Positions 1 through 64,000 of a stretch of 64,000 nt of DNA are shown here, in pieces. The translations under genes and the position numbers were made by a program. The stretch's first letter is position 1, and every line of letters starts with the position of its first letter. A model generated the notes under the pieces. That model saw nothing but the letters and a program-made list of their open reading frames with translations, ran no database searches and was not told the origin of the DNA. This stretch comes from an uncultured Altererythrobacter sp. (lineage in GTDB: Bacteria > Pseudomonadota > Alphaproteobacteria > Sphingomonadales > Sphingomonadaceae), in the NCBI GenBank assembly GCA_947492235.1, contig CANLLZ010000002.1, positions 744,001 through 808,000 on the forward strand, in the 5' to 3' direction.

Positions 1-465
1 TTGAATGATTTCCGAGACAATTTGATCGGTGGGACAGCGTTGCTGCGCCTGTTAGGCGGCAGCAAATCGGGCCTTACATCTGAAATGTATCGCCGCGCTG
101 TAGGTTATGCGAAATGCGTTGAAGAGGCGGCTTACGCGCAAGGCGGGGCGGCGGAGAATACCCAGAAGGCATATATATGGGCCGGCGTCAGAGCGCATAG
201 CAAATGCCAAGACGAGCCATCCTCGCCTTCTCGCCTTGCGGAATCTGAAGCTAACCCGTCAACTGCAGCCATTGAATCTTCTCTAGCTCAAACGCTCGGG
301 AGCGCCGCATTCGATTATGTTTACGAAGCGAATGGGTGGATCACCGATGAGATGCGTCCCTGCGTGACTTATGGATATAAATCCGAAGTGTCGCCGGGTT
401 GTAAGACCGTTAATGGGCGAGTGCCCGTAGCGCCACCACCCTCGATGCCGACTCAAAATGACTGA
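1..465 (+). CDS. Uncharacterised protein at the left edge, possibly 5'-truncated
   Basis: The frame is open from the first base of the window (TTG), so the true start may lie upstream and the 154 residues seen may be incomplete. I recognise no domain. It has four cysteines (in AKC, SKC, RPC and PGC contexts), no membrane segment and a proline-rich C-terminus. Its base composition looks AT-richer than the SUF genes that follow. It overlaps the next gene by 8 bp, which suggests co-transcription and coupled translation. In related genomes sufB usually precedes sufC, so this gene seems to lie within or at the upstream border of the SUF cluster. Function unknown. Confidence 0.45.
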   Translation: MNDFRDNLIGGTALLRLLGGSKSGLTSEMYRRAVGYAKCVEEAAYAQGGAAENTQKAYIWAGVRAHSKCQDEPSSPSRLAESEANPSTAAIESSLAQTLGSAAFDYVYEANGWITDEMRPCVTYGYKSEVSPGCKTVNGRVPVAPPPSMPTQND

Positions 466-1006
466 CCGCAAGACCCTCCAACTCCGCGATCCGTCCGAAA
501 CCGACGACGCCGCACCCGCGCTCAAGAAGAAGGGTCGCGGGTGGGAGATTTCCGACAAACGGCTCGATGCGCTGCATGATCGTGCGCGCGAAATGCGGCG
601 GCATTCCTCGCCTGCGCATAAGGCGCTGTCGGCGAAGTTCACCGGGGCCGATCTGGGCCGCTACACCTTTACCCGCCATGCGGTGGTCGGCAGCGCGATT
701 GTCGATTTCAATTGCCACAATCTGGGCATGGCGATCTGTATCGACGAGCCGGATCAGAACGACACTCTGGCGAAACGCCGCGACAAGAGCCTCGAAAGCG
801 TCGGCATCCGCGTGATGCGGATCAAGGCCGAGGATATCCTCGAGAACATGGACGCGGTGCTCGAACGCATCACCGCCGGAATGCGGATGCGGATTGCCGA
901 CAAGAAACAGGCCCGCCGCGAGCACAACGCCAGCAATCCGCGCCAGACCAAGCCGCGCTACGACCGCGACGGGAACGGCCCGCCGCGTAACAGACGAGAC
1001 CACTAA
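458..1006 (+). CDS. DUF559 (Vsr-like endonuclease fold) domain protein
   Basis: 182 residues. The central part matches the DUF559/very-short-patch-repair nuclease pattern: VDFNC (acidic residue after a hydrophobic strand), then CIDEPDQ, then RRDKSLESVGIRVMRI and EDILENMDAVLERI, which resembles the usual D-x-R-D...L...G-hydrophobic-R-hydrophobic-R core. The C-terminal 40 residues are very basic (RRDH end) and could bind nucleic acid. The ATG overlaps the preceding frame and the TAA overlaps the sufC ATG by one base, so it belongs to the SUF transcript. Why a nuclease-fold protein sits in an iron-sulfur operon is unknown; it may simply be a passenger. Confidence 0.75.
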   Translation: MTDRKTLQLRDPSETDDAAPALKKKGRGWEISDKRLDALHDRAREMRRHSSPAHKALSAKFTGADLGRYTFTRHAVVGSAIVDFNCHNLGMAICIDEPDQNDTLAKRRDKSLESVGIRVMRIKAEDILENMDAVLERITAGMRMRIADKKQARREHNASNPRQTKPRYDRDGNGPPRNRRDH

Positions 1007-1767
1007 TGCTGAAAATCGAAAATCTCACCGCCACTGTAGCGGACAAGCAAATCCTCAACGGCCTCAGCCTCGAAGTCGCTGCGGGCGAAATCCATGCGAT
1101 CATGGGCCCCAACGGCGCGGGCAAGTCTACGCTGTCCTACGTGCTGGGCGGGCGTCCAGGCTATGAAGTCACCGGCGGCAGTGTCGAATTCATCGGGCAG
1201 GACCTGCTTGATCTGGAGCCGCACGAGCGCGCCTCAGCCGGGCTGTTCCTCGGTTTCCAGTATCCGGTCGAGATTCCCGGTGTCTCCAACGTCCAATTCC
1301 TGCGCGAATCCCTGAACGCCCAGCGCGCAGGCCGTGGCGAAGAAGCGCTGACCGGCGGCGAGTTCCTGAAGCTGGCGAAAGAAAAAGCCGGGCTGCTGGG
1401 CATGGATATGGAAATGCTCAAGCGGAACGTAAATGTGGGCTTCTCCGGCGGCGAGAAGAAGCGCGCCGAGATGGTCCAGATGGGCATTCTGGACCCGAAA
1501 TTCGCGGTGCTGGACGAAACCGATAGCGGCCTCGATATCGATGCGCTGCGCGTTGTGGGCGAGGGCATCAATGCGATCATGCGCGATCCCGCAAAGGGCG
1601 TGCTGCTCATCACCCACTACCAGCGCCTGCTTGACGTGGTGAAGCCCGACAAGGTCAGCATTCTGGCCGCCGGACGTATCGTTCAGACGGGTGGCCCCGA
1701 CCTCGCGCTGCGGCTGGAGGAAGAGGGCTATGACGCGGTGATGGCTCCAGAGAACGCCAATGCCTGA
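1006..1767 (+). CDS. sufC: Fe-S cluster assembly ATPase SufC
   Basis: 253 residues, normal length. ABC-type ATPase of the SufBCD scaffold that builds Fe-S clusters in the cytosol. Walker A GPNGAGKS at residues 34-41, signature FSGGEKKR near 146-153, Walker B FAVLDETDSGLD near 166-177, with the D-E-T-D-S-G-L-D form typical of SufC. The start ATG shares its A with the upstream TAA, and the 3' end overlaps sufD by 8 bp, so translation is tightly coupled. Cofactor role and partners are from the family; nothing looks truncated. Confidence 0.97.
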   Translation: MLKIENLTATVADKQILNGLSLEVAAGEIHAIMGPNGAGKSTLSYVLGGRPGYEVTGGSVEFIGQDLLDLEPHERASAGLFLGFQYPVEIPGVSNVQFLRESLNAQRAGRGEEALTGGEFLKLAKEKAGLLGMDMEMLKRNVNVGFSGGEKKRAEMVQMGILDPKFAVLDETDSGLDIDALRVVGEGINAIMRDPAKGVLLITHYQRLLDVVKPDKVSILAAGRIVQTGGPDLALRLEEEGYDAVMAPENANA

Positions 1768-2518
1768 GGCAGCAACCCTCCCGACACGGCGTGACGAGGC
1801 GTGGCGCTACTCGGACACCGATGCGCTGGCCGCGCTGGACCTTGGCACGTTCGAGGACTGGCAAGATATCGACGTGCCCGCCGACGGCAGCCACCACGAG
1901 ATCGTGACCATCGCGGAGGGTGACAGCACGCAATTGCGCCGCCTGCGGATCACAGTCGGCGAAGGCGCTACCTGCGAAGTGTTCGGCGTGATTGCGGCGG
2001 CGCAGCTGGGCCGTGTGGAAGCGGTCGTCCATCTGGAACGCGGCGCTCATTTCGAAATGGGCGGGATCACTGTCGGCGGCAGCGACACGACCCGCGAATT
2101 CGTCAGCCATGTGATCCATGCAGAGCCCGAAGCGACCAGCAACCAGACGGTGCGCAGTGTCCATTGGGGCAAGGCCACCGGCAACTTCCTCGGCCGGATC
2201 GATGTGGTGCGCCACGCGCAGAAAACCGATGCAGCGCAGGATTTCAAAGGCCTGCTGCTGGAAAAAGGCGCGAGCGTGAATGCTGTGCCCCAGCTCGAGA
2301 TTTTCGCCGACGATGTGAAATGCGCCCACGGTGCGACGGTTGGCCAGCTCGACGAGATGGCGCGGTATTACATGGCGGCGCGCGGGCTCCCGCCCGAAAC
2401 TGCGCGGCGTCTCCTGGTGCAGGCGTTTCTCGGCGATGCGCTGGTTGCGCTGGATGACGATGCGGAGCGCGAACGCCTGATGGATGTCGCTCTGGCCAAG
2501 CTGGAGGCGCATCTTTGA
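1760..2518 (+). CDS. sufD: Fe-S cluster assembly protein SufD
   Basis: 252 residues, short for SufD (often 400 or more) because the N-terminal helical part is reduced, as is common in alphaproteobacteria. The C-terminal beta-helix core is visible: GGITVGGSDT, HVIHAEPEATSNQTVRSV, FLGRIDVV, KGLLLEKGASVNAVPQLEIFADDVKCAHGA and a final TARRLLVQAFLGDAL segment, diagnostic of the SufB/SufD family. It pairs with SufB and SufC in the scaffold. It is placed between sufC and sufS with overlaps on both sides. Confidence 0.93.
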   Translation: MPEAATLPTRRDEAWRYSDTDALAALDLGTFEDWQDIDVPADGSHHEIVTIAEGDSTQLRRLRITVGEGATCEVFGVIAAAQLGRVEAVVHLERGAHFEMGGITVGGSDTTREFVSHVIHAEPEATSNQTVRSVHWGKATGNFLGRIDVVRHAQKTDAAQDFKGLLLEKGASVNAVPQLEIFADDVKCAHGATVGQLDEMARYYMAARGLPPETARRLLVQAFLGDALVALDDDAERERLMDVALAKLEAHL

Positions 2519-3756
2519 CGGACACGCAAACTCTTGCCCCGAAACTCGATGTGCGCGGTGACTTCCCCGGCCTGCTGACGGCGGACGGCGATCGCTGGCA
2601 TTATCTCGATACCGGCGCGACGGCGCAGAAGCCGCAGGCGGTGATCGATGCGATGACGGGTGCGCTGGGCCGCGATTACGCCACGGTGCACCGCGGCGTC
2701 TACGGCCGTTCCGCCGCGATGACGCAGGCCTATGAAGCGGCGCGTCGGCGCGTTGCGGGCTTTATTGGCGCGCAATCGGAAAACGAGATCGTGTTCGTGC
2801 GCGGCGCGACAGAGGGGATCAATTTGGTCGCGAACAGCTGGGGAGGGGCGAGCCTCAAGGCGGGCGACCGCATCATGCTCTCCCAGCTGGAGCACCACTC
2901 CAATATCGTGCCCTGGCAAATGGTGGCGGAGCGCACCGGTGCGGAGATCGATATTTGCCCGCTCACCGAAGACGGCCTGATCGATCTCGATTGGCTCGAG
3001 GCGAACCTCACGCCCGCACACAAAATGGTCGCGCTGGCCCATGTCTCGAATGTGCTCGGCTCGATTCTGGGAGCGAAGCGCGCGGCGAAGGCTGCCCATG
3101 CGGTTGGCGCAAAGCTGCTGCTCGACGGGTGCCAGAGCGCGCCCCGGATGCGGCTGGCGATGAACGAGCTGGATTGCGATTTCTTCGTGTTCTCCGCGCA
3201 CAAGCTCTACGGACCGACGGGCATCGGCGTGCTGTGGGCGCGCGAGGAGCTGCTGGACGCGATGCCGCCATGGCAGGGGGGCGGCGCGATGATCGACCGC
3301 GTGACCTTCGAGAAAACAACCTATGCTCCGCCGCCGCAGCGCTTCGAAGCCGGCACGCCGATGATTACCGAAGCCATCGCGCTGCACGCCGCGATTGACT
3401 ATGTCGAAAAAGTCGCGGGCGAAGCGGGCATGGAAGGCCTGTTTGCGCACGAAGCGGCGCTGGCAGCGAAAACGCGCGAGGAATTGTCGCGCCTCAATTC
3501 GATCCGCCTGTTCGGCCCGGACACAAGCGCGGGGATCGTCTCCTTCCTGATGGAGGGGGTTCACCCGCACGATCTCGGCACCATATTGGATGAAGAGAAT
3601 GTCGCGATCCGGGCGGGGCACCATTGCTGCCAGCCGCTGATGGATCACTACGGCGTGCCGGCCACCGCGCGGGCCAGTTTCGGCCTGTACAGCGACGAGA
3701 GCGATATCGAAGCGCTGCTGCGCGGTATCGAGCGAACCCAGAAGATTTTCGGCTAG
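2515..3756 (+). CDS. sufS: Cysteine desulfurase SufS
   Basis: 413 residues, full length. PLP enzyme that removes sulfur from cysteine to feed the SUF scaffold. The PLP lysine lies in FVFSAHKLYGP (about K230), the PLP-phosphate site in RGATEGINLVA, and the mobile-loop cysteine in RAGHHCCQP (C371 by alignment; C372 adjoins it). The start is TTG inside the sufD stop (TTGA, 4-bp overlap); no better ATG is near. No sufE or sufU gene is seen in the window, so the sulfur-acceptor partner is elsewhere. Confidence 0.96.
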   Translation: MTDTQTLAPKLDVRGDFPGLLTADGDRWHYLDTGATAQKPQAVIDAMTGALGRDYATVHRGVYGRSAAMTQAYEAARRRVAGFIGAQSENEIVFVRGATEGINLVANSWGGASLKAGDRIMLSQLEHHSNIVPWQMVAERTGAEIDICPLTEDGLIDLDWLEANLTPAHKMVALAHVSNVLGSILGAKRAAKAAHAVGAKLLLDGCQSAPRMRLAMNELDCDFFVFSAHKLYGPTGIGVLWAREELLDAMPPWQGGGAMIDRVTFEKTTYAPPPQRFEAGTPMITEAIALHAAIDYVEKVAGEAGMEGLFAHEAALAAKTREELSRLNSIRLFGPDTSAGIVSFLMEGVHPHDLGTILDEENVAIRAGHHCCQPLMDHYGVPATARASFGLYSDESDIEALLRGIERTQKIFG

Positions 3757-3767
3757 GATACGAGAAG

Positions 3768-4289
3768 ATGACCGAAGAAAGCCCGGACAAGAAGGATTTC
3801 GTGGCAGCGCCCGCGCCCAACGAGCAGGTCCTGACGCAGGCGCCGCCCAAGCCGCCGCGCGCCAGAGTCGAGGATGTTGTCGAGGATTCCCCGGAAACGC
3901 CAAAACAGACGATGGAGCGCAAGCGCGATTATCTCGAAGGGTTCCTGCAGAAAAAGCCCGAACAGGCTGGCCCCGGCGGCGCTGGCGGCGAATTGCAGGA
4001 GGCGGTCGTTTCTGCGCTGAAGGAAATTTACGATCCCGAAATTCCGGTCAATATCTACGATCTGGGCCTGATTTACGGGGTCGAGGTGGATGACGAGAGC
4101 GATGTGACCGTCACCATGACGCTGACCACGCCGCATTGCCCGGTCGCCGAAACCATGCCCGGCGAGGTTGAACTGCGCGCCGCGAGCGTGCCCGGCGTGC
4201 GCGATGCGGAAGTCAATCTGGTGTGGGATCCGCCATGGGGCCCCGACAAGATGACCGACGAAGCGCGGCTCGAATTGGGGATGCTCTAA
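3768..4289 (+). CDS. SUF system MIP18/DUF59 protein (SufT-like)
   Basis: 173 residues. The N-terminal ~70 residues are charged and low in complexity; the C-terminal ~100 form a MIP18-family (DUF59) domain with YDPEIPVNIYDLGLIYGV and LTTPHCPVAETMP, the latter holding the conserved cysteine. Family members help Fe-S cluster maturation. The ATG at 3768, preceded by cgagaag, lies 11 bp after sufS; the upstream in-frame extension falls inside sufS and is rejected. Only 1 bp separates its stop from the next gene. The acidic N-terminal extension is longer than in minimal members of the family. Confidence 0.9.
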   Translation: MTEESPDKKDFVAAPAPNEQVLTQAPPKPPRARVEDVVEDSPETPKQTMERKRDYLEGFLQKKPEQAGPGGAGGELQEAVVSALKEIYDPEIPVNIYDLGLIYGVEVDDESDVTVTMTLTTPHCPVAETMPGEVELRAASVPGVRDAEVNLVWDPPWGPDKMTDEARLELGML

Positions 4290-4290
4290 A

Positions 4291-4647
4291 ATGGCGGAAA
4301 GCACACTTCGCGAACGCCCTGCGGCAGTTATCCTGACCAAGGCGGCAGAGGCGCGGGTTGCCGAGCTGATGGCGAAAGCGCCCGATGATGCAATCGGTGT
4401 GAAATTGTCGACCCCGCGGCGCGGCTGCTCGGGCCTTGCCTATTCGGTCGACTATGTGACCGAGGAAGTGGCCTTCGACGAAAAGATCGAAACGCCGGGC
4501 GGCACGTTCTACATTGACAGCGCCAGCGTTCTGTATCTGATCGGCAGCACGATGGACTGGGTGGAGGACGATTTCACCGCGGGCTTCGTGTTCGAAAACC
4601 CGAACGCCAAAGGCGCGTGCGGCTGCGGCGAAAGCTTTATGGTCTAG
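4291..4647 (+). CDS. sufA: HesB/IscA-type Fe-S carrier (SufA-like)
   Basis: 118 residues. A-type carrier that takes clusters from the scaffold to apoproteins. The three conserved cysteines are present: C46 in RRGCSGLAY and C110/C112 in GACGCGESF at the C-terminus. It is the last gene of the SUF operon, one base after the MIP18-domain gene. The following 50 bp lead into a converging gene on the other strand; no convincing T-rich terminator is visible there. Confidence 0.94.
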   Translation: MAESTLRERPAAVILTKAAEARVAELMAKAPDDAIGVKLSTPRRGCSGLAYSVDYVTEEVAFDEKIETPGGTFYIDSASVLYLIGSTMDWVEDDFTAGFVFENPNAKGACGCGESFMV

Positions 4648-4698
4648 GTCGGGTTGCCGGGGGCGGAAGCCCGTTTCCGGTTCGGCCAGACCTTCGTA

Positions 4699-5646
4699 TC
4701 AGTCTTCCGATTTCAGCCGGTCGAGCAATTCGCGCTCGAGCACATCCAGTTCGCCATCGGCTTCGATCATGCTGTCGAGCCAAGCCTTTTCGTCGCCGGT
4801 GACCAGTTCGCCCGAGGCCGCCTGAGCGGTGTAATCGGGCGAGCCTGAACCCTGTTTGCGCCCGAAGATTTTTCCGAAATGGTTCTGCGCCTGCGGCATT
4901 TCGCGAACCATCGCGCCCATGAAGCGCCCGACATTCGCGCGATTGTCATTCATGAAGGCTTCCAGCTCCTTCATGCGCCCATGGCTGATCTGGGCGTTCT
5001 TGAAGCCAAAGCCTTTCAGATAATTGGCGATCCCGTCCACAAACAGCGGACCCCATTCCAGCGCGTTCGCGTGGCCGAGCGTCGCGTCCTTGATCCGGAA
5101 CAGCATTTCCGCATCATGGCGGGTGACAGCGGCGGGGCCGTAGCCTCCGCTGGCGAAGATCACCCGGCGCAGCAGGCGGCATTCAGCGGTGCTGATATGG
5201 GTGGCGGACAGCTCTCCGCCGCAGCGGGTCGGGCCAGTGCCGCTCAGCACGGCTTCCTGAATCTGGTGCAGCGTATAGGTTTTGAGCGCTTCGGGAACGT
5301 TCTGCGCGCGTTCGACCACGCGGACCATCAGTTCCAGTTCGGCCATCGTTTCCAACTGGCCATCGGCGTCGAGCTGGGCGATCAGCCAATCGGCCTCTTC
5401 GGCATCGCACATATGCTTGGGCTCGGTGCCGTTGAGAACGAATTCGGTCAGCGCTTCGACAAAGAAATCGACCCATTCGCGGTCGGGATCGTCAATCTCG
5501 TGATTGATGGCAAAGATCGCTTCGGCCTCTTCGCGGGTAATCAGCCCGTCGCCCCAACCCAGACGGCGCAGCGAGAGGATTTCCTCCGGCGACACATGGC
5601 GATCGGCGGCAACGGCGCGGGCAAGCTCTGAAAATTGCATATTCAT
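4699..5646 (-). CDS. TerB-like repeat protein of unknown function
   Basis: 315 residues, soluble, acidic, no signal or membrane segment. Three segments resemble the TerB/DUF533 pattern (x-ADG-x-hydrophobic-x-x-x-E): AADRHVSPEE near residues 13-22, LDADGQLETMAE near 92-103 and EADGELDVLERELL near 295-308. The acidic D-x-D-G-like loops could also bind metal in an EF-hand manner. TerB-domain proteins are often linked to metal or stress responses, but this one has no tellurite-resistance neighbours. It runs convergently to the SUF operon. The domain call is from motif reading only. Confidence 0.5.
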   Translation of the reverse strand: MNMQFSELARAVAADRHVSPEEILSLRRLGWGDGLITREEAEAIFAINHEIDDPDREWVDFFVEALTEFVLNGTEPKHMCDAEEADWLIAQLDADGQLETMAELELMVRVVERAQNVPEALKTYTLHQIQEAVLSGTGPTRCGGELSATHISTAECRLLRRVIFASGGYGPAAVTRHDAEMLFRIKDATLGHANALEWGPLFVDGIANYLKGFGFKNAQISHGRMKELEAFMNDNRANVGRFMGAMVREMPQAQNHFGKIFGRKQGSGSPDYTAQAASGELVTGDEKAWLDSMIEADGELDVLERELLDRLKSED

Positions 5647-5728
5647 GCGAAGGGGGTCCCCAAGACCTGTGGTTCTGTTTCCCCACAGCCTTCGCAGAAC
5701 ATCGTTAATTCGGTGTTACCCGCGAGGC

Positions 5729-6178
5729 TCAGATGCCCTTCAGCGCCCGGACGCAAGCGGCGCGGTCCACGTCCAGCGCATCGGAACTGCGCCGCGCATC
5801 GACATAGGTGGCGGTGGGCTCCGCTCCGGGCCTTGCGGGATAGAGGTAGACATCGAGCACACAGGGCTCGCCGGCAAATTGCAATTTGCGCACATCGCCT
5901 TCCACCACGTCGAGCCGCGGCGGGCCGAATTGTGCCTGCAAACCTGCAGCGGACTGGCCGATGACGCCCTCCAGCCCCGGCACATTCATCACCCGGGGCG
6001 GAATGAAGGCGCCCACCGGGGCCGTGGGCCTTGTGCTCGGCACCGGCACGCTGACGCGGGGTGTGGGGTTGCCCGGCTGGGCCGTGGGCGCATTAGCGGT
6101 GCCGGCTTGCCCGGGCGGGACAGTCGTCGCGCAGGCGGCCACGAGTGGCATCAGAGAAAGGGCAACAATTCTGCGCAT
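5729..6178 (-). CDS. Small predicted lipoprotein
   Basis: 149 residues. N-terminal basic start, hydrophobic stretch and lipobox VAAC (cleavage before about C16), then a Thr/Pro/Ala-rich linker to about residue 60 and a compact C-terminal domain (IGQSAAGLQAQFGPPRLDVVEG...), whose 'Q-x-x-FG-x-P' pattern recalls small SmpA/BamE-like outer-membrane lipoproteins. Two further cysteines (EPCVLD, AACVRA) could form a disulfide. The ATG overlaps the stop of the upstream membrane gene by one base (TAATG), so the two are co-translated. Specific function unknown. Confidence 0.65.
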   Translation of the reverse strand: MRRIVALSLMPLVAACATTVPPGQAGTANAPTAQPGNPTPRVSVPVPSTRPTAPVGAFIPPRVMNVPGLEGVIGQSAAGLQAQFGPPRLDVVEGDVRKLQFAGEPCVLDVYLYPARPGAEPTATYVDARRSSDALDVDRAACVRALKGI

Positions 6179-6870
6179 TATGCTTGGCTTCTCCCGGTCC
6201 TGCCCGATTGCACCAGATGGGTGGCGGCGGCGGCCCCGATTACAGGGGCCAGCAGGTTTAGGAAAGGCACTGTGAACAGGGCTGCAATCGCTCCGCCGAG
6301 CAGGAAGCGCGTTCCGCCGCCGATTGGCGCAGGCTCGGTCCGGTCATGGCGGTGCCGCGCCCATGCCAGCTCTTGCAGATCGCGGCCCAGCAGCCACGCA
6401 TTAACCGCCCAGAACAGCGCCACGGTGCCGATGCCGGTGAACAGCAGGGCGAGCGCGACCGGCAGGATCAGCAGATTGACGCCCAGCGCCCGCAGCCCTG
6501 CGCGGGCGCCGTCCTTCAGGCTTTCGCGGAAGGTTATCGTGCGCGCGGTGTGCGCCGCGCCGGGATAATACCGCGCCTCGACCGCGCGGATGATATCCTC
6601 TGCGAAGAACTGGATCACGGCGAGCGCCACGATGCGGAACAGCAGCCACCCCAGCAGGATGGTCGCGGCCACGGTCAGCACGACCATTGCGCCGTTTACC
6701 GGGGCCCATCCGGCCTCTGTCAGCAGGAGGTGGAGCACGGCGTAGAGCGCCACGCCCAACGCGGCAAACACACCCAGCGTGGCGACCATGCTCTTCACCA
6801 GAACCCGCAAAATGGCGGGATCGGCCAATTGCCGCGCGGCGCGGGCGAAGGAGGCTGGGAACGACACCAT
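6178..6870 (-). CDS. EI24-domain (CysZ-like) membrane protein
   Basis: 230 residues with about four to five hydrophobic segments: two near residues 28-85, one near 90-105, a C-terminal pair beyond 150. Overall pattern fits the EI24/CysZ family, whose bacterial member CysZ moves sulfate; the substrate here cannot be inferred. The LLGRDLQELAWARHRH segment after the middle membrane pair resembles the conserved 'R-x-Y-E-x-x-A' block of the family. It precedes the lipoprotein gene by a 1-bp overlap and diverges from the adenosine kinase gene. Confidence 0.75.
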   Translation of the reverse strand: MVSFPASFARAARQLADPAILRVLVKSMVATLGVFAALGVALYAVLHLLLTEAGWAPVNGAMVVLTVAATILLGWLLFRIVALAVIQFFAEDIIRAVEARYYPGAAHTARTITFRESLKDGARAGLRALGVNLLILPVALALLFTGIGTVALFWAVNAWLLGRDLQELAWARHRHDRTEPAPIGGGTRFLLGGAIAALFTVPFLNLLAPVIGAAAATHLVQSGRTGRSQA

Positions 6871-7018
6871 GCAGGCAGCGCATCGTGGGCGCGGCGTCCA
6901 AAGTCAATTGCTGGCAGACATGCATGTTGGCCCGCTGAGACTTGGCGAACAGGGCCCCGCCCGCTAGGGGCAGGCGGACATATCTAGTCCCCGCACAAAC
7001 AACCGGAAGACCGCCCCC

Positions 7019-8014
7019 ATGACCAATCCGAAATACGACGTTGTCGCCATCGGCAACGCCATTGTCGACATCCTCGCACCCTGCGAAGATGCGGTGATCG
7101 AGGAATTGGGCCTTGCGCGTGGAGGCATGTCGCTGGTCGATGCGGATGGGGCGGACAAGCTCTACGAAGCGATGGGCCCGGCGACCGAGAAATCGGGCGG
7201 CAGCGCGGCCAACACGCTGGCCGGTCTGGCAAGTCTCGGCACCAAATGCGCCTTTATCGGGCAGGTGGCGGACGACCAGTTCGGGCAAGTCTTCGCGCAT
7301 GATATCCGCTCCGCTGGCATCGCTTTCGATACGCCTGCCCGTCAGGATGATCCGCCCACAGGCCGCTGCCTGATTTTCGTGTCGCCCGATGGCGAGCGGA
7401 CGATGAACACGTTTTTGGGTGCGGGCCAATTCCTGCCCGCCGATGCGTTGGACGAGAGCGTGATTGCGGACGGGGCGATCCTCTATCTCGAGGGGTATTT
7501 GTGGGACCCGGAAGAGCCGCGTAAAGCCATGCGCCGCGCCATCGACGTGGCCCGCGCTGCAGGGCGCAAAGTGGCATTCACCGCCAGCGAAAGCTTCGTG
7601 ATCGACCGGCACGGCGATGACTTCCGCGCCATGATCGAAGACGGCGTGATCGACATCCTGTTCGTCAATGAAAGCGAGCTGGCAACGCTGACCGCCAAGG
7701 AGGATTTCGAAGACGGACTGGCGTCGCTGGCCGGCAAGGTTCCGGTTCTGGTGGCAACCAAGGGCGAGCATGGCGCGGTCGCCATAGCCGACGGCGAACG
7801 CGCCGAAGTGGCCGCCGAGCCGGTTGCCAAGGTCGTCGATACCACGGGCGCAGGCGACCAGTTCGCCGCCGGATTCCTGTCAGGCCACGCCAAGGGCCTG
7901 CCGCTCGAAACCTGTCTCAAACGCGGCGCAATCGCCGCTGCCGAAGTCATCAGCCACATCGGCCCGCGCCCCGAGGTGGATATGCAAGCGCTGATGGCGG
8001 AGAAATTAGGGTAG
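7019..8014 (+). CDS. Adenosine kinase (PfkB family)
   Basis: 331 residues. Ribokinase-fold sugar/nucleoside kinase that phosphorylates adenosine to AMP in purine salvage. N-terminal VVAIGNAIVDIL, the substrate-binding GGSAANT motif near residue 61, and the C-terminal signature DTTGAGDQFAAGFL near 280-293 with catalytic D284 by count. The PfkB lineage that begins YDVVAIGNAIVD and lacks a lid insertion is the usual alphaproteobacterial adenosine kinase. It has its own 148-bp upstream spacer, divergent from the EI24 gene, and ends 9 bp before the converging RhuM gene. Confidence 0.9.
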   Translation: MTNPKYDVVAIGNAIVDILAPCEDAVIEELGLARGGMSLVDADGADKLYEAMGPATEKSGGSAANTLAGLASLGTKCAFIGQVADDQFGQVFAHDIRSAGIAFDTPARQDDPPTGRCLIFVSPDGERTMNTFLGAGQFLPADALDESVIADGAILYLEGYLWDPEEPRKAMRRAIDVARAAGRKVAFTASESFVIDRHGDDFRAMIEDGVIDILFVNESELATLTAKEDFEDGLASLAGKVPVLVATKGEHGAVAIADGERAEVAAEPVAKVVDTTGAGDQFAAGFLSGHAKGLPLETCLKRGAIAAAEVISHIGPRPEVDMQALMAEKLG

Positions 8015-8023
8015 GGGCGCGCG

Positions 8024-9043
8024 TTATCGCTTAGACCGCGGTAGTTTGTCCTGAGCCTTTTTTACTTCTGAGATTGCCGCATCGGCCGCCTTACGCCGAG
8101 CCAGCTTTTGTTTTTCTTTGTAGGCACCGTAGACTTTTTCCGCTTTGCGGCGTGCGTCTGTGGTTCGAACCTGCCCACCATGAGTGAGGACGACGCGGCC
8201 CAAATCTTTTAATTGCCTATCGAGCAGGGCCTCGGCTTGGCTCATCAGTGTTAGTCGCCCCATATCCAGTTGATCCTCGAAAATGTCCAACAAGATCGTA
8301 GTCAGCCGATTAAGCTCTCTGATCTCTGCCTTTGCCAGATAATTCTTCGATACGGTCACGTCTGTTTTGCGAATATTTTCGTTCGGCCAGGTTTGCAGAC
8401 CCATGTTGTCGTCCGAAATTTTCGCGCGTGAATTGATAATTCCAGCCGGAGTATTGCTGGTCACAGCATACACAAGCTTGGCTTGGGTATTTCTGAAAAA
8501 CTCCCTCGATGTCTCGGACTTCCCGTCATAGTCTTGGCACATGGCGCAGACCCGCTGAAGCTCGCCGTACAGGTTTGCTTCGTCAGAGCGAATATCGCGG
8601 ATGATCTCACGAAGTTCGGCAACCCTGTCCCGATTGTCGGGGTTTTTGAGTCTCGGAGCATCGATCACGAAGCCCTTGGTCGCAAACTGGACCAGCTTTT
8701 CGGTGGCCCATTTTCTGAAGAGCGTCGCTTGTTTCGATGAGACTCGGTATCCGACCGAGATCACCATATCGAGGCTATAAAGTACGGCTGGCCGCCCCAT
8801 ACTTGTTTGCGTTTTCTGCAAAGAAGTAGAATCTAGCTCTCCCTCTTCCAGTATGTTGTTGATATGCCTTGATATTGTTGAGATGTCTCTTCCATATAGC
8901 GAGGCTAGTTGGGCCTGTGTCATCCATAGCTGGTCGCCGGAATAATTCACTTCGACGTGCGTTCCGGTTCCATCGGAATATACCAGAAAGCGGTCTCCGG
9001 TATCCTCGTCTTCCTGCAGGTGAACTGGCTCTAGCTCGGACAT
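8024..9043 (-). CDS. RhuM family protein (virulence RhuM-type), likely transferred
   Basis: 339 residues. The first two thirds match the RhuM family: QLWMTQAQLASLYGRDISTISRHINNIL (helix-turn-helix-like), RPAVLYSLDMVISVGYRVSS, then FRKWATEKLVQFATKGFVID and FRNTQAKLVYAVTSNTPAGII. RhuM was named from a Salmonella pathogenicity island; its biochemical role is not established, and relatives occur on phages and islands. The C-terminal ~60 residues are lysine/arginine-rich. The gene is clearly AT-richer than its neighbours and uses codons they avoid. It lies 67 bp after purD on the same strand and ends 9 bp from the adenosine kinase stop, as if inserted between two core genes. Confidence 0.85.
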   Translation of the reverse strand: MSELEPVHLQEDEDTGDRFLVYSDGTGTHVEVNYSGDQLWMTQAQLASLYGRDISTISRHINNILEEGELDSTSLQKTQTSMGRPAVLYSLDMVISVGYRVSSKQATLFRKWATEKLVQFATKGFVIDAPRLKNPDNRDRVAELREIIRDIRSDEANLYGELQRVCAMCQDYDGKSETSREFFRNTQAKLVYAVTSNTPAGIINSRAKISDDNMGLQTWPNENIRKTDVTVSKNYLAKAEIRELNRLTTILLDIFEDQLDMGRLTLMSQAEALLDRQLKDLGRVVLTHGGQVRTTDARRKAEKVYGAYKEKQKLARRKAADAAISEVKKAQDKLPRSKR

Positions 9044-9110
9044 GGATCTCTCGCGAACAAAAAAAGAACAATATTCAGATTTCGCTTACCAGACTAGAGG
9101 CTAATGCGAT

Positions 9111-10388
9111 TTATGCACGATCCTCCCGCTCGACCTCGCGCCAGCCGATGTCGCGGCGGCAGAAGCCGCTTTCGAAGGTGATGGCGTCGACGGCCTGATA
9201 CGCCGCGTCCTTCGCCGCAGTCGCATTCCCGCCCATCGCGGTGACGTTGAGCACGCGGCCGCCATTGGCGACGAGCTGGTCGCCATCCAGTCTCGTCCCT
9301 GCATGAAAGACTTTCGCGCCATCCGCTTCGGCTGACCCCAGATCGATCACGCCGCCCTTTTCCGGGGTGCCGGGATAGCCCTTGGCGGCCATCACGACAG
9401 TCAGTGCGGTCTGGTCGGAGAACTTCGCTTCGCTCCATTCGCCCAGTGTCCCGCTGGCGCAGGCGAGCATGAGTGCGGCCAGATCTTCCTCCAGCCGCAT
9501 CATCAGGACTTGGCATTCCGGATCGCCGAAGCGCGCATTGTATTCGATCAGTTTGGGACCTTCAGCGGTCAGCATCAGCCCGGCATAGAGCACACCGGAA
9601 TAGGGCGTGCCCTCTTCACGCAGTGTGTCGACCGTGGGCTGGACAATGTCGCGCATCACGCAGGCCTGCAATTCTTCTGTCAACACCGGCGCGGGGGAGT
9701 AGGCACCCATTCCGCCGGTGTTCGGCCCGGTGTCCCCTTCGCCCACGCGCTTGTGATCCTGCGCTGTGCCGAAGGGGAGGACCGTCTCGCCATCGGTCAA
9801 AGCGAAGAAGCTCGCCTCTTCCCCGTCCAGAAATTCCTCGATCACTACCTCTGCGCCCGCGTCGCCAAATTGCCCGCCAAACATATCGGCAAGCGCGGCC
9901 TCGGCCTCTTCGCGCGTCGGGGCAATCACCACGCCCTTACCCGCCGCCAGACCATCGGCCTTGAGCACGTAAGGCGCGGTGAAGCCATCCAGCGCCGCTT
10001 TGGCATCAGCGAGCGTGGCAGTGCGGACATAGCCGCCGGTGGGAATATCGGCGCGGGCGCACAAATCCTTGGTGAAGCCCTTGGAGCCTTCCAGCTGGGC
10101 AGCGGACTTGTCCGGGCCGAATACCGCGATGCCGGCGGCGCGCAGATCGTCGCCCAGTCCGGCGACCAGAGGCGCTTCCGGCCCGATGACTACCAGCTCG
10201 ATAGTGTGTACCGAGCAGAACTCTACCACGGCGGCGTGGTCGCCCGCGTCTAGATCGACCAGCTCGGCTTCCTCCGCAATGCCGGGATTGCCGGGCGCGG
10301 CGAACAGTTTGGTGCAGGACGGGGATTGCGCCAGCTTCCACGCCAGCGCATGCTCGCGCCCGCCCGAACCGATGAGAAGGATGTTCAT
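9111..10388 (-). CDS. purD: Phosphoribosylamine--glycine ligase
   Basis: 425 residues, normal length. ATP-grasp enzyme of purine synthesis joining phosphoribosylamine and glycine. N-terminal [22 protein letters not shown]-grasp core with [20 protein letters not shown], and [24 protein letters not shown]; the C-terminal ARFGDPECQ block is intact. The start at MNILLIG is fixed by the family; the open frame continues 14 codons further into non-family sequence. Its upstream region carries a palindromic repeat. Confidence 0.97.
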
Positions 10389-10420
10389 TCGCGGTAACCT
10401 CGCGCAAAAGTAAGGGCAGC

Positions 10421-10491
10421 CCTTCGACAAGCTCAGGGCGAACGGGTTAAAGAGCCACCTCTCCTATCCGTTCGTGCTGAGCCTGTCGAAG
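10421..10491. repeat. REP-like inverted repeat between purD and xseA
   Basis: Two arms in opposite orientation: ccttcgacaagctcag followed by ggcgaacgg at 10421-10445, and ccgttcgtgctgagcc followed by tgtcgaag at 10469-10491, with a few mismatches and a 23-bp spacer. This is the intergenic repeat I associate with sphingomonads and related alphaproteobacteria, possibly mobilised in trans by REP-associated transposases. It lies in the divergent spacer between purD and xseA. When translated it gives spurious N-terminal tails such as LSLSKH. Confidence 0.85.
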
Positions 10492-10530
10492 CACTGTTCT
10501 TGTTTTTCCCATGGTGCCAAACTCGCAAGC

Positions 10531-11985
10531 ATGTCCGACCTGATCTCGAAAACCCAACCGGGCGACAACGCCGAGCCTGTGGGCGTGTCCGAATTGTCGG
10601 CGCGCCTCAAACGCACGGTCGAGGACCAGTTCGGTTTCGTCCGGCTGCGCGGTGAATTGTCGGGCGTGAAGCGGGCAGCTTCAGGGCATCTCTATTGCAG
10701 CCTGAAGGATGAAAAGGCGGTAATCGACGGGGTCATGTGGCGCGGCAATGCAGGGCGGTTGCCTTTCCAGCCGGAGGACGGGCTGGAAGTGATCGCCAGC
10801 GGCAAGCTGACGACCTATCCCGGCCGCAGCAAATACCAGATCGTGATGGACCGGATGGAGCTGGCGGGCGAAGGCGCGCTGTTGGCTCTGCTGGAGAAAA
10901 CCCGTCTGCGGCTGGAGGCGGAAGGGCTGTTTGCCCGCGAGCGCAAGCGGGCGCTGCCTTTTCTGCCGCGCACCATCGGCGTGGTGACTTCGCCGACTGG
11001 AGCGGTGATCCGTGATATCCTGCACCGTCTGGCTGACCGGTTCCCCACACATGTCGTCGTCTGGCCGGTTCTGGTGCAGGGGCCAAGCGCGGCCGATCAG
11101 GTGACGGCGGCTATTCGCGGCTTTGGCGCAATCGCAAATGGCGGTCCGGTCGCGCGGCCTGATCTGCTGATCGTGGCGCGCGGGGGCGGCTCGATCGAGG
11201 ATCTGTGGAGCTTCAACGAAGAACAGGTGGTCCGCGCCATCGCCGAATCGCCGATCCCCGTGATCAGCGCGGTGGGCCATGAAACCGATACCACGCTGGC
11301 CGACTATGCCGCTGACCGCCGTGCGCCTACTCCCACGGCCGCTGCGGAGATGGCGGTGCCGGTGCGGGCTGAACTCGCCGCAACGCTCAGTGATTTCGGG
11401 GCGCGGCAGCAGCGAAGTGTCTTGCGGCCGGTTTCTCTGGGGCGGGAGCGGCTGGAGGCGCGTGTACAGCGCATGCCCACGCTCGACGCATTGCTTCAAC
11501 CGCAGGCGCAACGGCTGGATGATCTTACCGAACGGCTCCGGCGGGGTCTGAAAGACCGCGCAGGCAAGGGGCGGGAGAATTTGGGCCAGGTGCAGGCGCG
11601 GTTTACCCGCCGTTTGCTCGGCCGAAAGCTGGAGGACGCAGGCCGCGCTCTGTCGGCAGTGCGCTTCACCAGCCGCCCGCTCGAGGCGCAGTTGCAGCGC
11701 AGTGCCGAGCGCCTGGAGGGGATAGGCCGGCTGCTGGCGACCTATGATTACGAAGCTCCCCTGCGGCGCGGCTACGCGCTGGTGCATGACGGCGAGGGCA
11801 AATTGCTGCCGCGCAAGGCACAGGCCGAGGCGGCGGAGGCGCTGTCCATTCAGTTTGGAGACGGGGTTCTTGCTGTAGGGACTGGGAATATATCGGCTGC
11901 GGATCCGCCGCGCCCCCCGCGCAAGACCAAGACCAAACGCAAACCGCCGGCGGCCAGCGACGCGCAGCAGGGTTTGTTCGATTGA
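10531..11985 (+). CDS. xseA: Exodeoxyribonuclease VII large subunit
   Basis: 484 residues. Single-strand-specific exonuclease subunit used in DNA repair. N-terminal OB-fold (VGVSELSARLKRTVEDQFGFVRLRGELSG split as VGVSELSARLKRTVE and FGFVRLRGELSG), then the catalytic core with FLPRTIGVVTSPTGAVIRDI, RGGGSIEDLWSFNEE and ISAVGHETDTTLADYAADRRAPTPTAAAE in part, then a long coiled-coil region. The start at MSDLISK is chosen because an upstream extension would be encoded by the palindromic repeat. xseB is not adjacent. Confidence 0.95.
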   Translation: MSDLISKTQPGDNAEPVGVSELSARLKRTVEDQFGFVRLRGELSGVKRAASGHLYCSLKDEKAVIDGVMWRGNAGRLPFQPEDGLEVIASGKLTTYPGRSKYQIVMDRMELAGEGALLALLEKTRLRLEAEGLFARERKRALPFLPRTIGVVTSPTGAVIRDILHRLADRFPTHVVVWPVLVQGPSAADQVTAAIRGFGAIANGGPVARPDLLIVARGGGSIEDLWSFNEEQVVRAIAESPIPVISAVGHETDTTLADYAADRRAPTPTAAAEMAVPVRAELAATLSDFGARQQRSVLRPVSLGRERLEARVQRMPTLDALLQPQAQRLDDLTERLRRGLKDRAGKGRENLGQVQARFTRRLLGRKLEDAGRALSAVRFTSRPLEAQLQRSAERLEGIGRLLATYDYEAPLRRGYALVHDGEGKLLPRKAQAEAAEALSIQFGDGVLAVGTGNISAADPPRPPRKTKTKRKPPAASDAQQGLFD

Positions 11986-12009
11986 AAACCGATTGCTAAA
12001 GGCACTGCC

Positions 12010-12213
12010 ATGTTGATGTCCTCGGGCGACCAGCTCGCCACACTCCGCTACGAAGCCAGCTCTTTCCGCGTGTTGAAAGCCGGACGCCATGTCGCCTGCG
12101 CGGTCAGCGGCGAACTGATTGCGCTGGAAGATTTGCGCTATTGGAGCGCCGAGCATCAGGAAGCCTATGCGTCGTGCGAGATCGCCACGAAACGTCTGCT
12201 GGAGGCCGAATGA
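12010..12213 (+). CDS. DUF2093 domain protein
   Basis: 67 residues. The whole protein fits DUF2093, a small alphaproteobacterial family of unknown function: core LATLRYEASSFRVLKAGRHVAC divided by a hydrophobic VSGELIALEDLRYWSAEHQEAY block. It starts 24 bp after xseA and its stop overlaps the lipoprotein-peptidase start (ATGA), giving a three-gene run xseA, DUF2093, LytM. The conserved position next to xseA is the only functional hint. Confidence 0.85.
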   Translation: MLMSSGDQLATLRYEASSFRVLKAGRHVACAVSGELIALEDLRYWSAEHQEAYASCEIATKRLLEAE

Positions 12214-13127
12214 TGCGCCTTCTTTCCTCCGCCGTGTCCGCAGCGTCGGCTGTGGCTCTGCTGGCGGCTTGCAACGCTGCCAATGCGGAAGACGAGGCAA
12301 TCGCCAGCGCCGAAACGGCGCAGCCTATGCCTGAAACGCTTGCCGCTCCGACTGCGGCGGCGGTGCAGACACCCCAGATCATCGGCCTTCAGGGCGAATT
12401 GACGCAGGGCGGGTTTGTCCGCGGCACTGTTCCCATGAATACCGTTTCGGCGCGGCTGGGCGATACCCCGCTGGAGATTGACGAGAATGGCAATTTTTTC
12501 GCCGCGTTCGACCGTGACGAGGGCGCGCAAGTCTTCCTCCACACGGTCATGGCCGACGGCGGGCAGGTCAGCACACCCGTCACGGTCAGCCCGCGCAGCT
12601 GGCAGATCGAGCGCGTCAATGTCGCCAAGCGCGGCGGCGGCACCAGCGAAGCTTGGTGGAAGAAGCGCGAGCCGGAATGGAATGCGATTCAAGGCGCGCG
12701 CGCGAAGGAAACGGGTGCGAATGGCTGGACCCAGGACTTTGTCTGGCCCGTCACTGGCCGTATCTCGGGCCGCTTTGGCCGCCAGCGCATTTATCGCGGC
12801 GAACCGGGCAGCTATCACTCCGGCATCGACATCGCACCCGGCAATGGCGTGCCATTTGTCGCTCCGGCAGACGGTGTGGTGGTGCTGGCCCGCAATGGCT
12901 TCAGCCTGGAAGGCAATCTGATCATCATCGATCACGGGGCAGGGCTCAACAGCGCGTTTCTCCACGCCTCTCGGATTGTGGTCGAGGAAGGCCAGAGCGT
13001 GAAGCAGGGCCAGCATATCGGCGATGTCGGTGCATCGGGCCGCGCCACCGGGCCGCATCTGCACTGGAGCCTGAAATGGCACGACGCGCGGCTCGATCCG
13101 CTGCTGTTTACCGGCCCCATGCCCTAG
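12210..13127 (+). CDS. M23-family (LytM-type) lipoprotein peptidase
   Basis: 305 residues. Lipoprotein signal with lipobox LLAAC near residue 21, an Ala/Glu linker, an N-terminal beta domain and a C-terminal M23 domain. Zinc-site motifs are intact: SYHSGIDIA (H-x3-D) and GPHLHWSLKWH (H-x-H). M23 enzymes cut peptidoglycan peptide cross-bridges; being membrane-anchored in the periplasm it probably acts in wall remodelling. Two consecutive ATGs exist (12210, 12213); I chose the first because it forms the common ATGA overlap with the DUF2093 stop. Confidence 0.88.
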   Translation: MMRLLSSAVSAASAVALLAACNAANAEDEAIASAETAQPMPETLAAPTAAAVQTPQIIGLQGELTQGGFVRGTVPMNTVSARLGDTPLEIDENGNFFAAFDRDEGAQVFLHTVMADGGQVSTPVTVSPRSWQIERVNVAKRGGGTSEAWWKKREPEWNAIQGARAKETGANGWTQDFVWPVTGRISGRFGRQRIYRGEPGSYHSGIDIAPGNGVPFVAPADGVVVLARNGFSLEGNLIIIDHGAGLNSAFLHASRIVVEEGQSVKQGQHIGDVGASGRATGPHLHWSLKWHDARLDPLLFTGPMP

Positions 13128-13160
13128 GCCTGGCAGGGCCCCGATGCGGGGAAGCGCGCC

Positions 13161-13724
13161 TTACTGAACGCGCTTCACCTTGATGGCCCGCTTGTTACCG
13201 ATCTTCGCCGAATAGCTGCTCAGCGCGCCCTTTTTGATCGTGACCTCGGTGCCCGGCTTGATGTCGCTGTAGATCCGGAAAGTGTCGTTCTGGACCCAGC
13301 TTGCGCCGTCTTCCATTTCGAAAAACCAGCTGCCATCGCCGCGCCGCGTCGCGCGGGTGATGGTCGTGGTGATTTCGCTGAACTCGTCCTCCTCACCGCC
13401 GTCGAACAGGCGAATACGCGGGAGTGACAGGCCGAACAGGCCACGCCGTGCTTCGCGGATCTGGCCCTTGTCGGCAAAGACCAGCTCTTCCGATTCCTCG
13501 CCCGCCTCGATTACCGCGACCTGCGCGTCATAGCAGGCCAGCCGCTCCATCGGCTCGGCGACAGCGCGGCAATCATACAGCTTCTGCACCGCTTCAGGCG
13601 TGTCAGGTCCATCCTCGTCGTCCTGCGCCAAAGCGGGCGCAGCGATGCCAAGAGCAAAAGCGGCGGGAAGGCAGGTTACGCGGGCAAAGCGTGACGGTAG
13701 GCGAGACAGGATGCGGGCGGCCAT
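13161..13724 (-). CDS. Exported protein of unknown function
   Basis: 187 residues from MAARILSRLP. A Sec signal peptide is visible (FALGIAAPALAQ, cleavage after ALAQ near residue 33). The mature part starts very acidic (DDEDGPDTPEA), followed by LYDCRAVAEPMERLACYD, with two cysteines that could form a disulfide, then a beta-rich C-terminal region (TTTITRATRRGDGSWFFEMEDG, TFRIYSD, KVKRVQ) that may form an SH3-like barrel. The longer in-frame start lacks a signal peptide at its end and is rejected. It converges on the M23 gene with only 33 bp between stops. Confidence 0.65.
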   Translation of the reverse strand: MAARILSRLPSRFARVTCLPAAFALGIAAPALAQDDEDGPDTPEAVQKLYDCRAVAEPMERLACYDAQVAVIEAGEESEELVFADKGQIREARRGLFGLSLPRIRLFDGGEEDEFSEITTTITRATRRGDGSWFFEMEDGASWVQNDTFRIYSDIKPGTEVTIKKGALSSYSAKIGNKRAIKVKRVQ

Positions 13725-13891
13725 GAGAACCTCGTTTGGCTGAAGAGCGGCGATACTAGCCCTCTGTGTCTGCATGACAAGTGTATGGTCGCGCGCGGGC
13801 TCACTGGCGGGGTCACTGGCGTGGTCATGGGCGCGCACGCCGGTATGCAGCTAAGCTTGAACGCAGCCCCCCTTCGCCTAAGGGGGAATTC

Positions 13892-14881
13892 GTGAAACGC
13901 CCTTCCCTGAAAAAACTGATCCTGCTGGGCCTGGTCGCGCTGGCTCTTGCGCCCGGCACATGGGTGCGCAGTCCGCGTCCGGCTGCCGTGCTGGATGCCG
14001 GACTTGTCGCTACGCGCGTCCCTGTGGACCAGTCGCGCATCGGAGCGCTGGAGGTGCGGGCCGTGTGGAAGCTGAGCAGCCGCCATTCGCTGTTCGGCGG
14101 CTATTCCGGGCTGGTCGCGCTGCCCGGTGGCGATCTGTTGTCGGGCAGTGACAAGGGGGCGGCGCTGCGCATCACGCTGGCGGATGGCGCTCCGGTCGCT
14201 GGCAGAATGACACCGTTTGGCGGACAGGACCCGCTGGATGACAAGATCAGCATTGATCTGGAAGCGCTGACAATCGATCCTGCGAGCGGGCGCGTCTGGG
14301 CGGCATACGAATATCTCAATACCATCGTTCGCTATGCCGACGAGGTGTCTGCCGGAGATGTGGCGGAGCCCGAGGCACTGGAAGACTGGCCCGCGAACAA
14401 AGGGCCCGAAGCTTTGGTGCGGCTGCCCGATGGACGGTTTATCGTGCTGGCAGAGGGTTCGGAGGCGTGGGACGAGCAGAACCGCAATGGCCTGCTGTTC
14501 GAGGGCGATCCGGTGGAGGGGGCCAAGGCGACGGCGTTCGATTTTCGGGGGCCTGCGGGGTTCCGGCCCACCGATATGGCGGCGCTGCCCGATGGCCGTG
14601 TGCTGATCCTGATGCGCACCTACACGTTCAGCCTGCCGCCGACCTTTCTGGCGCGCCTTGTGGTGGCCGATCCGGCGGATATCAGCGAGGATGGCGTGTG
14701 GCGCGGAACGGAAATCGCGCGCTTCGAGCCGCCGCTGCCGACCGACAATTTCGAAGGGCTGGCAGTGATGGGTGATTCGTTTCCGGTGACTCTGTGGATG
14801 ATCTCCGACGACAACACCGCGAAATTCCAGAACACGCTGCTGATGGAGCTGGCGTGGGACGGGTCGCTGCCGGGAGACTAG
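13892..14881 (+). CDS. Esterase-like-activity-of-phytase family protein
   Basis: 329 residues. Signal-anchor LILLGLVALALAPGTW at the N-terminus, then a beta-propeller-like domain typical of the 'phytase-like' family (PF13449): LFGGYSGLVALPGGDLLSGSDKG, IDLEALTIDPASGRVWAAYE, NKGPEALVRLPDGRFIVLAE, and NFEGLAVM near the end, each with the acidic E in a hydrophobic strand that marks the repeats. The GTG start is preferred because aaggggg lies 8 bp upstream and gives a clean signal sequence. Substrate unknown; probably periplasmic. Confidence 0.8.
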   Translation: MKRPSLKKLILLGLVALALAPGTWVRSPRPAAVLDAGLVATRVPVDQSRIGALEVRAVWKLSSRHSLFGGYSGLVALPGGDLLSGSDKGAALRITLADGAPVAGRMTPFGGQDPLDDKISIDLEALTIDPASGRVWAAYEYLNTIVRYADEVSAGDVAEPEALEDWPANKGPEALVRLPDGRFIVLAEGSEAWDEQNRNGLLFEGDPVEGAKATAFDFRGPAGFRPTDMAALPDGRVLILMRTYTFSLPPTFLARLVVADPADISEDGVWRGTEIARFEPPLPTDNFEGLAVMGDSFPVTLWMISDDNTAKFQNTLLMELAWDGSLPGD

Positions 14882-14905
14882 CTCGCGCGCGTTCGGACAC
14901 AGCAA

Positions 14906-14933
14906 AAGGCGCGCTGGCCACCCGGCGCGCCTT
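14906..14933 (-). terminator. Rho-independent terminator for rpmB (minus strand)
   Basis: Perfect 9-bp stem (AAGGCGCGC / GCGCGCCTT) with a 10-nt loop. Read on the minus strand, the stem is followed by TTTTGC, so it suits termination of rpmB transcription, about 170 nt beyond the rpmB stop. On the plus strand it follows the phytase-like gene by 24 bp but has no T-run there. Confidence 0.6.
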
Positions 14934-14986
14934 GAAAAATGCGTCTTTTAAGAAATCGCTGCGCGCTTTCTTGCGCTTGGGTTCCG

Positions 14987-15056
14987 GCCCACTCCCCCGC
15001 CCAACCACCCGATCATTCTCCGATACGCTATCGGGTGGTTGGGCGGGGGAGTGGGC
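14987..15056. repeat. Perfect 27-bp inverted repeat in the rpmB 3' region
   Basis: Arms at 14987-15013 and 15030-15056 are exact reverse complements, separated by 16 bp. The stem could extend by three more pairs (one a G-U pair). The arms are C-rich/G-rich with a skewed core (ccactcccccgcccaacc). It lies between two converging genes, inside the presumed 3' untranslated part of rpmB RNA. There is no T-run next to it. Confidence 0.9.
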
Positions 15057-15067
15057 TGGTGCCGCAA

Positions 15068-15089
15068 GGGTCGGACGGATGTCCGGCCC
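15068..15089 (+). repeat. GGAT-loop hairpin (related to the multi-hairpin element)
   Basis: Stem GGGTCGGAC / GTCCGGCCC (9 pairs, one G-T) with loop GGAT, preceded by gcaa. The same loop and the same flanking C...G appear in the last hairpin of the two full elements at 18884-18979 and 41447-41540, so this may be a partial copy. Confidence 0.55.
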
Positions 15090-15099
15090 GCACTACAAA

Positions 15100-15387
15100 T
15101 CAAGCTTCAGCGACAGCCTTCTTGAGCTCTTTCTTCACGCGCTGTGCGCGGGTGCTGAGCTTTTCGTTCTTGGTCTTCAGCAGCCAGTTATCCAGCCCGC
15201 CATTGTGCTCGACCGAACGCAGGCCGTGGGTCGACACGCGGAACTTGAAGCCGCGCTCTAGCTTCTCGCTCAGCAGCGTGACGTTCTGCAGATTGGGCAG
15301 GAACACGCGCTTGGTACGGTTGTTCGCGTGGCTCACATTGTTGCCGGTCAGGCGGCCCTTGCCGGTCAGTTCGCAGATGCGCGACAT
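15100..15387 (-). CDS. rpmB: Ribosomal protein bL28
   Basis: 95 residues. Large-subunit ribosomal protein with the family start [23 protein letters not shown] split at the conserved TGK and SHANN motifs, then [12 protein letters not shown] and [14 protein letters not shown]. The ATG at MSRIC is set by the family; the open frame extends upstream without similarity. The 3' untranslated region is unusually structured. Confidence 0.97.
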
Positions 15388-15530
15388 GATAAATCTCTTT
15401 GCAAAAATGGATAGCGGCACCGCCTCGCATGACGCGTGGAGAGCCGGGAAAGGCGCGCAGTTACCCGCCAATGGCCGAATCGTCAACCGATTGCTTGCCT
15501 ATCCGGTCCCGGCGGGGCTAGCGCGTACCC

Positions 15531-15986
15531 ATGACCAAATGGCCCATCCCGCCCGCAATGCAAGCGGCCCTGGCGCAGGGGCGGCTGGCGGCGGAGGCTG
15601 GCGAGGTGCCGGTGGGTGCGGTGGTGGTGCGGGATGGCAAGGTCATCGCCGAGGCGCATAACGCCCCGCGTGGCCTCAATGACCCGACCGCCCATGCCGA
15701 GGTGCTGGCGATTCGCCGTGCGGCGCAGGCGCTGGGGCAGGAACGGCTTGAAGGCTGCGACCTCTATGTAACGCTGGAACCCTGCGCGATGTGCGCCGGA
15801 GCCATCGCCCATGCGCGCATCGCCCGGCTATACTACGCCGCGAGCGACCCCAAAGGCGGCGGCGTCGAGCACGGCGCGCTTGTGTTCGAGCAAGCCCAGA
15901 CGCACCACGCGCCGGAGGTGTATTCGGGCATGGGTGAGGCGGAGGCGGGGGAGATGCTACGCGGGTTTTTTAGGGGGCGGCGGTGA
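15531..15986 (+). CDS. tadA: tRNA adenosine(34) deaminase
   Basis: 151 residues. Zinc-dependent deaminase that converts A34 of tRNA-Arg(ACG) to inosine. Catalytic motif HAEVLAI (H and E) near residue 53 and the zinc cysteines PCAMCAGAI near 83-89; the C-terminal [19 protein letters not shown] is shortened but family-like. Divergent from rpmB with a 143-bp spacer that should hold both promoters. Confidence 0.93.
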
Positions 15987-16002
15987 GCCGAGCTTGGCCC
16001 TT

Positions 16003-16629
16003 CTAGAATTTGTAAGTTGCTAGATACTCTGCGGGTATCTCGACGTCGAACAGCACACCGGAGAGCCCTGCGACGATAGCGCCGCCGAAAATAATGCCAC
16101 TCACGATCAAAACGGCAAAGGCGATTGAGCCGGCAGCGGCATTTTTGCTGTGCAAAGACCAATAGGCCGCGCAGCCAAGATGTGTGAACAGAGCAGCTAC
16201 GGCTAGGAAATAATACGGGATGAAGAACCACTCGAACGGCGGTGCGTGAATCCCGGCGGCGGCGAAACGAAAATCTGTGTCGAGATCCAGAATGTGGCGC
16301 CCGGCGAGAACTGCCAGGACATGGTTCAGCAGGAAGAAGATCAAGTAAAGGCCCGAAAATGCCTGCGTCCAGGCAATCGCGCCATGTCTGCTTCGCCGAC
16401 CTTTGATGACTATCCTGAGGCCCGTGGCCATCTGCAGAACCAAACAAACCAGAAGCAGGGGTTCTATAACGGCATTGCGGTAAATCGGGCGAATGGCCGC
16501 CATAAAATCGATGTGCTGCTGCTGGCCCGCCAGGCCCACGAGATGGTTGAGCAGGTGCAAGGCGACGAAGGCAATGATGACGATCGCTGAATAGCGATGT
16601 ACTGTCCTAAGGCTGAAATTTTCAGGCAT
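16003..16629 (-). CDS. Five-helix membrane protein resembling a cytochrome b subunit
   Basis: 208 residues with about five membrane segments (near 13-35, 53-72, 87-107, 131-155, 165-190). Histidines placed inside or next to helices (HLLNHLVG in helix 1, FFLLNHVLAVLAGRH in helix 3, LFTHLGCAAYWSLH in helix 4) resemble haem-b ligands of succinate dehydrogenase/fumarate reductase cytochrome b. No flavoprotein or iron-sulfur subunit gene lies nearby. Haem binding and electron transport are inferences. Confidence 0.55.
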   Translation of the reverse strand: MPENFSLRTVHRYSAIVIIAFVALHLLNHLVGLAGQQQHIDFMAAIRPIYRNAVIEPLLLVCLVLQMATGLRIVIKGRRSRHGAIAWTQAFSGLYLIFFLLNHVLAVLAGRHILDLDTDFRFAAAGIHAPPFEWFFIPYYFLAVAALFTHLGCAAYWSLHSKNAAAGSIAFAVLIVSGIIFGGAIVAGLSGVLFDVEIPAEYLATYKF

Positions 16630-16667
16630 TGGGCCTCCCTTGGTGCGAGCTCGTCAATTTACCTGCG

Positions 16668-17384
16668 TTACATCCCGCGCCAAATCTTCGCCTTCACCCC
16701 GTCGCTTGGTCCAAACGTCCGGCTCGGGCACACTCTTGGCCTGAACCGCTTGCCGTAGCAGAGGCGCAGTTCTTCCAGCCAGCCGCGGCGGTTCAGCTTG
16801 ACGCCGACCATGTTCGGCTCCCAGCCCTTGTTCGCGCTGGCGAAGGCTTCGCGGATACGGCCCACGGTCAGGTCGTCCTCGCGCGAAATCCGGTCGAAAT
16901 CGGGCCAGCGATAGCTACTCCACAGGATATTGGTGACCTTGAAATACGTCTCAGGCTTTCGCGTCATGCAGCTGCCGTGCTTGGCCCATTGCCGTGCGGC
17001 GAGGCTGGCAGACGGCATCATACAGAAATTGCGTTTGACCGTCGCAGGCTGGGGGCGCTGCGCCGTGGGGCAATATTGCGGCCAGGTGCTGCGCCCGTCG
17101 GGCCAGAAACCGTGGACGATAAAGCCGAACCGCCCGTTGCGCCCCGAACACTGGCTGGCGTGGCTGCCGCTGCGCTGGCGGGTGCGGCAGAACTCCGGGC
17201 TCCAGCTGAGCGCCATGGTGTAGCCGGCGACCGGCAGCTGGCGGGTGCGCGCATCCTGCTTGACCGGAGGCACACTGATGCGCGGCGGCGCCTTGCATTG
17301 ATAGGCCTGCGCAGTGACCGCGGCCGGCAGGGCCAAGCTCGCAGCGGCGATTGCCGCACAGGCGAAGCGTGCAGGGCGTGTCAC
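16668..17384 (-). CDS. Secreted ribonuclease T2
   Basis: About 238 residues. Signal peptide AAIAAASLALPAAVTAQA, then an RNase T2 domain: LSWSPEFC, active-site segment FIVHGFWPDG (catalytic H) and second active-site segment ARQWAKHGSC (E replaced by Q at the first position, lysine and histidine kept). Several cysteine pairs suit an exported enzyme. It should cleave RNA in the periplasm or outside. The GTG at 17384 is 5 bp after the stop of the upstream gene and gives a proper signal peptide; a longer start is possible. Confidence 0.88.
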   Translation of the reverse strand: MTRPARFACAAIAAASLALPAAVTAQAYQCKAPPRISVPPVKQDARTRQLPVAGYTMALSWSPEFCRTRQRSGSHASQCSGRNGRFGFIVHGFWPDGRSTWPQYCPTAQRPQPATVKRNFCMMPSASLAARQWAKHGSCMTRKPETYFKVTNILWSSYRWPDFDRISREDDLTVGRIREAFASANKGWEPNMVGVKLNRRGWLEELRLCYGKRFRPRVCPSRTFGPSDGVKAKIWRGM

Positions 17385-17388
17385 GCGC

Positions 17389-17805
17389 CTATTTCCGATT
17401 GCGCTTCTCGGCGAACCATTCCTTCGCATCGGGCTGGAACAGGAAATACAGTGCAGCGAGCGAGAACACCGTGCTGGCAATGCCGGTGATCATGCTGGTC
17501 AGCGGGGTCACGGCCATCTGCATGACGAGCGAAATCGCGCCCCAAGCAAGGAATATCGCCAACACCCACTTCACAACCTCGACCCGCATGACCGATATCA
17601 GCATCCACAAGACGCCGCTGATCAGCAGGCTGAATGCAAGGCTGCCGATCATCGCGGCAGCGCCCATATCTTCAATCCCCGAAGCTGCCATTTCTGCGTT
17701 CACCAGAGCAACGCTCTCGTCCCACACCAGCAGCGCGCCGCCAATCCCGACAAGGACAGACGCCCAGTAAAGGATATCGAATTTCCTGATGGAATCCGGC
17801 TTCAT
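17389..17805 (-). CDS. Small four-helix membrane protein, unknown
   Basis: 138 residues, with membrane segments near 12-28, 45-68, 75-95 and 102-122 and a charged C-terminal tail AKEWFAEKRNRK. No family recognised. It ends 5 bp before the RNase T2 start on the same strand, so the pair is probably co-transcribed, but the sequence suggests no functional link. Confidence 0.6.
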   Translation of the reverse strand: MKPDSIRKFDILYWASVLVGIGGALLVWDESVALVNAEMAASGIEDMGAAAMIGSLAFSLLISGVLWMLISVMRVEVVKWVLAIFLAWGAISLVMQMAVTPLTSMITGIASTVFSLAALYFLFQPDAKEWFAEKRNRK

Positions 17806-17856
17806 AGTGTCCCCCTTAAGCCAATTGGCCGCTTTTAGTGGGCGACACTGTAGAAG

Positions 17857-18717
17857 TTACAGCGGCGTAAAGTCCAATCCGATATCGGCGGCAGGTGCGC
17901 TTTGGGTCAGGCGACCGACGCTCACATAGTTTACGCCGGTCGCGGCCTTGGCCTTGATGGTTGCCAGATTGATGCCGCCGCTCGCTTCGGTCGGCACTCG
18001 GCCGGCAACGAGCGCGACGGCTTCGCGCAAGGTTGGCGGTTCCATATTGTCGAGCAGCAGGCGGGTGGCCCCGGCCTCCAGCGCAGGCTCGATCTGGTCG
18101 ATCCGGTCCACTTCGCAGATGATGTCTTTCACCCCCGCATCGCGCGCGCGACGCACCGCCTCGCCGACATTCCCCGCGACGGCGATGTGGTTGTCCTTGA
18201 TCATCGCGGCGTCCCACAGGCCCATCCGGTGATTGTTGCCCCCGCCCATCCGCACAGCGTATTTTTCAAGGATACGCAGGCCGGGAATGGTCTTGCGCGT
18301 ATCGAGCAGGGTGCAATCGGGATTGTCCATCGCGGTGACATATTCGCGCACCATTGTGGCGATGCCGGTCAGGTGCTGGACGGTGTTGAGCGCGCTGCGC
18401 TCTGCCGTCAGCAGGGCGCGGGCATTGCCTTCCAGCCGCATCAGATCGGTGCCGGGCGTCACTTGCGCGCCTTCCTCGACCAGAATTTCGATTTTCGCGT
18501 CCGGATCAAGCGTGCGGAAAAACGCCTCCGCTATCGGCAGTCCGGCAATAGAGCACGCATCGCGGCTGTCCATCACGCCAGAGAAGCGCGCATCGGCGGG
18601 GATGACGCTGGTCGCGGTAACGTCCGTGCCGCCGCCGGGGAGGCCGGCGCCGAGGTCCTCGTCCAGCGTGGAGCGGACAAAGGCAGGGAGGTCGAAGCCG
18701 GCGAGGTTCCATGTCAT
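17857..18717 (-). CDS. nadC: Nicotinate-nucleotide pyrophosphorylase (carboxylating)
   Basis: 286 residues. Makes nicotinate mononucleotide from quinolinate and PRPP in NAD synthesis. Family motifs: DEDLGAG, RSALNTVQHLTGIAT, DTRKTIPGLR, YAVRMGGGNNHRMGL, KDNHIAVAG, and the C-terminal ASGGINLATIKA. Start at MTWNLAGF; the frame continues upstream into repeat DNA and is rejected there. nadA and nadB are not adjacent. Confidence 0.96.
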   Translation of the reverse strand: MTWNLAGFDLPAFVRSTLDEDLGAGLPGGGTDVTATSVIPADARFSGVMDSRDACSIAGLPIAEAFFRTLDPDAKIEILVEEGAQVTPGTDLMRLEGNARALLTAERSALNTVQHLTGIATMVREYVTAMDNPDCTLLDTRKTIPGLRILEKYAVRMGGGNNHRMGLWDAAMIKDNHIAVAGNVGEAVRRARDAGVKDIICEVDRIDQIEPALEAGATRLLLDNMEPPTLREAVALVAGRVPTEASGGINLATIKAKAATGVNYVSVGRLTQSAPAADIGLDFTPL

Positions 18718-18728
18718 ATTAAATAACT

Positions 18729-18847
18729 CCCTTCGCCCTGAGCCGGTGCTGCTGCGCAAGAGCTACGCATCCGAAGGGCTGCTCTTTTATCTTTGAAAAC
18801 TGCGCTAGAAGAAAGAGCAGTGCTTCGACAAGCTCAGCACGAACGGG
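18729..18847. repeat. REP-like palindromic repeat upstream of nadC
   Basis: A well-kept arm at 18822-18847 (gcttcgacaagctcagcacg then aacgggg) faces a degenerate partner around 18729-18743 (cccttcgccctgagc). Between them ctgctctttt (near 18779) and agaaagagcag (ending 18820) form an extra inverted pair. It is the same family as the repeat at 10421-10491. Confidence 0.75.
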
Positions 18848-18883
18848 GTTTCGTGGTCGTGTCTTGATCTTCCGAAAATGATC

Positions 18884-18979
18884 GGAGCCGAAAGGCTCCG
18901 CAAGGGCGACCGCCCGCCCGCAGGTGCTGGGCCTGAAAGGTCGATAAGGCACCGAGGACGCCCGCGCGGATGCGCGGGC
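18884..18979 (+). repeat. Multi-hairpin element, copy A
   Basis: Four consecutive hairpins on the plus strand: GGAGCC-GAAA-GGCTCC (18884-18899), linker gcaa, GGGC-GACC-GCCC (18904-18915), a weak GGCC/GGTC stem (18930-18942), and GCCCGCGC-GGAT-GCGCGGGC (18960-18979). A second copy with the same order, loops and linkers but changed stem bases lies at 41447-41540. It sits between the nadC and LytTR-regulator genes, both on the other strand. I do not recognise a named RNA family. Confidence 0.7.
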
Positions 18980-18989
18980 ATGAAACAAA

Positions 18990-19787
18990 CTAATGCACGA
19001 ACCGCGCCACCACATCCCGATACGACCGCGAGACCTTCACCTCTGCGCCTGAGTCCAGCACCAGAAAGCACTCGCCATTGGTATGCGGCTTAACCTGCCG
19101 CACCTGGTTCAGGTTGACGATCTTCGAGCGGTGCACGCGCTGGAACTTGCGCGGGTCGAGCCTGCGTTCCAGATCCTTCATCGTCTCGCGCAGGACCAGC
19201 GAATTGTCTCCGGTGGAGATGATCATGTAGTCGCCCGCTGCTTCGATATGCTCGATCGAATCCACTTCGACGCGGAAGATCTGGCCCCGATCCTTCACAT
19301 TGATCAGTTTCTCGAACCGGTCGGCGCTTTCCCCTTCGCCCTCTTCCAGTTCTTCCGCCGCATCGGGGGCAACCTCGGCCAGCACGGTTTTGAGCTTTTC
19401 GGCCTCCTCGCTGCTCTTCTTCTCGGCCAGCCTGATGCGCACCCGCTCCAGAGTGTCGGCCAGCTTGTCCTCGTCCACCGGCTTCATCAGATAATTGACC
19501 GCGTTGGCCTCGAACGCACGGATTGCATGCTCCTGATAGGCGGTGACGAAGACGAAAAGCGGCGGTTCGATTTCCATCACGCCCTTCACCACGGAAAAGC
19601 CATCAAAGCCGGGCATTTGGATGTCGAGGAAGACGAGGTCTGGTTTCTCCGTCTTGATAGCGCGGATCGCCTCGCGGCCATTGGCGCAGGTTTCGATGAT
19701 TTCGACATCGTCGAATTTCTGCAGCCGCAATTGCAGCCCCTGAATGGCGAGCTTTTCATCGTCGACGAGGATCGTGCGTATGGCCAT
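18990..19787 (-). CDS. LytTR-family response regulator
   Basis: 265 residues. Receiver domain at 1-120 with D9/D10, phosphoacceptor D55 (LVFLDIQMPG), T82 and K102 (YLMKPV); a charged linker rich in E at 125-155; then a LytTR DNA-binding domain at about 160-262 (VEVDSIEHIEAAGDYMIIST, RRLDPRKFQRVHRSKIVNL). The partner sensor lies 3 bp upstream on the same strand. The target genes are not evident here. Confidence 0.93.
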   Translation of the reverse strand: MAIRTILVDDEKLAIQGLQLRLQKFDDVEIIETCANGREAIRAIKTEKPDLVFLDIQMPGFDGFSVVKGVMEIEPPLFVFVTAYQEHAIRAFEANAVNYLMKPVDEDKLADTLERVRIRLAEKKSSEEAEKLKTVLAEVAPDAAEELEEGEGESADRFEKLINVKDRGQIFRVEVDSIEHIEAAGDYMIISTGDNSLVLRETMKDLERRLDPRKFQRVHRSKIVNLNQVRQVKPHTNGECFLVLDSGAEVKVSRSYRDVVARFVH

Positions 19788-19790
19788 GGT

Positions 19791-21101
19791 CTATCTTCCG
19801 GTTGCGCGGCCGGTCTGGGGGTGGCGCGCGGCTGTGGGGGTTGAAGGTTCAACGGACGGGGCGGGTGAGGGTTTCCCGGACGCGGCGAAGGCTGCAGGAG
19901 CCGGTTCGGGTTGCGGGGCAGATTGCGGGGATGCAGCCGGAGCAGTCGACGGCGGCACGAGAGCTGGTTCGGCGCTCTCGTCGGGCTCTTCGCGTTCATA
20001 GGGAATTTCGATCAGCACCGAGAAACCGCCTTCGGGGGGCGAGCGAATTTCGAATAGATGGTCGCTGCCATAGGCCTGGCTCAGCCGGTCGCGGATATTG
20101 GGAAGCCCAACGCCGGTGGACACCGTGCCGCCGGTGCCCGGCTCGTCGCCGCGCGCAGTGCCTTCGACATCGCCCTTGCGCCGTTTTTGCAAGCCCGGGC
20201 CGGTATCGCTGACGATGATCCGCAAACGATCGACGGGTCGGTTGGCGCGCAGAGTAATCTTCGCCCCTTCCTCCTGTGGACCAACAGCGTATTTGATTGC
20301 GTTTTCCACCAGCGGTTGCAGCAGCATGGCCGGCAGGCAAGCTTTGGCGGCCTCGTCCTCGATATCGAATTCGGTGCGCAGGCGGTCTTCGAACCGCATC
20401 CGCTCGATCTCGAGGTAAAGCTGGATGGTGGCGATTTCCTGTTTGAGCGTCACCTTTCCGCTGGGATTGGTAATCAGCGTATGCCGCAGGAAACTGCTGA
20501 GCCGGGTCAGCATAGCATTGGCCGGATCGGTCTGTTTGAGCAGCACCAAGGTGCTGATGGAATTCAACGTATTGAACAGAAAATGCGGGTTGAGCTGATA
20601 GCGCAGCATGGCGAGCTGGGCCGCGGTGGCCTGCGCTTCCAACCGTTCCAGCTGGTCCGCCTGTTCCTCGATCTGCAGAAAGAAATTGATTGCGTAATAC
20701 AGCGCCGACCACGCGCCCAGCAGGGTGAGCGGATAGATTGAATAGCCGATAAACAGCGAGGCAAATTCGGAATTGTCCGGCCGGGTCAGGTCGATCACCC
20801 AGGTCTGGATGAAGGCGAACACCACCACGGATACCGCCAGAACCGCAGCGGTGGAAACCCAGGTCACCACGGGCTTCTGGCCAAGCAATTGGCGGAACAC
20901 GGTCGAGAGGATGAGGCTGATCGAAAGCCCGGTAATCGCCTCGATCAGAATGACGGCAAAGAACGATAATTCCTGCCCGCCGGCAAAGCCCGAGACAGCG
21001 CGCAGCGTGAATGCGCCGCCCCAGCCTGCCAGCTGCAGGTTCCAGAACGCCCGGTTTTTGTTCTCGAAAAACCGTGTCGGTCGGAAGGGTAACACCGCCA
21101 T
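19791..21101 (-). CDS. LytS-type sensor histidine kinase
   Basis: 436 residues. Four or so membrane segments in the first 160 residues, a short coiled coil (EEQADQLERLEAQATAAQLA), then the His_kinase-type H-box LRYQLNPHFLFNTLNS with the phospho-accepting histidine, N-box LVENAIKYAV, and G-boxes DTGPGL and GVGLPNIRDRL. Beyond the ATPase domain (about residue 375) there is a 60-residue Pro/Ala/Ser tail that ends in RATGR and is unusual for the family. It forms a two-gene operon with the LytTR regulator. Confidence 0.93.
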   Translation of the reverse strand: MAVLPFRPTRFFENKNRAFWNLQLAGWGGAFTLRAVSGFAGGQELSFFAVILIEAITGLSISLILSTVFRQLLGQKPVVTWVSTAAVLAVSVVVFAFIQTWVIDLTRPDNSEFASLFIGYSIYPLTLLGAWSALYYAINFFLQIEEQADQLERLEAQATAAQLAMLRYQLNPHFLFNTLNSISTLVLLKQTDPANAMLTRLSSFLRHTLITNPSGKVTLKQEIATIQLYLEIERMRFEDRLRTEFDIEDEAAKACLPAMLLQPLVENAIKYAVGPQEEGAKITLRANRPVDRLRIIVSDTGPGLQKRRKGDVEGTARGDEPGTGGTVSTGVGLPNIRDRLSQAYGSDHLFEIRSPPEGGFSVLIEIPYEREEPDESAEPALVPPSTAPAASPQSAPQPEPAPAAFAASGKPSPAPSVEPSTPTAARHPQTGRATGR

Positions 21102-21198
21102 CGTCCGGGCACTCTAGCGCAAATGGCCGCGCAAGTCAGAGAGGTTTTGCGCATTTGCCCCGTCTGTGGCACTTTGCGTCTTAAAGGCAGGAGAGATG

Positions 21199-21849
21199 AT
21201 GATGGGTGTCGAGGACACGAAATTGCAGGTCGAAGCGGCGCACGGCGTGGCAGAACATGGAGCCGCGCGGGCCGCCTTCACGGAGATGAAGGAAGGCACG
21301 AAGGAGGACTGGGAAATCATCGGCGGCGAATACCGCGCCTTTGCCAAAGGTCTGCCCAACCGTGTGCTCGACCATCTGCGCCTGCTCGATGGCGATTTTG
21401 GCGGCTTTCCGGTCGACCGGCTGGAGCATTCCCTGCAGACCGCGACCCGCGCCCACCGCGACGGACGGGACGAGGAATATGTCGTGATGGCGCTGCTGCA
21501 CGATATCGGCGACACGCTGGGCAGCTACAATCACCCCGAAGTCGCCGCCTCGATCCTCAAGCCGTTTGTGAGCGAGGAGAATTACTGGATTTGCCAAAAT
21601 CATGGCGCCTTCCAGGGCTATTACTATTTCCACCACCTCGGCATGGACCAGAATGCGCGCGATGCGTTCAAGGACCACGAGCATTACGAAGCGTGCCGGG
21701 TGTTCTGCGAGAAATACGATCAGGCCGCGTTCGACCCCGACTACAAGAGCGAACCGCTGGAATTCTTCGAGCCAATGGTGCGCCGTGTGATGGCGCGCCC
21801 GCGCGAGAGCATGTACAAAGTGGCGATGGAAGAGGAAGCGCAAGCGTAA
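21199..21849 (+). CDS. HD-domain protein of the PhnZ/MIOX-like type
   Basis: About 216 residues. HD motif ALLHDIGDTLGS near residue 97, an upstream histidine in LEHSLQTATRAH, and later histidines in NHPEVAASIL, NHGAFQGYYYFHHLG. This spacing and size resemble small HD oxygenases (PhnZ, myo-inositol oxygenase-like) as well as HD phosphohydrolases; the sequence alone does not decide. Three ATGs occur in a row (21196, 21199, 21202) behind aggagag; I chose the middle one for spacing. Substrate unknown. Confidence 0.65.
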   Translation: MMGVEDTKLQVEAAHGVAEHGAARAAFTEMKEGTKEDWEIIGGEYRAFAKGLPNRVLDHLRLLDGDFGGFPVDRLEHSLQTATRAHRDGRDEEYVVMALLHDIGDTLGSYNHPEVAASILKPFVSEENYWICQNHGAFQGYYYFHHLGMDQNARDAFKDHEHYEACRVFCEKYDQAAFDPDYKSEPLEFFEPMVRRVMARPRESMYKVAMEEEAQA

Positions 21850-21871
21850 GCTCCTCCGGACCTGCCGCAAT

Positions 21872-22873
21872 CTAGTCGATCTGCGTTTCCGGCTCGCGCT
21901 GGAAATGCGTCTTCCAGTCGGCCATGCCGTCAGCATCCAGCCGTGCCCGGACGATGGCGACTTCGTTGGCGATCATCTCGGCGCGTTCGTCCCACCCGTC
22001 ATGGGTGCGCTTGCGCAGCAGCCATCCGCCGCTGTGGTCGGGCCCCCATGCTTGCATGAAGCGCAAGGCTGCCTGCGGATCGAAACCCGCATTGGCGAGC
22101 AGCCACGGGGCCAGCCGGTCGGCTTCGCGTTCGGTGGCGCGCACCAGCTTCCGCTTGCGCCCCTGTGCATCCAGCAAAGCGCGGTGGGCGAGGACATTAT
22201 GGGCCAGCTCGTGCGCTATGACAGCGGCGAGTTCGGGGTCGGCATAGTCCAGACCGGGAAATTTCTCGCCGATCACGACGCGGCTGCCATCGGCCACCGC
22301 GCGTTTGCCGATAGCGCCGATTTCGAAGCTGCTGGCGCAGGCTGGGGTGCCGGTGATGGTGACGGTCTCCCCGTCCGCAAGCCCGAAGCTGGCGGTCCCG
22401 CTCCTATCGAGGCTCTGGTCGAGCAGCGCGTTGAGCTCCGTCATCCGTGACCATTTGCGTTTCCGGTCGAAGGGCACGGCGGATACTGGCGTTCCGGCGA
22501 CGGACTCGATGGTCGAATCGAGGGAAAGGAGTTCTATCGCAGGACCGCCCGATACCACCGCCTGCACGGCGATATCGCCGGTCAGGCCCAGCGCGCTGCG
22601 CAAACGATCAGGTTCTCCATAAGCGGCAATATCGTGCAGCAGCAGTCCGAGACTGGGGCGTGTGGTCTCACAATAGGGCGCGTTGGCAACGGCCAGCCGG
22701 TAGCCGAGCCGCTGGACCCGTTCGTCCTTGATGCGCAGCTCTGCGAAATCTTCGGGGATGGAAGTGGACAGCGCATTGGAACTTTCCTGCGCTGCACCCT
22801 GAGCAGGCGAAAGCGCAGCAAGTGTGGCGGTCGCAGCTGCCAACGCCAGCGAGGCGAATGAGCGCAATCGCAT
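21872..22873 (-). CDS. Exported M48-family metallopeptidase
   Basis: 333 residues. Signal peptide (LALAAATATLAALSPAQGAAQ). Zinc motif HELAHN near residue 220 with a second glutamate in ATEREADRLAPWL, as in M48 peptidases. An N-terminal ~150-residue region includes a PDZ-like stretch (ELLSLDSTIESVAGTPVS). Likely periplasmic protein quality control. Its ATG overlaps the stop of the DsbA-like gene by one base (TAATG). Confidence 0.85.
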   Translation of the reverse strand: MRLRSFASLALAAATATLAALSPAQGAAQESSNALSTSIPEDFAELRIKDERVQRLGYRLAVANAPYCETTRPSLGLLLHDIAAYGEPDRLRSALGLTGDIAVQAVVSGGPAIELLSLDSTIESVAGTPVSAVPFDRKRKWSRMTELNALLDQSLDRSGTASFGLADGETVTITGTPACASSFEIGAIGKRAVADGSRVVIGEKFPGLDYADPELAAVIAHELAHNVLAHRALLDAQGRKRKLVRATEREADRLAPWLLANAGFDPQAALRFMQAWGPDHSGGWLLRKRTHDGWDERAEMIANEVAIVRARLDADGMADWKTHFQREPETQID

Positions 22874-23583
22874 TACGCGCCGTCGTCGGGCGCTGCATCC
22901 AGTGCTTCTGCCAGACGTTCCTGACCCACTGCGCCTTCGAACGCCTGACCGCCCGCGACCCAGCTGGGCGTGCCGCCAAAGCCGAGTTGCTGCGCCAGCG
23001 CCTGATTGTTGGCCAGCTCTACGCTGATATCCTGACCGGCGGCATCGCTCAGCGCGCGCTCCATATCCAGCCCCGCCACTGCGCCCGCGCGGGCAATGGC
23101 TGCATCATCGCGGCTGTCCTGCGCGAACAAAGCGTCGTGGAATTCGGCGAACTTGCCTTGCTTGGCTGCGGCCAGTGCCATCCGGGCGGGCTGCTCGCTG
23201 CCTTCGAAAATCGGCCATTCGCGCACCACCACCCGCACTTCGGGATCGGCCGCAATCACCGCGTCGACATGATCGCGGGCGAGACGGCAATAGCCGCAAT
23301 TGTAATCCGAAAACTCGACCAGCGTCTTGGAGCCTTCGGGATTGCCCAGGACCGCACCGGCAAAGGGCTGCATCACGCCGTCGCCTGCCTCGGCCAGCCG
23401 CTTTTCCGCGTCTTGCCGCTGCAGCGCATCGGCCATTTCCGGCAGAATATCGGGATTGGCGACCAGAAAGTTCCGTGTCTGGGCGTCGCCCATTCCGGTC
23501 GCGTGATACAGGGCCGCTCCGCCAAAACCGGCAACCAGCGCAACCACGCCTGACAGCGCCACTGTTCCCCACCTGTTGCTCAT
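22873..23583 (-). CDS. DsbA-family thioredoxin-fold protein
   Basis: 236 residues. N-terminal membrane anchor (VALSGVVALVAGFGGAALY), a helical spacer, then a DsbA-like domain with redox motif NCGYCRLARDHV and the cis-proline segment GFGGTPSWVAGG. This layout matches the alphaproteobacterial 'DsbA plus N-terminal domain' (Com1/ScsC-like) oxidoreductases. It should form or shuffle disulfides in the periplasm, consistent with its place between two exported M48 proteases. Confidence 0.88.
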   Translation of the reverse strand: MSNRWGTVALSGVVALVAGFGGAALYHATGMGDAQTRNFLVANPDILPEMADALQRQDAEKRLAEAGDGVMQPFAGAVLGNPEGSKTLVEFSDYNCGYCRLARDHVDAVIAADPEVRVVVREWPIFEGSEQPARMALAAAKQGKFAEFHDALFAQDSRDDAAIARAGAVAGLDMERALSDAAGQDISVELANNQALAQQLGFGGTPSWVAGGQAFEGAVGQERLAEALDAAPDDGA

Positions 23584-23588
23584 GGCGA

Positions 23589-24944
23589 TCAGCTCTCGTC
23601 CCGGATGCGTTCCATCGCGGCGCGCGCCTGCAGGGTGATATCCTGCGCCCGCAGCCAGTCGGAAGACCCTTCGGGCAGGGTCGCTTCCGCCGAGAGAGCG
23701 CTTTGCAGCGCGCGCCCGTAATCGCGGTTCAGCACCTGCTGCTCGGCGGTGGCCAGTTGCGCGCGCGGCATGTCGCCCTGCGCGGCGTAGGTCTTGCCCA
23801 GCTGGTACCATGCAAAGGGATTGTAGCGGTCGCGGCTGACAGCGGCGCGGAGCACGTTCTCGGCTTCTTGTAGATTGGCTTCGTCTTCGGTCGCGATCAG
23901 AGCGTGGCCGAAAATCGAGGCAATGAGCGGCTGCGAATTGGTCAGCTCGGTGGCTTTGCGCAGCGGGGCGAGCGCCTCGGCAGCGCGGCCAGACTCAAGC
24001 AGGACCTGCCCCTTCAGCTCGAGGAAATAGGGGTCTTCCGGATCCATCGCGATCAACGCGTCGACCTCCTCCAGCGCCATGTCCATCCGCGAATCCTTGT
24101 GATAGGCATAGGCCCGTGCGTAGCGCGCTGGGACATCGGTGCGGGTGGCCGGGAAATCGTTCAGCGTCTTCCGCGGCTCTTCAATGTAGCCCGACAGCTT
24201 CGCCTTCACGCGGACAAAGCGTGCCTGCAATTCAGGATCGTCGGGCGCGTCCCAAGCGGGATCGGCGGTGTAGACTTCGCGCAGGCGGGCAATCCGGTCA
24301 CCGGAGAGCGGGTGCGTGCGGGTGAACCCGGCTTCGTCGCTCTGGCTACGGCCATAGCGGAATTCCTGATTCTGCAGTTTGCCGAAAAACGCGAGCGAGC
24401 CCCGGCCCGAAATGCCCGCGTCGGAAAGGAACTGCGCGCCCGCGGCATCGGCGCTGGATTCCTGCACACGGGTGAAAGCGAGAAACTTGCCAAGCGCCGC
24501 CCGCTGGCCGGCCATTACGGCGCCCATGGCAGCATCGCCTGCTCCGGCTGCGGCAGCGGCGACTGCAATCAGCAGGGAGAGGATGGAAACGCCGGTTGCG
24601 CCGCGCGCGCCTTCGCTGAAACGGGTGATGTGGCCGCCGGTGATATGGCCCAGCTCGTGCGCGATCACGCCTTGCACTTCGTTGGCGGTGTCCGCCGCAT
24701 CGATCAGGCCGGAATGCAGATAGACCACCTGACCACCCGCTACGAAGGCGTTGATGGATGGGTCGCCGACCAGCACGATATCGACATTGCCGGGCTCCAG
24801 ACCCGATGCCTCGACCAGTGGTGCCGCCATGTCGCGCATCAGCGCCTCGGTCTCCGCATCGCGCAGGATCGACTGGGCGAAAACGGGCTGGGCGGTGAAG
24901 GCAATCAGCGCACACAGCGCCACAATATTGGTGAGAATGCGCAT
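23589..24944 (-). CDS. M48 metallopeptidase with TPR domain (BepA-like)
   Basis: 451 residues. Signal peptide ending FAQ, M48 domain with HELGHITGGH near residue 95 and ESSADAAGAQFL carrying the third ligand, then TPR repeats in the C-terminal half (ARAYAYHKDSRMDMALEEVD, YFLELKGQVLLESGRAAEAL, PFAWYQLGKTYAAQGD). BepA-type proteases clear misassembled outer-membrane proteins together with disulfide enzymes. Five bp separate it from the DsbA-like gene. Confidence 0.9.
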   Translation of the reverse strand: MRILTNIVALCALIAFTAQPVFAQSILRDAETEALMRDMAAPLVEASGLEPGNVDIVLVGDPSINAFVAGGQVVYLHSGLIDAADTANEVQGVIAHELGHITGGHITRFSEGARGATGVSILSLLIAVAAAAAGAGDAAMGAVMAGQRAALGKFLAFTRVQESSADAAGAQFLSDAGISGRGSLAFFGKLQNQEFRYGRSQSDEAGFTRTHPLSGDRIARLREVYTADPAWDAPDDPELQARFVRVKAKLSGYIEEPRKTLNDFPATRTDVPARYARAYAYHKDSRMDMALEEVDALIAMDPEDPYFLELKGQVLLESGRAAEALAPLRKATELTNSQPLIASIFGHALIATEDEANLQEAENVLRAAVSRDRYNPFAWYQLGKTYAAQGDMPRAQLATAEQQVLNRDYGRALQSALSAEATLPEGSSDWLRAQDITLQARAAMERIRDES

Positions 24945-24954
24945 GGGGTTTAGC

Positions 24955-25953
24955 TTACTCGTTTTCGGCCTGAATGGCGGCTGAAGGAGGGGCGGCGCTT
25001 GCGGCCAGCGAAGAGCGCTGCGTCTCGGCAGTCTTGCCGATGGTCTGGTCTAGGAACGCGCCGATCTCGCGTTTGACCCGGCCATCTTTCTCGAACGGAG
25101 TGGCCAGTGCCATGACGATGGGGATATGGCCCAGGCCGGGAATAACCGACGTGTGGATGCGGGTATCGGGAACTCCGGCCTCGGCCAGCGCCTGCGCCAT
25201 GGACGGCACGTGGCGGGGGAGAACAGTGGTGTCCTCATCGCCGGTCATCAGCAGAACAGGGGGCGCATCGGGGCGCGAAAAATTGACCGGCTGGGTCTGC
25301 TCCAGCGGCTCCGCATGGCCGAACGCTGCTTTGGTCGAATCGCTGTCGAGCGGGAGGAAATCGTACGGGCCGGCAATGCCCACCACCGCATCGATCGTGT
25401 CTGCGCCCAGACCTTCCGCTTCCAGCCACTGTGTGTCGAGCGCCAGCATCATCGCGTTGTACGCCCCGGCGGAATGTCCGGTTACAGCGATGCGCGAAGG
25501 GTCGCCGCCGTAATCGGAAATGTTCCGGGTAATCCAGCGTAAGGCCGCCGCGCCATCCTCGACCATGCCGGGAAACTGTCCGTCCGGGCCAAGCCTGTAT
25601 CCCGCCAGCACCACGACATAGCCCTGCGGTGCGAAATTGCGCGCTACGAAGGCGTAGGGTTCCGGATCGCCGCTGCGCCAGCTGCCGCCATGGATGAAGA
25701 CCATTACCGGGAGGGGGCCGTCACTGTCGGCGCCTGCGGGCGGGCGGTGCACGAACAGGCGTTGTTGCGGATGATCGCCAAATTGCACCGGGCCGGCGGC
25801 CAGCTCGGCGGCCCCGCCGGTATACAGCGCATCGACCCGGTCCAGCGTCGCGACCGAGCGCGAGCCGACGGTCACGAACCAGATCGCGCCGCCTACCAGA
25901 ACGAGGGCAACAGCAGCGAGAATCCATACCATGGGCCGTTTCCTAGTTTGCAT
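24955..25953 (-). CDS. Alpha/beta hydrolase (BD-FAE/esterase-like)
   Basis: 332 residues. Single N-terminal membrane segment, oxyanion motif FIHGGSW near residue 88, nucleophile GHSAGA near 165, an acid in TGDEDTTV and histidine in GLGHIPIV. The layout fits membrane-anchored esterases of the HSL/BD-FAE type. It is followed directly by the M48 gene and overlaps the App1-type gene by 11 bp, so these may be one operon. Confidence 0.85.
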   Translation of the reverse strand: MQTRKRPMVWILAAVALVLVGGAIWFVTVGSRSVATLDRVDALYTGGAAELAAGPVQFGDHPQQRLFVHRPPAGADSDGPLPVMVFIHGGSWRSGDPEPYAFVARNFAPQGYVVVLAGYRLGPDGQFPGMVEDGAAALRWITRNISDYGGDPSRIAVTGHSAGAYNAMMLALDTQWLEAEGLGADTIDAVVGIAGPYDFLPLDSDSTKAAFGHAEPLEQTQPVNFSRPDAPPVLLMTGDEDTTVLPRHVPSMAQALAEAGVPDTRIHTSVIPGLGHIPIVMALATPFEKDGRVKREIGAFLDQTIGKTAETQRSSLAASAAPPSAAIQAENE

Positions 25954-27043
25954 CTTCCGCCTTTACAGTCGCTTGCAGGATGCGCGCGGTATCCCCTGCC
26001 GCCGACACCCCCGCAGCTTTGAGAAAACCCTGCATATCGCCGTAACCATCGCCCATCCATAGCGGGACACTTGCGCCCTTGATAATTGCCTTGGCCGCGA
26101 TCTCTTCGGGCGACGCTTCTCCGCCCGTCTGGCGGATAAACACTGCCGCAATCCGCCCGGGATGCTGCTCGACGATCTCGCCAAAGGCGGGCAGATCGCC
26201 CTGCGAATCGTCGCCGATCAGCGCGAACCGCAACTCGGAATAGTCCGCCAGAATGCCGCGTATGGCATCGGTCTTGTGCGATCCGTGGCTACCCGAACCG
26301 AAAGTGTCGCTGTTGAGGCCCCAATCGCGCAGGAAGAGCGGGCCGAGCGGGATGTCGCGGTCTTTCTTGTAGGCGACCAGATAGCTGTAGAGATTCCACG
26401 GGCTGGAGGAGACGTAGAAAAACGGCCGGTGCGTGGCGGGGATCCGGTCTCCGGTGCCTGCTTCATCGGCGGCCAGAACCCGCCCTCCGCCAAGGGAGGA
26501 ATAGAATACATCGGCCCCCGGCACGGCGACGCGTTCTTCCGGCATTTGCTGCAAAACTCGCCGCCAATTTCGGAAGACGCTGCGCAGGCCGCCAGTGATG
26601 CCGGTTTCGATAATGGTGTCATCGATATCGGAGATGACGGCCAGATCGGCGCGCGCGCCCGGCGCCAGAATGTGGCAATTGACGCAGTGCTCGCCCTCTT
26701 CATTGCTCCAGTAGAGCGCGGCAACGTCCCATGCGGTGTTTTCGGGTAGACTCCACACATCGGGCAGGTCGATGGCAAAGCGGGCGTGGCCCTCCTTGTC
26801 GGTTTGCGCGGTGAAGCTGTGCTTGCCTGTATCGCCGATTTCCAATTCGAGCCGGACATCGAGGCCCTCGACTTCGTGCGAAGCGAACTGGGCAATCATG
26901 GTGCGCATGGCCTGCAACCGGCCGCTCTTGTCGAAGCTGGCCTTGTCCGCACGCAAGGCGCGGGCCGAGACGTAGAGTCTGGTTGCGGTGCGATAGCCGT
27001 AATAGGGCTGCAGGCGAGCGGGGGCGCTGGGAAACAGGGGCAT
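25943..27043 (-). CDS. App1-type phosphatidate phosphatase domain protein
   Basis: 366 residues. HAD-like acid motif ISDIDDTIIETGI near 136-148 and lipid-phosphatase-like blocks FYVSSSPWNLYSYL, LFLRDWGL and ALIGDDSQGD match App1 (DUF2183). In yeast App1 dephosphorylates phosphatidate; the bacterial role is unproven. The N-terminal ~130 residues form a beta-rich domain. It overlaps the esterase gene, hinting at lipid turnover. Confidence 0.85.
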   Translation of the reverse strand: MPLFPSAPARLQPYYGYRTATRLYVSARALRADKASFDKSGRLQAMRTMIAQFASHEVEGLDVRLELEIGDTGKHSFTAQTDKEGHARFAIDLPDVWSLPENTAWDVAALYWSNEEGEHCVNCHILAPGARADLAVISDIDDTIIETGITGGLRSVFRNWRRVLQQMPEERVAVPGADVFYSSLGGGRVLAADEAGTGDRIPATHRPFFYVSSSPWNLYSYLVAYKKDRDIPLGPLFLRDWGLNSDTFGSGSHGSHKTDAIRGILADYSELRFALIGDDSQGDLPAFGEIVEQHPGRIAAVFIRQTGGEASPEEIAAKAIIKGASVPLWMGDGYGDMQGFLKAAGVSAAGDTARILQATVKAEDAN

Positions 27044-27146
27044 ACGGCCCCGCTAGCGCGTCCACGGCCAGCGGCATAGCCCCTCGCAGGGCCATCACTT
27101 TTCGGGAGCGGTTTGTCCGGTTGTGCCTGTTCGGCCTTGCCCGGTT

Positions 27147-29033
27147 TCAGCCGACGAGTTTGCGGCCAACCTGTTCGGTCAGCTTCATGTCGTCTTCCAC
27201 TTCGCCCACCAGCACCACTTCACCCGTGGGCAAGCGGCGGATCATCACCACGCCGAATTCTGCGCCGTCGCTGGAAATGTTGTCCAGCGCGCTGGTGTCC
27301 AAAGCGCGTAGCTTCTTGGCGAGGCTTTCGCGCATGTCGCCCGGTGCAGCGACCGGTTTGCCCGCTTCCTCGCGGCGCAAACGGCGCTCTGCCTGAACAA
27401 CGCCCTTCAACCCGCCATCGGCACTGGTCAGATACTCGCTTAGCGCACCGCGCTCCAGTTCCAGCCGGTGGGCGTGGGACAGGACGGCGGCATATTCGGT
27501 CAGACGGGTTTTGTCGTAATCGGCCCCGAACACCAGTTTGACGACCGGAGTCATCGGCGCGCGTTCCTGCACGGTCAGGCCGTTTTCGCTGACCAGTTCT
27601 TCAAAGTCTTCCGGCGCTTCCTCGGCCGCCAGACTGACATCATAGGCGCGGCTGACCGCGGCGTACAAAGCGTTGCGGCTGCGATCTTCGCTGTGGCGCG
27701 CGGCTTGCGCCAATTCGCGCGCAGCGGCGAGGCAATCGTAAAGGCCAAGCGATTCGTCAGCGGCCTGGCTCTCGCCGGATTCGGGAGCAACGGTCTCGAA
27801 AGCATCGAGGTCGAGCGGTGCCGGAACGTCGTCCGTGCTTTCGATACTGACATCGGCGCTGACTTCAACGCTGCCTTCATCTGCGAAATCTTCGTCACCA
27901 AACCCTACAGGCATGGGTATCGGCGCACTGGCGTCTTCACCAAAATCTGCGGCCACATCGTCGCCTGAAGCGTCGTAGCTTTCTTCCTGCTCGGTATGGT
28001 CATCGTCATGACCGTGCAGCAGAGAGCCCAGCGCCAGCTTTTTCGGGCGCTCGGTTTTGGGTTTGATCAGGCTCGACAGCGGGGTCGACCAGTCATCCGG
28101 ATTGTCTTCCCCATCATCATCGTCGGCGCTCTCGCCGCCGGACAGGAGGCGAGCGGACATCGAAGCGGATTGGTCTTCCGGCTCGTCAGCGAATTCGTCA
28201 GTTCCCATGCCAAAACCGGGCATCGGGAGGCCGGAGTCGTCCAGATCAGATGCGTCGAGATCGGAGCTGTCCAATTCCGGCATGGGCATATCGGTCTCGG
28301 CCGGACGCGACAGGTCGGCATCGATGTCGCCGCTGACTTCCATGCCGGGGCCATCGGCCCAATCGGCAATCGGATCATCGGCATGCACGCGGCCGCCTTC
28401 CTGTTCGGAAGCTTCTTCGAGCGCGTTGTCGATTTCCAGCAGCAGAGCGTCGGTGGTGATCTGGTCGGCCACTTCCTTCCAGTTGATGACGCCGTAGATG
28501 AAATCGATGGTGTCGTCATCGCTGGAGAAGGGGAGCAGAATGCCGCGATAGAGCACGGTAGAGCCGCGCTGATTCACGAATTCGGCTTCGAAACCGATCG
28601 GAGCCTTGTTGGCCAAAATTTGCATGTAATGGTCGGTAATACGGCTCAGCAGGGATCGGCTGGGCACATCGGCCAGCGTTTCGATTTCGCCTGCGGCGTC
28701 GCATTCGCCGGCCAGGCTTTCACCGATAAAGGGTACGGCGGGGTTCTCGATACCCGAGGTGAAATCCAGCAACACGCTAAACGGCCCGAAATCGCTCTGC
28801 GTCTCCGGTTCCAGATCTTCGATACATGGCAGGCTGCGGTCCTGAAGCATGCCGGCCCAGAAATTATAGGCGCGCACCTGCATGCGGCGCTCGTCCTGAC
28901 CGACCGGCGAAGGCGGTGTCTCGATTTCCTGGTTCTCGTCTGTATCCTCGAGACCGAAATCATCGGCACCGGAATCTTCCAGGCTCTCTTCATCCCAAGC
29001 GGATAGACCGAATTTGCCGCGCAGCGTGTCCAT
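27147..29033 (-). CDS. Large acidic PAS-like protein, unknown
   Basis: 628 residues. An N-terminal domain (about 50-210) resembles the PAS_5-type fold: VRAYNFWAGMLQDRSLPCIEDL, FGPFSVLLDF, RSLLSRITDHYMQIL and DTIDFIYGVINWKEV. The middle (about 210-430) is extremely acidic and low-complexity, with repeated D-A-S-D-L-D style runs, and the C-terminal ~190 residues form a second folded region (LYDCLAAARELAQAARHSEDRSRNAL in two halves, VVMIRRLPTGEVVLVGEV). No enzyme motif or membrane segment. Probably a cytoplasmic sensor or adaptor. Confidence 0.6.
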   Translation of the reverse strand: MDTLRGKFGLSAWDEESLEDSGADDFGLEDTDENQEIETPPSPVGQDERRMQVRAYNFWAGMLQDRSLPCIEDLEPETQSDFGPFSVLLDFTSGIENPAVPFIGESLAGECDAAGEIETLADVPSRSLLSRITDHYMQILANKAPIGFEAEFVNQRGSTVLYRGILLPFSSDDDTIDFIYGVINWKEVADQITTDALLLEIDNALEEASEQEGGRVHADDPIADWADGPGMEVSGDIDADLSRPAETDMPMPELDSSDLDASDLDDSGLPMPGFGMGTDEFADEPEDQSASMSARLLSGGESADDDDGEDNPDDWSTPLSSLIKPKTERPKKLALGSLLHGHDDDHTEQEESYDASGDDVAADFGEDASAPIPMPVGFGDEDFADEGSVEVSADVSIESTDDVPAPLDLDAFETVAPESGESQAADESLGLYDCLAAARELAQAARHSEDRSRNALYAAVSRAYDVSLAAEEAPEDFEELVSENGLTVQERAPMTPVVKLVFGADYDKTRLTEYAAVLSHAHRLELERGALSEYLTSADGGLKGVVQAERRLRREEAGKPVAAPGDMRESLAKKLRALDTSALDNISSDGAEFGVVMIRRLPTGEVVLVGEVEDDMKLTEQVGRKLVG

Positions 29034-29199
29034 GATTTCCTGTGCCCCTGGCGTTGCTTAACCGAACCGTTTCCGGTCCTTCAGCACCACCCATGGAGGG
29101 GCATGGTAAACATACCGTTAAGCGCAAGCGCCCCGGCAGACCGATATCAAGCCAGGATTGACGCCAAAAAGCGGGGCGACGGCATACGCGCTCGTGGCC

Positions 29200-29664
29200 T
29201 CAGAACAGATACCGCATCGTAATGGTCTGGCGCACATCGGCGTCGGTGACCCGAAATGCGGCGGAGGAAAAGCGGGGCGGACCCATCCGCAGCTTTGCAT
29301 CGCGGGAGAAGCCGAAGCCTTCTTTGGGCACCATCATCAGCGCCCGGTCGGCTTTGCCGTTACCGTTTTCGTCATGCAGCAAGGCAATGGCGTAGGTCCC
29401 CGCCGGCACGTTGCGGAACACGATGCGGGCTTTGCCATTGGCCGGAGTGCGCGCCTCGAAACCGTTGGCGTCACCTTCGCAATCGGGAAAATGCTTCTTG
29501 CTTGACGTCAAACAGGCGAGGATCTCGCCCTTCGCACTGCGCAAATCGGTCACATCCACTGTGACGTCATGCACCTGCGGCGCAGCATTGCCGGCCAAAA
29601 GCGCGCCTGCGAGCACGCATCCTAGCGCCGATACGCGTCGGCCAATCCCCCGTCCGTTCCGCAT
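29200..29664 (-). CDS. DUF2141 exported protein
   Basis: 154 residues. Signal peptide LGCVLAGALLAGNA, then the DUF2141 beta-sandwich: VDVTDLRSAKGEILACLTSS, RIVFRNVPAGTYAIALLHDENGNGKADRAL and GPPRFSSAAFRV. The D-x-N-x-N-G-x-x-D segment may bind calcium. Its start lies 43 bp inside the upstream desaturase gene; no later start retains the signal peptide. A second family member lies at 36356-36856. The role is unknown. Confidence 0.82.
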   Translation of the reverse strand: MRNGRGIGRRVSALGCVLAGALLAGNAAPQVHDVTVDVTDLRSAKGEILACLTSSKKHFPDCEGDANGFEARTPANGKARIVFRNVPAGTYAIALLHDENGNGKADRALMMVPKEGFGFSRDAKLRMGPPRFSSAAFRVTDADVRQTITMRYLF

Positions 29665-30380
29665 AATTTGTCCCATCCTCTGAAATACAGCCCGTAATTG
29701 CACCGGTATTTCTCGTGGTGCAGCTGATGATGGCTCGCTGTTATCAGCCAATCCCCTACTCTTGAATGAACGAGAGTGCGGGGAAATATCTCCCACCCCA
29801 TATGGTTGGTCACGCCCATCACGGTCATTATCCCCAGAACCACGCCCAGCATGGCGACGTGAATCGGGATCAGAAAGACCAGCGCAGGGATCACCACTGC
29901 GCCGGTCAGCGCCTCGATCGGGTGGAAACTCATCGCTGCCCAAGCGGTGGGCGGACGGCTGGCATGGTGCACAGCGTGGGCGATCTTGAACGGGCGGGGC
30001 GCGTGCATCCACCGGTGGGTCCAATAGAACCACGTGTCGTGCGCCAGCAGATAAAGCAGGACTGACAGGGGCAAATACCACAGCGGGTAATCGCTCCATC
30101 CGGTATACACCTGCGTCCACCCATGCGTCTGCCAGCCCCACGCGATCACGCCTGCGGGCACGCCGTAGAGTGCGGCGGAGGCGAGTGACCAGGCAATCTC
30201 GCGCCGGACCTGCGGGCCCAACGCGGCGTGATAGCCGGGGCGCACGCGGTTCGTCAGCCAAGCGAACACCCCGCTGGTTATCATATAGCGCACCGCGACG
30301 ATCACCGTCATGGCGAAGGCCGACCAGAGTATCGCCGCGACCGGATATTCAAGTAGGGATGCAAGAAGCGAGGTCATCAC
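29622..30380 (-). CDS. Sterol desaturase/fatty-acid hydroxylase family protein
   Basis: 252 residues, about four membrane helices. Eight-histidine di-iron motifs are complete: HDTWFYWTHRWMH near residue 104, HAVHHAS near 130, and SHHQLHHEKYR near 218. Family members hydroxylate or desaturate lipids, sterols or carotenoids; the substrate is unknown. It is co-directional and overlapping with a DUF2141 gene, a pairing suggestive of lipid or membrane modification. Confidence 0.9.
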   Translation of the reverse strand: MMTSLLASLLEYPVAAILWSAFAMTVIVAVRYMITSGVFAWLTNRVRPGYHAALGPQVRREIAWSLASAALYGVPAGVIAWGWQTHGWTQVYTGWSDYPLWYLPLSVLLYLLAHDTWFYWTHRWMHAPRPFKIAHAVHHASRPPTAWAAMSFHPIEALTGAVVIPALVFLIPIHVAMLGVVLGIMTVMGVTNHMGWEIFPRTLVHSRVGDWLITASHHQLHHEKYRCNYGLYFRGWDKLCGTDGGLADAYRR

Positions 30381-30446
30381 GGGGCCTGTCTAGCTGCATT
30401 CACGGGAGCCCGCGAGAGCCTAAAGCCCACTCCCTTGCAAAAGGCG

Positions 30447-30956
30447 TTATTCCCCTGCACCCCACGGCGCGCATTCGCTATCGGCAGCCACAGTCATTCG
30501 GCGCAGCGCCGTGCGGGCGAGGCTTTCCACTTCCACCTTGCGCCGCGCGGCGGCCAGCGGGTGGGTAGGGGCAGGACGCACAATCTCCGCATCATAGGCA
30601 TCGGCCACGATGATCCCGCAGCAATCGGGGCGAAATGCCTCGCTATCGAGCGGCGCGCGGTCGATTTCGGGAGAGACGGCCCAATAGAACCGGTCGCAAT
30701 GGTCAAGATAATCGGGCCATTTTGCATCGCCCAGCAGATCGGCCCGGCTGACCTTGATCTCGACAATTGTAACGCGGCCTTTCGCATCGATGCCCATCAG
30801 ATCGGCCCGGCGGCCGCCCTTGAGCGGCATTTCCGCAAGACACCAGATTCCATTGCGAGCGAACATGCGCGATATTCCGCGGCACAGATTGGGGCCCGTC
30901 AGCCCAGCCCCGCCCAGAGCCGTCGCGCCATCTTTGATGAGTAGTGATTCCGACAT
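30447..30956 (-). CDS. mmcB: MmcB family DNA repair protein
   Basis: 169 residues. MmcB-type (PF06319) putative nuclease of alphaproteobacteria, in Caulobacter needed for mitomycin resistance. Core AEMPLKGGRRADLMGIDAKG, VEIKVSRADLLGDAKWPDYL with the E-x-K motif of restriction-like nucleases, and CDRFYWAVSP. Alphaproteobacterium-specific and chromosomal. Own transcription unit by spacing (66 bp after, 51 bp before). Confidence 0.9.
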   Translation of the reverse strand: MSESLLIKDGATALGGAGLTGPNLCRGISRMFARNGIWCLAEMPLKGGRRADLMGIDAKGRVTIVEIKVSRADLLGDAKWPDYLDHCDRFYWAVSPEIDRAPLDSEAFRPDCCGIIVADAYDAEIVRPAPTHPLAAARRKVEVESLARTALRRMTVAADSECAPWGAGE

Positions 30957-31007
30957 GCCCAGTGTCTGGAACAGACAGGGAACTTTATCAAGCGGGAAAG
31001 TGCGGAA

Positions 31008-31415
31008 TTATCCTGCCGAGCGGCGCGGCCCGTGATCGCTTTGCTGGGGCACCAGCGCCAGCAAGGCCGTACGCGCGTGATGATATTCCTGCCACAGCGT
31101 CAAGGCGGGAGCCGTCGCGTCCTGGCCGCGAGCGCGCACCGCGAGCAAGGCGGTGAGGCCGGGTCGCATCATAGCGCCGATATCGGCAATGCTCCGCTCC
31201 GCCAATTCCAGCCGCTCCCCCCCAATGTCGCGAATGACTGCGGGGAAATTGCGGATTTCCGGGCTCACCCGCTCGGCAGCGAGATTGGCCATTGCCGCCA
31301 CAGCAGCGGCGGCATCCTGCAAGGCTGCCCACTCCACACTCATGGAAGGGGCGCCCGCACGGCGCGGCGTCGGGGCGTGTTCGGCAGGCCCGGTAGCGGA
31401 AAACGGTGCGTTCAT
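31008..31415 (-). CDS. Small hypothetical protein
   Basis: 135 residues from MNAPFSATG (an ATG four codons earlier is equally open). Alanine-rich and helical, with no membrane segment: a central block LQDAAAAVAAMANLAAERV and IRDIGGERLELAERSIADIGAMM followed by LTLWQEYHHARTALLAL. I recognise no family. It is separated from mmcB by 51 bp on the same strand. Confidence 0.5.
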   Translation of the reverse strand: MNAPFSATGPAEHAPTPRRAGAPSMSVEWAALQDAAAAVAAMANLAAERVSPEIRNFPAVIRDIGGERLELAERSIADIGAMMRPGLTALLAVRARGQDATAPALTLWQEYHHARTALLALVPQQSDHGPRRSAG

Positions 31416-31464
31416 GCGAAGCCCCATAGCCGATATCGACTTGCCAAATCGCTAATGGGCCGCT

Positions 31465-31484
31465 CGTCGGGGTACGCCCCGACG
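31465..31484. other. Stable 8-bp hairpin with TACG loop
   Basis: CGTCGGGG-TACG-CCCCGACG, a perfect stem with a UNCG-type tetraloop when transcribed on the plus strand. It lies in the spacer between the small hypothetical gene (minus strand) and tRNA-Arg, 75 bp upstream of the tRNA. No T-run follows on either strand; role not clear. Confidence 0.6.
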
Positions 31485-31558
31485 CTCCGAAAGACGTTTC
31501 CACTGGCGCGCGGCAAAGCCCTTTGCTAGTGGCCCGCCCCGGTAAGACTTACCGCAAG

Positions 31559-31635
<77 letters not shown>

Positions 31636-31689
31636 TTCCTTCATATCGCCGTATTGCCCTAATTCGCCGGGCGCAGTATCGCGCCCTCT

Positions 31690-32721
31690 ATGGGAGAGGG
31701 CGTGAGAAAAGCGCGGCGGGTTACGTCTATCGATGTGGCGGAGGCCGCCGGGGTCAGCCAGTCGACCGTCAGTCGTGCGTTGTCCGGCTGCGATACCATC
31801 ACAGAGGCGACGCGGGCGCGGGTGGTCGAGGCGGCGCGGGCGCTGGATTACCGGGTCAACGAGCATGCGGCCCGGCTCAGGCGCGGCAGCACCGGCACGG
31901 TGGCTGTGATCGTGATCGGGCGGGCAGGCGCTGCGCCCGGCGCGATCAATCCGTTTCATTACAAGCTGCTGGGTGCGGTCTGCGCCGAAGCCTCGGCGCG
32001 CGGGCTCGACGCGCTGGTGTCGTTTCAATGCGATCCTGCACAGTTCTATCACGACCACATCGAAAGCGGGCAGGCGGACGGAATTATCCTGATCGGTACC
32101 ACTGTCAACGAGCCGGCCTGGGCCTTTCACGAGCCTCTGCTGAAGCGGACCAACATTGCCAGCTGGGCGTCCCCGTTCGAACTGAATGGAGAGATCCGGT
32201 CGGACAATTCGCGCGCGGCGCATCTGGCAACATCGCGGCTGATGGCCGCAGGGCACCGGGCCATCCTGTTTGTCGGGCCGACGAAGGGCGACCAGCCGCA
32301 GTTTGGCGAACGGTATCGCGGCTATGTTGCGGCGATGGAGCAGGCGGGGCTTGGTCATACGGCAATAGAGCCGCCCGCCGATGCCGATCGCGGTACGCAG
32401 GGGCGGCTGGCGGTCGAGCAATTGCTGGCGCAGGATACACCGTTCGACGGATTGTTCTTTGCCTGCGATGCGCTGGCATTGGGCGGTCTGGATGCATTGT
32501 CTGCGGCCGGGCGCGCGGTGCCGGAGGAAGTGGGCGTGGTGGGCTTCGATGGGGTCGATAGCGGGCAGCACAGCAATCCGCCGCTCACCACCATCGAGCC
32601 TGATTTCGCCGAGGCCGCACGCCAATTGGTCGAGCGGGCGCTGGCGAGCGATCCGCCCGCCTTCCAGACGCGCGTCCCGGTGATGCTGGTCGAGCGGGCG
32701 AGTGTAAGGCAGCCCCGCTGA
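31690..32721 (+). CDS. LacI-family transcriptional regulator
   Basis: 343 residues. N-terminal helix-turn-helix VTSIDVAEAAGVSQSTVSRAL at 11-31 with hinge helix EHAARLRR, then a periplasmic-binding-like ligand domain (VAVIVIGRA, DGIILIGTTV, HRAILFVGP, DGLFFACDALALGG). Usually represses sugar catabolism. No sugar genes adjoin it and it converges on the acyl-CoA synthetase gene, so the target is unknown. Confidence 0.92.
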   Translation: MGEGVRKARRVTSIDVAEAAGVSQSTVSRALSGCDTITEATRARVVEAARALDYRVNEHAARLRRGSTGTVAVIVIGRAGAAPGAINPFHYKLLGAVCAEASARGLDALVSFQCDPAQFYHDHIESGQADGIILIGTTVNEPAWAFHEPLLKRTNIASWASPFELNGEIRSDNSRAAHLATSRLMAAGHRAILFVGPTKGDQPQFGERYRGYVAAMEQAGLGHTAIEPPADADRGTQGRLAVEQLLAQDTPFDGLFFACDALALGGLDALSAAGRAVPEEVGVVGFDGVDSGQHSNPPLTTIEPDFAEAARQLVERALASDPPAFQTRVPVMLVERASVRQPR

Positions 32722-32742
32722 CCCGCAAATGGCAACAGCGCC

Positions 32743-34287
<1,545 letters not shown>

Positions 34288-34455
34288 CCTCGAATATGAG
34301 GCCTGTCACCGCCGCATCACGGGCTGCGTGTGCGAATCGTCCGGCCTCTTGGGCTTCAGCCTGTATCGGTTCCGCTCCGAGGTAAAGCGTGTTGGTGAAA
34401 GCGGACGACAAGGCTGGCGCTGCATGTGCATGATCGGTTAAGCGGGCGGGCAGCA

Positions 34456-35454
34456 ATGGCTCAAAATCCCCGCCCTGACCTGAATGCCCGGCTGTCCGAA
34501 GAGCCGGGGCTCCCGGTTACCGGCGTGCTGTACAACCCGCGCAGCCATCGCAATCGCGACCATACCCCGCGCGAAGTCGATCATCCCGTGATCCGCGTGG
34601 AGCAGCCCCAGCGCCGCCGCGATCTGAAGGACGCGATGCAGCGCTTCGTCGATAGCGGAGTGGAGCTGCTGGTCATCAATGGCGGCGACGGGACGGTGCG
34701 CGATGCGCTGACCGGCGGGAATATGGTGTTTGGCGACAAGTGGCCGGATCTCGCAGTGCTGCCGCGCGGCAAGACCAATGCGCTGACCATGGATCTGGAG
34801 ATGCCCGGCGAATGGACCTTGGAAGAAGCCATTCTGGCGCATCGCGACGGGCGAAAACTGACGCGGCGTCCGTTGGTTGTGGAACCGCTCGGCGACGTGG
34901 AGGACGCGCTTGTCAGGCTGGGCTTCATTCTGGGTGCTGGCGCATTTGTTGCTGCAATCGATAGCGGGCAGGGCGCGCACAAACTCGGGGCGTTCCAGAA
35001 CCTTGCCGTGGTGACCACGGCGGTGTGGGGCTTCACGCAGGCGCTGTTCGGCACCGCCAGCAATCCGTGGCGGCGGGGGGCTCAAATGGACGTGCGGCTG
35101 GGGCAGGATAGCACGCCGCTCGCCCATAGCGGCCATGGCGAACCGGGCCGCCGCAGCGCGCTGTTTGCTTCGACCCTCACGCGTTTTCCGGCAGGTCTCG
35201 ACCCGTTCAGCGAATTGCCCGGGCCGATCCGGATTTTCGCCGTCGATTTGCTGCGACGCCGTCTGGCGCTTGTTTTGCCGCCGTTCCTGAAAGGCTGGCG
35301 ACCCGATACGCTGGAGGCCATGGGCATTCACCGGCATTCCACGGACCAGCTGGAGCTCGATTTCGGGGACGGGTTCATCCTCGACGGGGAAAGGTTCGAT
35401 CCGGGGCGTTACCGGGTGACGCCGGGGCCGGAATTGACCTTCGTGGTGCCGTGA
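34456..35454 (+). CDS. Diacylglycerol kinase catalytic-domain protein
   Basis: 332 residues. DAGK/NAD-kinase-like fold: VTGVLYNPRSHRN at the start, nucleotide loop VINGGDGTVRDAL near 74-86, and DLAVLPRGKTNALTMDL near 102-118, which corresponds to the usual LGTxNDFA site in altered form. Expected to phosphorylate diacylglycerol or another lipid to phosphatidate. It overlaps the next gene by 4 bp (GTGA). The second half is less conserved, so substrate choice is uncertain. Confidence 0.8.
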   Translation: MAQNPRPDLNARLSEEPGLPVTGVLYNPRSHRNRDHTPREVDHPVIRVEQPQRRRDLKDAMQRFVDSGVELLVINGGDGTVRDALTGGNMVFGDKWPDLAVLPRGKTNALTMDLEMPGEWTLEEAILAHRDGRKLTRRPLVVEPLGDVEDALVRLGFILGAGAFVAAIDSGQGAHKLGAFQNLAVVTTAVWGFTQALFGTASNPWRRGAQMDVRLGQDSTPLAHSGHGEPGRRSALFASTLTRFPAGLDPFSELPGPIRIFAVDLLRRRLALVLPPFLKGWRPDTLEAMGIHRHSTDQLELDFGDGFILDGERFDPGRYRVTPGPELTFVVP

Positions 35455-36365
35455 GCGGGCCGCTGGAGTCCCGCATTTTGCAAGCCGCATCGCGGTCTGT
35501 GCGCGGCGAAGTGGCGGCATTCGGGCAGGCTTTGGCGGAGGAGGCGAGGGCCAGCGCCGTGCTGTTCTACGGCTCCAATCTGCGCACCGGCTCGCTCGAG
35601 GGCGTCCTCGATTTCTACCTGCTGCATGACGGCCCGCAACGCGAGCGGATATGGCCGCGCGTCAGCTATCACGAGATGGAACAGGGCGGCGAAACCCTGC
35701 GCGCAAAGGCCGCGACCATGAGTCTTGGGCAGTTCACTGTTGCCGCTCGGGGCGAAAGCCGCGACACCACGATCTGGGCGCGGTTCGTCCAGCCGAGCGC
35801 GCTCATCTGGGCGGCGGACGAGGCAAATCGCGATGCGGTACTGGCGGCCTTGTCAGATGCCGCCCGCACCGCCGCCCGCGCAGCCGCTGCGCTTGGCCCC
35901 GAAAGCGGGCCGGCGGCGGATTTTTGGCGGGCCTTGTTTCAGGCTACCTACACGGCGGAATTCCGGGTGGAGAGAGCGGGCCGCGAGGACTCGATTCTGG
36001 CGGTCAATGCCGAGCATTTCGAGGGGCTGCTGCCTGCCGCCTGGGTCGCCGATGGACTGGCGTTTTCGCAGGATGGCGAGGTGCTCACCCCGCGCCTTGC
36101 GAAGGACGAGCGGCAGCGTATTCTGGCATGGTGGCGCAAGCGTCAGCGGCTGGGCAAGGCGCTCAATCTGCTGCGGCTGGCCAAGGCGACCACGACCTTC
36201 GAAGGCGCGGCGAAATATGGTGCGTGGAAGGTCGAGCGGCACACCGGCGTTGCGCTGGAAGTGACGCCATTTGCCGAGCGTTATCCGCTACTCGCCGCAC
36301 CCGGAGCCCTGATCAGAGTGCTGCGCGCCAAGCGATCGGCGAAGGCTGAAAGCCCTCAGAAATAA
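35451..36365 (+). CDS. Tam41/Mmp37-like putative CDP-diacylglycerol synthase
   Basis: 304 residues, GTG start overlapping the upstream stop. No standard CdsA membrane segments. Motif AVLFYGSNLRTGSLEGVLDF near 37-56 resembles the nucleotidyltransferase signature 'YGS...(x)DF' of Tam41, and ATYTAEFRVERAGREDSILAVN near 165-186 resembles its 'LSYxGDFRMxxGEDxxKVxNIV' block, with the C-terminal half then basic. Tam41 is the soluble mitochondrial CDP-diacylglycerol synthase. The pairing with a lipid kinase supports this reading, but it is inference from motifs. Confidence 0.5.
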   Translation: MSGPLESRILQAASRSVRGEVAAFGQALAEEARASAVLFYGSNLRTGSLEGVLDFYLLHDGPQRERIWPRVSYHEMEQGGETLRAKAATMSLGQFTVAARGESRDTTIWARFVQPSALIWAADEANRDAVLAALSDAARTAARAAAALGPESGPAADFWRALFQATYTAEFRVERAGREDSILAVNAEHFEGLLPAAWVADGLAFSQDGEVLTPRLAKDERQRILAWWRKRQRLGKALNLLRLAKATTTFEGAAKYGAWKVERHTGVALEVTPFAERYPLLAAPGALIRVLRAKRSAKAESPQK

Positions 36366-36856
36366 CGCATATTGATGCTGATCGAGGTGACGCCATTGCC
36401 GACATTGAAGGCGGTCTTCTTGTAGCTTGGCTTGCCGAGATTGAAGATATTGATCGAGGGATTGTTCGACATCGCCCCGCCATCCTCGCGAATCTCGGTC
36501 TTGCCGTTGCCGTTGACGTCGTGGCGCACCGCAATGCCATAGGTACCGGCGGCCGGTACAGGCATGCAGAAAGTCATCGTTCCGGCGCGGGCAGGAGCTT
36601 CTATACGATTGATCCAGCGCCCTTTTTCGAGCCAGTCCGCCTTCGTGCCGCGATAGGATTGCACCCGCACGCGGCCACTCGACGATTTGACGCCGCTGAT
36701 CGTCACGCGCACGGCCGGGCCCGCGCCCGAAGCGCATTTGCCCATATCGTTGGAAATTTTCTGTCGGTACTGCGCGCTCGCCGGAACGGCAAAGCCGCTG
36801 GCAATCAGGGCCGCGCCCAATGTCGCGGCGGCGCTGCGTTTGACCAATGTGTTCAT
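36356..36856 (-). CDS. DUF2141 exported protein (second copy)
   Basis: 166 residues. Signal peptide ALIASGFAVPASAQ, then the DUF2141 fold: RVTISGVKSSSGRVRVQSYRG, AGTYGIAVRHDVNGNGKTEI and KKTAFNVGNGVTSISINMRYF. The D-V-N-G-N-G-K segment again looks like a calcium-type loop. It converges on the Tam41-like gene with a 10-bp tail overlap. Only distantly like the copy at 29200, sharing the family motif rather than close identity. Confidence 0.8.
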   Translation of the reverse strand: MNTLVKRSAAATLGAALIASGFAVPASAQYRQKISNDMGKCASGAGPAVRVTISGVKSSSGRVRVQSYRGTKADWLEKGRWINRIEAPARAGTMTFCMPVPAAGTYGIAVRHDVNGNGKTEIREDGGAMSNNPSINIFNLGKPSYKKTAFNVGNGVTSISINMRYF

Positions 36857-37077
36857 GTCTCAAATTCCTTTGCCGGGCGCCACGAGTCCGTGAGTTATGG
36901 CGTCGTGATAGCGGCAGGCCGCTGAATTGCGGGTGAATTGGCGTTGAGCGAGCCGGGAGCAGCCCCAGCCTGTGCCAAACACGTATGACCGATGTGGATA
37001 AGGAAACGCCCGGTCATTGCTGCCCGATTCGCCCGTCCGCTAGGGGTACCCATCGCTGCGAAAGCCACAAAAACCTT

Positions 37078-37749
37078 ATGCCGCATCCAACGCCGCTCAT
37101 CTCTCCCAGCATTCTCTCGGCCGATTTTGCCCGATTGGGCGAGGAAGTGCGTGCAGTCGACGAGGCCGGTGCCGACTGGATCCATGTCGATGTGATGGAT
37201 GGGCATTATGTCCCGAATATTACGATCGGGCCGATGGTGGTGAAGGCGCTGCGCCCGCATACTGACAAGGTGATGGACGTTCATCTGATGATCAGTCCGG
37301 TGGATCCCTATCTGCAGGAATTCGCCGATGCCGGGGCGGATATCATCACCGTCCATCCCGAAGCCGGGCCGCATATCCACCGCACGGTGCAGGCGATCAA
37401 GGCGTTGGGCAAAAAGGCGGGTGTCTCGCTCAATCCCGGCACCCCGGTAGAAGTGCTCGATAATCTGATCGACATGATCGATCTGGTCCTGGTGATGAGC
37501 GTCAATCCCGGTTTCGGAGGGCAGAGCTTCATCGACAGCCAGCTGGCAAAGATTTCCGCAATCCGCGCCAAGATCGACGCCAGCGGGCGGGATATCCATC
37601 TCGAAGTCGACGGCGGGGTCAATCCGGAAACCGCGCGGCAATGTGTTGCAGCGGGGGCCGATGTGCTGGTGGCGGGCTCTGCCACATTCAAGGGCGGCCC
37701 CAACCAATACGCAGCCAATATCGCTGCCCTGAAAGGAAACGGCGCATGA
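37078..37749 (+). CDS. rpe: Ribulose-phosphate 3-epimerase
   Basis: 223 residues, full length. TIM-barrel epimerase of the pentose phosphate pathway. Motifs [55 protein letters not shown], and [12 protein letters not shown] are all present, with the metal-binding histidines and aspartates. The ATG at MPHPTPL is used; the longer frame upstream has no similarity. Its stop overlaps the start of the heparinase-like gene by 4 bp. Confidence 0.97.
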
Positions 37750-39662
37750 CCGACCGGCCCGATTCTCTGGAGCGTGAGCCGCTCGCATCCGGCGGCCAGG
37801 CGGACGCAGGCGATGTCCAGTTGGCGATCCCGCTGGGTGGTGGCGCAGAGAGCGGCGAAGAGGCGCTGGCCAAGGATTCGCTGGTGGTCGAGCAGCAGGC
37901 GCCTACAGTGGAGCGCGAAGTCACGGCCCGCGTGCTGGAGCCTTCGCGCGCACTGGTGCCGAGCGATCTGGCTGCGCCCTCGCTCGGCGCTGCGGACCGT
38001 TTCCTGCGCTTTGCCTATCGTATGGGTGTGCCCGGCCATACGCTGGCCTCGCCGCTGAAGCGTCCGGGCAAGCGACGCGGCCTGCTGGCTGTTGTGGAAA
38101 GCCCGCTCACCGGCGACCGGGCTAGCGGCGTGGCACTGCGGGCCGGGCATTTTCTGGTCCACGGGGTGAAGGCGCCGATTACCCAGATGGACTTTGCCTC
38201 GTCCTCTGCCCGGCTGACGCCGCCGTTCCAGCGCGTGGTGCACGGATTTTCATGGATGCGCGATCTGGCCGGCGCTTGTCCGCGCCAGCAGGCCGCTCCG
38301 GTGGCCGCGCGCATTGCTCAGGCGTGGCTGAAGGCCAATCCGAAGCCTGGCAAGGCGGCGGCATGGGATGTCGAGCATGTCGGCAACCGGCTGCTCGCCT
38401 GGCTGATCCATGCGCCGCTGGTGCTGGACGACAGCAAGCTGCGCGGCCCGATGCTGGACGCAATCGCCGAAACCGCGCGCTGGCTCGACCGCAATGTCGG
38501 CAAGGCTCAGGACGGGATCGGCAAAATAACCGGCTGGACCGCGATTGTGGCCGCCGGATTGCTTATCCCCGATGGCCGCGCGCGGCGTCTTTTTGGCGAG
38601 GCCGGACTGGCGCGCGCACTGGGCGATTGCATTGCCGAAGATGGCGGCGTTCTGTCGCGCAGCCCTCTGGCGCAGATGGATACGCTGGCGCTGCTGGTGG
38701 AGCTGACGGCATGCTACCGCGCGGTGGATGAAGATCCGCCCGAAGCCATCGCCACGATGATGGAGCTGGTTGTGCCGCCGCTGCTCGGCCTGATGCATGG
38801 CGAGGCGGGGTTGGGCAATTGGCAGGGCGCCGGAGCGACGTCAGCCGAGAAAGTCGCGGCTTTGGTCCGTGCCAGCGGCGTGCGCACGCGGCCGCTGAAG
38901 GATGTGCGGCAATGGGGCTATCAGCGGGCAACCGGCGCGAAGACCGTTCTGCAATTTGACGCTGCGCCTCCGCCGCTGCCGCGCCATGCCCGCACCGGCT
39001 GCGCCAGCACGCTGGCATTCGAGATGTCGGACAATGGCCAACGGATAATCGTCAATTGTGGCGGGGCTGCGCTCGCAGGCGGGATGGTGCCCCACCGCAT
39101 CGAACAGGGCCTGCGCGCGACGGCGGCACACTCCACGCTGGTGCTGGATGACGTCAATTCGACGGCTGTCCATATCAAGGGGCAGCTCGGCAGCGGGGTC
39201 AACGAAGTCGAAGTCGACCGCCGGATGCTGAGAACCAATCAGGGCGGCGCGACGCGGATCGAGGCGAGCCATGACGGCTATGGCGCGCGCTACGGATTGC
39301 ATCACCGCCGCATTCTGGTGCTGCGTGACGATGGCAGCGAACTCCGCGGCGAGGATGTGCTGGTTCCGGCAGGCAAGAAAGGCAAGCGCGGCAAGATCAG
39401 CTTTGCCATCCGCTTCCATATCGGGCGCGGCATCGATCTGCGGCTGAGCGAAGACAAGCGCGGGGCCAGTCTGGGCCTGCCTGACGGGCGGCTATGGCAA
39501 TTCCGCGTGGCCGGCGATGCGGGCGGCGAACTGGGTATCGAGGAAAGCATGTGGGTCGATGGCCAGGGCCGCCCCCAGCCCATCGAGCAGTTGATCCTGC
39601 ACGGCCTGACATCGCGCAGCGGCGGGAGCTTCTCGTGGCTGTTCAAGCGTATGCCGCAATAA
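37746..39662 (+). CDS. Heparinase II/III-like family protein
   Basis: 638 residues. The first ~120 residues are low-complexity and variable. The following all-alpha toroid ([35 protein letters not shown]) and the C-terminal beta-sandwich ([35 protein letters not shown]) are typical of the alphaproteobacterial heparinase-like gene found next to rpe and purH. No signal peptide, so cytoplasmic, and probably not a heparinase; the substrate is unknown. Its start overlaps rpe. Confidence 0.85.
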
Positions 39663-39708
39663 AGCTGCGGCCTGCGGCAGAGTGATTTTCAAACGGGACT
39701 GAATTTCT

Positions 39709-41298
39709 ATGGCTGACGTTACGATCCGGCGGGCGCTCCTCTCGGTGTCCGACAAGACCGGTCTGGCCGACCTTGCGGGCAAGCTGGCGAAAGCGGGTGT
39801 GGAGCTGATCTCCACCGGTGGCACGGCGAAAATGCTGCGCGACGCGGGCTTGTACGTGCGGGACATTTCCGAGATTACCGATTTTCCCGAAATGATGGAT
39901 GGCCGGGTCAAGACGCTGCATCCGATGGTCCATGGCGGACTGCTCGCGGTGCGCGATGATGCCGATCACGCTGCCGCGATGGAGGCGCACGGGATCGGCG
40001 CAATCGATCTGGTGGTGGTCAATCTCTACCCGTTCGAGGCCACCGTGATGCGGGGCGCGGAGCGGGACGAGATTATCGAGAATATCGATATTGGCGGGCC
40101 GAGTATGGTTCGCTCTGCGGCTAAAAATCACCGCTATGTCACGATTGTGACCGATCCCGCCGACTACGGCGCTCTGGGTGAGGAACTGGCCGCTCATGAC
40201 GGCGCGACCACGATGGATTTTCGCAAACGCATGGCGGCGAAGGCCTTCGGCGCGACGGCGGCGTACGATTCGATGATCAGCCAGTGGTTTGCCTTCGCCG
40301 ATCAAGGTCAGATGTTCCCCGATATGCTGGCGATCAATGGGCGTGCGCCGACCGAATTGCGCTATGGCGAGAACCCGCACCAGAAGGCGGCGCTTTACAC
40401 CCCTGTCGGCCCGCACGCGCAGGGGATCGCGCAGGCCGAGCAGGTGCAGGGCAAGGAGCTGAGCTACAACAATCTGGCCGATGCGGACGCTGCGCTGGAA
40501 TTGTGTGCCGAATTTTCCAGCGGCGATCCCGCTGTCGTGATCGTCAAACACGCCAATCCGTGCGGTGTGGCGCAGGCCCCGACGCTGCTGGCCGCCTGGG
40601 AAGGCGCCCTTGCATGCGACAGCGTCTCGGCTTTTGGCGGCATCGTGGCGGTTAACAGGCCCTTGGATGGCCCCACCGCCGAGGCCATTGCCAAGATCTT
40701 CACCGAAGTGGTCGTCGCCCCCGGCGCGGACGATGCGGCGCGCGCGGTCTTCGCCAAGAAGAAGAATCTGCGTCTGTTGATCACCGGCGAAATGCCCGAC
40801 CCGCGCCGTGGGGGATTGGCAATCAAGCCGATCACCGGCGGATTGCTGGTCCAGTCGCGCGACAATGGCGCGATTTCGGAAAGCGATCTGAAAGTCGTCA
40901 CCGAGCGCGAGCCGACGCCGCAGGAACTCAAAGACTGCCTGTTTGCATGGACCGTGGCGCGGCACGTCAAATCCAATGCGATTGTCTATGCCAAGGACGG
41001 CGCGACGGCGGGCATCGGCGCAGGCCAGATGAACCGCCGCGATTCCAGTCGTATCGCGGCGATGAAGGCTGCCGAAGCCGCCGAGAAATACGAATGGGAC
41101 CAGCCGCGCACCGTGGGGAGCGCGGTTGCGTCGGACGCATTCTTCCCCTTCGCCGACGGCCTACTCGCCGCCGCCGAAGCCGGTGCAACCGCGATCATCC
41201 AGCCGGGCGGCTCGATCCGCGACGACGAAGTGATCGCTGCCGCCAACGAGCATGGCCTCGCAATGGTGTTCACCGGAATGCGGCATTTCCGGCATTAG
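39709..41298 (+). CDS. purH: Bifunctional AICAR formyltransferase/IMP cyclohydrolase
   Basis: 529 residues. Last two steps of IMP synthesis. N-terminal methylglyoxal-synthase-like cyclohydrolase domain ([52 protein letters not shown]) and C-terminal transformylase ([38 protein letters not shown]). Complete motifs, normal length. The same cluster order rpe - heparinase-like - purH is compact here with 46 bp before purH. Confidence 0.98.
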
Positions 41299-41685
41299 TC
41301 TGTGTTTCGCACGCCCATCCGGGCGCGCGTCCTCGGTGCAGTTTCGATGCGTGCCGCATCGAGCACCTGCGGGGCGGCCGCGTGGCCTTGCGGTCCGCTG
41401 GTCGCGGACCGACCCATGCTAGACCGCTCGCGAGCTGGATTGGTTCGGGGCCGAGAGGCCCCGTAAGGCCGACTGGCCGCCCGCAGCGACGCGACCTTCA
41501 GGTCGCATGAGCGAGGAAGCAAGGGGTGCGGATGCACCCCGCCCGCAGGGTCCCCCAAAAAAATGTAACCCAAACACGGTTCACCGCGAATGACTGTTCA
41601 TCCAGCGTGGCATTCACCTGAATGCAAGCGACCGGACACTACATCCGGTGGCACACGATCAACAGATGAAACGAAAGACTTCGCC
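41299..41685. other. 387-bp structured spacer after purH
   Basis: No gene seen. It is packed with inverted repeats: a nested hairpin GGTGC-agtt-TCGATGC-gtgcc-GCATCGA-GCACC (41335-41367), GGCC-gcgt-GGCC (41376-41387), CGGTCCGC-tggtc-GCGGACCG (41391-41411), the four-hairpin element at 41447-41540, a C-run and seven A (41552-41563), and ACCGGA-cactaca-TCCGGT (41631-41649) before a small membrane-peptide gene. The purH terminator is presumably among them, though no clear T-run exists on the plus strand. Confidence 0.6.
41447..41540 (+). repeat. Multi-hairpin element, copy B
   Basis: Hairpins GGGGCC-GAGA-GGCCCC (41447-41462), linker gtaa, GGCC-GACT-GGCC (41467-41478), linker gcccgcagcgac, GCGACC-TTCA-GGTCGC (41491-41506), and GGGGTGC-GGAT-GCACCCC (41523-41540). 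Order, GNRA, GACY and GGAT loops and the gcccgcag linker match copy A at 18884-18979, while paired stem positions differ in both members. It lies in the purH downstream spacer, on the same strand as the flanking genes. Confidence 0.7.
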
Positions 41686-41820
41686 ATGGGCCTGTTCCGA
41701 CCCGACCTTTACCGCAGCTTTGCCATCGGCTTCCTGATCGGAGCCATGCTGGTTGGAGCCCAAATGACCGGCGGTGATCTTGCCGCCATTCCGCAGGCTA
41801 TCGCCGCGACGGTGCAATAA
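41686..41820 (+). CDS. 44-residue membrane peptide upstream of msrA
   Basis: Start at MGLFRPDLYRSF, with one membrane segment (FAIGFLIGAMLVGAQM) and a short polar tail ending ATVQ. Preceded by cgaaag at SD distance and followed by msrA, whose ATG shares the A of this stop (TAATG), so the two are co-translated. Short but has a good coding pattern; function unknown. Its linkage suggests a role with the exported methionine-sulfoxide reductase. Confidence 0.6.
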   Translation: MGLFRPDLYRSFAIGFLIGAMLVGAQMTGGDLAAIPQAIAATVQ

Positions 41821-42500
41821 TGCGCCGCGCTGTGTTCCCGCTCCTCGCCGCAGCCGGTCTGGCGCTGAGCGGCTGTCAGGAAACCGCCATCGCGGCGGAG
41901 AACCATTTCAAGGCCCCCAAACCCGCCGTCATTGCCGAGGAATCCAGCGGCCTGAAAACCGCGATCTTTGCCGGTGGCTGTTTCTGGGGCGTTGAAGGCG
42001 TGTTCAGCCATGTGAAGGGCGTGACCAGCGCCGTGTCCGGCTATCACGGCGGCTCGAAACGGCAGGCGGATTACAAGCTCGTCTCCAACGGCCTCACCAA
42101 TCATGTCGAGGCGGTCAAAATCACCTACGACCCCAAAGTCGTGCGCTATGACCAGCTGGTGCGGATATTCTTCTCGGTCGTCGCAGACCCAACTTTGAAA
42201 AACCGCCAGGGTCCTGATCGCGGTTCACATTACAACGCCGCGCTGATCCCGGTGAACGCCGAGCAGCGCAAGGTCGCTGCCAGCTATCTTTCCCAGATGA
42301 AGCGGTCGGGCAAATGGTCGCGTCCCATCGTGACCGGCATCTCCCCCGCCAAGACATTCTATCCGGCGGAGGGATACCATCAGGACTTCATGGCGAAGAA
42401 CCCGCGCCACGGATACATTCTGCGCTGGGACAAGCCCAAGGTCCGCGCTCTGGCGCAATATTATCCCGAGCATTACCGTTCCGCTTTTCGCCGGAACTAG
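41820..42500 (+). CDS. msrA: Lipoprotein peptide-methionine (S)-S-oxide reductase
   Basis: 226 residues. Lipoprotein signal with lipobox LSGC near residue 19, so membrane-anchored outside the cytoplasm, unlike most MsrA. Catalytic site AGGCFWGVEGVF (cysteine near 54), with GYHGG and HYNAAL and EGYHQDF consistent with MsrA. Repairs oxidised methionine in exported proteins. Likely partner: the Tat-exported MsrB at 54351. Confidence 0.93.
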   Translation: MRRAVFPLLAAAGLALSGCQETAIAAENHFKAPKPAVIAEESSGLKTAIFAGGCFWGVEGVFSHVKGVTSAVSGYHGGSKRQADYKLVSNGLTNHVEAVKITYDPKVVRYDQLVRIFFSVVADPTLKNRQGPDRGSHYNAALIPVNAEQRKVAASYLSQMKRSGKWSRPIVTGISPAKTFYPAEGYHQDFMAKNPRHGYILRWDKPKVRALAQYYPEHYRSAFRRN

Positions 42501-42554
42501 GCTGGATAACACTGCGAGTGGCGCACCGGGCCGCGCATCGCTATATACCGGGCC

Positions 42555-43022
42555 ATGAGCACTACGCACGCATCGGGACATCGGGAACTCGCAGGCGCGG
42601 AACTGGCGAAGGCGGCCAAGGCATCGCTTGAATCCAGCGGTGAACGCTGGACCGGTATGCGGGCCGAAGTGTTCGAGGAACTGGCGCGCCACAATCGCCC
42701 CGTATCCGCCTATGACATCGCGGATAATCTCTCTGCCAAACGCGGCAGCCGGGTCGCGCCCAACAGCGTCTACCGGATCCTCGATATCTTCGTCAGCGGC
42801 AATCTCGCGAACAGAATCGAGAGCGCCAATGCCTTCCTTGTCAACACCCACCCGGGTTGCCGCCATGATTGCGTTTTCCTGATCTGCGACGATTGCGGCA
42901 CGGCCAGCCATTTCGACAATGACGCGCTGACTGGCGCATTGCGGCAGGCGGGCCGGGACAAGGGCTTTGCCGATGTCCGACCGGTGGTGGAGCTGCGCGG
43001 CCTATGTGCCGAATGCGCCTGA
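42555..43022 (+). CDS. Fur-family regulator, Zur-like
   Basis: 155 residues. Winged-helix DNA-binding part (FEELARHNRPVSAYDIADNLS, VAPNSVYRILDIFVSGNLANRIES), followed by the dimerisation and metal domain with zinc cysteines ICDDCGT and LCAEC and histidines HPGCRHDC. The C-terminal C-x-x-C and shorter metal region resemble Zur rather than iron-Fur. Target genes are not visible nearby. It is followed by a 60-bp spacer before dxs. Confidence 0.85.
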   Translation: MSTTHASGHRELAGAELAKAAKASLESSGERWTGMRAEVFEELARHNRPVSAYDIADNLSAKRGSRVAPNSVYRILDIFVSGNLANRIESANAFLVNTHPGCRHDCVFLICDDCGTASHFDNDALTGALRQAGRDKGFADVRPVVELRGLCAECA

Positions 43023-43082
43023 CAACTTCACCTGTTCTCGTTCATCGACAGGCCGTGTTGTCCGGTGTAAGCACTGCAGCCT

Positions 43083-45020
43083 ATGACTTCACGACCTGAC
43101 AACACACGGCCCGATACGCCGCTGCTCGACACCGTTGATACTCCCGATGATCTGCGTAAATTGGCTCCGGACCAATTGCGCCAGCTGTCGGATGAATTGC
43201 GCGCGGAGATGATCAGCGCGGTCGGCAGTACCGGCGGCCATCTCGGCTCCGGACTGGGTGTGGTCGAGCTCACGACGGCAATCCATTATGTGTTTAACAC
43301 GCCGGACGACAAACTGATCTTCGATGTTGGCCATCAGGCGTACCCGCACAAGATCCTGACCGGGCGGCGTGACCGTATCCGCACCCTGCGGCAGGGCGGC
43401 GGGCTCAGCGGCTTTACCAAGCGCAGCGAGAGCGAATACGACCCGTTCGGCGCGGCGCATTCGAGCACCTCGATCAGCGCAGCGCTGGGCTTTGCCGTGG
43501 CGAACAAGCTGAACAATGCCCCGGGGCGCGGAATCGCGGTGATCGGCGATGGCGCGATGAGCGCGGGGATGGCCTACGAAGCGATGAATAATGCCGAGCA
43601 GGCAGGCAACCGGCTGGTCGTGATCCTGAACGACAACGACATGTCGATCGCGCCGCCGGTCGGCGGGCTCAGCGCGTATCTGGCGCGCATGGTGTCGAGC
43701 AGCGAATATCTCGGCCTGCGCAGCATGGCCTCGAAAATGGCCAAGAAACTCTCGCGCCGGGTGCACAAATCGCTCGGCAAAGCGGAGGAACTGACGCGCG
43801 GCCTCGTGACGGGCGGCACGCTTTTCGAGGAGCTGGGCTTCTATTATGTCGGGCCGATTGACGGGCACAATCTCGACCATCTCGTTCCGGTGCTCGAAAA
43901 TGTGCGCGACAGCGAGCAGGGCCCCGTCCTGATCCATGTCGTCACGACCAAGGGCAAGGGATACCAGCCCGCCGAGGACAGCGCCGACAAATATCACGGC
44001 GTGCCCAAATTCGATGTGGTCACAGGGGAAAAGGCCAAGGGTAAGCCCGGGCCGCCGGCTTATCAGAACGTGTTCGGCGAAACGCTGGCCAAGCTCGCCG
44101 AGACGGACAAACGCATCTGCGCGATTACCGCCGCGATGCCGAGCGGGACGGGGGTCGACAAATTCGCCGCCGCGCACCCTGAGCGCAGCTTCGATGTCGG
44201 CATTGCCGAGCAGCACGGTGTGACTTTCGCCGCCGGGCTTGCCGCGCAGGGCATGCGCCCCTTCGCCGCGATTTATTCGACATTCCTGCAGCGCGCCTAT
44301 GATCAGGTTGTCCACGATGTGGCGATCCAGAATCTGCCGGTGCGCTTTGCCATCGACCGCGCCGGACTGGTCGGTGCGGACGGAGCGACCCATGCGGGCA
44401 GCTTCGACATTACTTATCTCGCCACGCTGCCCAACATGGTGGTGATGGCCGCGGCGGACGAGGCGGAGCTCGTCCATATGACCTACACCGCCGCCGAATA
44501 TGACGACGGCCCGATTGCCCTGCGTTATCCGCGCGGCAACGGTGTGGGCGTGGAATTGCCCGAGGTTCCGCAGATGCTGGAAATCGGCAAAGGCCGGATC
44601 GTGCGCGAAGGCACCAAGGTCGCGCTGCTGTCTCTCGGCACGCGCCTCGCCGAAAGCCTGAAGGCCGCCGATCAGCTGGAAGCCAAGGGGCTCTCGGCCA
44701 CGGTCGCCGATCTGCGCTTTGCCAAGCCGCTCGACACCGATCTGATCGAGAAGCTGATGCGCAGCCACGAAGTCGTGGTGACGGTGGAGGAAGGCGCCAT
44801 CGGCGGCCTCGGCGCCCATGTCCTGACCCATGCCTCGGACGAGGGGCTTATGGATACAGGCCTCAAAATCCGCACACTGCGCCTGCCCGACACCTTTATC
44901 GATCACGACGATCCGATGAAACAGTATGACGAAGCCGGCCTCAACGCCCCGCATATCGTGGATACAGTACTGACCGCGCTGCGGCATAATTCGGCAGGCG
45001 TGGAAGAGGCGCGGGCTTAA
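43083..45020 (+). CDS. dxs: 1-Deoxy-D-xylulose-5-phosphate synthase
   Basis: 645 residues. Thiamine-diphosphate enzyme that starts the MEP isoprenoid pathway, which supplies carotenoids and quinones. N-terminal [22 protein letters not shown] site [17 protein letters not shown], the [14 protein letters not shown] block, and the pyrimidine domain ([48 protein letters not shown]). Full length. The next gene starts 8 bp downstream. Confidence 0.98.
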
Positions 45021-45027
45021 CCTCCGC

Positions 45028-45837
45028 ATGGCGAAGGCTTTGGGCCGCCGCATCATGTACCTGTTGTTGTCCGCGCTGGGACTATGGCTCCTCGGCGTCG
45101 CGGCGCTTTATGCATTTCAGGATCGGTTGATCTATCCGATCCAGCCTACGCGGCTTGATACGCCCAACGGCTTGCAGGCGGTGACCTATCAGACATCCGA
45201 CGGGCTTCAATTGGAAGCAGGGTTCGCCGAACCCAGCGGCGGCAAGCCGATGATTGTCTTCTTTCACGGGAACGGCGATCAATGGCGCAATGCGGGAGAT
45301 GTCTTTCGCCCGTTGCTAGCCGATGGTTATGGGCTTCTTGCCGCCGAATATCGCGGATATTCGGGCAACCCCGGAAGCCCTTCGGAACAAGGTCTGTTTC
45401 GGGACGGACGCGCTGCGCTGGATTACGCCGAGGGCCAGGGATTTGCGCCCGACCAAGTGGTGTTGGTTGGCAACTCTCTCGGTTCCGGTGTGGCGACGCA
45501 ATTGGCCAGCGAGAGGACGGTAAAGGCACTGATTCTGGTATCACCATTCGATAGCTTGCGCGCACTTGTCGCCAGCAAAGTTCGCTGGGCACCGACAAGC
45601 GTTCTTTTGAAAGCGACCTATGACAATGTCTCGGCACTGCGCGGTTCGGGCCAGCCCACATTGATCATGCACGCGGACGATGACACGTTGATACCCCTGC
45701 AGAGGGCCAGAATACTGGCCGGGGCGAGACCGGATATCGTGCTGAAGGAAACATCCGGCCAAGGGCATGGGTTGATGGGAGATCCTGCAGTGATGGCCCA
45801 GATCGACCGGTTTGTTAGCGGCTTGGAGAGCGATTAA
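45028..45837 (+). CDS. Membrane-anchored alpha/beta hydrolase (Bem46/ABHD13-like)
   Basis: 269 residues. N-terminal membrane segment (LLLSALGLWLLGVAALYAF), then FFHGNGDQW with oxyanion residues, nucleophile elbow VLVGNSLGSGVA with G-N-S-L-G, acid in HADDDTLI and histidine GQGHGL. Matches the Bem46-like hydrolases of unknown substrate. Eight bp after dxs, so probably same transcript. Its TAA and the convergent thioesterase stop share the palindrome TTAA. Confidence 0.85.
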   Translation: MAKALGRRIMYLLLSALGLWLLGVAALYAFQDRLIYPIQPTRLDTPNGLQAVTYQTSDGLQLEAGFAEPSGGKPMIVFFHGNGDQWRNAGDVFRPLLADGYGLLAAEYRGYSGNPGSPSEQGLFRDGRAALDYAEGQGFAPDQVVLVGNSLGSGVATQLASERTVKALILVSPFDSLRALVASKVRWAPTSVLLKATYDNVSALRGSGQPTLIMHADDDTLIPLQRARILAGARPDIVLKETSGQGHGLMGDPAVMAQIDRFVSGLESD

Positions 45838-46280
45838 ACCCCCGGCACCCCCGTCGGGATGACCGTCGCCTGCGCCACGGCGACCAGTTTGGTTTCGCCG
45901 TCTTCCAGCTCCGTCCGAACCTCGGAGCGCACGATCACCTGTTTGCGCCCGGCCTTCACGACCGTGCCTTTGGCCAGCAGACGCTTGCCCACAGCGGGGG
46001 CGAGGAAATTGATGGTATAGCTGCCGGTCACGACGTCACCCGCGGCGCTGGCTGCGGCCCAGGCGCAGGCATTGTCGGCCATCAGACCAACGATTGCCCC
46101 GTGGGCGAAGCCGTGGTGCTGGGTCAGCTCTTCGCGCATGTCGAGCGCCAGTTCGGCTTCGCCTTCCCACACTTTGAGCGGCTCGACCCCCAGCCAGCGG
46201 GAGAAGCCGGATTTCCCGACAGCGACGCGCTTCATATATTCGATGGATTGTTCGGGGCTCTCGAAGCGGGGGTGGGTCAT
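45834..46280 (-). CDS. PaaI/YbgC-like hotdog thioesterase
   Basis: 148 residues. Hotdog-fold core QHHGFAHGAIVGLMADNACAWAA and YTINFLAPAVGKRLLAKGTVV, with the usual acidic and glycine residues of the PaaI group. Hydrolyses acyl-CoA, commonly phenylacetyl- or hydroxyphenylacetyl-type; the substrate here is unknown. ATG chosen over an in-frame TTG 12 bp upstream because ggagaagg lies ahead of it. Divergent from an HxlR regulator. Confidence 0.88.
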   Translation of the reverse strand: MTHPRFESPEQSIEYMKRVAVGKSGFSRWLGVEPLKVWEGEAELALDMREELTQHHGFAHGAIVGLMADNACAWAAASAAGDVVTGSYTINFLAPAVGKRLLAKGTVVKAGRKQVIVRSEVRTELEDGETKLVAVAQATVIPTGVPGV

Positions 46281-46295
46281 GGCCTTCTCCAAGAA

Positions 46296-46310
46296 GTCTG
46301 TAATGCAGAC
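46296..46310. promoter_or_regulatory. Inverted repeat, possible HxlR operator
   Basis: GTCTG-TAATG-CAGAC, centred in the 79-bp divergent spacer between the thioesterase and HxlR genes, with ccttatgg next to it resembling part of a promoter. HxlR-type repressors often bind such palindromes next to their own gene. Position supports joint control of both genes; no experimental support here. Confidence 0.5.
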
Positions 46311-46359
46311 CTTATGGAGCTTGCCTTGTCCCGGCGCAAGCAGGATAGGTGGTCAAGCC

Positions 46360-46704
46360 ATGAAATCGTACCAGCCATCCTCCGCACCCTGCCCGATTGG
46401 CCGCGCGTCGCGGGTTCTGGGCGACCGGTGGGCAATGCTGGTAATGCGCGAGGCGTTGCTGGGGGTTGAGCGCTTTGCCGACTTTCTCGAGCGCCTGCCA
46501 ATCAGCCGCGCTGCGCTGACATCGCGGCTTGCGCTGTTATGCGAAGCGGGCCTGCTGGAACGCGATCCCCCGGATGCAAAGCGCGCGCGGTATGTTTTGA
46601 CGCAGGCGGGCAAGGACCTCCAACCGGTCTATGTGGCTTTGGGAGCGTGGGCATCCGACCATCTTTTTGCCGGTGATGAGCCGCGCAAAGATTGGTCTCT
46701 CTAG
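46360..46704 (+). CDS. HxlR-family transcriptional regulator
   Basis: 114 residues. Winged-helix of the HxlR type, CPIGRASRVLGDRWAMLVMREAL and FLERLPISRAALTSRLALLCEAGLLERD in two visible halves, ending PRKDWSL. Start at MKSYQPS, since the longer frame overlaps the divergent gene. Family members respond to aldehydes, redox stress or phenolic compounds. Likely controls the divergent thioesterase. Confidence 0.87.
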   Translation: MKSYQPSSAPCPIGRASRVLGDRWAMLVMREALLGVERFADFLERLPISRAALTSRLALLCEAGLLERDPPDAKRARYVLTQAGKDLQPVYVALGAWASDHLFAGDEPRKDWSL

Positions 46705-46705
46705 C

Positions 46706-47392
46706 CTAACCCAGCCAGCGCCACGCGCCTGCCGCAATGCCGCCTGCGGACATATGCGCATAGGAAATCGCCAGCCAGCTCAGCGCTCCGCCGATCCACG
46801 GCACCACGCCGATGGCGCCGACTTGCGACAGGCGGGGCGCATAGCTTGTCTGCGCTTCCCAGTTTGCCCAGGCCTCACCCATCTGCGCGCGCTTCTTGGC
46901 GTCTTGCATTTTCGCCCCGACAAGCGCGAGGAAGCCAATGGCTCCCATCGTTATCAGCGTGCGCGGCGTCGGTGCGGCGATGAGGTGGGCCAGCGCCCAT
47001 AGGGCAAATCCCCACATCATCGGATGGCGCGTGACGCGCAGCGCACCTTGGGGCTCGCCCGCAGCCTGCTCGACCGCCATGGGCGTGGGGAGAGCAGGAT
47101 TGGGCCGGACGACGGACCCGACAAACAGCACCGAACCCAGAAATGTCAGCACACTCGCGGCGATCCACACCCCGTCGCCGAACCCGCCCCACAGCGGCGC
47201 ACCGCCATCGGTGGCGGTGAAGGCCAGATAGACCCACCCCAGCGTTGCCGCAGCCACGAGATTATAGAGAATCTGGAAGCCGCCATCGCCGATGGCACGC
47301 ACAATGGGCGCGCGTAGCGGGTGCGACAGCGCGAAATGCGTTCCGACAAACGCCACATTGGCGGCGACGAGGTTTAGCAGTGCATGATCCAA
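46706..47392 (-). CDS. NnrU family membrane protein
   Basis: 228 residues with about six membrane segments. NnrU family pattern VTRHPMMWGFALWALAHL and FLALVGAKMQDAKKR, RHP in the third part. NnrU is linked to nitric-oxide reductase expression in denitrifiers, and the family also includes 15-cis-zeta-carotene isomerase-type proteins. No nor genes here, so a role in NO metabolism is uncertain. It ends 1 bp from the HxlR gene on the other strand. Confidence 0.88.
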   Translation of the reverse strand: MDHALLNLVAANVAFVGTHFALSHPLRAPIVRAIGDGGFQILYNLVAAATLGWVYLAFTATDGGAPLWGGFGDGVWIAASVLTFLGSVLFVGSVVRPNPALPTPMAVEQAAGEPQGALRVTRHPMMWGFALWALAHLIAAPTPRTLITMGAIGFLALVGAKMQDAKKRAQMGEAWANWEAQTSYAPRLSQVGAIGVVPWIGGALSWLAISYAHMSAGGIAAGAWRWLG

Positions 47393-47434
47393 GGTTCCTC
47401 TCCCATCAGAGGAAACTAGGTAGCATAATAAAAC

Positions 47435-47932
47435 CTAATGTCCAGTCTGGCCCTCTATGCCGATCAGCTGGACCTTGAACAGCAGGGTCGCGCCGCCGGG
47501 CATATCGGAACCCCTACCGACCGGCCCATAGGCAAGCGTTGCTGGGGAGGCGATTTCGATGGTGTCACCGACGCCCATTTGCGGGATTGCCATCTGCCAT
47601 GCGGGGATCAGCCGCCCGAGCGGGAAGGTTGCAGGCGTGCCGCGATCGAAGGAACTGTCGAAAGTTTCGCCATCGATAAATGTTCCTGCATAGTGGACTG
47701 TGACCGTGTCATCGACAGAGGGCTTAGCGCCTGTTCCGTCGCCCTCTATGCGGCGCCACAGGAGGCCGCCCTCCAGCGCGCGCCATTCGCCCGAGGCAGC
47801 CCGTGTCGCCAGCGCCGCCTGCTGCGCGCTGTGCCATTCCATCGACATTTGCGGGCGTTCGGGCGTTTGGGCGAAAGTCACTGCGCCCACGGCCAGCGCC
47901 GCAGCGCCAAGGGCAATAAAAGTTGTTCTCAT
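47435..47932 (-). CDS. FKBP-type peptidyl-prolyl isomerase, exported
   Basis: 165 residues. Signal peptide FIALGAAALAVGAVTFAQ, then an FKBP domain (VTVHYAGTFIDGETFDSS, FPLGRLIPAWQMAIPQMGVGD, LAYGPVGRGSDMPGG, LLFKVQLI), with core residues kept, so probably periplasmic folding. Start chosen at MRTTF; MTGDTS six codons upstream is possible and would overlap the amidohydrolase stop. Located 8 bp downstream of the amidohydrolase gene. Confidence 0.88.
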   Translation of the reverse strand: MRTTFIALGAAALAVGAVTFAQTPERPQMSMEWHSAQQAALATRAASGEWRALEGGLLWRRIEGDGTGAKPSVDDTVTVHYAGTFIDGETFDSSFDRGTPATFPLGRLIPAWQMAIPQMGVGDTIEIASPATLAYGPVGRGSDMPGGATLLFKVQLIGIEGQTGH

Positions 47933-47939
47933 CGACGTG

Positions 47940-49247
47940 TCACCAGTCATAGGCTTTGGGAAGATCGCTCTCATCCAGATCGCGGTACCGCTCGCGCAGG
48001 CGTGTCTGGTGATTGCTGAGCGGCTGTTCCACCCCGTCGATAAAGACGCGCACCGGTGCGGAGGAGACCTCCAGCGGATCGCCATCCCATACCACCACAT
48101 CGCCCGCCGCTCCGGGTGCGAGCACGCCGTAGCGACCGGCATATCCGGAAATGGCGGCCGGTATGGAAGTGATCGAAGCGAGAGCCTCGCCCCAGCTCAG
48201 CCCGGTTGCGCCCGGGACGCTCGACAGCGCCACAAGGTTGCCGGCAAATTGCGGGGCCGTGCGCGGGCCGGTGATGCCGCCCGAAAGTCCGCCAATCGCC
48301 ACCTTCACGCCGGCATCGACCATCCGACCGACATTGCTTTGCGTCGCCGCCAATTGCTCGAAACTGGACGGCAGATTGTCCAGCGGATCGGCAATCACGG
48401 GAATGCCGGACGCGGCGATTTCATTCGCGACCAGCCAGCCTTCGCTCACGCCAACCAGCACCAGATCGAGATTGGGATAGGTGCTCTGCAAACCGATGAC
48501 GGCGCGGATATCGGAAGCCCGCTCGACATAGATATAGAGCGGCTGCGCGCCGCTCAGCACCGGCCCCAACGCGGCAGCGTCGGAGCGGGTTAAATGGGCA
48601 CTCTCCGCGTCCCACCGGCCATTCGCGTAATCGCGCGCCTCGCGCAGGGCATTGGCGAACTCGGCAAAGGCGGCGACCCGGCTGCCACCGGCCAGACGCG
48701 CGCCGCGCTCGCCCAGTGCCACCATCTGGAACGCGCGCGCCTTCACCACCGGCTGCGGATCGCTGCCGGTGTCGATCACTGCCCCTTGCCCGGCGAAGAT
48801 CGAGCCTGCCGGGGCCGTGGTGATGGACGCCCGCGTCACCCCGCCGACCCGGCTGACCGCGACATGCTGGGAGGCATAATTGACCGCAGTCGAAGCATCG
48901 AGCGCGGCACTGAAAGGGCTGTCGCCCGCGCGGATATCGTTGCTGTTGCTGACCGCGCCCACGTCATAGAGGCCCAGATCGGTGAGCGGCATGAAGATGC
49001 CAGGCGTGACCCAGCTGCCGGTGCCGTCGAGCACGGCGACGCCCGCAGGAACGCTGACGCCCGCGCCTGCCGCGACGATCTTCCCGCCGCGCACCACCAC
49101 GGTGGCATTCTCGACCGGCTGCGAGCCGTCGCCGGTTGCCACAGTTGCTCCGGTAATGGCGAAGTCCTGCGCCGAGGCAGAAACGGCGAGGGCTGCTGCG
49201 GCGGTGCCGGTCAGCGCGATGCGAATTGCTTTGCGAAGAGCGCTCAT
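47940..49247 (-). CDS. Amidohydrolase-like exported protein lacking metal ligands
   Basis: 435 residues. Signal peptide ending SASAQ; the N-terminal beta-sandwich (ITGATVATGDG...ENATVVVRGGKIVAAG) and C-terminal GAAGDVVVWDGDPLEVSS block are of the amidohydrolase superfamily. The normal metal motif 'PGLIDxHxH' is replaced by TPGIFMPLTDLGLYD, and no other H-x-H remains, so it is probably inactive as a classical hydrolase. Its start overlaps the stop of an intact relative. Possibly a binding or structural partner. Confidence 0.8.
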   Translation of the reverse strand: MSALRKAIRIALTGTAAAALAVSASAQDFAITGATVATGDGSQPVENATVVVRGGKIVAAGAGVSVPAGVAVLDGTGSWVTPGIFMPLTDLGLYDVGAVSNSNDIRAGDSPFSAALDASTAVNYASQHVAVSRVGGVTRASITTAPAGSIFAGQGAVIDTGSDPQPVVKARAFQMVALGERGARLAGGSRVAAFAEFANALREARDYANGRWDAESAHLTRSDAAALGPVLSGAQPLYIYVERASDIRAVIGLQSTYPNLDLVLVGVSEGWLVANEIAASGIPVIADPLDNLPSSFEQLAATQSNVGRMVDAGVKVAIGGLSGGITGPRTAPQFAGNLVALSSVPGATGLSWGEALASITSIPAAISGYAGRYGVLAPGAAGDVVVWDGDPLEVSSAPVRVFIDGVEQPLSNHQTRLRERYRDLDESDLPKAYDW

Positions 49248-50620
49248 TTCACATCTCCTTCACCCGGCTGGCCGAGCTCGAAATCGCTCACCGGTTTGCG
49301 CTTGGGATCCATCGCATCGAACATCAGCGTGCCATCGACCCAAACCTTCTCGGGCCGCGAATACACACTCAGCGGATCGCCGTTCCACAGCACGACATCG
49401 GCCATCTTGCCGGTCTCCAGGCTACCGGTCATGTCATCAATGCCCATCGCCTTGGCCGCGTTGAGCGTGATCCACGAAATCACCTCGGCGTCGGGAATGG
49501 CGATCCCCATACGCGCGCCTGCGGCTTGTGCCTTGGCGGCTTCCTGATTGAGCCGCTGGATGCCGTTCTCGTCGTCCGAGTGGATGACCACGCACGCGCC
49601 CGCCTGTTGCAGCAGCGCGCCGTTTTCGGGAATGCCGTCATAGCTTTCCATCTTGAAGCCGTACCAGTCGGCCCAGATGGCGGAGCACACTTCGTTTTCG
49701 CGCAGCAGATCGCCGATCTTGTAGGCTTCGACCGCGTGATGGAAGGTGCTGACCTTGTATCCCATCTCCTTGGCCATATCCATGACCAGCGCCATCTCGT
49801 CGGCGCGGTAGCAATGGTTGTGGACCAGAATTTCGCCGTCCAGCACACCGGCCAGCGTCTCATTCTCCAGATTGCGCTTTTTACGGTCCCCCTCCGCATA
49901 GGCGATTGCGTCGAACCAGGTCTGGCGGTTGACCGCGAAATTGCCCATCCGGGTGGAGGGCTTGCGGCCTCTGTTGCCGTAAACCCGCTTGGGGTTTTCG
50001 CCGCAGGCCATCTTCATGCCGTAGGGCGCGCCGGGGAATTTCATACCCTGCACCGTGCGGCTGTAGACGTTCTTCAGCGTAACCGTGCGCCCGCCGATCA
50101 GATTGGCGGAACCGGGCAGGATTTGCAGCGAAGTTATTCCGCCATTGGCCATGGCGCGGCTGAAGCCGGGATCCTGCGGCCAGACCGAATGCTCTGCCCA
50201 GACATCGCCTGTGGTCGGCGCCGTGGCCTCGTTGCCATCGGCGTGGGCAGAGACGCTAGGGCTGGGGTAATCGCCCAGATGGCTATGGATATCGATAATG
50301 CCGGGGGTGACGAACTTTCCAGTGCCGTCGACCACGGTGTAGCCTTCGGTCGAAAGCTCCTCCGCCACGCCGACGACCTTGCCGCCGCTAAACAGCACCA
50401 CGCCATTCTCGATGACCCCGCCGGCGCCGTCATAGACGGTCGCGCCCACCAGCGCGGTGGGCGTGCCGGGATAGGGCTCGTAAGTGGAGGGGAAGGGGAC
50501 CTCAGCAATGTCGTAGGACTTGTCGCCATCGCTGGCAGAGGCGCTGTCTGCCCCCGCCGTCGTGGCACAAGCGGAGAGCGCGAACGCACCCCCGATGGCC
50601 AGAAGTGCGTTCGCTCTCAT
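49244..50620 (-). CDS. Amidohydrolase-family lipoprotein
   Basis: 458 residues. Lipobox LSAC near residue 18, low-complexity linker, then an amidohydrolase barrel with intact ligands: VTPGIIDIHSHLGD (H-x-H), VHNHCYRADE, TFHHAVEAY and VIHSDDENG, and C-terminal GKMADVVLWNGDPLSVYS. Periplasmic hydrolase of the imidazolonepropionase/prolidase-like group; substrate unknown, perhaps a peptide derivative. Overlaps the degenerate paralogue by 4 bp; a peptide transporter gene lies upstream on the same strand. Confidence 0.88.
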   Translation of the reverse strand: MRANALLAIGGAFALSACATTAGADSASASDGDKSYDIAEVPFPSTYEPYPGTPTALVGATVYDGAGGVIENGVVLFSGGKVVGVAEELSTEGYTVVDGTGKFVTPGIIDIHSHLGDYPSPSVSAHADGNEATAPTTGDVWAEHSVWPQDPGFSRAMANGGITSLQILPGSANLIGGRTVTLKNVYSRTVQGMKFPGAPYGMKMACGENPKRVYGNRGRKPSTRMGNFAVNRQTWFDAIAYAEGDRKKRNLENETLAGVLDGEILVHNHCYRADEMALVMDMAKEMGYKVSTFHHAVEAYKIGDLLRENEVCSAIWADWYGFKMESYDGIPENGALLQQAGACVVIHSDDENGIQRLNQEAAKAQAAGARMGIAIPDAEVISWITLNAAKAMGIDDMTGSLETGKMADVVLWNGDPLSVYSRPEKVWVDGTLMFDAMDPKRKPVSDFELGQPGEGDVK

Positions 50621-50669
50621 GTGTCTTGCCCCTTTGCTTGCGTCTGTTGTGTTCGCACCTTGGCAGCCT

Positions 50670-52325
50670 TCAAGAACGGGTCGAAGGATGGACGCCGCCT
50701 TCCTGCGGCTCCAGCCCGGCACCGGCCTGCCCATCGAGCGCATCGTCGATGCTATCGTCCTGTAGTGTGTCGAGATGCATCAGCTTCTTGACCAGCGGGC
50801 TGATGACCATGACCCCTACGCCGATGGCCACGGCATACCAGCCAACCGTACTGTACACATCGAGCACCAGTTGCTTGCCAGCTTCCTCGCTGACGCTTTC
50901 CGCCCCCGTCGCCGCAGCGATCAGGCCGGCGGCAAAGTTGCCCAGCGCGGATGCGAAGAACCATGTTCCCATGATCAGCGATGCCATGTGCGAGGGTGCC
51001 AGACGGTTCATCGCGCTGAGCCCGACAGGCGACAAGCACAGCTCACCGGTGGTGTGCAGCAGATAGATCAGGAAGATGAAGATCACCGGAGTCGGTACGT
51101 TCACTCCGACGCTTTCCGCGCCCCACACGAGCACCAGGAAGCCGAGGCCCACCTGAATTACGGCGAGGCCGAATTTCATTGGGGTGGAGGGTTCCGCTCC
51201 CTTGCGGGCGAGGCTCTGCCACATCATCGCAAACACCGGTGCCAAGAGCACAATGTAAATCGCATTGATCGATTGGAACATCGAGGCATTGACGCCTGCT
51301 GTGTCGACATGACGATCGGTGAACAGGTTGAGGCTGGAGCCAGCCTGCTCGAACAATGCCCAAAAAACGATCGAGGTCAGGATCAGGAACATGGCCGCAA
51401 AAATGCGGTCCCGCTCTTCGGGAGCCAGCTTCGTAACTGCAGTGAACAGGACGTAAAGCACCAGACCGCCGCCAAAGACGCCCAGAACCGTGCCGACCAG
51501 TTCCTGATACTGGATTGCGGCCCAGCACAGAGCGACCATGGCAAGGCCCGCACCATAGATGCCCCATTCCTTGCCACCGGTAAGGCTTGCGGGGTTTTTC
51601 GGCTCGCCCTTGCCCATCAGCAGCGGCTTGCCGAGAACGAAGAAGACAAGGCCGATCAGCATGCCGATACCGGCCAGCCCGAAGCCGTATTCCCAGCCAT
51701 AGGTCTGGCCGAGATAGCCGCAAATGATCGAGGCAGTCGCCGCACCGACATTAATGCCCATGTAGAAGATGGTGTAGGCCGGATCGCGGCGGATATCCGT
51801 GCGCGAATACAGCTGCCCAACGATTACGGAGATATTGGCTTTCAGGAAGCCCGAGCCGACGATGATAAGCGCCAGAGCGGCCCAGAACACGTTAATGGTC
51901 GGATCGTCCTGACCACCTGTGCCCTCGAACGCCATGAAGAAATGGCCGAAGGTAAGCAGCACCGCGCCGAACAGCACTGCCTTGCGCTGGCCGATATAGC
52001 GGTCGGCCAGATATCCGCCGACCACCGGTGTGATATAGACCAGAGCGGTATACGCTCCATAGATGATCGAGGCTTCGCTGTCCGAGAACATCCAGTGCTG
52101 GACGAGGTAAAAGATTAGCAGCGCGCGCATCCCGTAATAGGAAAAACGCTCCCACATTTCCGCAAGAAACAGCAGGAACAAACCCTTGGGGTGCCCGGCG
52201 AATTCCGGCTGCGGCCGGGTGACGATATACGTCCCGCCAAGCAGAAAGCCTGCTAGCGCCACAACCGCCAGCCAGAATGCCCACATCTCGAATGCGGAAT
52301 CGAAGGTGAAAATCAACTCGTACAT
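50670..52325 (-). CDS. Proton-dependent oligopeptide transporter (POT family)
   Basis: 551 residues, about 14 membrane segments. POT signatures: MWERFSYYGMRALLIFYL (ExxER-like motif E-R-F), YGAYTALVYITPVVGGYLADR, and GSGFLKANISVIVGQLY followed by FYMGINVGA. Imports di- and tripeptides with protons. Downstream genes on the same strand encode two amidohydrolases and an FKBP isomerase, which could process what it imports, though they are exported. Confidence 0.95.
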   Translation of the reverse strand: MYELIFTFDSAFEMWAFWLAVVALAGFLLGGTYIVTRPQPEFAGHPKGLFLLFLAEMWERFSYYGMRALLIFYLVQHWMFSDSEASIIYGAYTALVYITPVVGGYLADRYIGQRKAVLFGAVLLTFGHFFMAFEGTGGQDDPTINVFWAALALIIVGSGFLKANISVIVGQLYSRTDIRRDPAYTIFYMGINVGAATASIICGYLGQTYGWEYGFGLAGIGMLIGLVFFVLGKPLLMGKGEPKNPASLTGGKEWGIYGAGLAMVALCWAAIQYQELVGTVLGVFGGGLVLYVLFTAVTKLAPEERDRIFAAMFLILTSIVFWALFEQAGSSLNLFTDRHVDTAGVNASMFQSINAIYIVLLAPVFAMMWQSLARKGAEPSTPMKFGLAVIQVGLGFLVLVWGAESVGVNVPTPVIFIFLIYLLHTTGELCLSPVGLSAMNRLAPSHMASLIMGTWFFASALGNFAAGLIAAATGAESVSEEAGKQLVLDVYSTVGWYAVAIGVGVMVISPLVKKLMHLDTLQDDSIDDALDGQAGAGLEPQEGGVHPSTRS

Positions 52326-52532
52326 TGGGCCACAGCCCTCCCCGTCCAGTGCAACCCCGCCTGCTCTGCGCAGGTCTGGTCCAAGCCGCGCACCCTAGCG
52401 GCGAAATCGCATCGCTCAAGAAGCGATTGCAGTCGAAACCACCTTTACGCGCGGCAAAGCGCCTGAAAGCGCGCCTGCGAAATGGCATGCAAACCTTGAC
52501 GTGACACGGTGTATTATGGCAGCGATGCACCC

Positions 52533-52931
52533 ATGAGCACCAATTCCCGGCCCGTCTATCTCAAACTGCGCGATCTGATCGCCGCCTCGATTATCGAAGG
52601 CCGCTACCGCGAGGGCGAAATGCTGCCTTCCGTCCGGTCCTTTGCCGCCGATCAGGGCGCCAACCCGTTGACGGTGGCGAAAGCGTATCAGCAATTTCAG
52701 GCCGATGGTCTGGTGGCGGTGCAGCGCGGCGTGGGCATGTATGTCGTGCGCGGTGCGGCGGCGAAGCTGCGCGATGCGGAGCGCGAACGCTTTCTGGCCG
52801 AAGAATGGCCGGATATCGCCGAACGCATGGCGCGGCTGGATATTGATCCCAAATCGCTCTCCATGCCGCAAACGAACGCAGGTACATCGCCGGGATCGGG
52901 GGCGAAAAAGGCCGAGGCTGCGTCCGCCTGA
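52533..52931 (+). CDS. GntR-family (YtrA-like) regulator
   Basis: 132 residues. Winged helix at 1-75 ([35 protein letters not shown] and [20 protein letters not shown], each of the GntR YtrA type) followed by a short tail with no ligand domain. YtrA-type regulators often control an ABC transporter next to them; here the ABC-2 genes are 5 kb away at 56437. Divergent from the POT gene, whose promoter it may control. Start at MSTNS; the gtgtattat stretch just upstream may be part of its operator. Confidence 0.85.
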
Positions 52932-53014
52932 CCGCAGGCCTCAACAAGGAACCACACCGGTAATTGCGCCCCCGCCCCAAGTCTGGCATACCCGCTTGCA
53001 GGTCGCGCCCCTGT

Positions 53015-53056
53015 TGCCGCTTATTGCGGCATCCGATCCGGGAATGTGGGATTCCC
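53015..53056. promoter_or_regulatory. Two small hairpins upstream of ihfB
   Basis: TGCCGC-ttatt-GCGGCA (53015-53031) and GGGAAT-gtggg-ATTCCC (53040-53056), 8 bp apart, 47 bp before the ihfB ATG. In a 172-bp spacer they could serve as terminator of the upstream gene or as 5' leader structures of ihfB. No T-run follows either. Confidence 0.45.
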
Positions 53057-53103
53057 GCTGTCAAACCCAAAGGCGCCCCTCCCTCAGAGCGTCGGAGAAT
53101 AGC

Positions 53104-53382
53104 ATGATCCGTTCCGAACTCCTTCAGGCGCTGGCGAAGGACAATCCCGAATTGCGGGCCGAAGAAGTCGAGCAGGTGGTCGATATCTTTTTCGACGAGA
53201 TCTCCGAAAGGCTCGCCGAAGGCGGCAGGGTCGAATTGCGCGGCTTCGGAGCATTTTCCACCCGCGAACGCGCCGCACGGGTCGGCCGCAATCCGCGTAC
53301 TGGCGAAGCGGTCAATGTCCCTGCGAAACGCGTGCCCTATTTCAAGCCGGGCAAGGAAATGCGCGAAGGCCTGAACGAATAG
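53104..53382 (+). CDS. ihfB: Integration host factor subunit beta
   Basis: 92 residues. HU/IHF family: [45 protein letters not shown] split by a beta turn, [25 protein letters not shown]. The [11 protein letters not shown] tail and longer C-terminal helix match IhfB rather than HU. Bends DNA as an IHF heterodimer with IhfA (elsewhere). The ATG has ggag 9 bp upstream; the longer frame is rejected. Confidence 0.93.
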
Positions 53383-53508
53383 AGCTTTCCGGCCGCGCGG
53401 GTTCCATTCCGGCACCACTACAGACAGCACACTCTGCGCGATTGCGCGGGCGCCTTCGATTGCGCTAACGGCCCGTATTGTGCGGTGCGTCTGGCATCGG
53501 CACGCAAT

Positions 53509-53593
53509 GCGGGTGTGGCGGAATGGTAGACGCCGGGGACTTAAAATCCCCTGTCCTTTGGACGTGCGGGTTCGAGTCCCGCCACCCGCACCA
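53509..53593 (+). tRNA. tRNA-Leu(TAA)
   Basis: Acceptor arms GCGGGTG / CACCCGC pair, long variable arm (tgtcctttggacgt), anticodon stem GGGGA-CTTAAAA-TCCCC with anticodon TAA, T-arm GGTTCGAGTCC, discriminator A and encoded CCA; 85 nt with CCA. Confidence 0.97.
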
Positions 53594-53680
53594 TCCCCGT
53601 TTGCCGATCAGACCCCGTAAAATTCCCTACCCGCTCGCTAGGCATAGGGCAGGCAGACCCGGTTAAGGGTTGTCCCCACG

Positions 53681-54337
53681 ATGAAAACTCAAGGGGATCC
53701 CATGCACGGCTTGATAGGCCCGGAACTGGAACTGGACCAGACCGCTTCGGTCGAGCAGCGCGAGGCACCGCGCGTCGCATTGATGCTGCGCAATGCGAAA
53801 TTGTCGATCGACGGGGTCGAGATCCTGTGCATTGTCCGCGATGTGAGCGCCACCGGCATCCGCATCCGGGCTTTCCATAGAATTCCTGAAGGTAAGGCCT
53901 GCTCGATCGAATTGTGGGAAGGCCAGCGCTTCCCGATCGAAGAAGCCTGGAACACCGGCGACGAGGCAGGATATGCCTTCTGCGAGGCCAAGGATCTCGA
54001 CGCGCTGGTCTATGAGCACGGCCCCTTTCCCAAGCGACCGATGCGGATCAACCTGACAATGCCTGCTGCCATCATCAGCGGCGAGACGGGCACACAGGTG
54101 ACGATCCGCAACATCTCGCAGCAGGGTGCCTGTGTTGAAAGCGACGGAGTGTGGGCGCCGCAGCTGCTCGTTAGGCTACAGGGCCAGTGCCTGCCTGACC
54201 CTCTCCATGCCAAGGTTTTGTGGCAGCGCGATCATCTGCACGGGCTGGTGTTCGAGCGGACATTCGCGCTGGCGGACTTTGCGAGATTGGCGGCGCGTCT
54301 CCAGAAGCTTCCGGCTAATATTTCACCGGGCAGCTAG
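53681..54337 (+). CDS. PilZ-like tandem-domain protein
   Basis: 218 residues. Two PilZ-type segments: REAPRVALMLRNAKLSIDG with VRDVSATGIRIRA near 28-60, and KRPMRINLTMPAAIISG with TIRNISQQGACVES near 117-150. The R-x-x-x-R and D/N-x-S-x-x-G parts that bind cyclic di-GMP are only partly kept, mostly in the first (RDVSATG), so nucleotide binding is possible but not certain. No membrane segment. An ATG at 53702 is an alternative start. Confidence 0.7.
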   Translation: MKTQGDPMHGLIGPELELDQTASVEQREAPRVALMLRNAKLSIDGVEILCIVRDVSATGIRIRAFHRIPEGKACSIELWEGQRFPIEEAWNTGDEAGYAFCEAKDLDALVYEHGPFPKRPMRINLTMPAAIISGETGTQVTIRNISQQGACVESDGVWAPQLLVRLQGQCLPDPLHAKVLWQRDHLHGLVFERTFALADFARLAARLQKLPANISPGS

Positions 54338-54350
54338 CGGAACCAAGCGC

Positions 54351-54863
54351 TTAGCCGGGGCGGAAATCCATTGCGATACCGTTGATGCAATGCCGCTTCC
54401 CGGTCGGCCTGGGGCCGTCGTTGAAGATATGCCCCAAATGCCCGCCGCAATCGGCGCAGTGCACTTCGGTGCGGGGATAGCCTAATTTGAAATCGCGCGA
54501 TGTGCCCACTGCGCCCTTGTCGATCGGCGCATAGAAGCTGGGCCAGCCGGTGCCGCTGTCGAACTTGGTCTTCGAGGAATAGAGCCGGTTGCCGCAGCCT
54601 GCGCAGACAAACGTGCCGCGCCGGTTCTCCTTGTCCAGCGGAGAGGAATAGGGGCGCTCCGTCCCCTTGTTGCGCAGCACGGCGAATTCAGCGCGGGTCA
54701 GCTTCTTGCGCCATTCCGCTTCCGACAGGCGCACGGGAAAGCTTTTGGCCTCTGCCGGATCGACCCCGCATCCGCCGAGCACCAGAGTAGATACACCAGC
54801 GCCCAGCCAGCCCATGAGAGAGCGGCGACTGATTGCCGTATGGGGTTTGCCAAGGTCGGTCAT
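54351..54863 (-). CDS. msrB: Tat-exported lipoprotein methionine-(R)-sulfoxide reductase
   Basis: 170 residues. N-terminal twin arginine SRRSLMGWLGAG then lipobox LVLGGC, so exported folded and lipid-anchored. MsrB domain: zinc cysteines CAGCGNRLY and HCADCGGHLGHIF, FDSGTGWPSFYAP, and catalytic KRHCINGIAMDF near the end. Reduces methionine-R-sulfoxide. Together with lipoprotein MsrA at 41820 it may repair exported proteins. It lies 13 bp from the PilZ-like gene, converging. Confidence 0.92.
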   Translation of the reverse strand: MTDLGKPHTAISRRSLMGWLGAGVSTLVLGGCGVDPAEAKSFPVRLSEAEWRKKLTRAEFAVLRNKGTERPYSSPLDKENRRGTFVCAGCGNRLYSSKTKFDSGTGWPSFYAPIDKGAVGTSRDFKLGYPRTEVHCADCGGHLGHIFNDGPRPTGKRHCINGIAMDFRPG

Positions 54864-54957
54864 TGTCACGGGTCCTTCAGTGTCTCGCGCTGGATATACG
54901 CACGAGACCGGTGAAAAGTTACCGCGCCTAATGGCCGTGCCGCTTGGCGGCCAACTG

Positions 54958-56289
54958 TCAGAAGGTCGAGAGCTCCACCTCGAGCACACGGAACCCTTCG
55001 ACGAAATTGGCCCGCACGCGCTCGACATCGCCCGCGACATGCACCCGCATGCGGCGGGCATGCATTTCTTCGAGCAGGATGCGCAGCTGCAATTCCGCAA
55101 GACGCGCACCGACACAGCGGTGAATGCCATAGCCGAAGGCGAGGTGCCGGCGGGCGTTTTCGCGGTCGAGGATCAGCTTGTCGGCATTTTCGAAGACCGT
55201 CTCGTCGCGATTGGCGGAATTGTACCACAGGACAACCTTGTCGCCCTTCTTGATCTGCTTGCCGAACAATTCGGTGTCTTCGCTGGCCGTGCGGCGCATA
55301 TGCTTGAGCGGGGTCTGATACCGGATGCATTCCTGCACCGCATTGGGGATCACATCGGGGTTCTGTTCGAACAGTTTGCGCTGGTCGGGGAATTTGTCGA
55401 GCGCGTGGACGATGCCGCTCATCGTGTTGCGCGTCGTGTCGTTCCCGCCGACGATCAGCAGCACCAGATTGCCCATGAATTCCTGCGGGCTCATCTGGTT
55501 CATGGCCGGGGAATGGATCATCATGGAAATGAGATCGGCACCGGGTTCTTCCTGCGATTTCTTCGCCCAGAGCTGCTGGAAATAAGCGGCCATTTCCATC
55601 TGGATGCCGCGACGGGTTTCTTCCATTTCGGGGCCGGCAAGCATCAGTTCGGTATCGCCCGACCAGTCGGACCAGAAGGTCAGCAGGTCGCGGTCTTCCC
55701 ACGGGAAATCGAACAGGATCGCCAGCATGCCGGTGGTCAGCGGGATGGATACCTTGTCGACCCAGTTGAACACTTCGCCTTTGGGCAGCGAGTCGAGACA
55801 TTCGCCGGTCCGCTGACGGATCTCGCCTTCCATCCGCTTCATTTCGCCGGGATTGAAAGCGGGCGCTACAGTGCGGCGCTGGCCGGTATGCTTGGGGCGG
55901 TCCATGGCAATAAACATCGGGAGCTCGAAACGCTCCTCGTCGGCCATGTCTTCGTCATCGACGCGCTCCAGAATGGTGATGCCGCCATGTTCCCAGCTGG
56001 AGGAGAACAGTTCCGGCAGCGCCTCGACGTGCTGGATCGCCTTGTGTCCGACCACGCTCCAATAGGGGCCGAACGGGCTTTCCTTGATGTAGTGCAGCGG
56101 GCCTTCCTTGCGCATCTCGGCGAAAATCGGCGGCCATGTGTTGTCGACATAGATGTCGCTGCGGCTGGTATCGTATTTCTCGGGATGCGACGGTTTGGCT
56201 TCCGGGTGGTCGTCAAAATGTTTCTGCAACGCTTCATGCGCTTTGGGGCTGCGGGTCCATTCGGTGCGCTCGGGGGCCAGGGTCGCCAT
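54958..56289 (-). CDS. Cytochrome P450, CYP153-like
   Basis: 443 residues. Oxygen-binding helix LLIVGGNDTTRNTMSGIV, ExxR helix NAVQECIRYQTPLKHMRR, and haem-binding HLAFGYGIHRCVGARLAELQ with the cysteine ligand. The G-N-D-T-T-R-N-T-M form and the HRC-x-G-x-R tail resemble bacterial CYP153-type terminal alkane or terpene hydroxylases. A flavin reductase (59843) lies 3.5 kb away; no ferredoxin gene is seen in the window. Soluble, no signal. Start at MATLAPE. Confidence 0.87.
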   Translation of the reverse strand: MATLAPERTEWTRSPKAHEALQKHFDDHPEAKPSHPEKYDTSRSDIYVDNTWPPIFAEMRKEGPLHYIKESPFGPYWSVVGHKAIQHVEALPELFSSSWEHGGITILERVDDEDMADEERFELPMFIAMDRPKHTGQRRTVAPAFNPGEMKRMEGEIRQRTGECLDSLPKGEVFNWVDKVSIPLTTGMLAILFDFPWEDRDLLTFWSDWSGDTELMLAGPEMEETRRGIQMEMAAYFQQLWAKKSQEEPGADLISMMIHSPAMNQMSPQEFMGNLVLLIVGGNDTTRNTMSGIVHALDKFPDQRKLFEQNPDVIPNAVQECIRYQTPLKHMRRTASEDTELFGKQIKKGDKVVLWYNSANRDETVFENADKLILDRENARRHLAFGYGIHRCVGARLAELQLRILLEEMHARRMRVHVAGDVERVRANFVEGFRVLEVELSTF

Positions 56290-56436
56290 TGTCACTCTCC
56301 AACAGATCGGGTGCATCTACGGCACCTCGTTAGGTTCCATCCTGACGCTACTGACATGGGAGTCAATACTGCGTTTCAATCTGCGACCTAGTTCTTCCTT
56401 TTCAGGCCCGGGCCAAGGTGCTGGGAAAGCGGCAAA

Positions 56437-57681
56437 TCAGGCGGGTTTGCGTCGGAACAGACTTTTTCCGCCACCCGATGGCCCACTCTGCATCACCTTG
56501 CGGCGGAACAGGGTGGAGCCGACTTTCACAAAGATGGCCACCCACAGCAATTGCCATGCGATCCCCGCCACGTGCCACCACAGCGTGTCGAACATCGCCC
56601 CGCGCGCCAGCATCACATAGGGCGAGCTCATCGGCACGATCATCGCGATACGCTCCACCGTGCTGCCCGGATCGGCCACGGCGAAGCTGGCGAGAAAGAA
56701 GATCAACACCTGCAAAATGGTCGAGGGCAGCGAGAGCGTCTGCACATCGCGCACCGTCGGGGCCATCGCGCCGACGGTCAGGAAGATCGATCCGATCAGC
56801 AGGTAAGCGAGCGCGAAATACACCAGAAACAGCAGGGCGAAGAGCGGCCAGCCAATGGCGGGCGGGGTGGGCAAGGTCATATCGCCCGCTCCAACAGCCG
56901 CCAGCGTCAGGCCGACCGTTCCCCAGAGCGCGATCCCGACAAAGCTCACCGCCAGCATGGCGAACAGCTTGCCAAGAAACACCGCGTCCATCGGGATGGA
57001 GGCCGCGAGGATTTCGATAATCTTGTTGCCTTTTTCCTCCACCAGATTGGACAAGACCATACCTGCCAGCAGCATGGACAAGAGGAACAGCATGGTGATC
57101 GAAGCGGTTGCCGTCGCGGTGTTGCTGCGCCGTTCTGCCGCAACGCTGTTGTCGCGCGGGGAGAGCGTGATTTCGGGCACTTGATCGGCCGCATTGCCGG
57201 CCGAAGAACCGCCCATCGCTTCGGCCGCCTCTGCGGCCAGCAGAGCGACTTCGCCGCTCCAGCCCGTGATATTGGCTCCGGCACCGGTCAATTCCGGCTC
57301 TGCCAAAGTGCCGCTGAGCACGCCGCCGAAATTGCCTTCCTGATCGATCAGCAGTTCGTCGATTGTCCGCCCGTCTTCGATCGTTTCAATCGGCGGCAGA
57401 GTGATCAGATCCGCAAGCTTTGCGTGCGACCGGGCCAACGCTGCGCGCTCGCCCGCGTCGGACAAGGCCACGGCCATGCGCGGCGGAGTAACGCTTTCCG
57501 CAGCGCGATTGGCGAGCGACCCTGCAGATACGCTGATGCCGACAAACAGCAGCGGGCCAAGCAGGAAGAAGATGAACGCCTTGCTGAGCAGAATGGCGAG
57601 AAAATCGCGCCGGGCCACCACGAAAGCGGCTTGCAGCAGCGAGAGACGACCGGCGGAGGCCGGCATAGATGGCGTGCTCAT
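56437..57681 (-). CDS. ABC-2 type transporter permease
   Basis: 414 residues. One N-terminal membrane segment, a large extracytoplasmic loop (about 50-170), then five or six C-terminal segments (TATASITMLFLLSMLLAGMVL, VEEKGNKIIEILAASIPMDAV, LAYLLIGSIFLTVGAMAPT), characteristic of NatB/YhaP-type exporters. Exports sodium, a drug or a lipid-like molecule; unknown here. It overlaps the ATPase gene by 4 bp. Confidence 0.88.
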   Translation of the reverse strand: MSTPSMPASAGRLSLLQAAFVVARRDFLAILLSKAFIFFLLGPLLFVGISVSAGSLANRAAESVTPPRMAVALSDAGERAALARSHAKLADLITLPPIETIEDGRTIDELLIDQEGNFGGVLSGTLAEPELTGAGANITGWSGEVALLAAEAAEAMGGSSAGNAADQVPEITLSPRDNSVAAERRSNTATATASITMLFLLSMLLAGMVLSNLVEEKGNKIIEILAASIPMDAVFLGKLFAMLAVSFVGIALWGTVGLTLAAVGAGDMTLPTPPAIGWPLFALLFLVYFALAYLLIGSIFLTVGAMAPTVRDVQTLSLPSTILQVLIFFLASFAVADPGSTVERIAMIVPMSSPYVMLARGAMFDTLWWHVAGIAWQLLWVAIFVKVGSTLFRRKVMQSGPSGGGKSLFRRKPA

Positions 57682-58730
57682 GCTGCGGCTCCTGCGGCGT
57701 CGGCTTCCATGGCTTTGGCCGCGGCCTCTCCGGCAATTTCGACGAAGGCATCATGCAGACCGGCGCGTTCGATCGACAGCGACAGAATGCCTGCGCCGCC
57801 TTCGATCAGCGCGCGCAGCAAGGTTTCCACGCCGGTAGACGGCAGCGGGAAATACCAGAAATGGCTCGCCTCGCCGCCCGTAGCGGTTTTCGCTTCGTGC
57901 CGTGCGTCTGCGGGCAGCGCACTGCGCCATGCGCCGTCGCCTGCCTTGGTCTCCAGCTTCACCTGAGCCGGAATACGGTCACGCGCTTCATCGACCGATC
58001 CGGCGTAAGGGACCTTGCCGCCAGCAATAATCGCGACGCCTTCGCATAGTCGTTCGGCATGGTGGATGACGTGGGTGGAGAAAATCACCGTTACCCCGTC
58101 ATCGGCCAGCGCGCGGATCATCCGCTCGAGCTTGCCCTGATTGATCGCATCGAGGCCGGAGAACGGTTCGTCCAGCACCACCAACCGGGGCCGGTGAACC
58201 AGCGTGCCGAGCAATTGCACGGTTTGCGCCATGCCCTTGGAAAGCATCCGGATCTGCTTGTCCGCTGCATGGCCTAGCCCGTGGGCTTCCATCAACTCGC
58301 GCCCGCGCCGGCGGCCCTCGGGCTGCGGAACGCCGCGCAGCGCGCCCATAAAGGCGATGGCATCGACGCATTTCATCGTCGGATACAGCCCGCGTTCTTC
58401 CGGCAGATAACCGATCATTCGGCCAATTTCGTGCGGCTTCTCGTGCCCCAGCACCCGGCGCACGCCTTCGTCGGGGTCGATAATTCCCAGCAGCATTCGC
58501 AGCGTGGTGGTCTTGCCCGCGCCATTGGGGCCGAGAATGCCGTAGATCGCGCCTTGGGGCACGGCGATATCCACGCCGTTGACCGCTGCAACGCCGTCAA
58601 ACCGTTTGACCAGTCCGCGCGCCTCCAACGCCAGAACCTGCGAAGCGGCCGGTGCGGCAACCTCGTCGAGTTCGTCTGTGGGGAGAGTATCGTTGCCCAT
58701 GGCCGGGGCTTGGCTTAGCGATGCATCCAT
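57678..58730 (-). CDS. ABC transporter ATP-binding protein (ABC-2/NatA type)
   Basis: About 350 residues. Walker A LGPNGAGKTTTLRM near 69-82, signature MLSKGMAQTVQL (the L-S-K-G-M form typical of NatA), Walker B RLVVLDEPFSGLDAI, switch histidine VIFSTHV. C-terminal ~100 residues form an added domain seen in NatA-type proteins. An ATG ten codons later (58700) is an equally plausible start. Pairs with the permease downstream. Confidence 0.92.
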   Translation of the reverse strand: MDASLSQAPAMGNDTLPTDELDEVAAPAASQVLALEARGLVKRFDGVAAVNGVDIAVPQGAIYGILGPNGAGKTTTLRMLLGIIDPDEGVRRVLGHEKPHEIGRMIGYLPEERGLYPTMKCVDAIAFMGALRGVPQPEGRRRGRELMEAHGLGHAADKQIRMLSKGMAQTVQLLGTLVHRPRLVVLDEPFSGLDAINQGKLERMIRALADDGVTVIFSTHVIHHAERLCEGVAIIAGGKVPYAGSVDEARDRIPAQVKLETKAGDGAWRSALPADARHEAKTATGGEASHFWYFPLPSTGVETLLRALIEGGAGILSLSIERAGLHDAFVEIAGEAAAKAMEADAAGAAA

Positions 58731-58775
58731 GAGCGGGCAATTACCTCCAAGGCGTGAACGGGATGGCCCCTGTCT

Positions 58776-59846
58776 ATGGTAAACACCGCAGCAACCTCTG
58801 ACGCTTACGATAAACTGCGTACTGCGCTCGTCCAGCGGGCGAAGGAGCTGGGCTTTGTCTCGGTCGGATTTGCCTCGGCGCAGGACGATCCGGAGCGCGC
58901 GCGTCGGCTGCATGACTGGATCGCGGCGGGGCACCACGGCGATATGGGCTGGATGGAAGACCGCGCCGATGTGCGGCAGGGCCCGCAATCCATGTGGCCC
59001 GAGGCGCGCAGCGTGATTGCGCTGGGCATGGCCTACACGCCGGACATCGATCCGATGGCGCTGGAGGGTGTGGGCGACCGGGCGCGTATCTCGGTATATG
59101 CACAGGGCCGCGACTATCACGACACGGTGAAGAAGGCGCTGAAGGCGCTCGCCCGCTGGCTGGTGGAGCGTGAACCGGAAAGCGCTCTGAAGGTGTTCGT
59201 CGATACTGCGCCGGTGATGGAAAAGCCCTTGGCCGAGGCGGCGGGGCTGGGCTGGCAGGGCAAGCACACCAATGTCGTCAGCCGCATCCACGGCAATTGG
59301 CTGTTTCTGGGGGCGATTTACTCCACGCTGCCCTTCGCGCCCGATGTGCTGCACGAGAATCGCTGCGGGTCCTGCAATGCCTGCCAGACGGCCTGCCCGA
59401 CCGATGCGTTTCCCGCGCCCTATCAGCTCGATGCGCGGCGCTGCATTTCCTATCTCACAATCGAGCATGCCGGCCCCATCCCGGAGGAATTCCGCGCGGC
59501 CATGGGCAACCGCATCTATGGCTGCGACGATTGTCTGGCGGTGTGCCCGTGGAACAAATTCGCCGATAGCGCCGCGCGGCACAAAGCCTTTGCCCCGCGC
59601 GAAGAGCTGATCGCGCCGCAGCTGGCGGAGTTTCTGGCTCTCGACGATGCGGCCTTCCGGGCGCTGTTCTCCGGCTCTCCGATCAAGCGCATCGGGCGCA
59701 ATCGTTTCGTTCGCAACTGCCTGATTGCGGCGGGCAATAGTGCGGATGCGGCGCTATCCGCGCCAGTCGAGGCGCTGCGCAGCGACGCCGATCCGGTGGT
59801 GGCCGAGGCAGCCGACTGGGCCGCCGCGCGCCTCTCGGCTCTCTAG
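58776..59846 (+). CDS. queG: Epoxyqueuosine reductase
   Basis: 356 residues. Cobalamin- and Fe-S-dependent enzyme of the last queuosine step. N-terminal reductive-dehalogenase-like part ([43 protein letters not shown]), two 4Fe-4S clusters [16 protein letters not shown] and [13 protein letters not shown], and HEAT-like tail. Modifies tRNA wobble guanosine. Divergent from the ABC transporter genes. Its stop TAG and the opposite oxidoreductase stop share CTAG. Confidence 0.96.
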
Positions 59847-61069
59847 AGCAGTTCTTTCAGCGGACGCTCGATATCGGCGAGGTCTTCGGGCGCGGCGACC
59901 AGCCCGGCCTCGACCAGCTTGCGCCCCTGCGCATAATCCTTGGTCCGGTTGACGCAGTCGAGTGCCAGCACGCGGCCCTCACGCAGATAGACCACGGTAA
60001 AGCTGCGCTCTGCCGGATCGCCGCGCAGGACCGTCGCGTCATAGCCGAGCGACAGTCCGACGGTTTGCAGGCGCAGATCATACTGGTTGGACCAGAACCA
60101 CGGGACCGCGTGATACGGCTTGGCATCGCCGCAGATCGCGGCGGCGACGACATTGGCCATGTCATTGGCATTCTGGACCGATTCCAGCCGGATCACGGCG
60201 CCTCCGGCAAAATCATTGGCGTGGGCTGCGCAGTCGCCGATGGCGTAGACATCCTCCAGGCTGGTGCGGCAGAAATCGTCCACATCCACCCCGTTCGACC
60301 CGGCGGCCCCCGCTGCAATCAGCGGACCGATGGAGGGCACGATACCCACTCCGAAGACGACGATATCGGCGGGGATTTCCTCGCCATCGGCCAGCTTCAC
60401 GGCAGTGGCACGGTCGCCTTCGCCCAGGATTGCTTCCAATTGCGCATTGAGACGCAGGTCCACCCCGTGGGCGCGGTGCTCCGCGGCGTAGAAATCGGAC
60501 AGGTCCGGCCCGGCAACGCGGGCCAGCACCCGGTCCTGCGCTTCGAGTACGGTGACTTCGATATCCAGCTTGCGCATCACCGCAGCGGCTTCCAGCCCGA
60601 TATAGCCGCCGCCGACAATCACCGCGCGCTTGGCCCCGCCCTCAATATCGGCGCGCAGACGGTCGGTATCGGCGCGTCCCCGGATGGTGTGGACATTGCG
60701 GAAGTCCGCACCGGGGCAGGGCAGGCGGCGGGCATTGCCCCCGGCGGCCCAGATCAGGCTGCCATAGCCGATCGCATAATCATCGCCGCATTCCACCTGT
60801 TTGGCCGCAGCGTCGATCAGCGTCACCGTCCGCCCGGACAGGAGCGTGATCTCCTTGTCGGCCCAAAATTTCTCCGGCCGCAGCTGGATTTTCTCAAACG
60901 GCTTTTCGCCCGCGAGATAATCCTTCGACAGCGGCGGGCGCTCGTAGGGCAGTTCCTTGTCCCGGGTCAGCACGGCGATGCTGCCGGCAAACCCCTTTTG
61001 ACGCAGAGCGATGGCGGCCTGTGCCCCGCCATGGCCCGATCCTACGATGACGACATCTGCATGGTTCAT
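59843..61069 (-). CDS. FAD-dependent ferredoxin reductase
   Basis: 408 residues. Rossmann motif [32 protein letters not shown] typical of class I ring-hydroxylating/P450 ferredoxin reductases, [16 protein letters not shown] for [13 protein letters not shown], and C-terminal [16 protein letters not shown]. Transfers electrons from NADH to a ferredoxin. The P450 at 54958 is a plausible downstream user; no ferredoxin is seen. [10 protein letters not shown] is preferred over a TTG start 12 codons upstream. Confidence 0.9.
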
Positions 61070-61117
61070 GCCCGCGGGAATGTCCTGCGCAGAAGCTTTG
61101 GTCAAGCAAGCAGCAGA

Positions 61118-64000
61118 CTACCGTGCCAGGAGATTGCGCGCTTGGCTGGCAATTTGCGCAAGCATGGCGGGCGCGACCGGCGTGTGGCTTTGCGCGCGGC
61201 CTATCATCGATCCGAATTGCCGGATCGCCGCTGCATTGTTCTCGGCCCAATCGCTCACGGCTGCAGAAGGATCGTCCTTCGCCCCCTTGCGCCGCGAGAG
61301 GCGCTTCAGGAAATCGAACCGCATCTGCTGGAAATCCCGCGCGAGGCCTGCGACCAGCAAGCGCTCCCACACATCGGAGGGGTTCATCAGCGCAGCCGTA
61401 CCCTGCGCCCAGTCGAGCCCCATTCGCTCGCCCAGTTCGGTAAAGGCGCAGGTGAGCGAGCGCGGATCGACATCGAGATCGCGCGACAGGCGGGCAAGGC
61501 CCATGATCCCGTCGAGGTCGAACAGCAGGGCCGCTGCGGCCGCTGCTTCCTTGGGCGCACCATCGGCGGTAAATGCGGAGCGCATCTGGGCCGATCGACG
61601 GCGGTTTTCCTCGCCCAGAAGATTGTCGGTGCCATGGGTCAGATCACCGACCTGTTTTTCCAGCGCGGCAATAATGTCCGACGGGCTGGTATTGTCCCCG
61701 CAGGCGCGCAGCACGTCGCCCATATGGAGGCGCATCCCGGCGGCGACCTGATCGAACAGATGCAGCCGTGTCGCCTCGGGCATGGCGCCTTCTTCCAGCG
61801 CGCTCCAATGCGCTTCCATCCCCAGCAGGCGTTCCGTGGCGACGAAGGCCACGGCGACTTCGGCCAGACTGACGCCCTCTTCCTCGGCCAGTTCGAAGGG
61901 ATGGATGATCCCCATCCGGTTGATGATCCGGTTGGCCAGCCCGGTGGCTGCGATTTCACGTTTGAGGCGATGGTCGCCGATTTCGCCCGCATATTTCTTG
62001 CGCATGGCAGACGGGAAATAGGCCACCAGCGGTTCGTGCATGGCCGGATCATCGGGCAGCGTGCTGTCCTCGATGGCATCCTGCAGCACCAGTTTCGCAC
62101 TCGATAGCAGGACCGCCAATTCTGGACGGGTCAGCCCGCTGCCATCGCCCGCGCGGCGGACCAGGGTCTCATTGTCGGGCAGGCCTTCGGTCTGGCGGTC
62201 AAGATCGCCGCTTTCCTCCAGCGTTTCCATCAGGCGAATGAAGGAACCGGTCGTGCCCGCGCCGCCATGCTCGGCAATCGAGAGGGCGAGCGCTTGCAGG
62301 CGGTTATCCTCCAGCACGATCTCGGCGACGTCGTCGGTCATCGATTCGAGCAGCGTATTGCGGCGCTTCTCGCTCAGCTTGCCGCTGCGCTGGGCGGCGG
62401 CCAGACCGATCTTGATATTCACCTCGTTGTCCGAGCAATCGACGCCCGCCGAATTGTCGATAAAGTCGGTGTTGATGCGTCCGCCGGTGCCGCTCGCGCC
62501 TTTCAGGGAGAACTCGATCCGGCCCGCCTGGGTGATGCCCAGATTGGCCCCCTCGCCGATGACCTTGGCGCGCACATCACGCGCATCGACCCGCAAGGCA
62601 TCATTGGCCGGATCGCCGACCTGAATGTTGTTCTGCGTCTCCGCCTTCACATAGGTGCCGATGCCGCCGAACCACAGCAGGTCGACCGGAGCTTTCAGGA
62701 TTGCGGAGATCAGCGCTTCGGGGTCCCATTCTGCCTGATCGACGCCGAGTGCCTTTTGCGCCGCTTTGCTCAGCTTGATCGACTTGGCGCTGCGCGGGAA
62801 AATGCCGCCGCCCTTGGACATCACGTCGCGGTTGTAATCGTCCCAGCTGGAGCGGGGCAGGGCGAACATCCGGCTGCGCTCTTTCCAGCTTTTCGCCGGA
62901 TCGGGGTCGGGATCGATAAAGATATGGCGGTGATCGAACGCGGCCAGCAGGCGCAGTGATTTGGACAGCAGCATGCCGTTGCCGAACACATCGCCCGACA
63001 TATCGCCGCAGCCGACCACGCTGACCGGATCGGTCTGCACGTCCACGCCCATTTCCCTGAAATGGCGCTGGACCGACACCCATGCACCGCGCGCGGTGAT
63101 GCCCATCGCCTTGTGGTCATAGCCGTTGGACCCGCCACTGGCGAAGGCATCGCCCAGCCAGAAACCGCGCTCCATCGCGATGGCATTGGCGACATCGCTG
63201 AATTTGGCAGTGCCCTTGTCCGCCGCGACCACGAAATAGGGGTCGGCCCCGTCGCGGATCACAACGCCTTCCGGATGCAGGACTTTGTCGCCATCCAGAT
63301 TGTCGGTGATCGAGAGAAGCGTGCGGATAAACACTTCGTAGCTGGCTTGCCCCTCGGCGGCCCAGCCTTCGCGGTCGGTCGAGGGATCGGGCAATTGCTT
63401 GGGATAGAATCCGCCCTTCGCGCCGCTCGGCACGATGACCGCGTTTTTCACCCGCTGAGCTTTCATCAGGCCAAGAATTTCGGTGCGGAAATCGTCGCGC
63501 CGGTCGGACCAGCGCAGGCCCCCGCGCGCCACCGGGCCGGAGCGCAGATGGATGCCCTCCACCCGGCGGGAATAGACGAATATCTCGCGCCACGGCAGCG
63601 GGCGGGGCAGCCCCGGAACCTTCGCGGAATCCAGCTTGAAGGCGAGCGCTATCTGGCCGCCCTGTGCATCGGCACCGGTGCCCGCGAAGGCATTGGTCCG
63701 CAGCATGGCCAGTATCACCCCGTGATAGAGGCGCAGCAGGCGGTCGTCATTGATCGCCGCCACCTTGGACAGTCCGGATTTGATCGCGCCTTGAGCATCC
63801 TTGATGGCTTTCTCGCGATCTCCGGCGAAGGCGGGATCGTGCATCGCGGTGAACAGGCCGAGCAGCGCCTGCGTCACCTGCGGCGCGCGGGCGAGGGCAT
63901 CGACTACGGTGTAGATCGTGAAGCCCATGCCCGTCTGGCGCAGATAGCGGTAGATCGCGCGCAGCCATTCCGCCTCGCGCGCGCCCATATCGGCGGCCAC
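61118..64000 (-). CDS. gdhZ: NAD-glutamate dehydrogenase, C-terminal 960 residues
   Basis: The gene runs off the right edge, so about 500-600 N-terminal residues are missing. Large NAD-specific glutamate dehydrogenase of proteobacteria: GPVARGGLRWSDRRDDFRTE and APSGAKGGFYPKQLP-like block (VPSGAKGGFYPKQL), VVGCGDMSGDVFGNGMLLS, and GRINTDFIDNSAGVDCSDNEVN. Converts glutamate to 2-oxoglutarate in catabolism. It ends 48 bp downstream of the ferredoxin reductase start region; codes on the same strand. Confidence 0.95.
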   Translation of the reverse strand: MAADMGAREAEWLRAIYRYLRQTGMGFTIYTVVDALARAPQVTQALLGLFTAMHDPAFAGDREKAIKDAQGAIKSGLSKVAAINDDRLLRLYHGVILAMLRTNAFAGTGADAQGGQIALAFKLDSAKVPGLPRPLPWREIFVYSRRVEGIHLRSGPVARGGLRWSDRRDDFRTEILGLMKAQRVKNAVIVPSGAKGGFYPKQLPDPSTDREGWAAEGQASYEVFIRTLLSITDNLDGDKVLHPEGVVIRDGADPYFVVAADKGTAKFSDVANAIAMERGFWLGDAFASGGSNGYDHKAMGITARGAWVSVQRHFREMGVDVQTDPVSVVGCGDMSGDVFGNGMLLSKSLRLLAAFDHRHIFIDPDPDPAKSWKERSRMFALPRSSWDDYNRDVMSKGGGIFPRSAKSIKLSKAAQKALGVDQAEWDPEALISAILKAPVDLLWFGGIGTYVKAETQNNIQVGDPANDALRVDARDVRAKVIGEGANLGITQAGRIEFSLKGASGTGGRINTDFIDNSAGVDCSDNEVNIKIGLAAAQRSGKLSEKRRNTLLESMTDDVAEIVLEDNRLQALALSIAEHGGAGTTGSFIRLMETLEESGDLDRQTEGLPDNETLVRRAGDGSGLTRPELAVLLSSAKLVLQDAIEDSTLPDDPAMHEPLVAYFPSAMRKKYAGEIGDHRLKREIAATGLANRIINRMGIIHPFELAEEEGVSLAEVAVAFVATERLLGMEAHWSALEEGAMPEATRLHLFDQVAAGMRLHMGDVLRACGDNTSPSDIIAALEKQVGDLTHGTDNLLGEENRRRSAQMRSAFTADGAPKEAAAAAALLFDLDGIMGLARLSRDLDVDPRSLTCAFTELGERMGLDWAQGTAALMNPSDVWERLLVAGLARDFQQMRFDFLKRLSRRKGAKDDPSAAVSDWAENNAAAIRQFGSMIGRAQSHTPVAPAMLAQIASQARNLLAR

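Follow-up and report, generated by a model that had tools for sequence, protein, structure and literature searches.

Four-hairpin repeats near stop codons form a dispersed family in Erythrobacter and its relatives

Two similar clusters of small hairpins occur in a 64,000-nucleotide (nt) stretch of DNA from an uncultured Altererythrobacter sp. (hereafter, the window), raising the question of what kind of element they belong to and how it reached its present positions. A sequence-only reading placed the copies at 18884–18979 (copy A) and 41447–41540 (copy B), described stems that change on both sides together and proposed a selected fold of RNA or single-stranded DNA, perhaps mobile or with its own transcript, outside any named family. 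The paired stem changes between the two copies are present in the sequence as described. Our analysis shows that the copies are part of a larger family with a characteristic geometry.

Copy A is a single arm of four hairpins. It matches both covariance models that we built, R1 from six arms (101.6 bits at 18898–18989) and R2 from 105 arms (94.8 bits), and it folds better than dinucleotide shuffles (z of about -3.7 as RNA and -3.4 as DNA). The position, hairpins and loops first reported for it hold, and its extent is corrected to 18883–18989, which leaves a gap of zero between its 3' end (18989) and the stop codon of a lytTR-type response regulator gene (18990). The features of this junction are as follows.

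18883–18989, plus strand: arm A, a single arm with hairpins 1 to 4 and an A-rich tail, ATGAAACAAA, from R1 and R2 matches and folds
18883–18900, plus strand: hairpin 1, CGGAGCC-GAAA-GGCTCCG, from the sequence
18904–18915, plus strand: hairpin 2, GGGC-GACC-GCCC, 3' of a GCAA linker
18916–18923, plus strand: conserved joining segment GCCCGCAG, from alignments A3 and A4
18924–18952, plus strand: hairpin 3, with base GTGC/GCAC and a variable upper stem, from covariation in helices 2 and 3
18953–18958, plus strand: conserved joining segment CGAGGA, from alignments A3 and A4
18959–18980, plus strand: hairpin 4, a stem enclosing the loop GGAT, from helix 4/5 counts
18990–18992, minus strand: stop codon of the lytTR-type response regulator gene (18990–19787), from the open reading frame (ORF) list and boundary listing

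A second dispersed repeat, CTTCGACAAGCTCAGCACGAACGG, is seen in the window at 18820–18846, 10408–10446 and 10468–10501; it adjoins arm A and several other arms, and also occurs in the lytTR-nadC gap of other species. Elsewhere in the window, 14984–15059 holds an inverted repeat of 30 nt, 97% complementary, with a loop of 16 nt.

Copy B turned out to be half of a larger structure. Its position, hairpins and loops are as first described, with the extent adjusted to about 41446–41549, and a third arm on the minus strand, overlooked in the two-copy description, forms a head-to-head dimer with it. This third arm begins on the base directly after the purH stop codon (41296–41298). Both arms fold better than dinucleotide shuffles, with z of -4.5 (RNA) and -4.7 (DNA) for the left arm and about -3.4 (RNA) and -3.7 (DNA) for the right.

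41299–41411, minus strand: arm B-left, four hairpins; R1 match of 73.3 bits at 41299–41393, hairpin 1 at 41391–41411
about 41446–41549, plus strand: arm B-right (copy B), an arm of a second subtype; R1 33.1 bits, R2 57.3 bits
41299–41549, both strands: head-to-head dimer of B-left and B-right, its modelled cores separated by the modal gap of 67 nt

The source genome (2.97 Mb) carries about 30 such arms at E<0.01 with R2, so the resemblance between the copies is far above chance. A blastn search of the same genome with arm A likewise returned many matches, several of them as close inverted pairs. The covariance-model search of Sphingomonadales that the sequence-only reading had proposed as a check gave R2 matches (E<=1e-4) in 106 of the 401 genomes sampled, spread over 19 of the 85 genera and all in one family. 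An earlier set gave matches in 13 of 61 relatives and none outside the family. In a pattern scan of named genomes, nearly all matches fell in Erythrobacter, Porphyrobacter, Qipengyuania, Altererythrobacter or unclassified Sphingomonadales and Alphaproteobacteria bins; matches in Jiangella and Zipacnadia were taken as chance because R2 matched neither. Searching the window against Rfam release 15 gave two tRNAs only above the gathering score and no credible weak match over the elements, which rules out a known RNA family and bears out the initial view that no named family applies. A literature search, with subscription papers outside its scope, found no published description of the element. These results establish a real multicopy family of approximately 100-base four-hairpin repeats in Erythrobacter and relatives.

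Selection on the four-hairpin fold, as first suggested from the two copies, is strongly supported. In alignment A5 (130 arms), 23 of 24 modelled pairs show double changes, and 93.2% of cells are paired versus 64.9% in shuffles; in alignment A7 (115 arms from named contigs and other genera, a set largely separate from A5), the values are 21 of 24, 94.9% and 68.5%. Because the arms were aligned to the model structure in both cases and related rows inflate the counts, the shuffle figures are not probabilities. Slid versions of the pairing leave 28–45% of cells paired. Hairpin 1 provides an unfitted test because it lies outside the covariance models: 65 of 80 arms have a perfect stem of at least 6 bp where it is expected, versus 7 of 80 shuffled upstream sequences. 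Two of the four pairs of hairpin 2 swap between GC and CG among arms, and the stem letters of hairpin 4 are almost free, with pairing kept at about 97% (helix 4/5 counts). Among unpaired segments, GCAA, GCCCGCAG, CGAGGA and the AACAAA tail are conserved. The sequence-only reading had named three outcomes that would speak against it (no further homologues, homologues lacking covariation, or a match to a known terminator or transposon end), and none of them occurred.

Some arms depart from this plan. At L107, L109, L116 and the minus arm of L134, hairpin 1 is missing and a common alternative module ending GTCACGGCAGTCA takes its place. Other palindromic repeats are nested in arm hairpins, in hairpin 3 of the L119 plus arm and in the L133 minus arm, as if the element itself serves as a target.

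The strand named at the outset is also the one whose loops and mismatches look selected. On this strand, distinct hairpin-1 loops are of the G...A form in 69 cases and of the T...C form in 3, hairpin 3 shows GCGNAGC in 70 distinct variants versus 4 for its complement, and mismatches in hairpin 3 comprise 89 G-A versus 6 C-U oppositions. GU pairs also outnumber AC oppositions, a weaker signal than the loops and G-A oppositions. G-A pairs and loops closed by G-A stabilise RNA and DNA folds alike, and single-stranded DNA is known to form very stable GNA triloops, of which GCGAAGC is one. The GNA triloops may therefore tilt the balance slightly towards single-stranded DNA as the folded molecule. 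The initial guess of an RNA or single-stranded DNA, perhaps mobile, fits this selected fold. If arm A produced a separate small RNA or antisense transcript from its plus strand, the selected loops of that strand and its stable fold would be accounted for; we consider this very improbable, as arms recur beside unrelated genes and no sigma-70-like promoter was found nearby.

Arms are not placed at random with respect to each other or to genes. Among 68 arm pairs less than 260 nt apart, 61 are in the minus-then-plus order, in which the hairpin-1 ends face each other and the hairpin-4 ends point outward, and the commonest gap between the modelled cores is 67 nt. The mates of a dimer are no more alike over the core than other arms of the same genome (63.5% versus 66.3% identity). 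The dimers are therefore not fresh inverted duplications, and it is the local hairpins that are conserved, not one long duplex; a single long inverted duplication forming a cruciform is rejected on the same evidence. Using a simple ORF caller, on which these distances rest, we found that 30% of A5 arms and 37% of A7 arms have a facing stop codon within 10 nt of their outer end; the corresponding figures are 3–4% for random intergenic positions and 0–1% for inner arm ends. The hairpin-4 end thus abuts stop codons about ten times above chance, and some of the remaining arms lie, by eye, 3' of terminator-like hairpins or tRNA 3' ends. The initial reading was right about the fold, the strand and the lack of a named family; the multicopy, dimeric and stop-codon-anchored nature of the element was missed.

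The dimer geometry also bears on a different origin, a miniature inverted-repeat element (MITE) derived from a DNA transposon, in which the arms would be sub-terminal hairpins of the left and right ends and the transposase would be encoded elsewhere or lost. The fixed head-to-head arrangement with its modal 67-nt core gap, the two arm subtypes at the two ends and the similar terminal motif TTTGTTTTTCGC, present in both directions, are what such an element would show, and the family resembles bacterial MITEs (reviewed in PMC10969869) in being short, non-coding and dispersed, with inverted ends and strong folds. However, single arms such as arm A exist, mates are no more similar over the core than random arms, no parent transposon was found, and no transposase appeared in the recurrent flanking protein clusters examined. 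We therefore regard a MITE as improbable.

The main rival is a fixed regulatory RNA at gene 3' ends, that is, a termination, attenuation or mRNA-stability device selected gene by gene and dispersed by chance. Outer ends that often lie 0–10 nt behind stop codons, and also behind intrinsic terminators and tRNA ends, agree with it, as do a fold kept across many genera and the occupation of the same gene 3' ends, for example that of lytTR, in different genera. In Escherichia coli, repetitive extragenic palindromes (REPs) within 15 nt of a stop codon have been reported to affect translation (PMC12306157). However, relative to the gene at whose stop codon the arm ends, the strand with the selected loop features is the antisense one. 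At the two loci scanned for intrinsic terminators, the hairpins also lack a terminator-like U-tract on their 3' side apart from one weak match, over arm A hairpin 1 on the minus strand; the dimer at 41.3–41.55 kb gave none.

Occupancy of orthologous sites argues further against this rival: it varies erratically, and repeats of other families can take the place of the arm. The sequence-only reading had suggested comparing orthologous nadC spacers, and here presence is indeed variable: an arm that matches the model, its outer end at the stop codon, is present at 14 of 44 orthologous lytTR-nadC junctions, a distribution that needs 11 changes on the gene tree. In other species, the slot holds CGTC-type repeats, CTTCGACA..CTCAG repeats or a CCCGGGTCAAG repeat, and the two genes of G353 overlap and have no insert between them. 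The sister species G235 and G309 differ at this slot, which holds a four-hairpin element in one and a CGTC-type repeat in the other. The purH-msrA dimer is present only in the source genome, with decayed remains in G002 and nothing comparable seen in the other 13 genomes. This scattered occupancy appears to fit mobility; it could also stem from repeated loss or from recombination between species. Taken with the antisense strand, it leads us to judge a gene-by-gene 3'-end RNA unlikely.

Across the 44 genomes (L141–L155 and L256–L284), the lytTR-nadC slot holds different repeat families or nothing, as if they were interchangeable. A third arm type, ending GGCGCTTGAGGCCAAACAAA, lies beside lytTR at L144, L148, L266 and L269; it has the A-rich tail and position in common with the family and a different core sequence.

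A partner enzyme was sought by protein domain and by genomic neighbourhood. Neither the Y1 transposase of REP systems (RAYT; Y1_Tnp, PF01797) nor a reverse transcriptase (RVT_1, PF00078) was found in G000 (the source genome), G001, G002, G008, G012, G017, G018, G019, G021 or G029, and the Y1 transposase was also absent from G004; RVT_1 is present only in G004 and G011 among element-bearing genomes. Element-rich genomes without a Y1 transposase rule out a RAYT-driven REP, and the lack of RVT_1 in most element-bearing genomes rules out a reverse-transcriptase-driven element. All-against-all comparison of flanking ORFs, with Pfam assignment of ten representatives, gave ordinary genes or no family and no recurrent mobiliser beside the copies; this comparison was crude, including spurious ORFs and covering only part of the clusters. 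Carriage by phages or plasmids was rejected, as blastn with arm A gave no match in a phage or plasmid collection.

The closest parallels are REPs and their mosaic assemblies (BIMEs). GTAG REPs and BIMEs, mobilised by RAYTs, are dispersed intergenic palindromes that form head-to-head dimers, many near gene 3' ends (PMC3733652, PMC2817692), and our family has the same features that broadly define REPs and BIMEs: many dispersed intergenic copies, head-to-head dimers and location near gene 3' ends. However, GTAG REPs consist of one palindrome of 20–40 nt, whereas an arm here spans about 100 nt and has four hairpins; no GTAG tag is seen, and element-rich genomes have no Y1 transposase. The CGTC REPs of Alphaproteobacteria also form head-to-head dimers near the 3' ends of flanking genes, with no dedicated transposase known, and have a single stem of 8–9 bp that starts with two A-T pairs and carries the tag on its 5' side (PMC3733652). 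Our family shares with them the bacterial class, dimers, 3'-end location and lack of a detected dedicated transposase, but, viewed from the gene side, its CGTCC sequence is found 3' of hairpin 4, and its stem letters are free; on the folded strand, hairpin 4 has GGACG 5' of a stem whose outer pairs are mostly C-G or G-C. Tag position and stem make-up thus exclude membership of the CGTC REPs (PMC3733652). The two kinds of repeat also occur separately at the same lytTR site. Rhizobium-specific intergenic mosaic elements (RIMEs) are mosaic palindromes of about 100 bp, found between genes in one alphaproteobacterial group; the likeness in size, intergenic palindromes and one-group confinement is by description only, and is a lead. 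With REP-like behaviour but a different tag, size and architecture, the family is best filed as a variant that is REP/BIME-like in behaviour and outside the GTAG and CGTC families.

We therefore favour, with a probability of about 0.7, a family-specific, non-autonomous interspersed palindromic element that behaves as a REP or BIME does, is moved in trans by a putative enzyme and is tolerated at gene 3' ends. This reading builds on what is observed: a family with a conserved fold, a preferred strand, a set dimer geometry, arms adjacent to stop codons, and presence or absence at an orthologous site. The basic unit would be the approximately 100-nt arm of four hairpins, and the usual unit a head-to-head dimer of approximately 250 nt with both outer ends formed by hairpin 4 and then the A-rich tail. 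The element would spread by transposition in trans, with the putative enzyme recognising the folded strand; such recognition would explain why paired letters co-vary while loops, linkers and joining segments stay. Copies may accumulate behind stop codons because, in compact genomes, an insert there would leave intact the gene upstream as well as the start signals of the one that follows, and a true target preference may add to this tolerance. A more specific version, in which the folded strand is probably single-stranded DNA, given the GNA loops and tandem G-A pairs, and a putative mobiliser distinct from both RAYTs and reverse transcriptases truly targets gene 3' ends, is possible but distinctly more tentative.

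Alphaproteobacterial genomes have long posed the puzzle of dispersed palindromes for which no transposase is known, CGTC REPs being one example. The family described here is a more informative case of such repeats: each arm has four hairpins, the dimers keep a fixed geometry, the folded strand is clear and covariation is strong, so that recognition rules can be read from sequence. The lytTR-nadC site, with unrelated repeat families in one slot among related species, is a concrete setting in which to study the arrival of these repeats and to distinguish targeting of gene 3' ends from mere tolerance.
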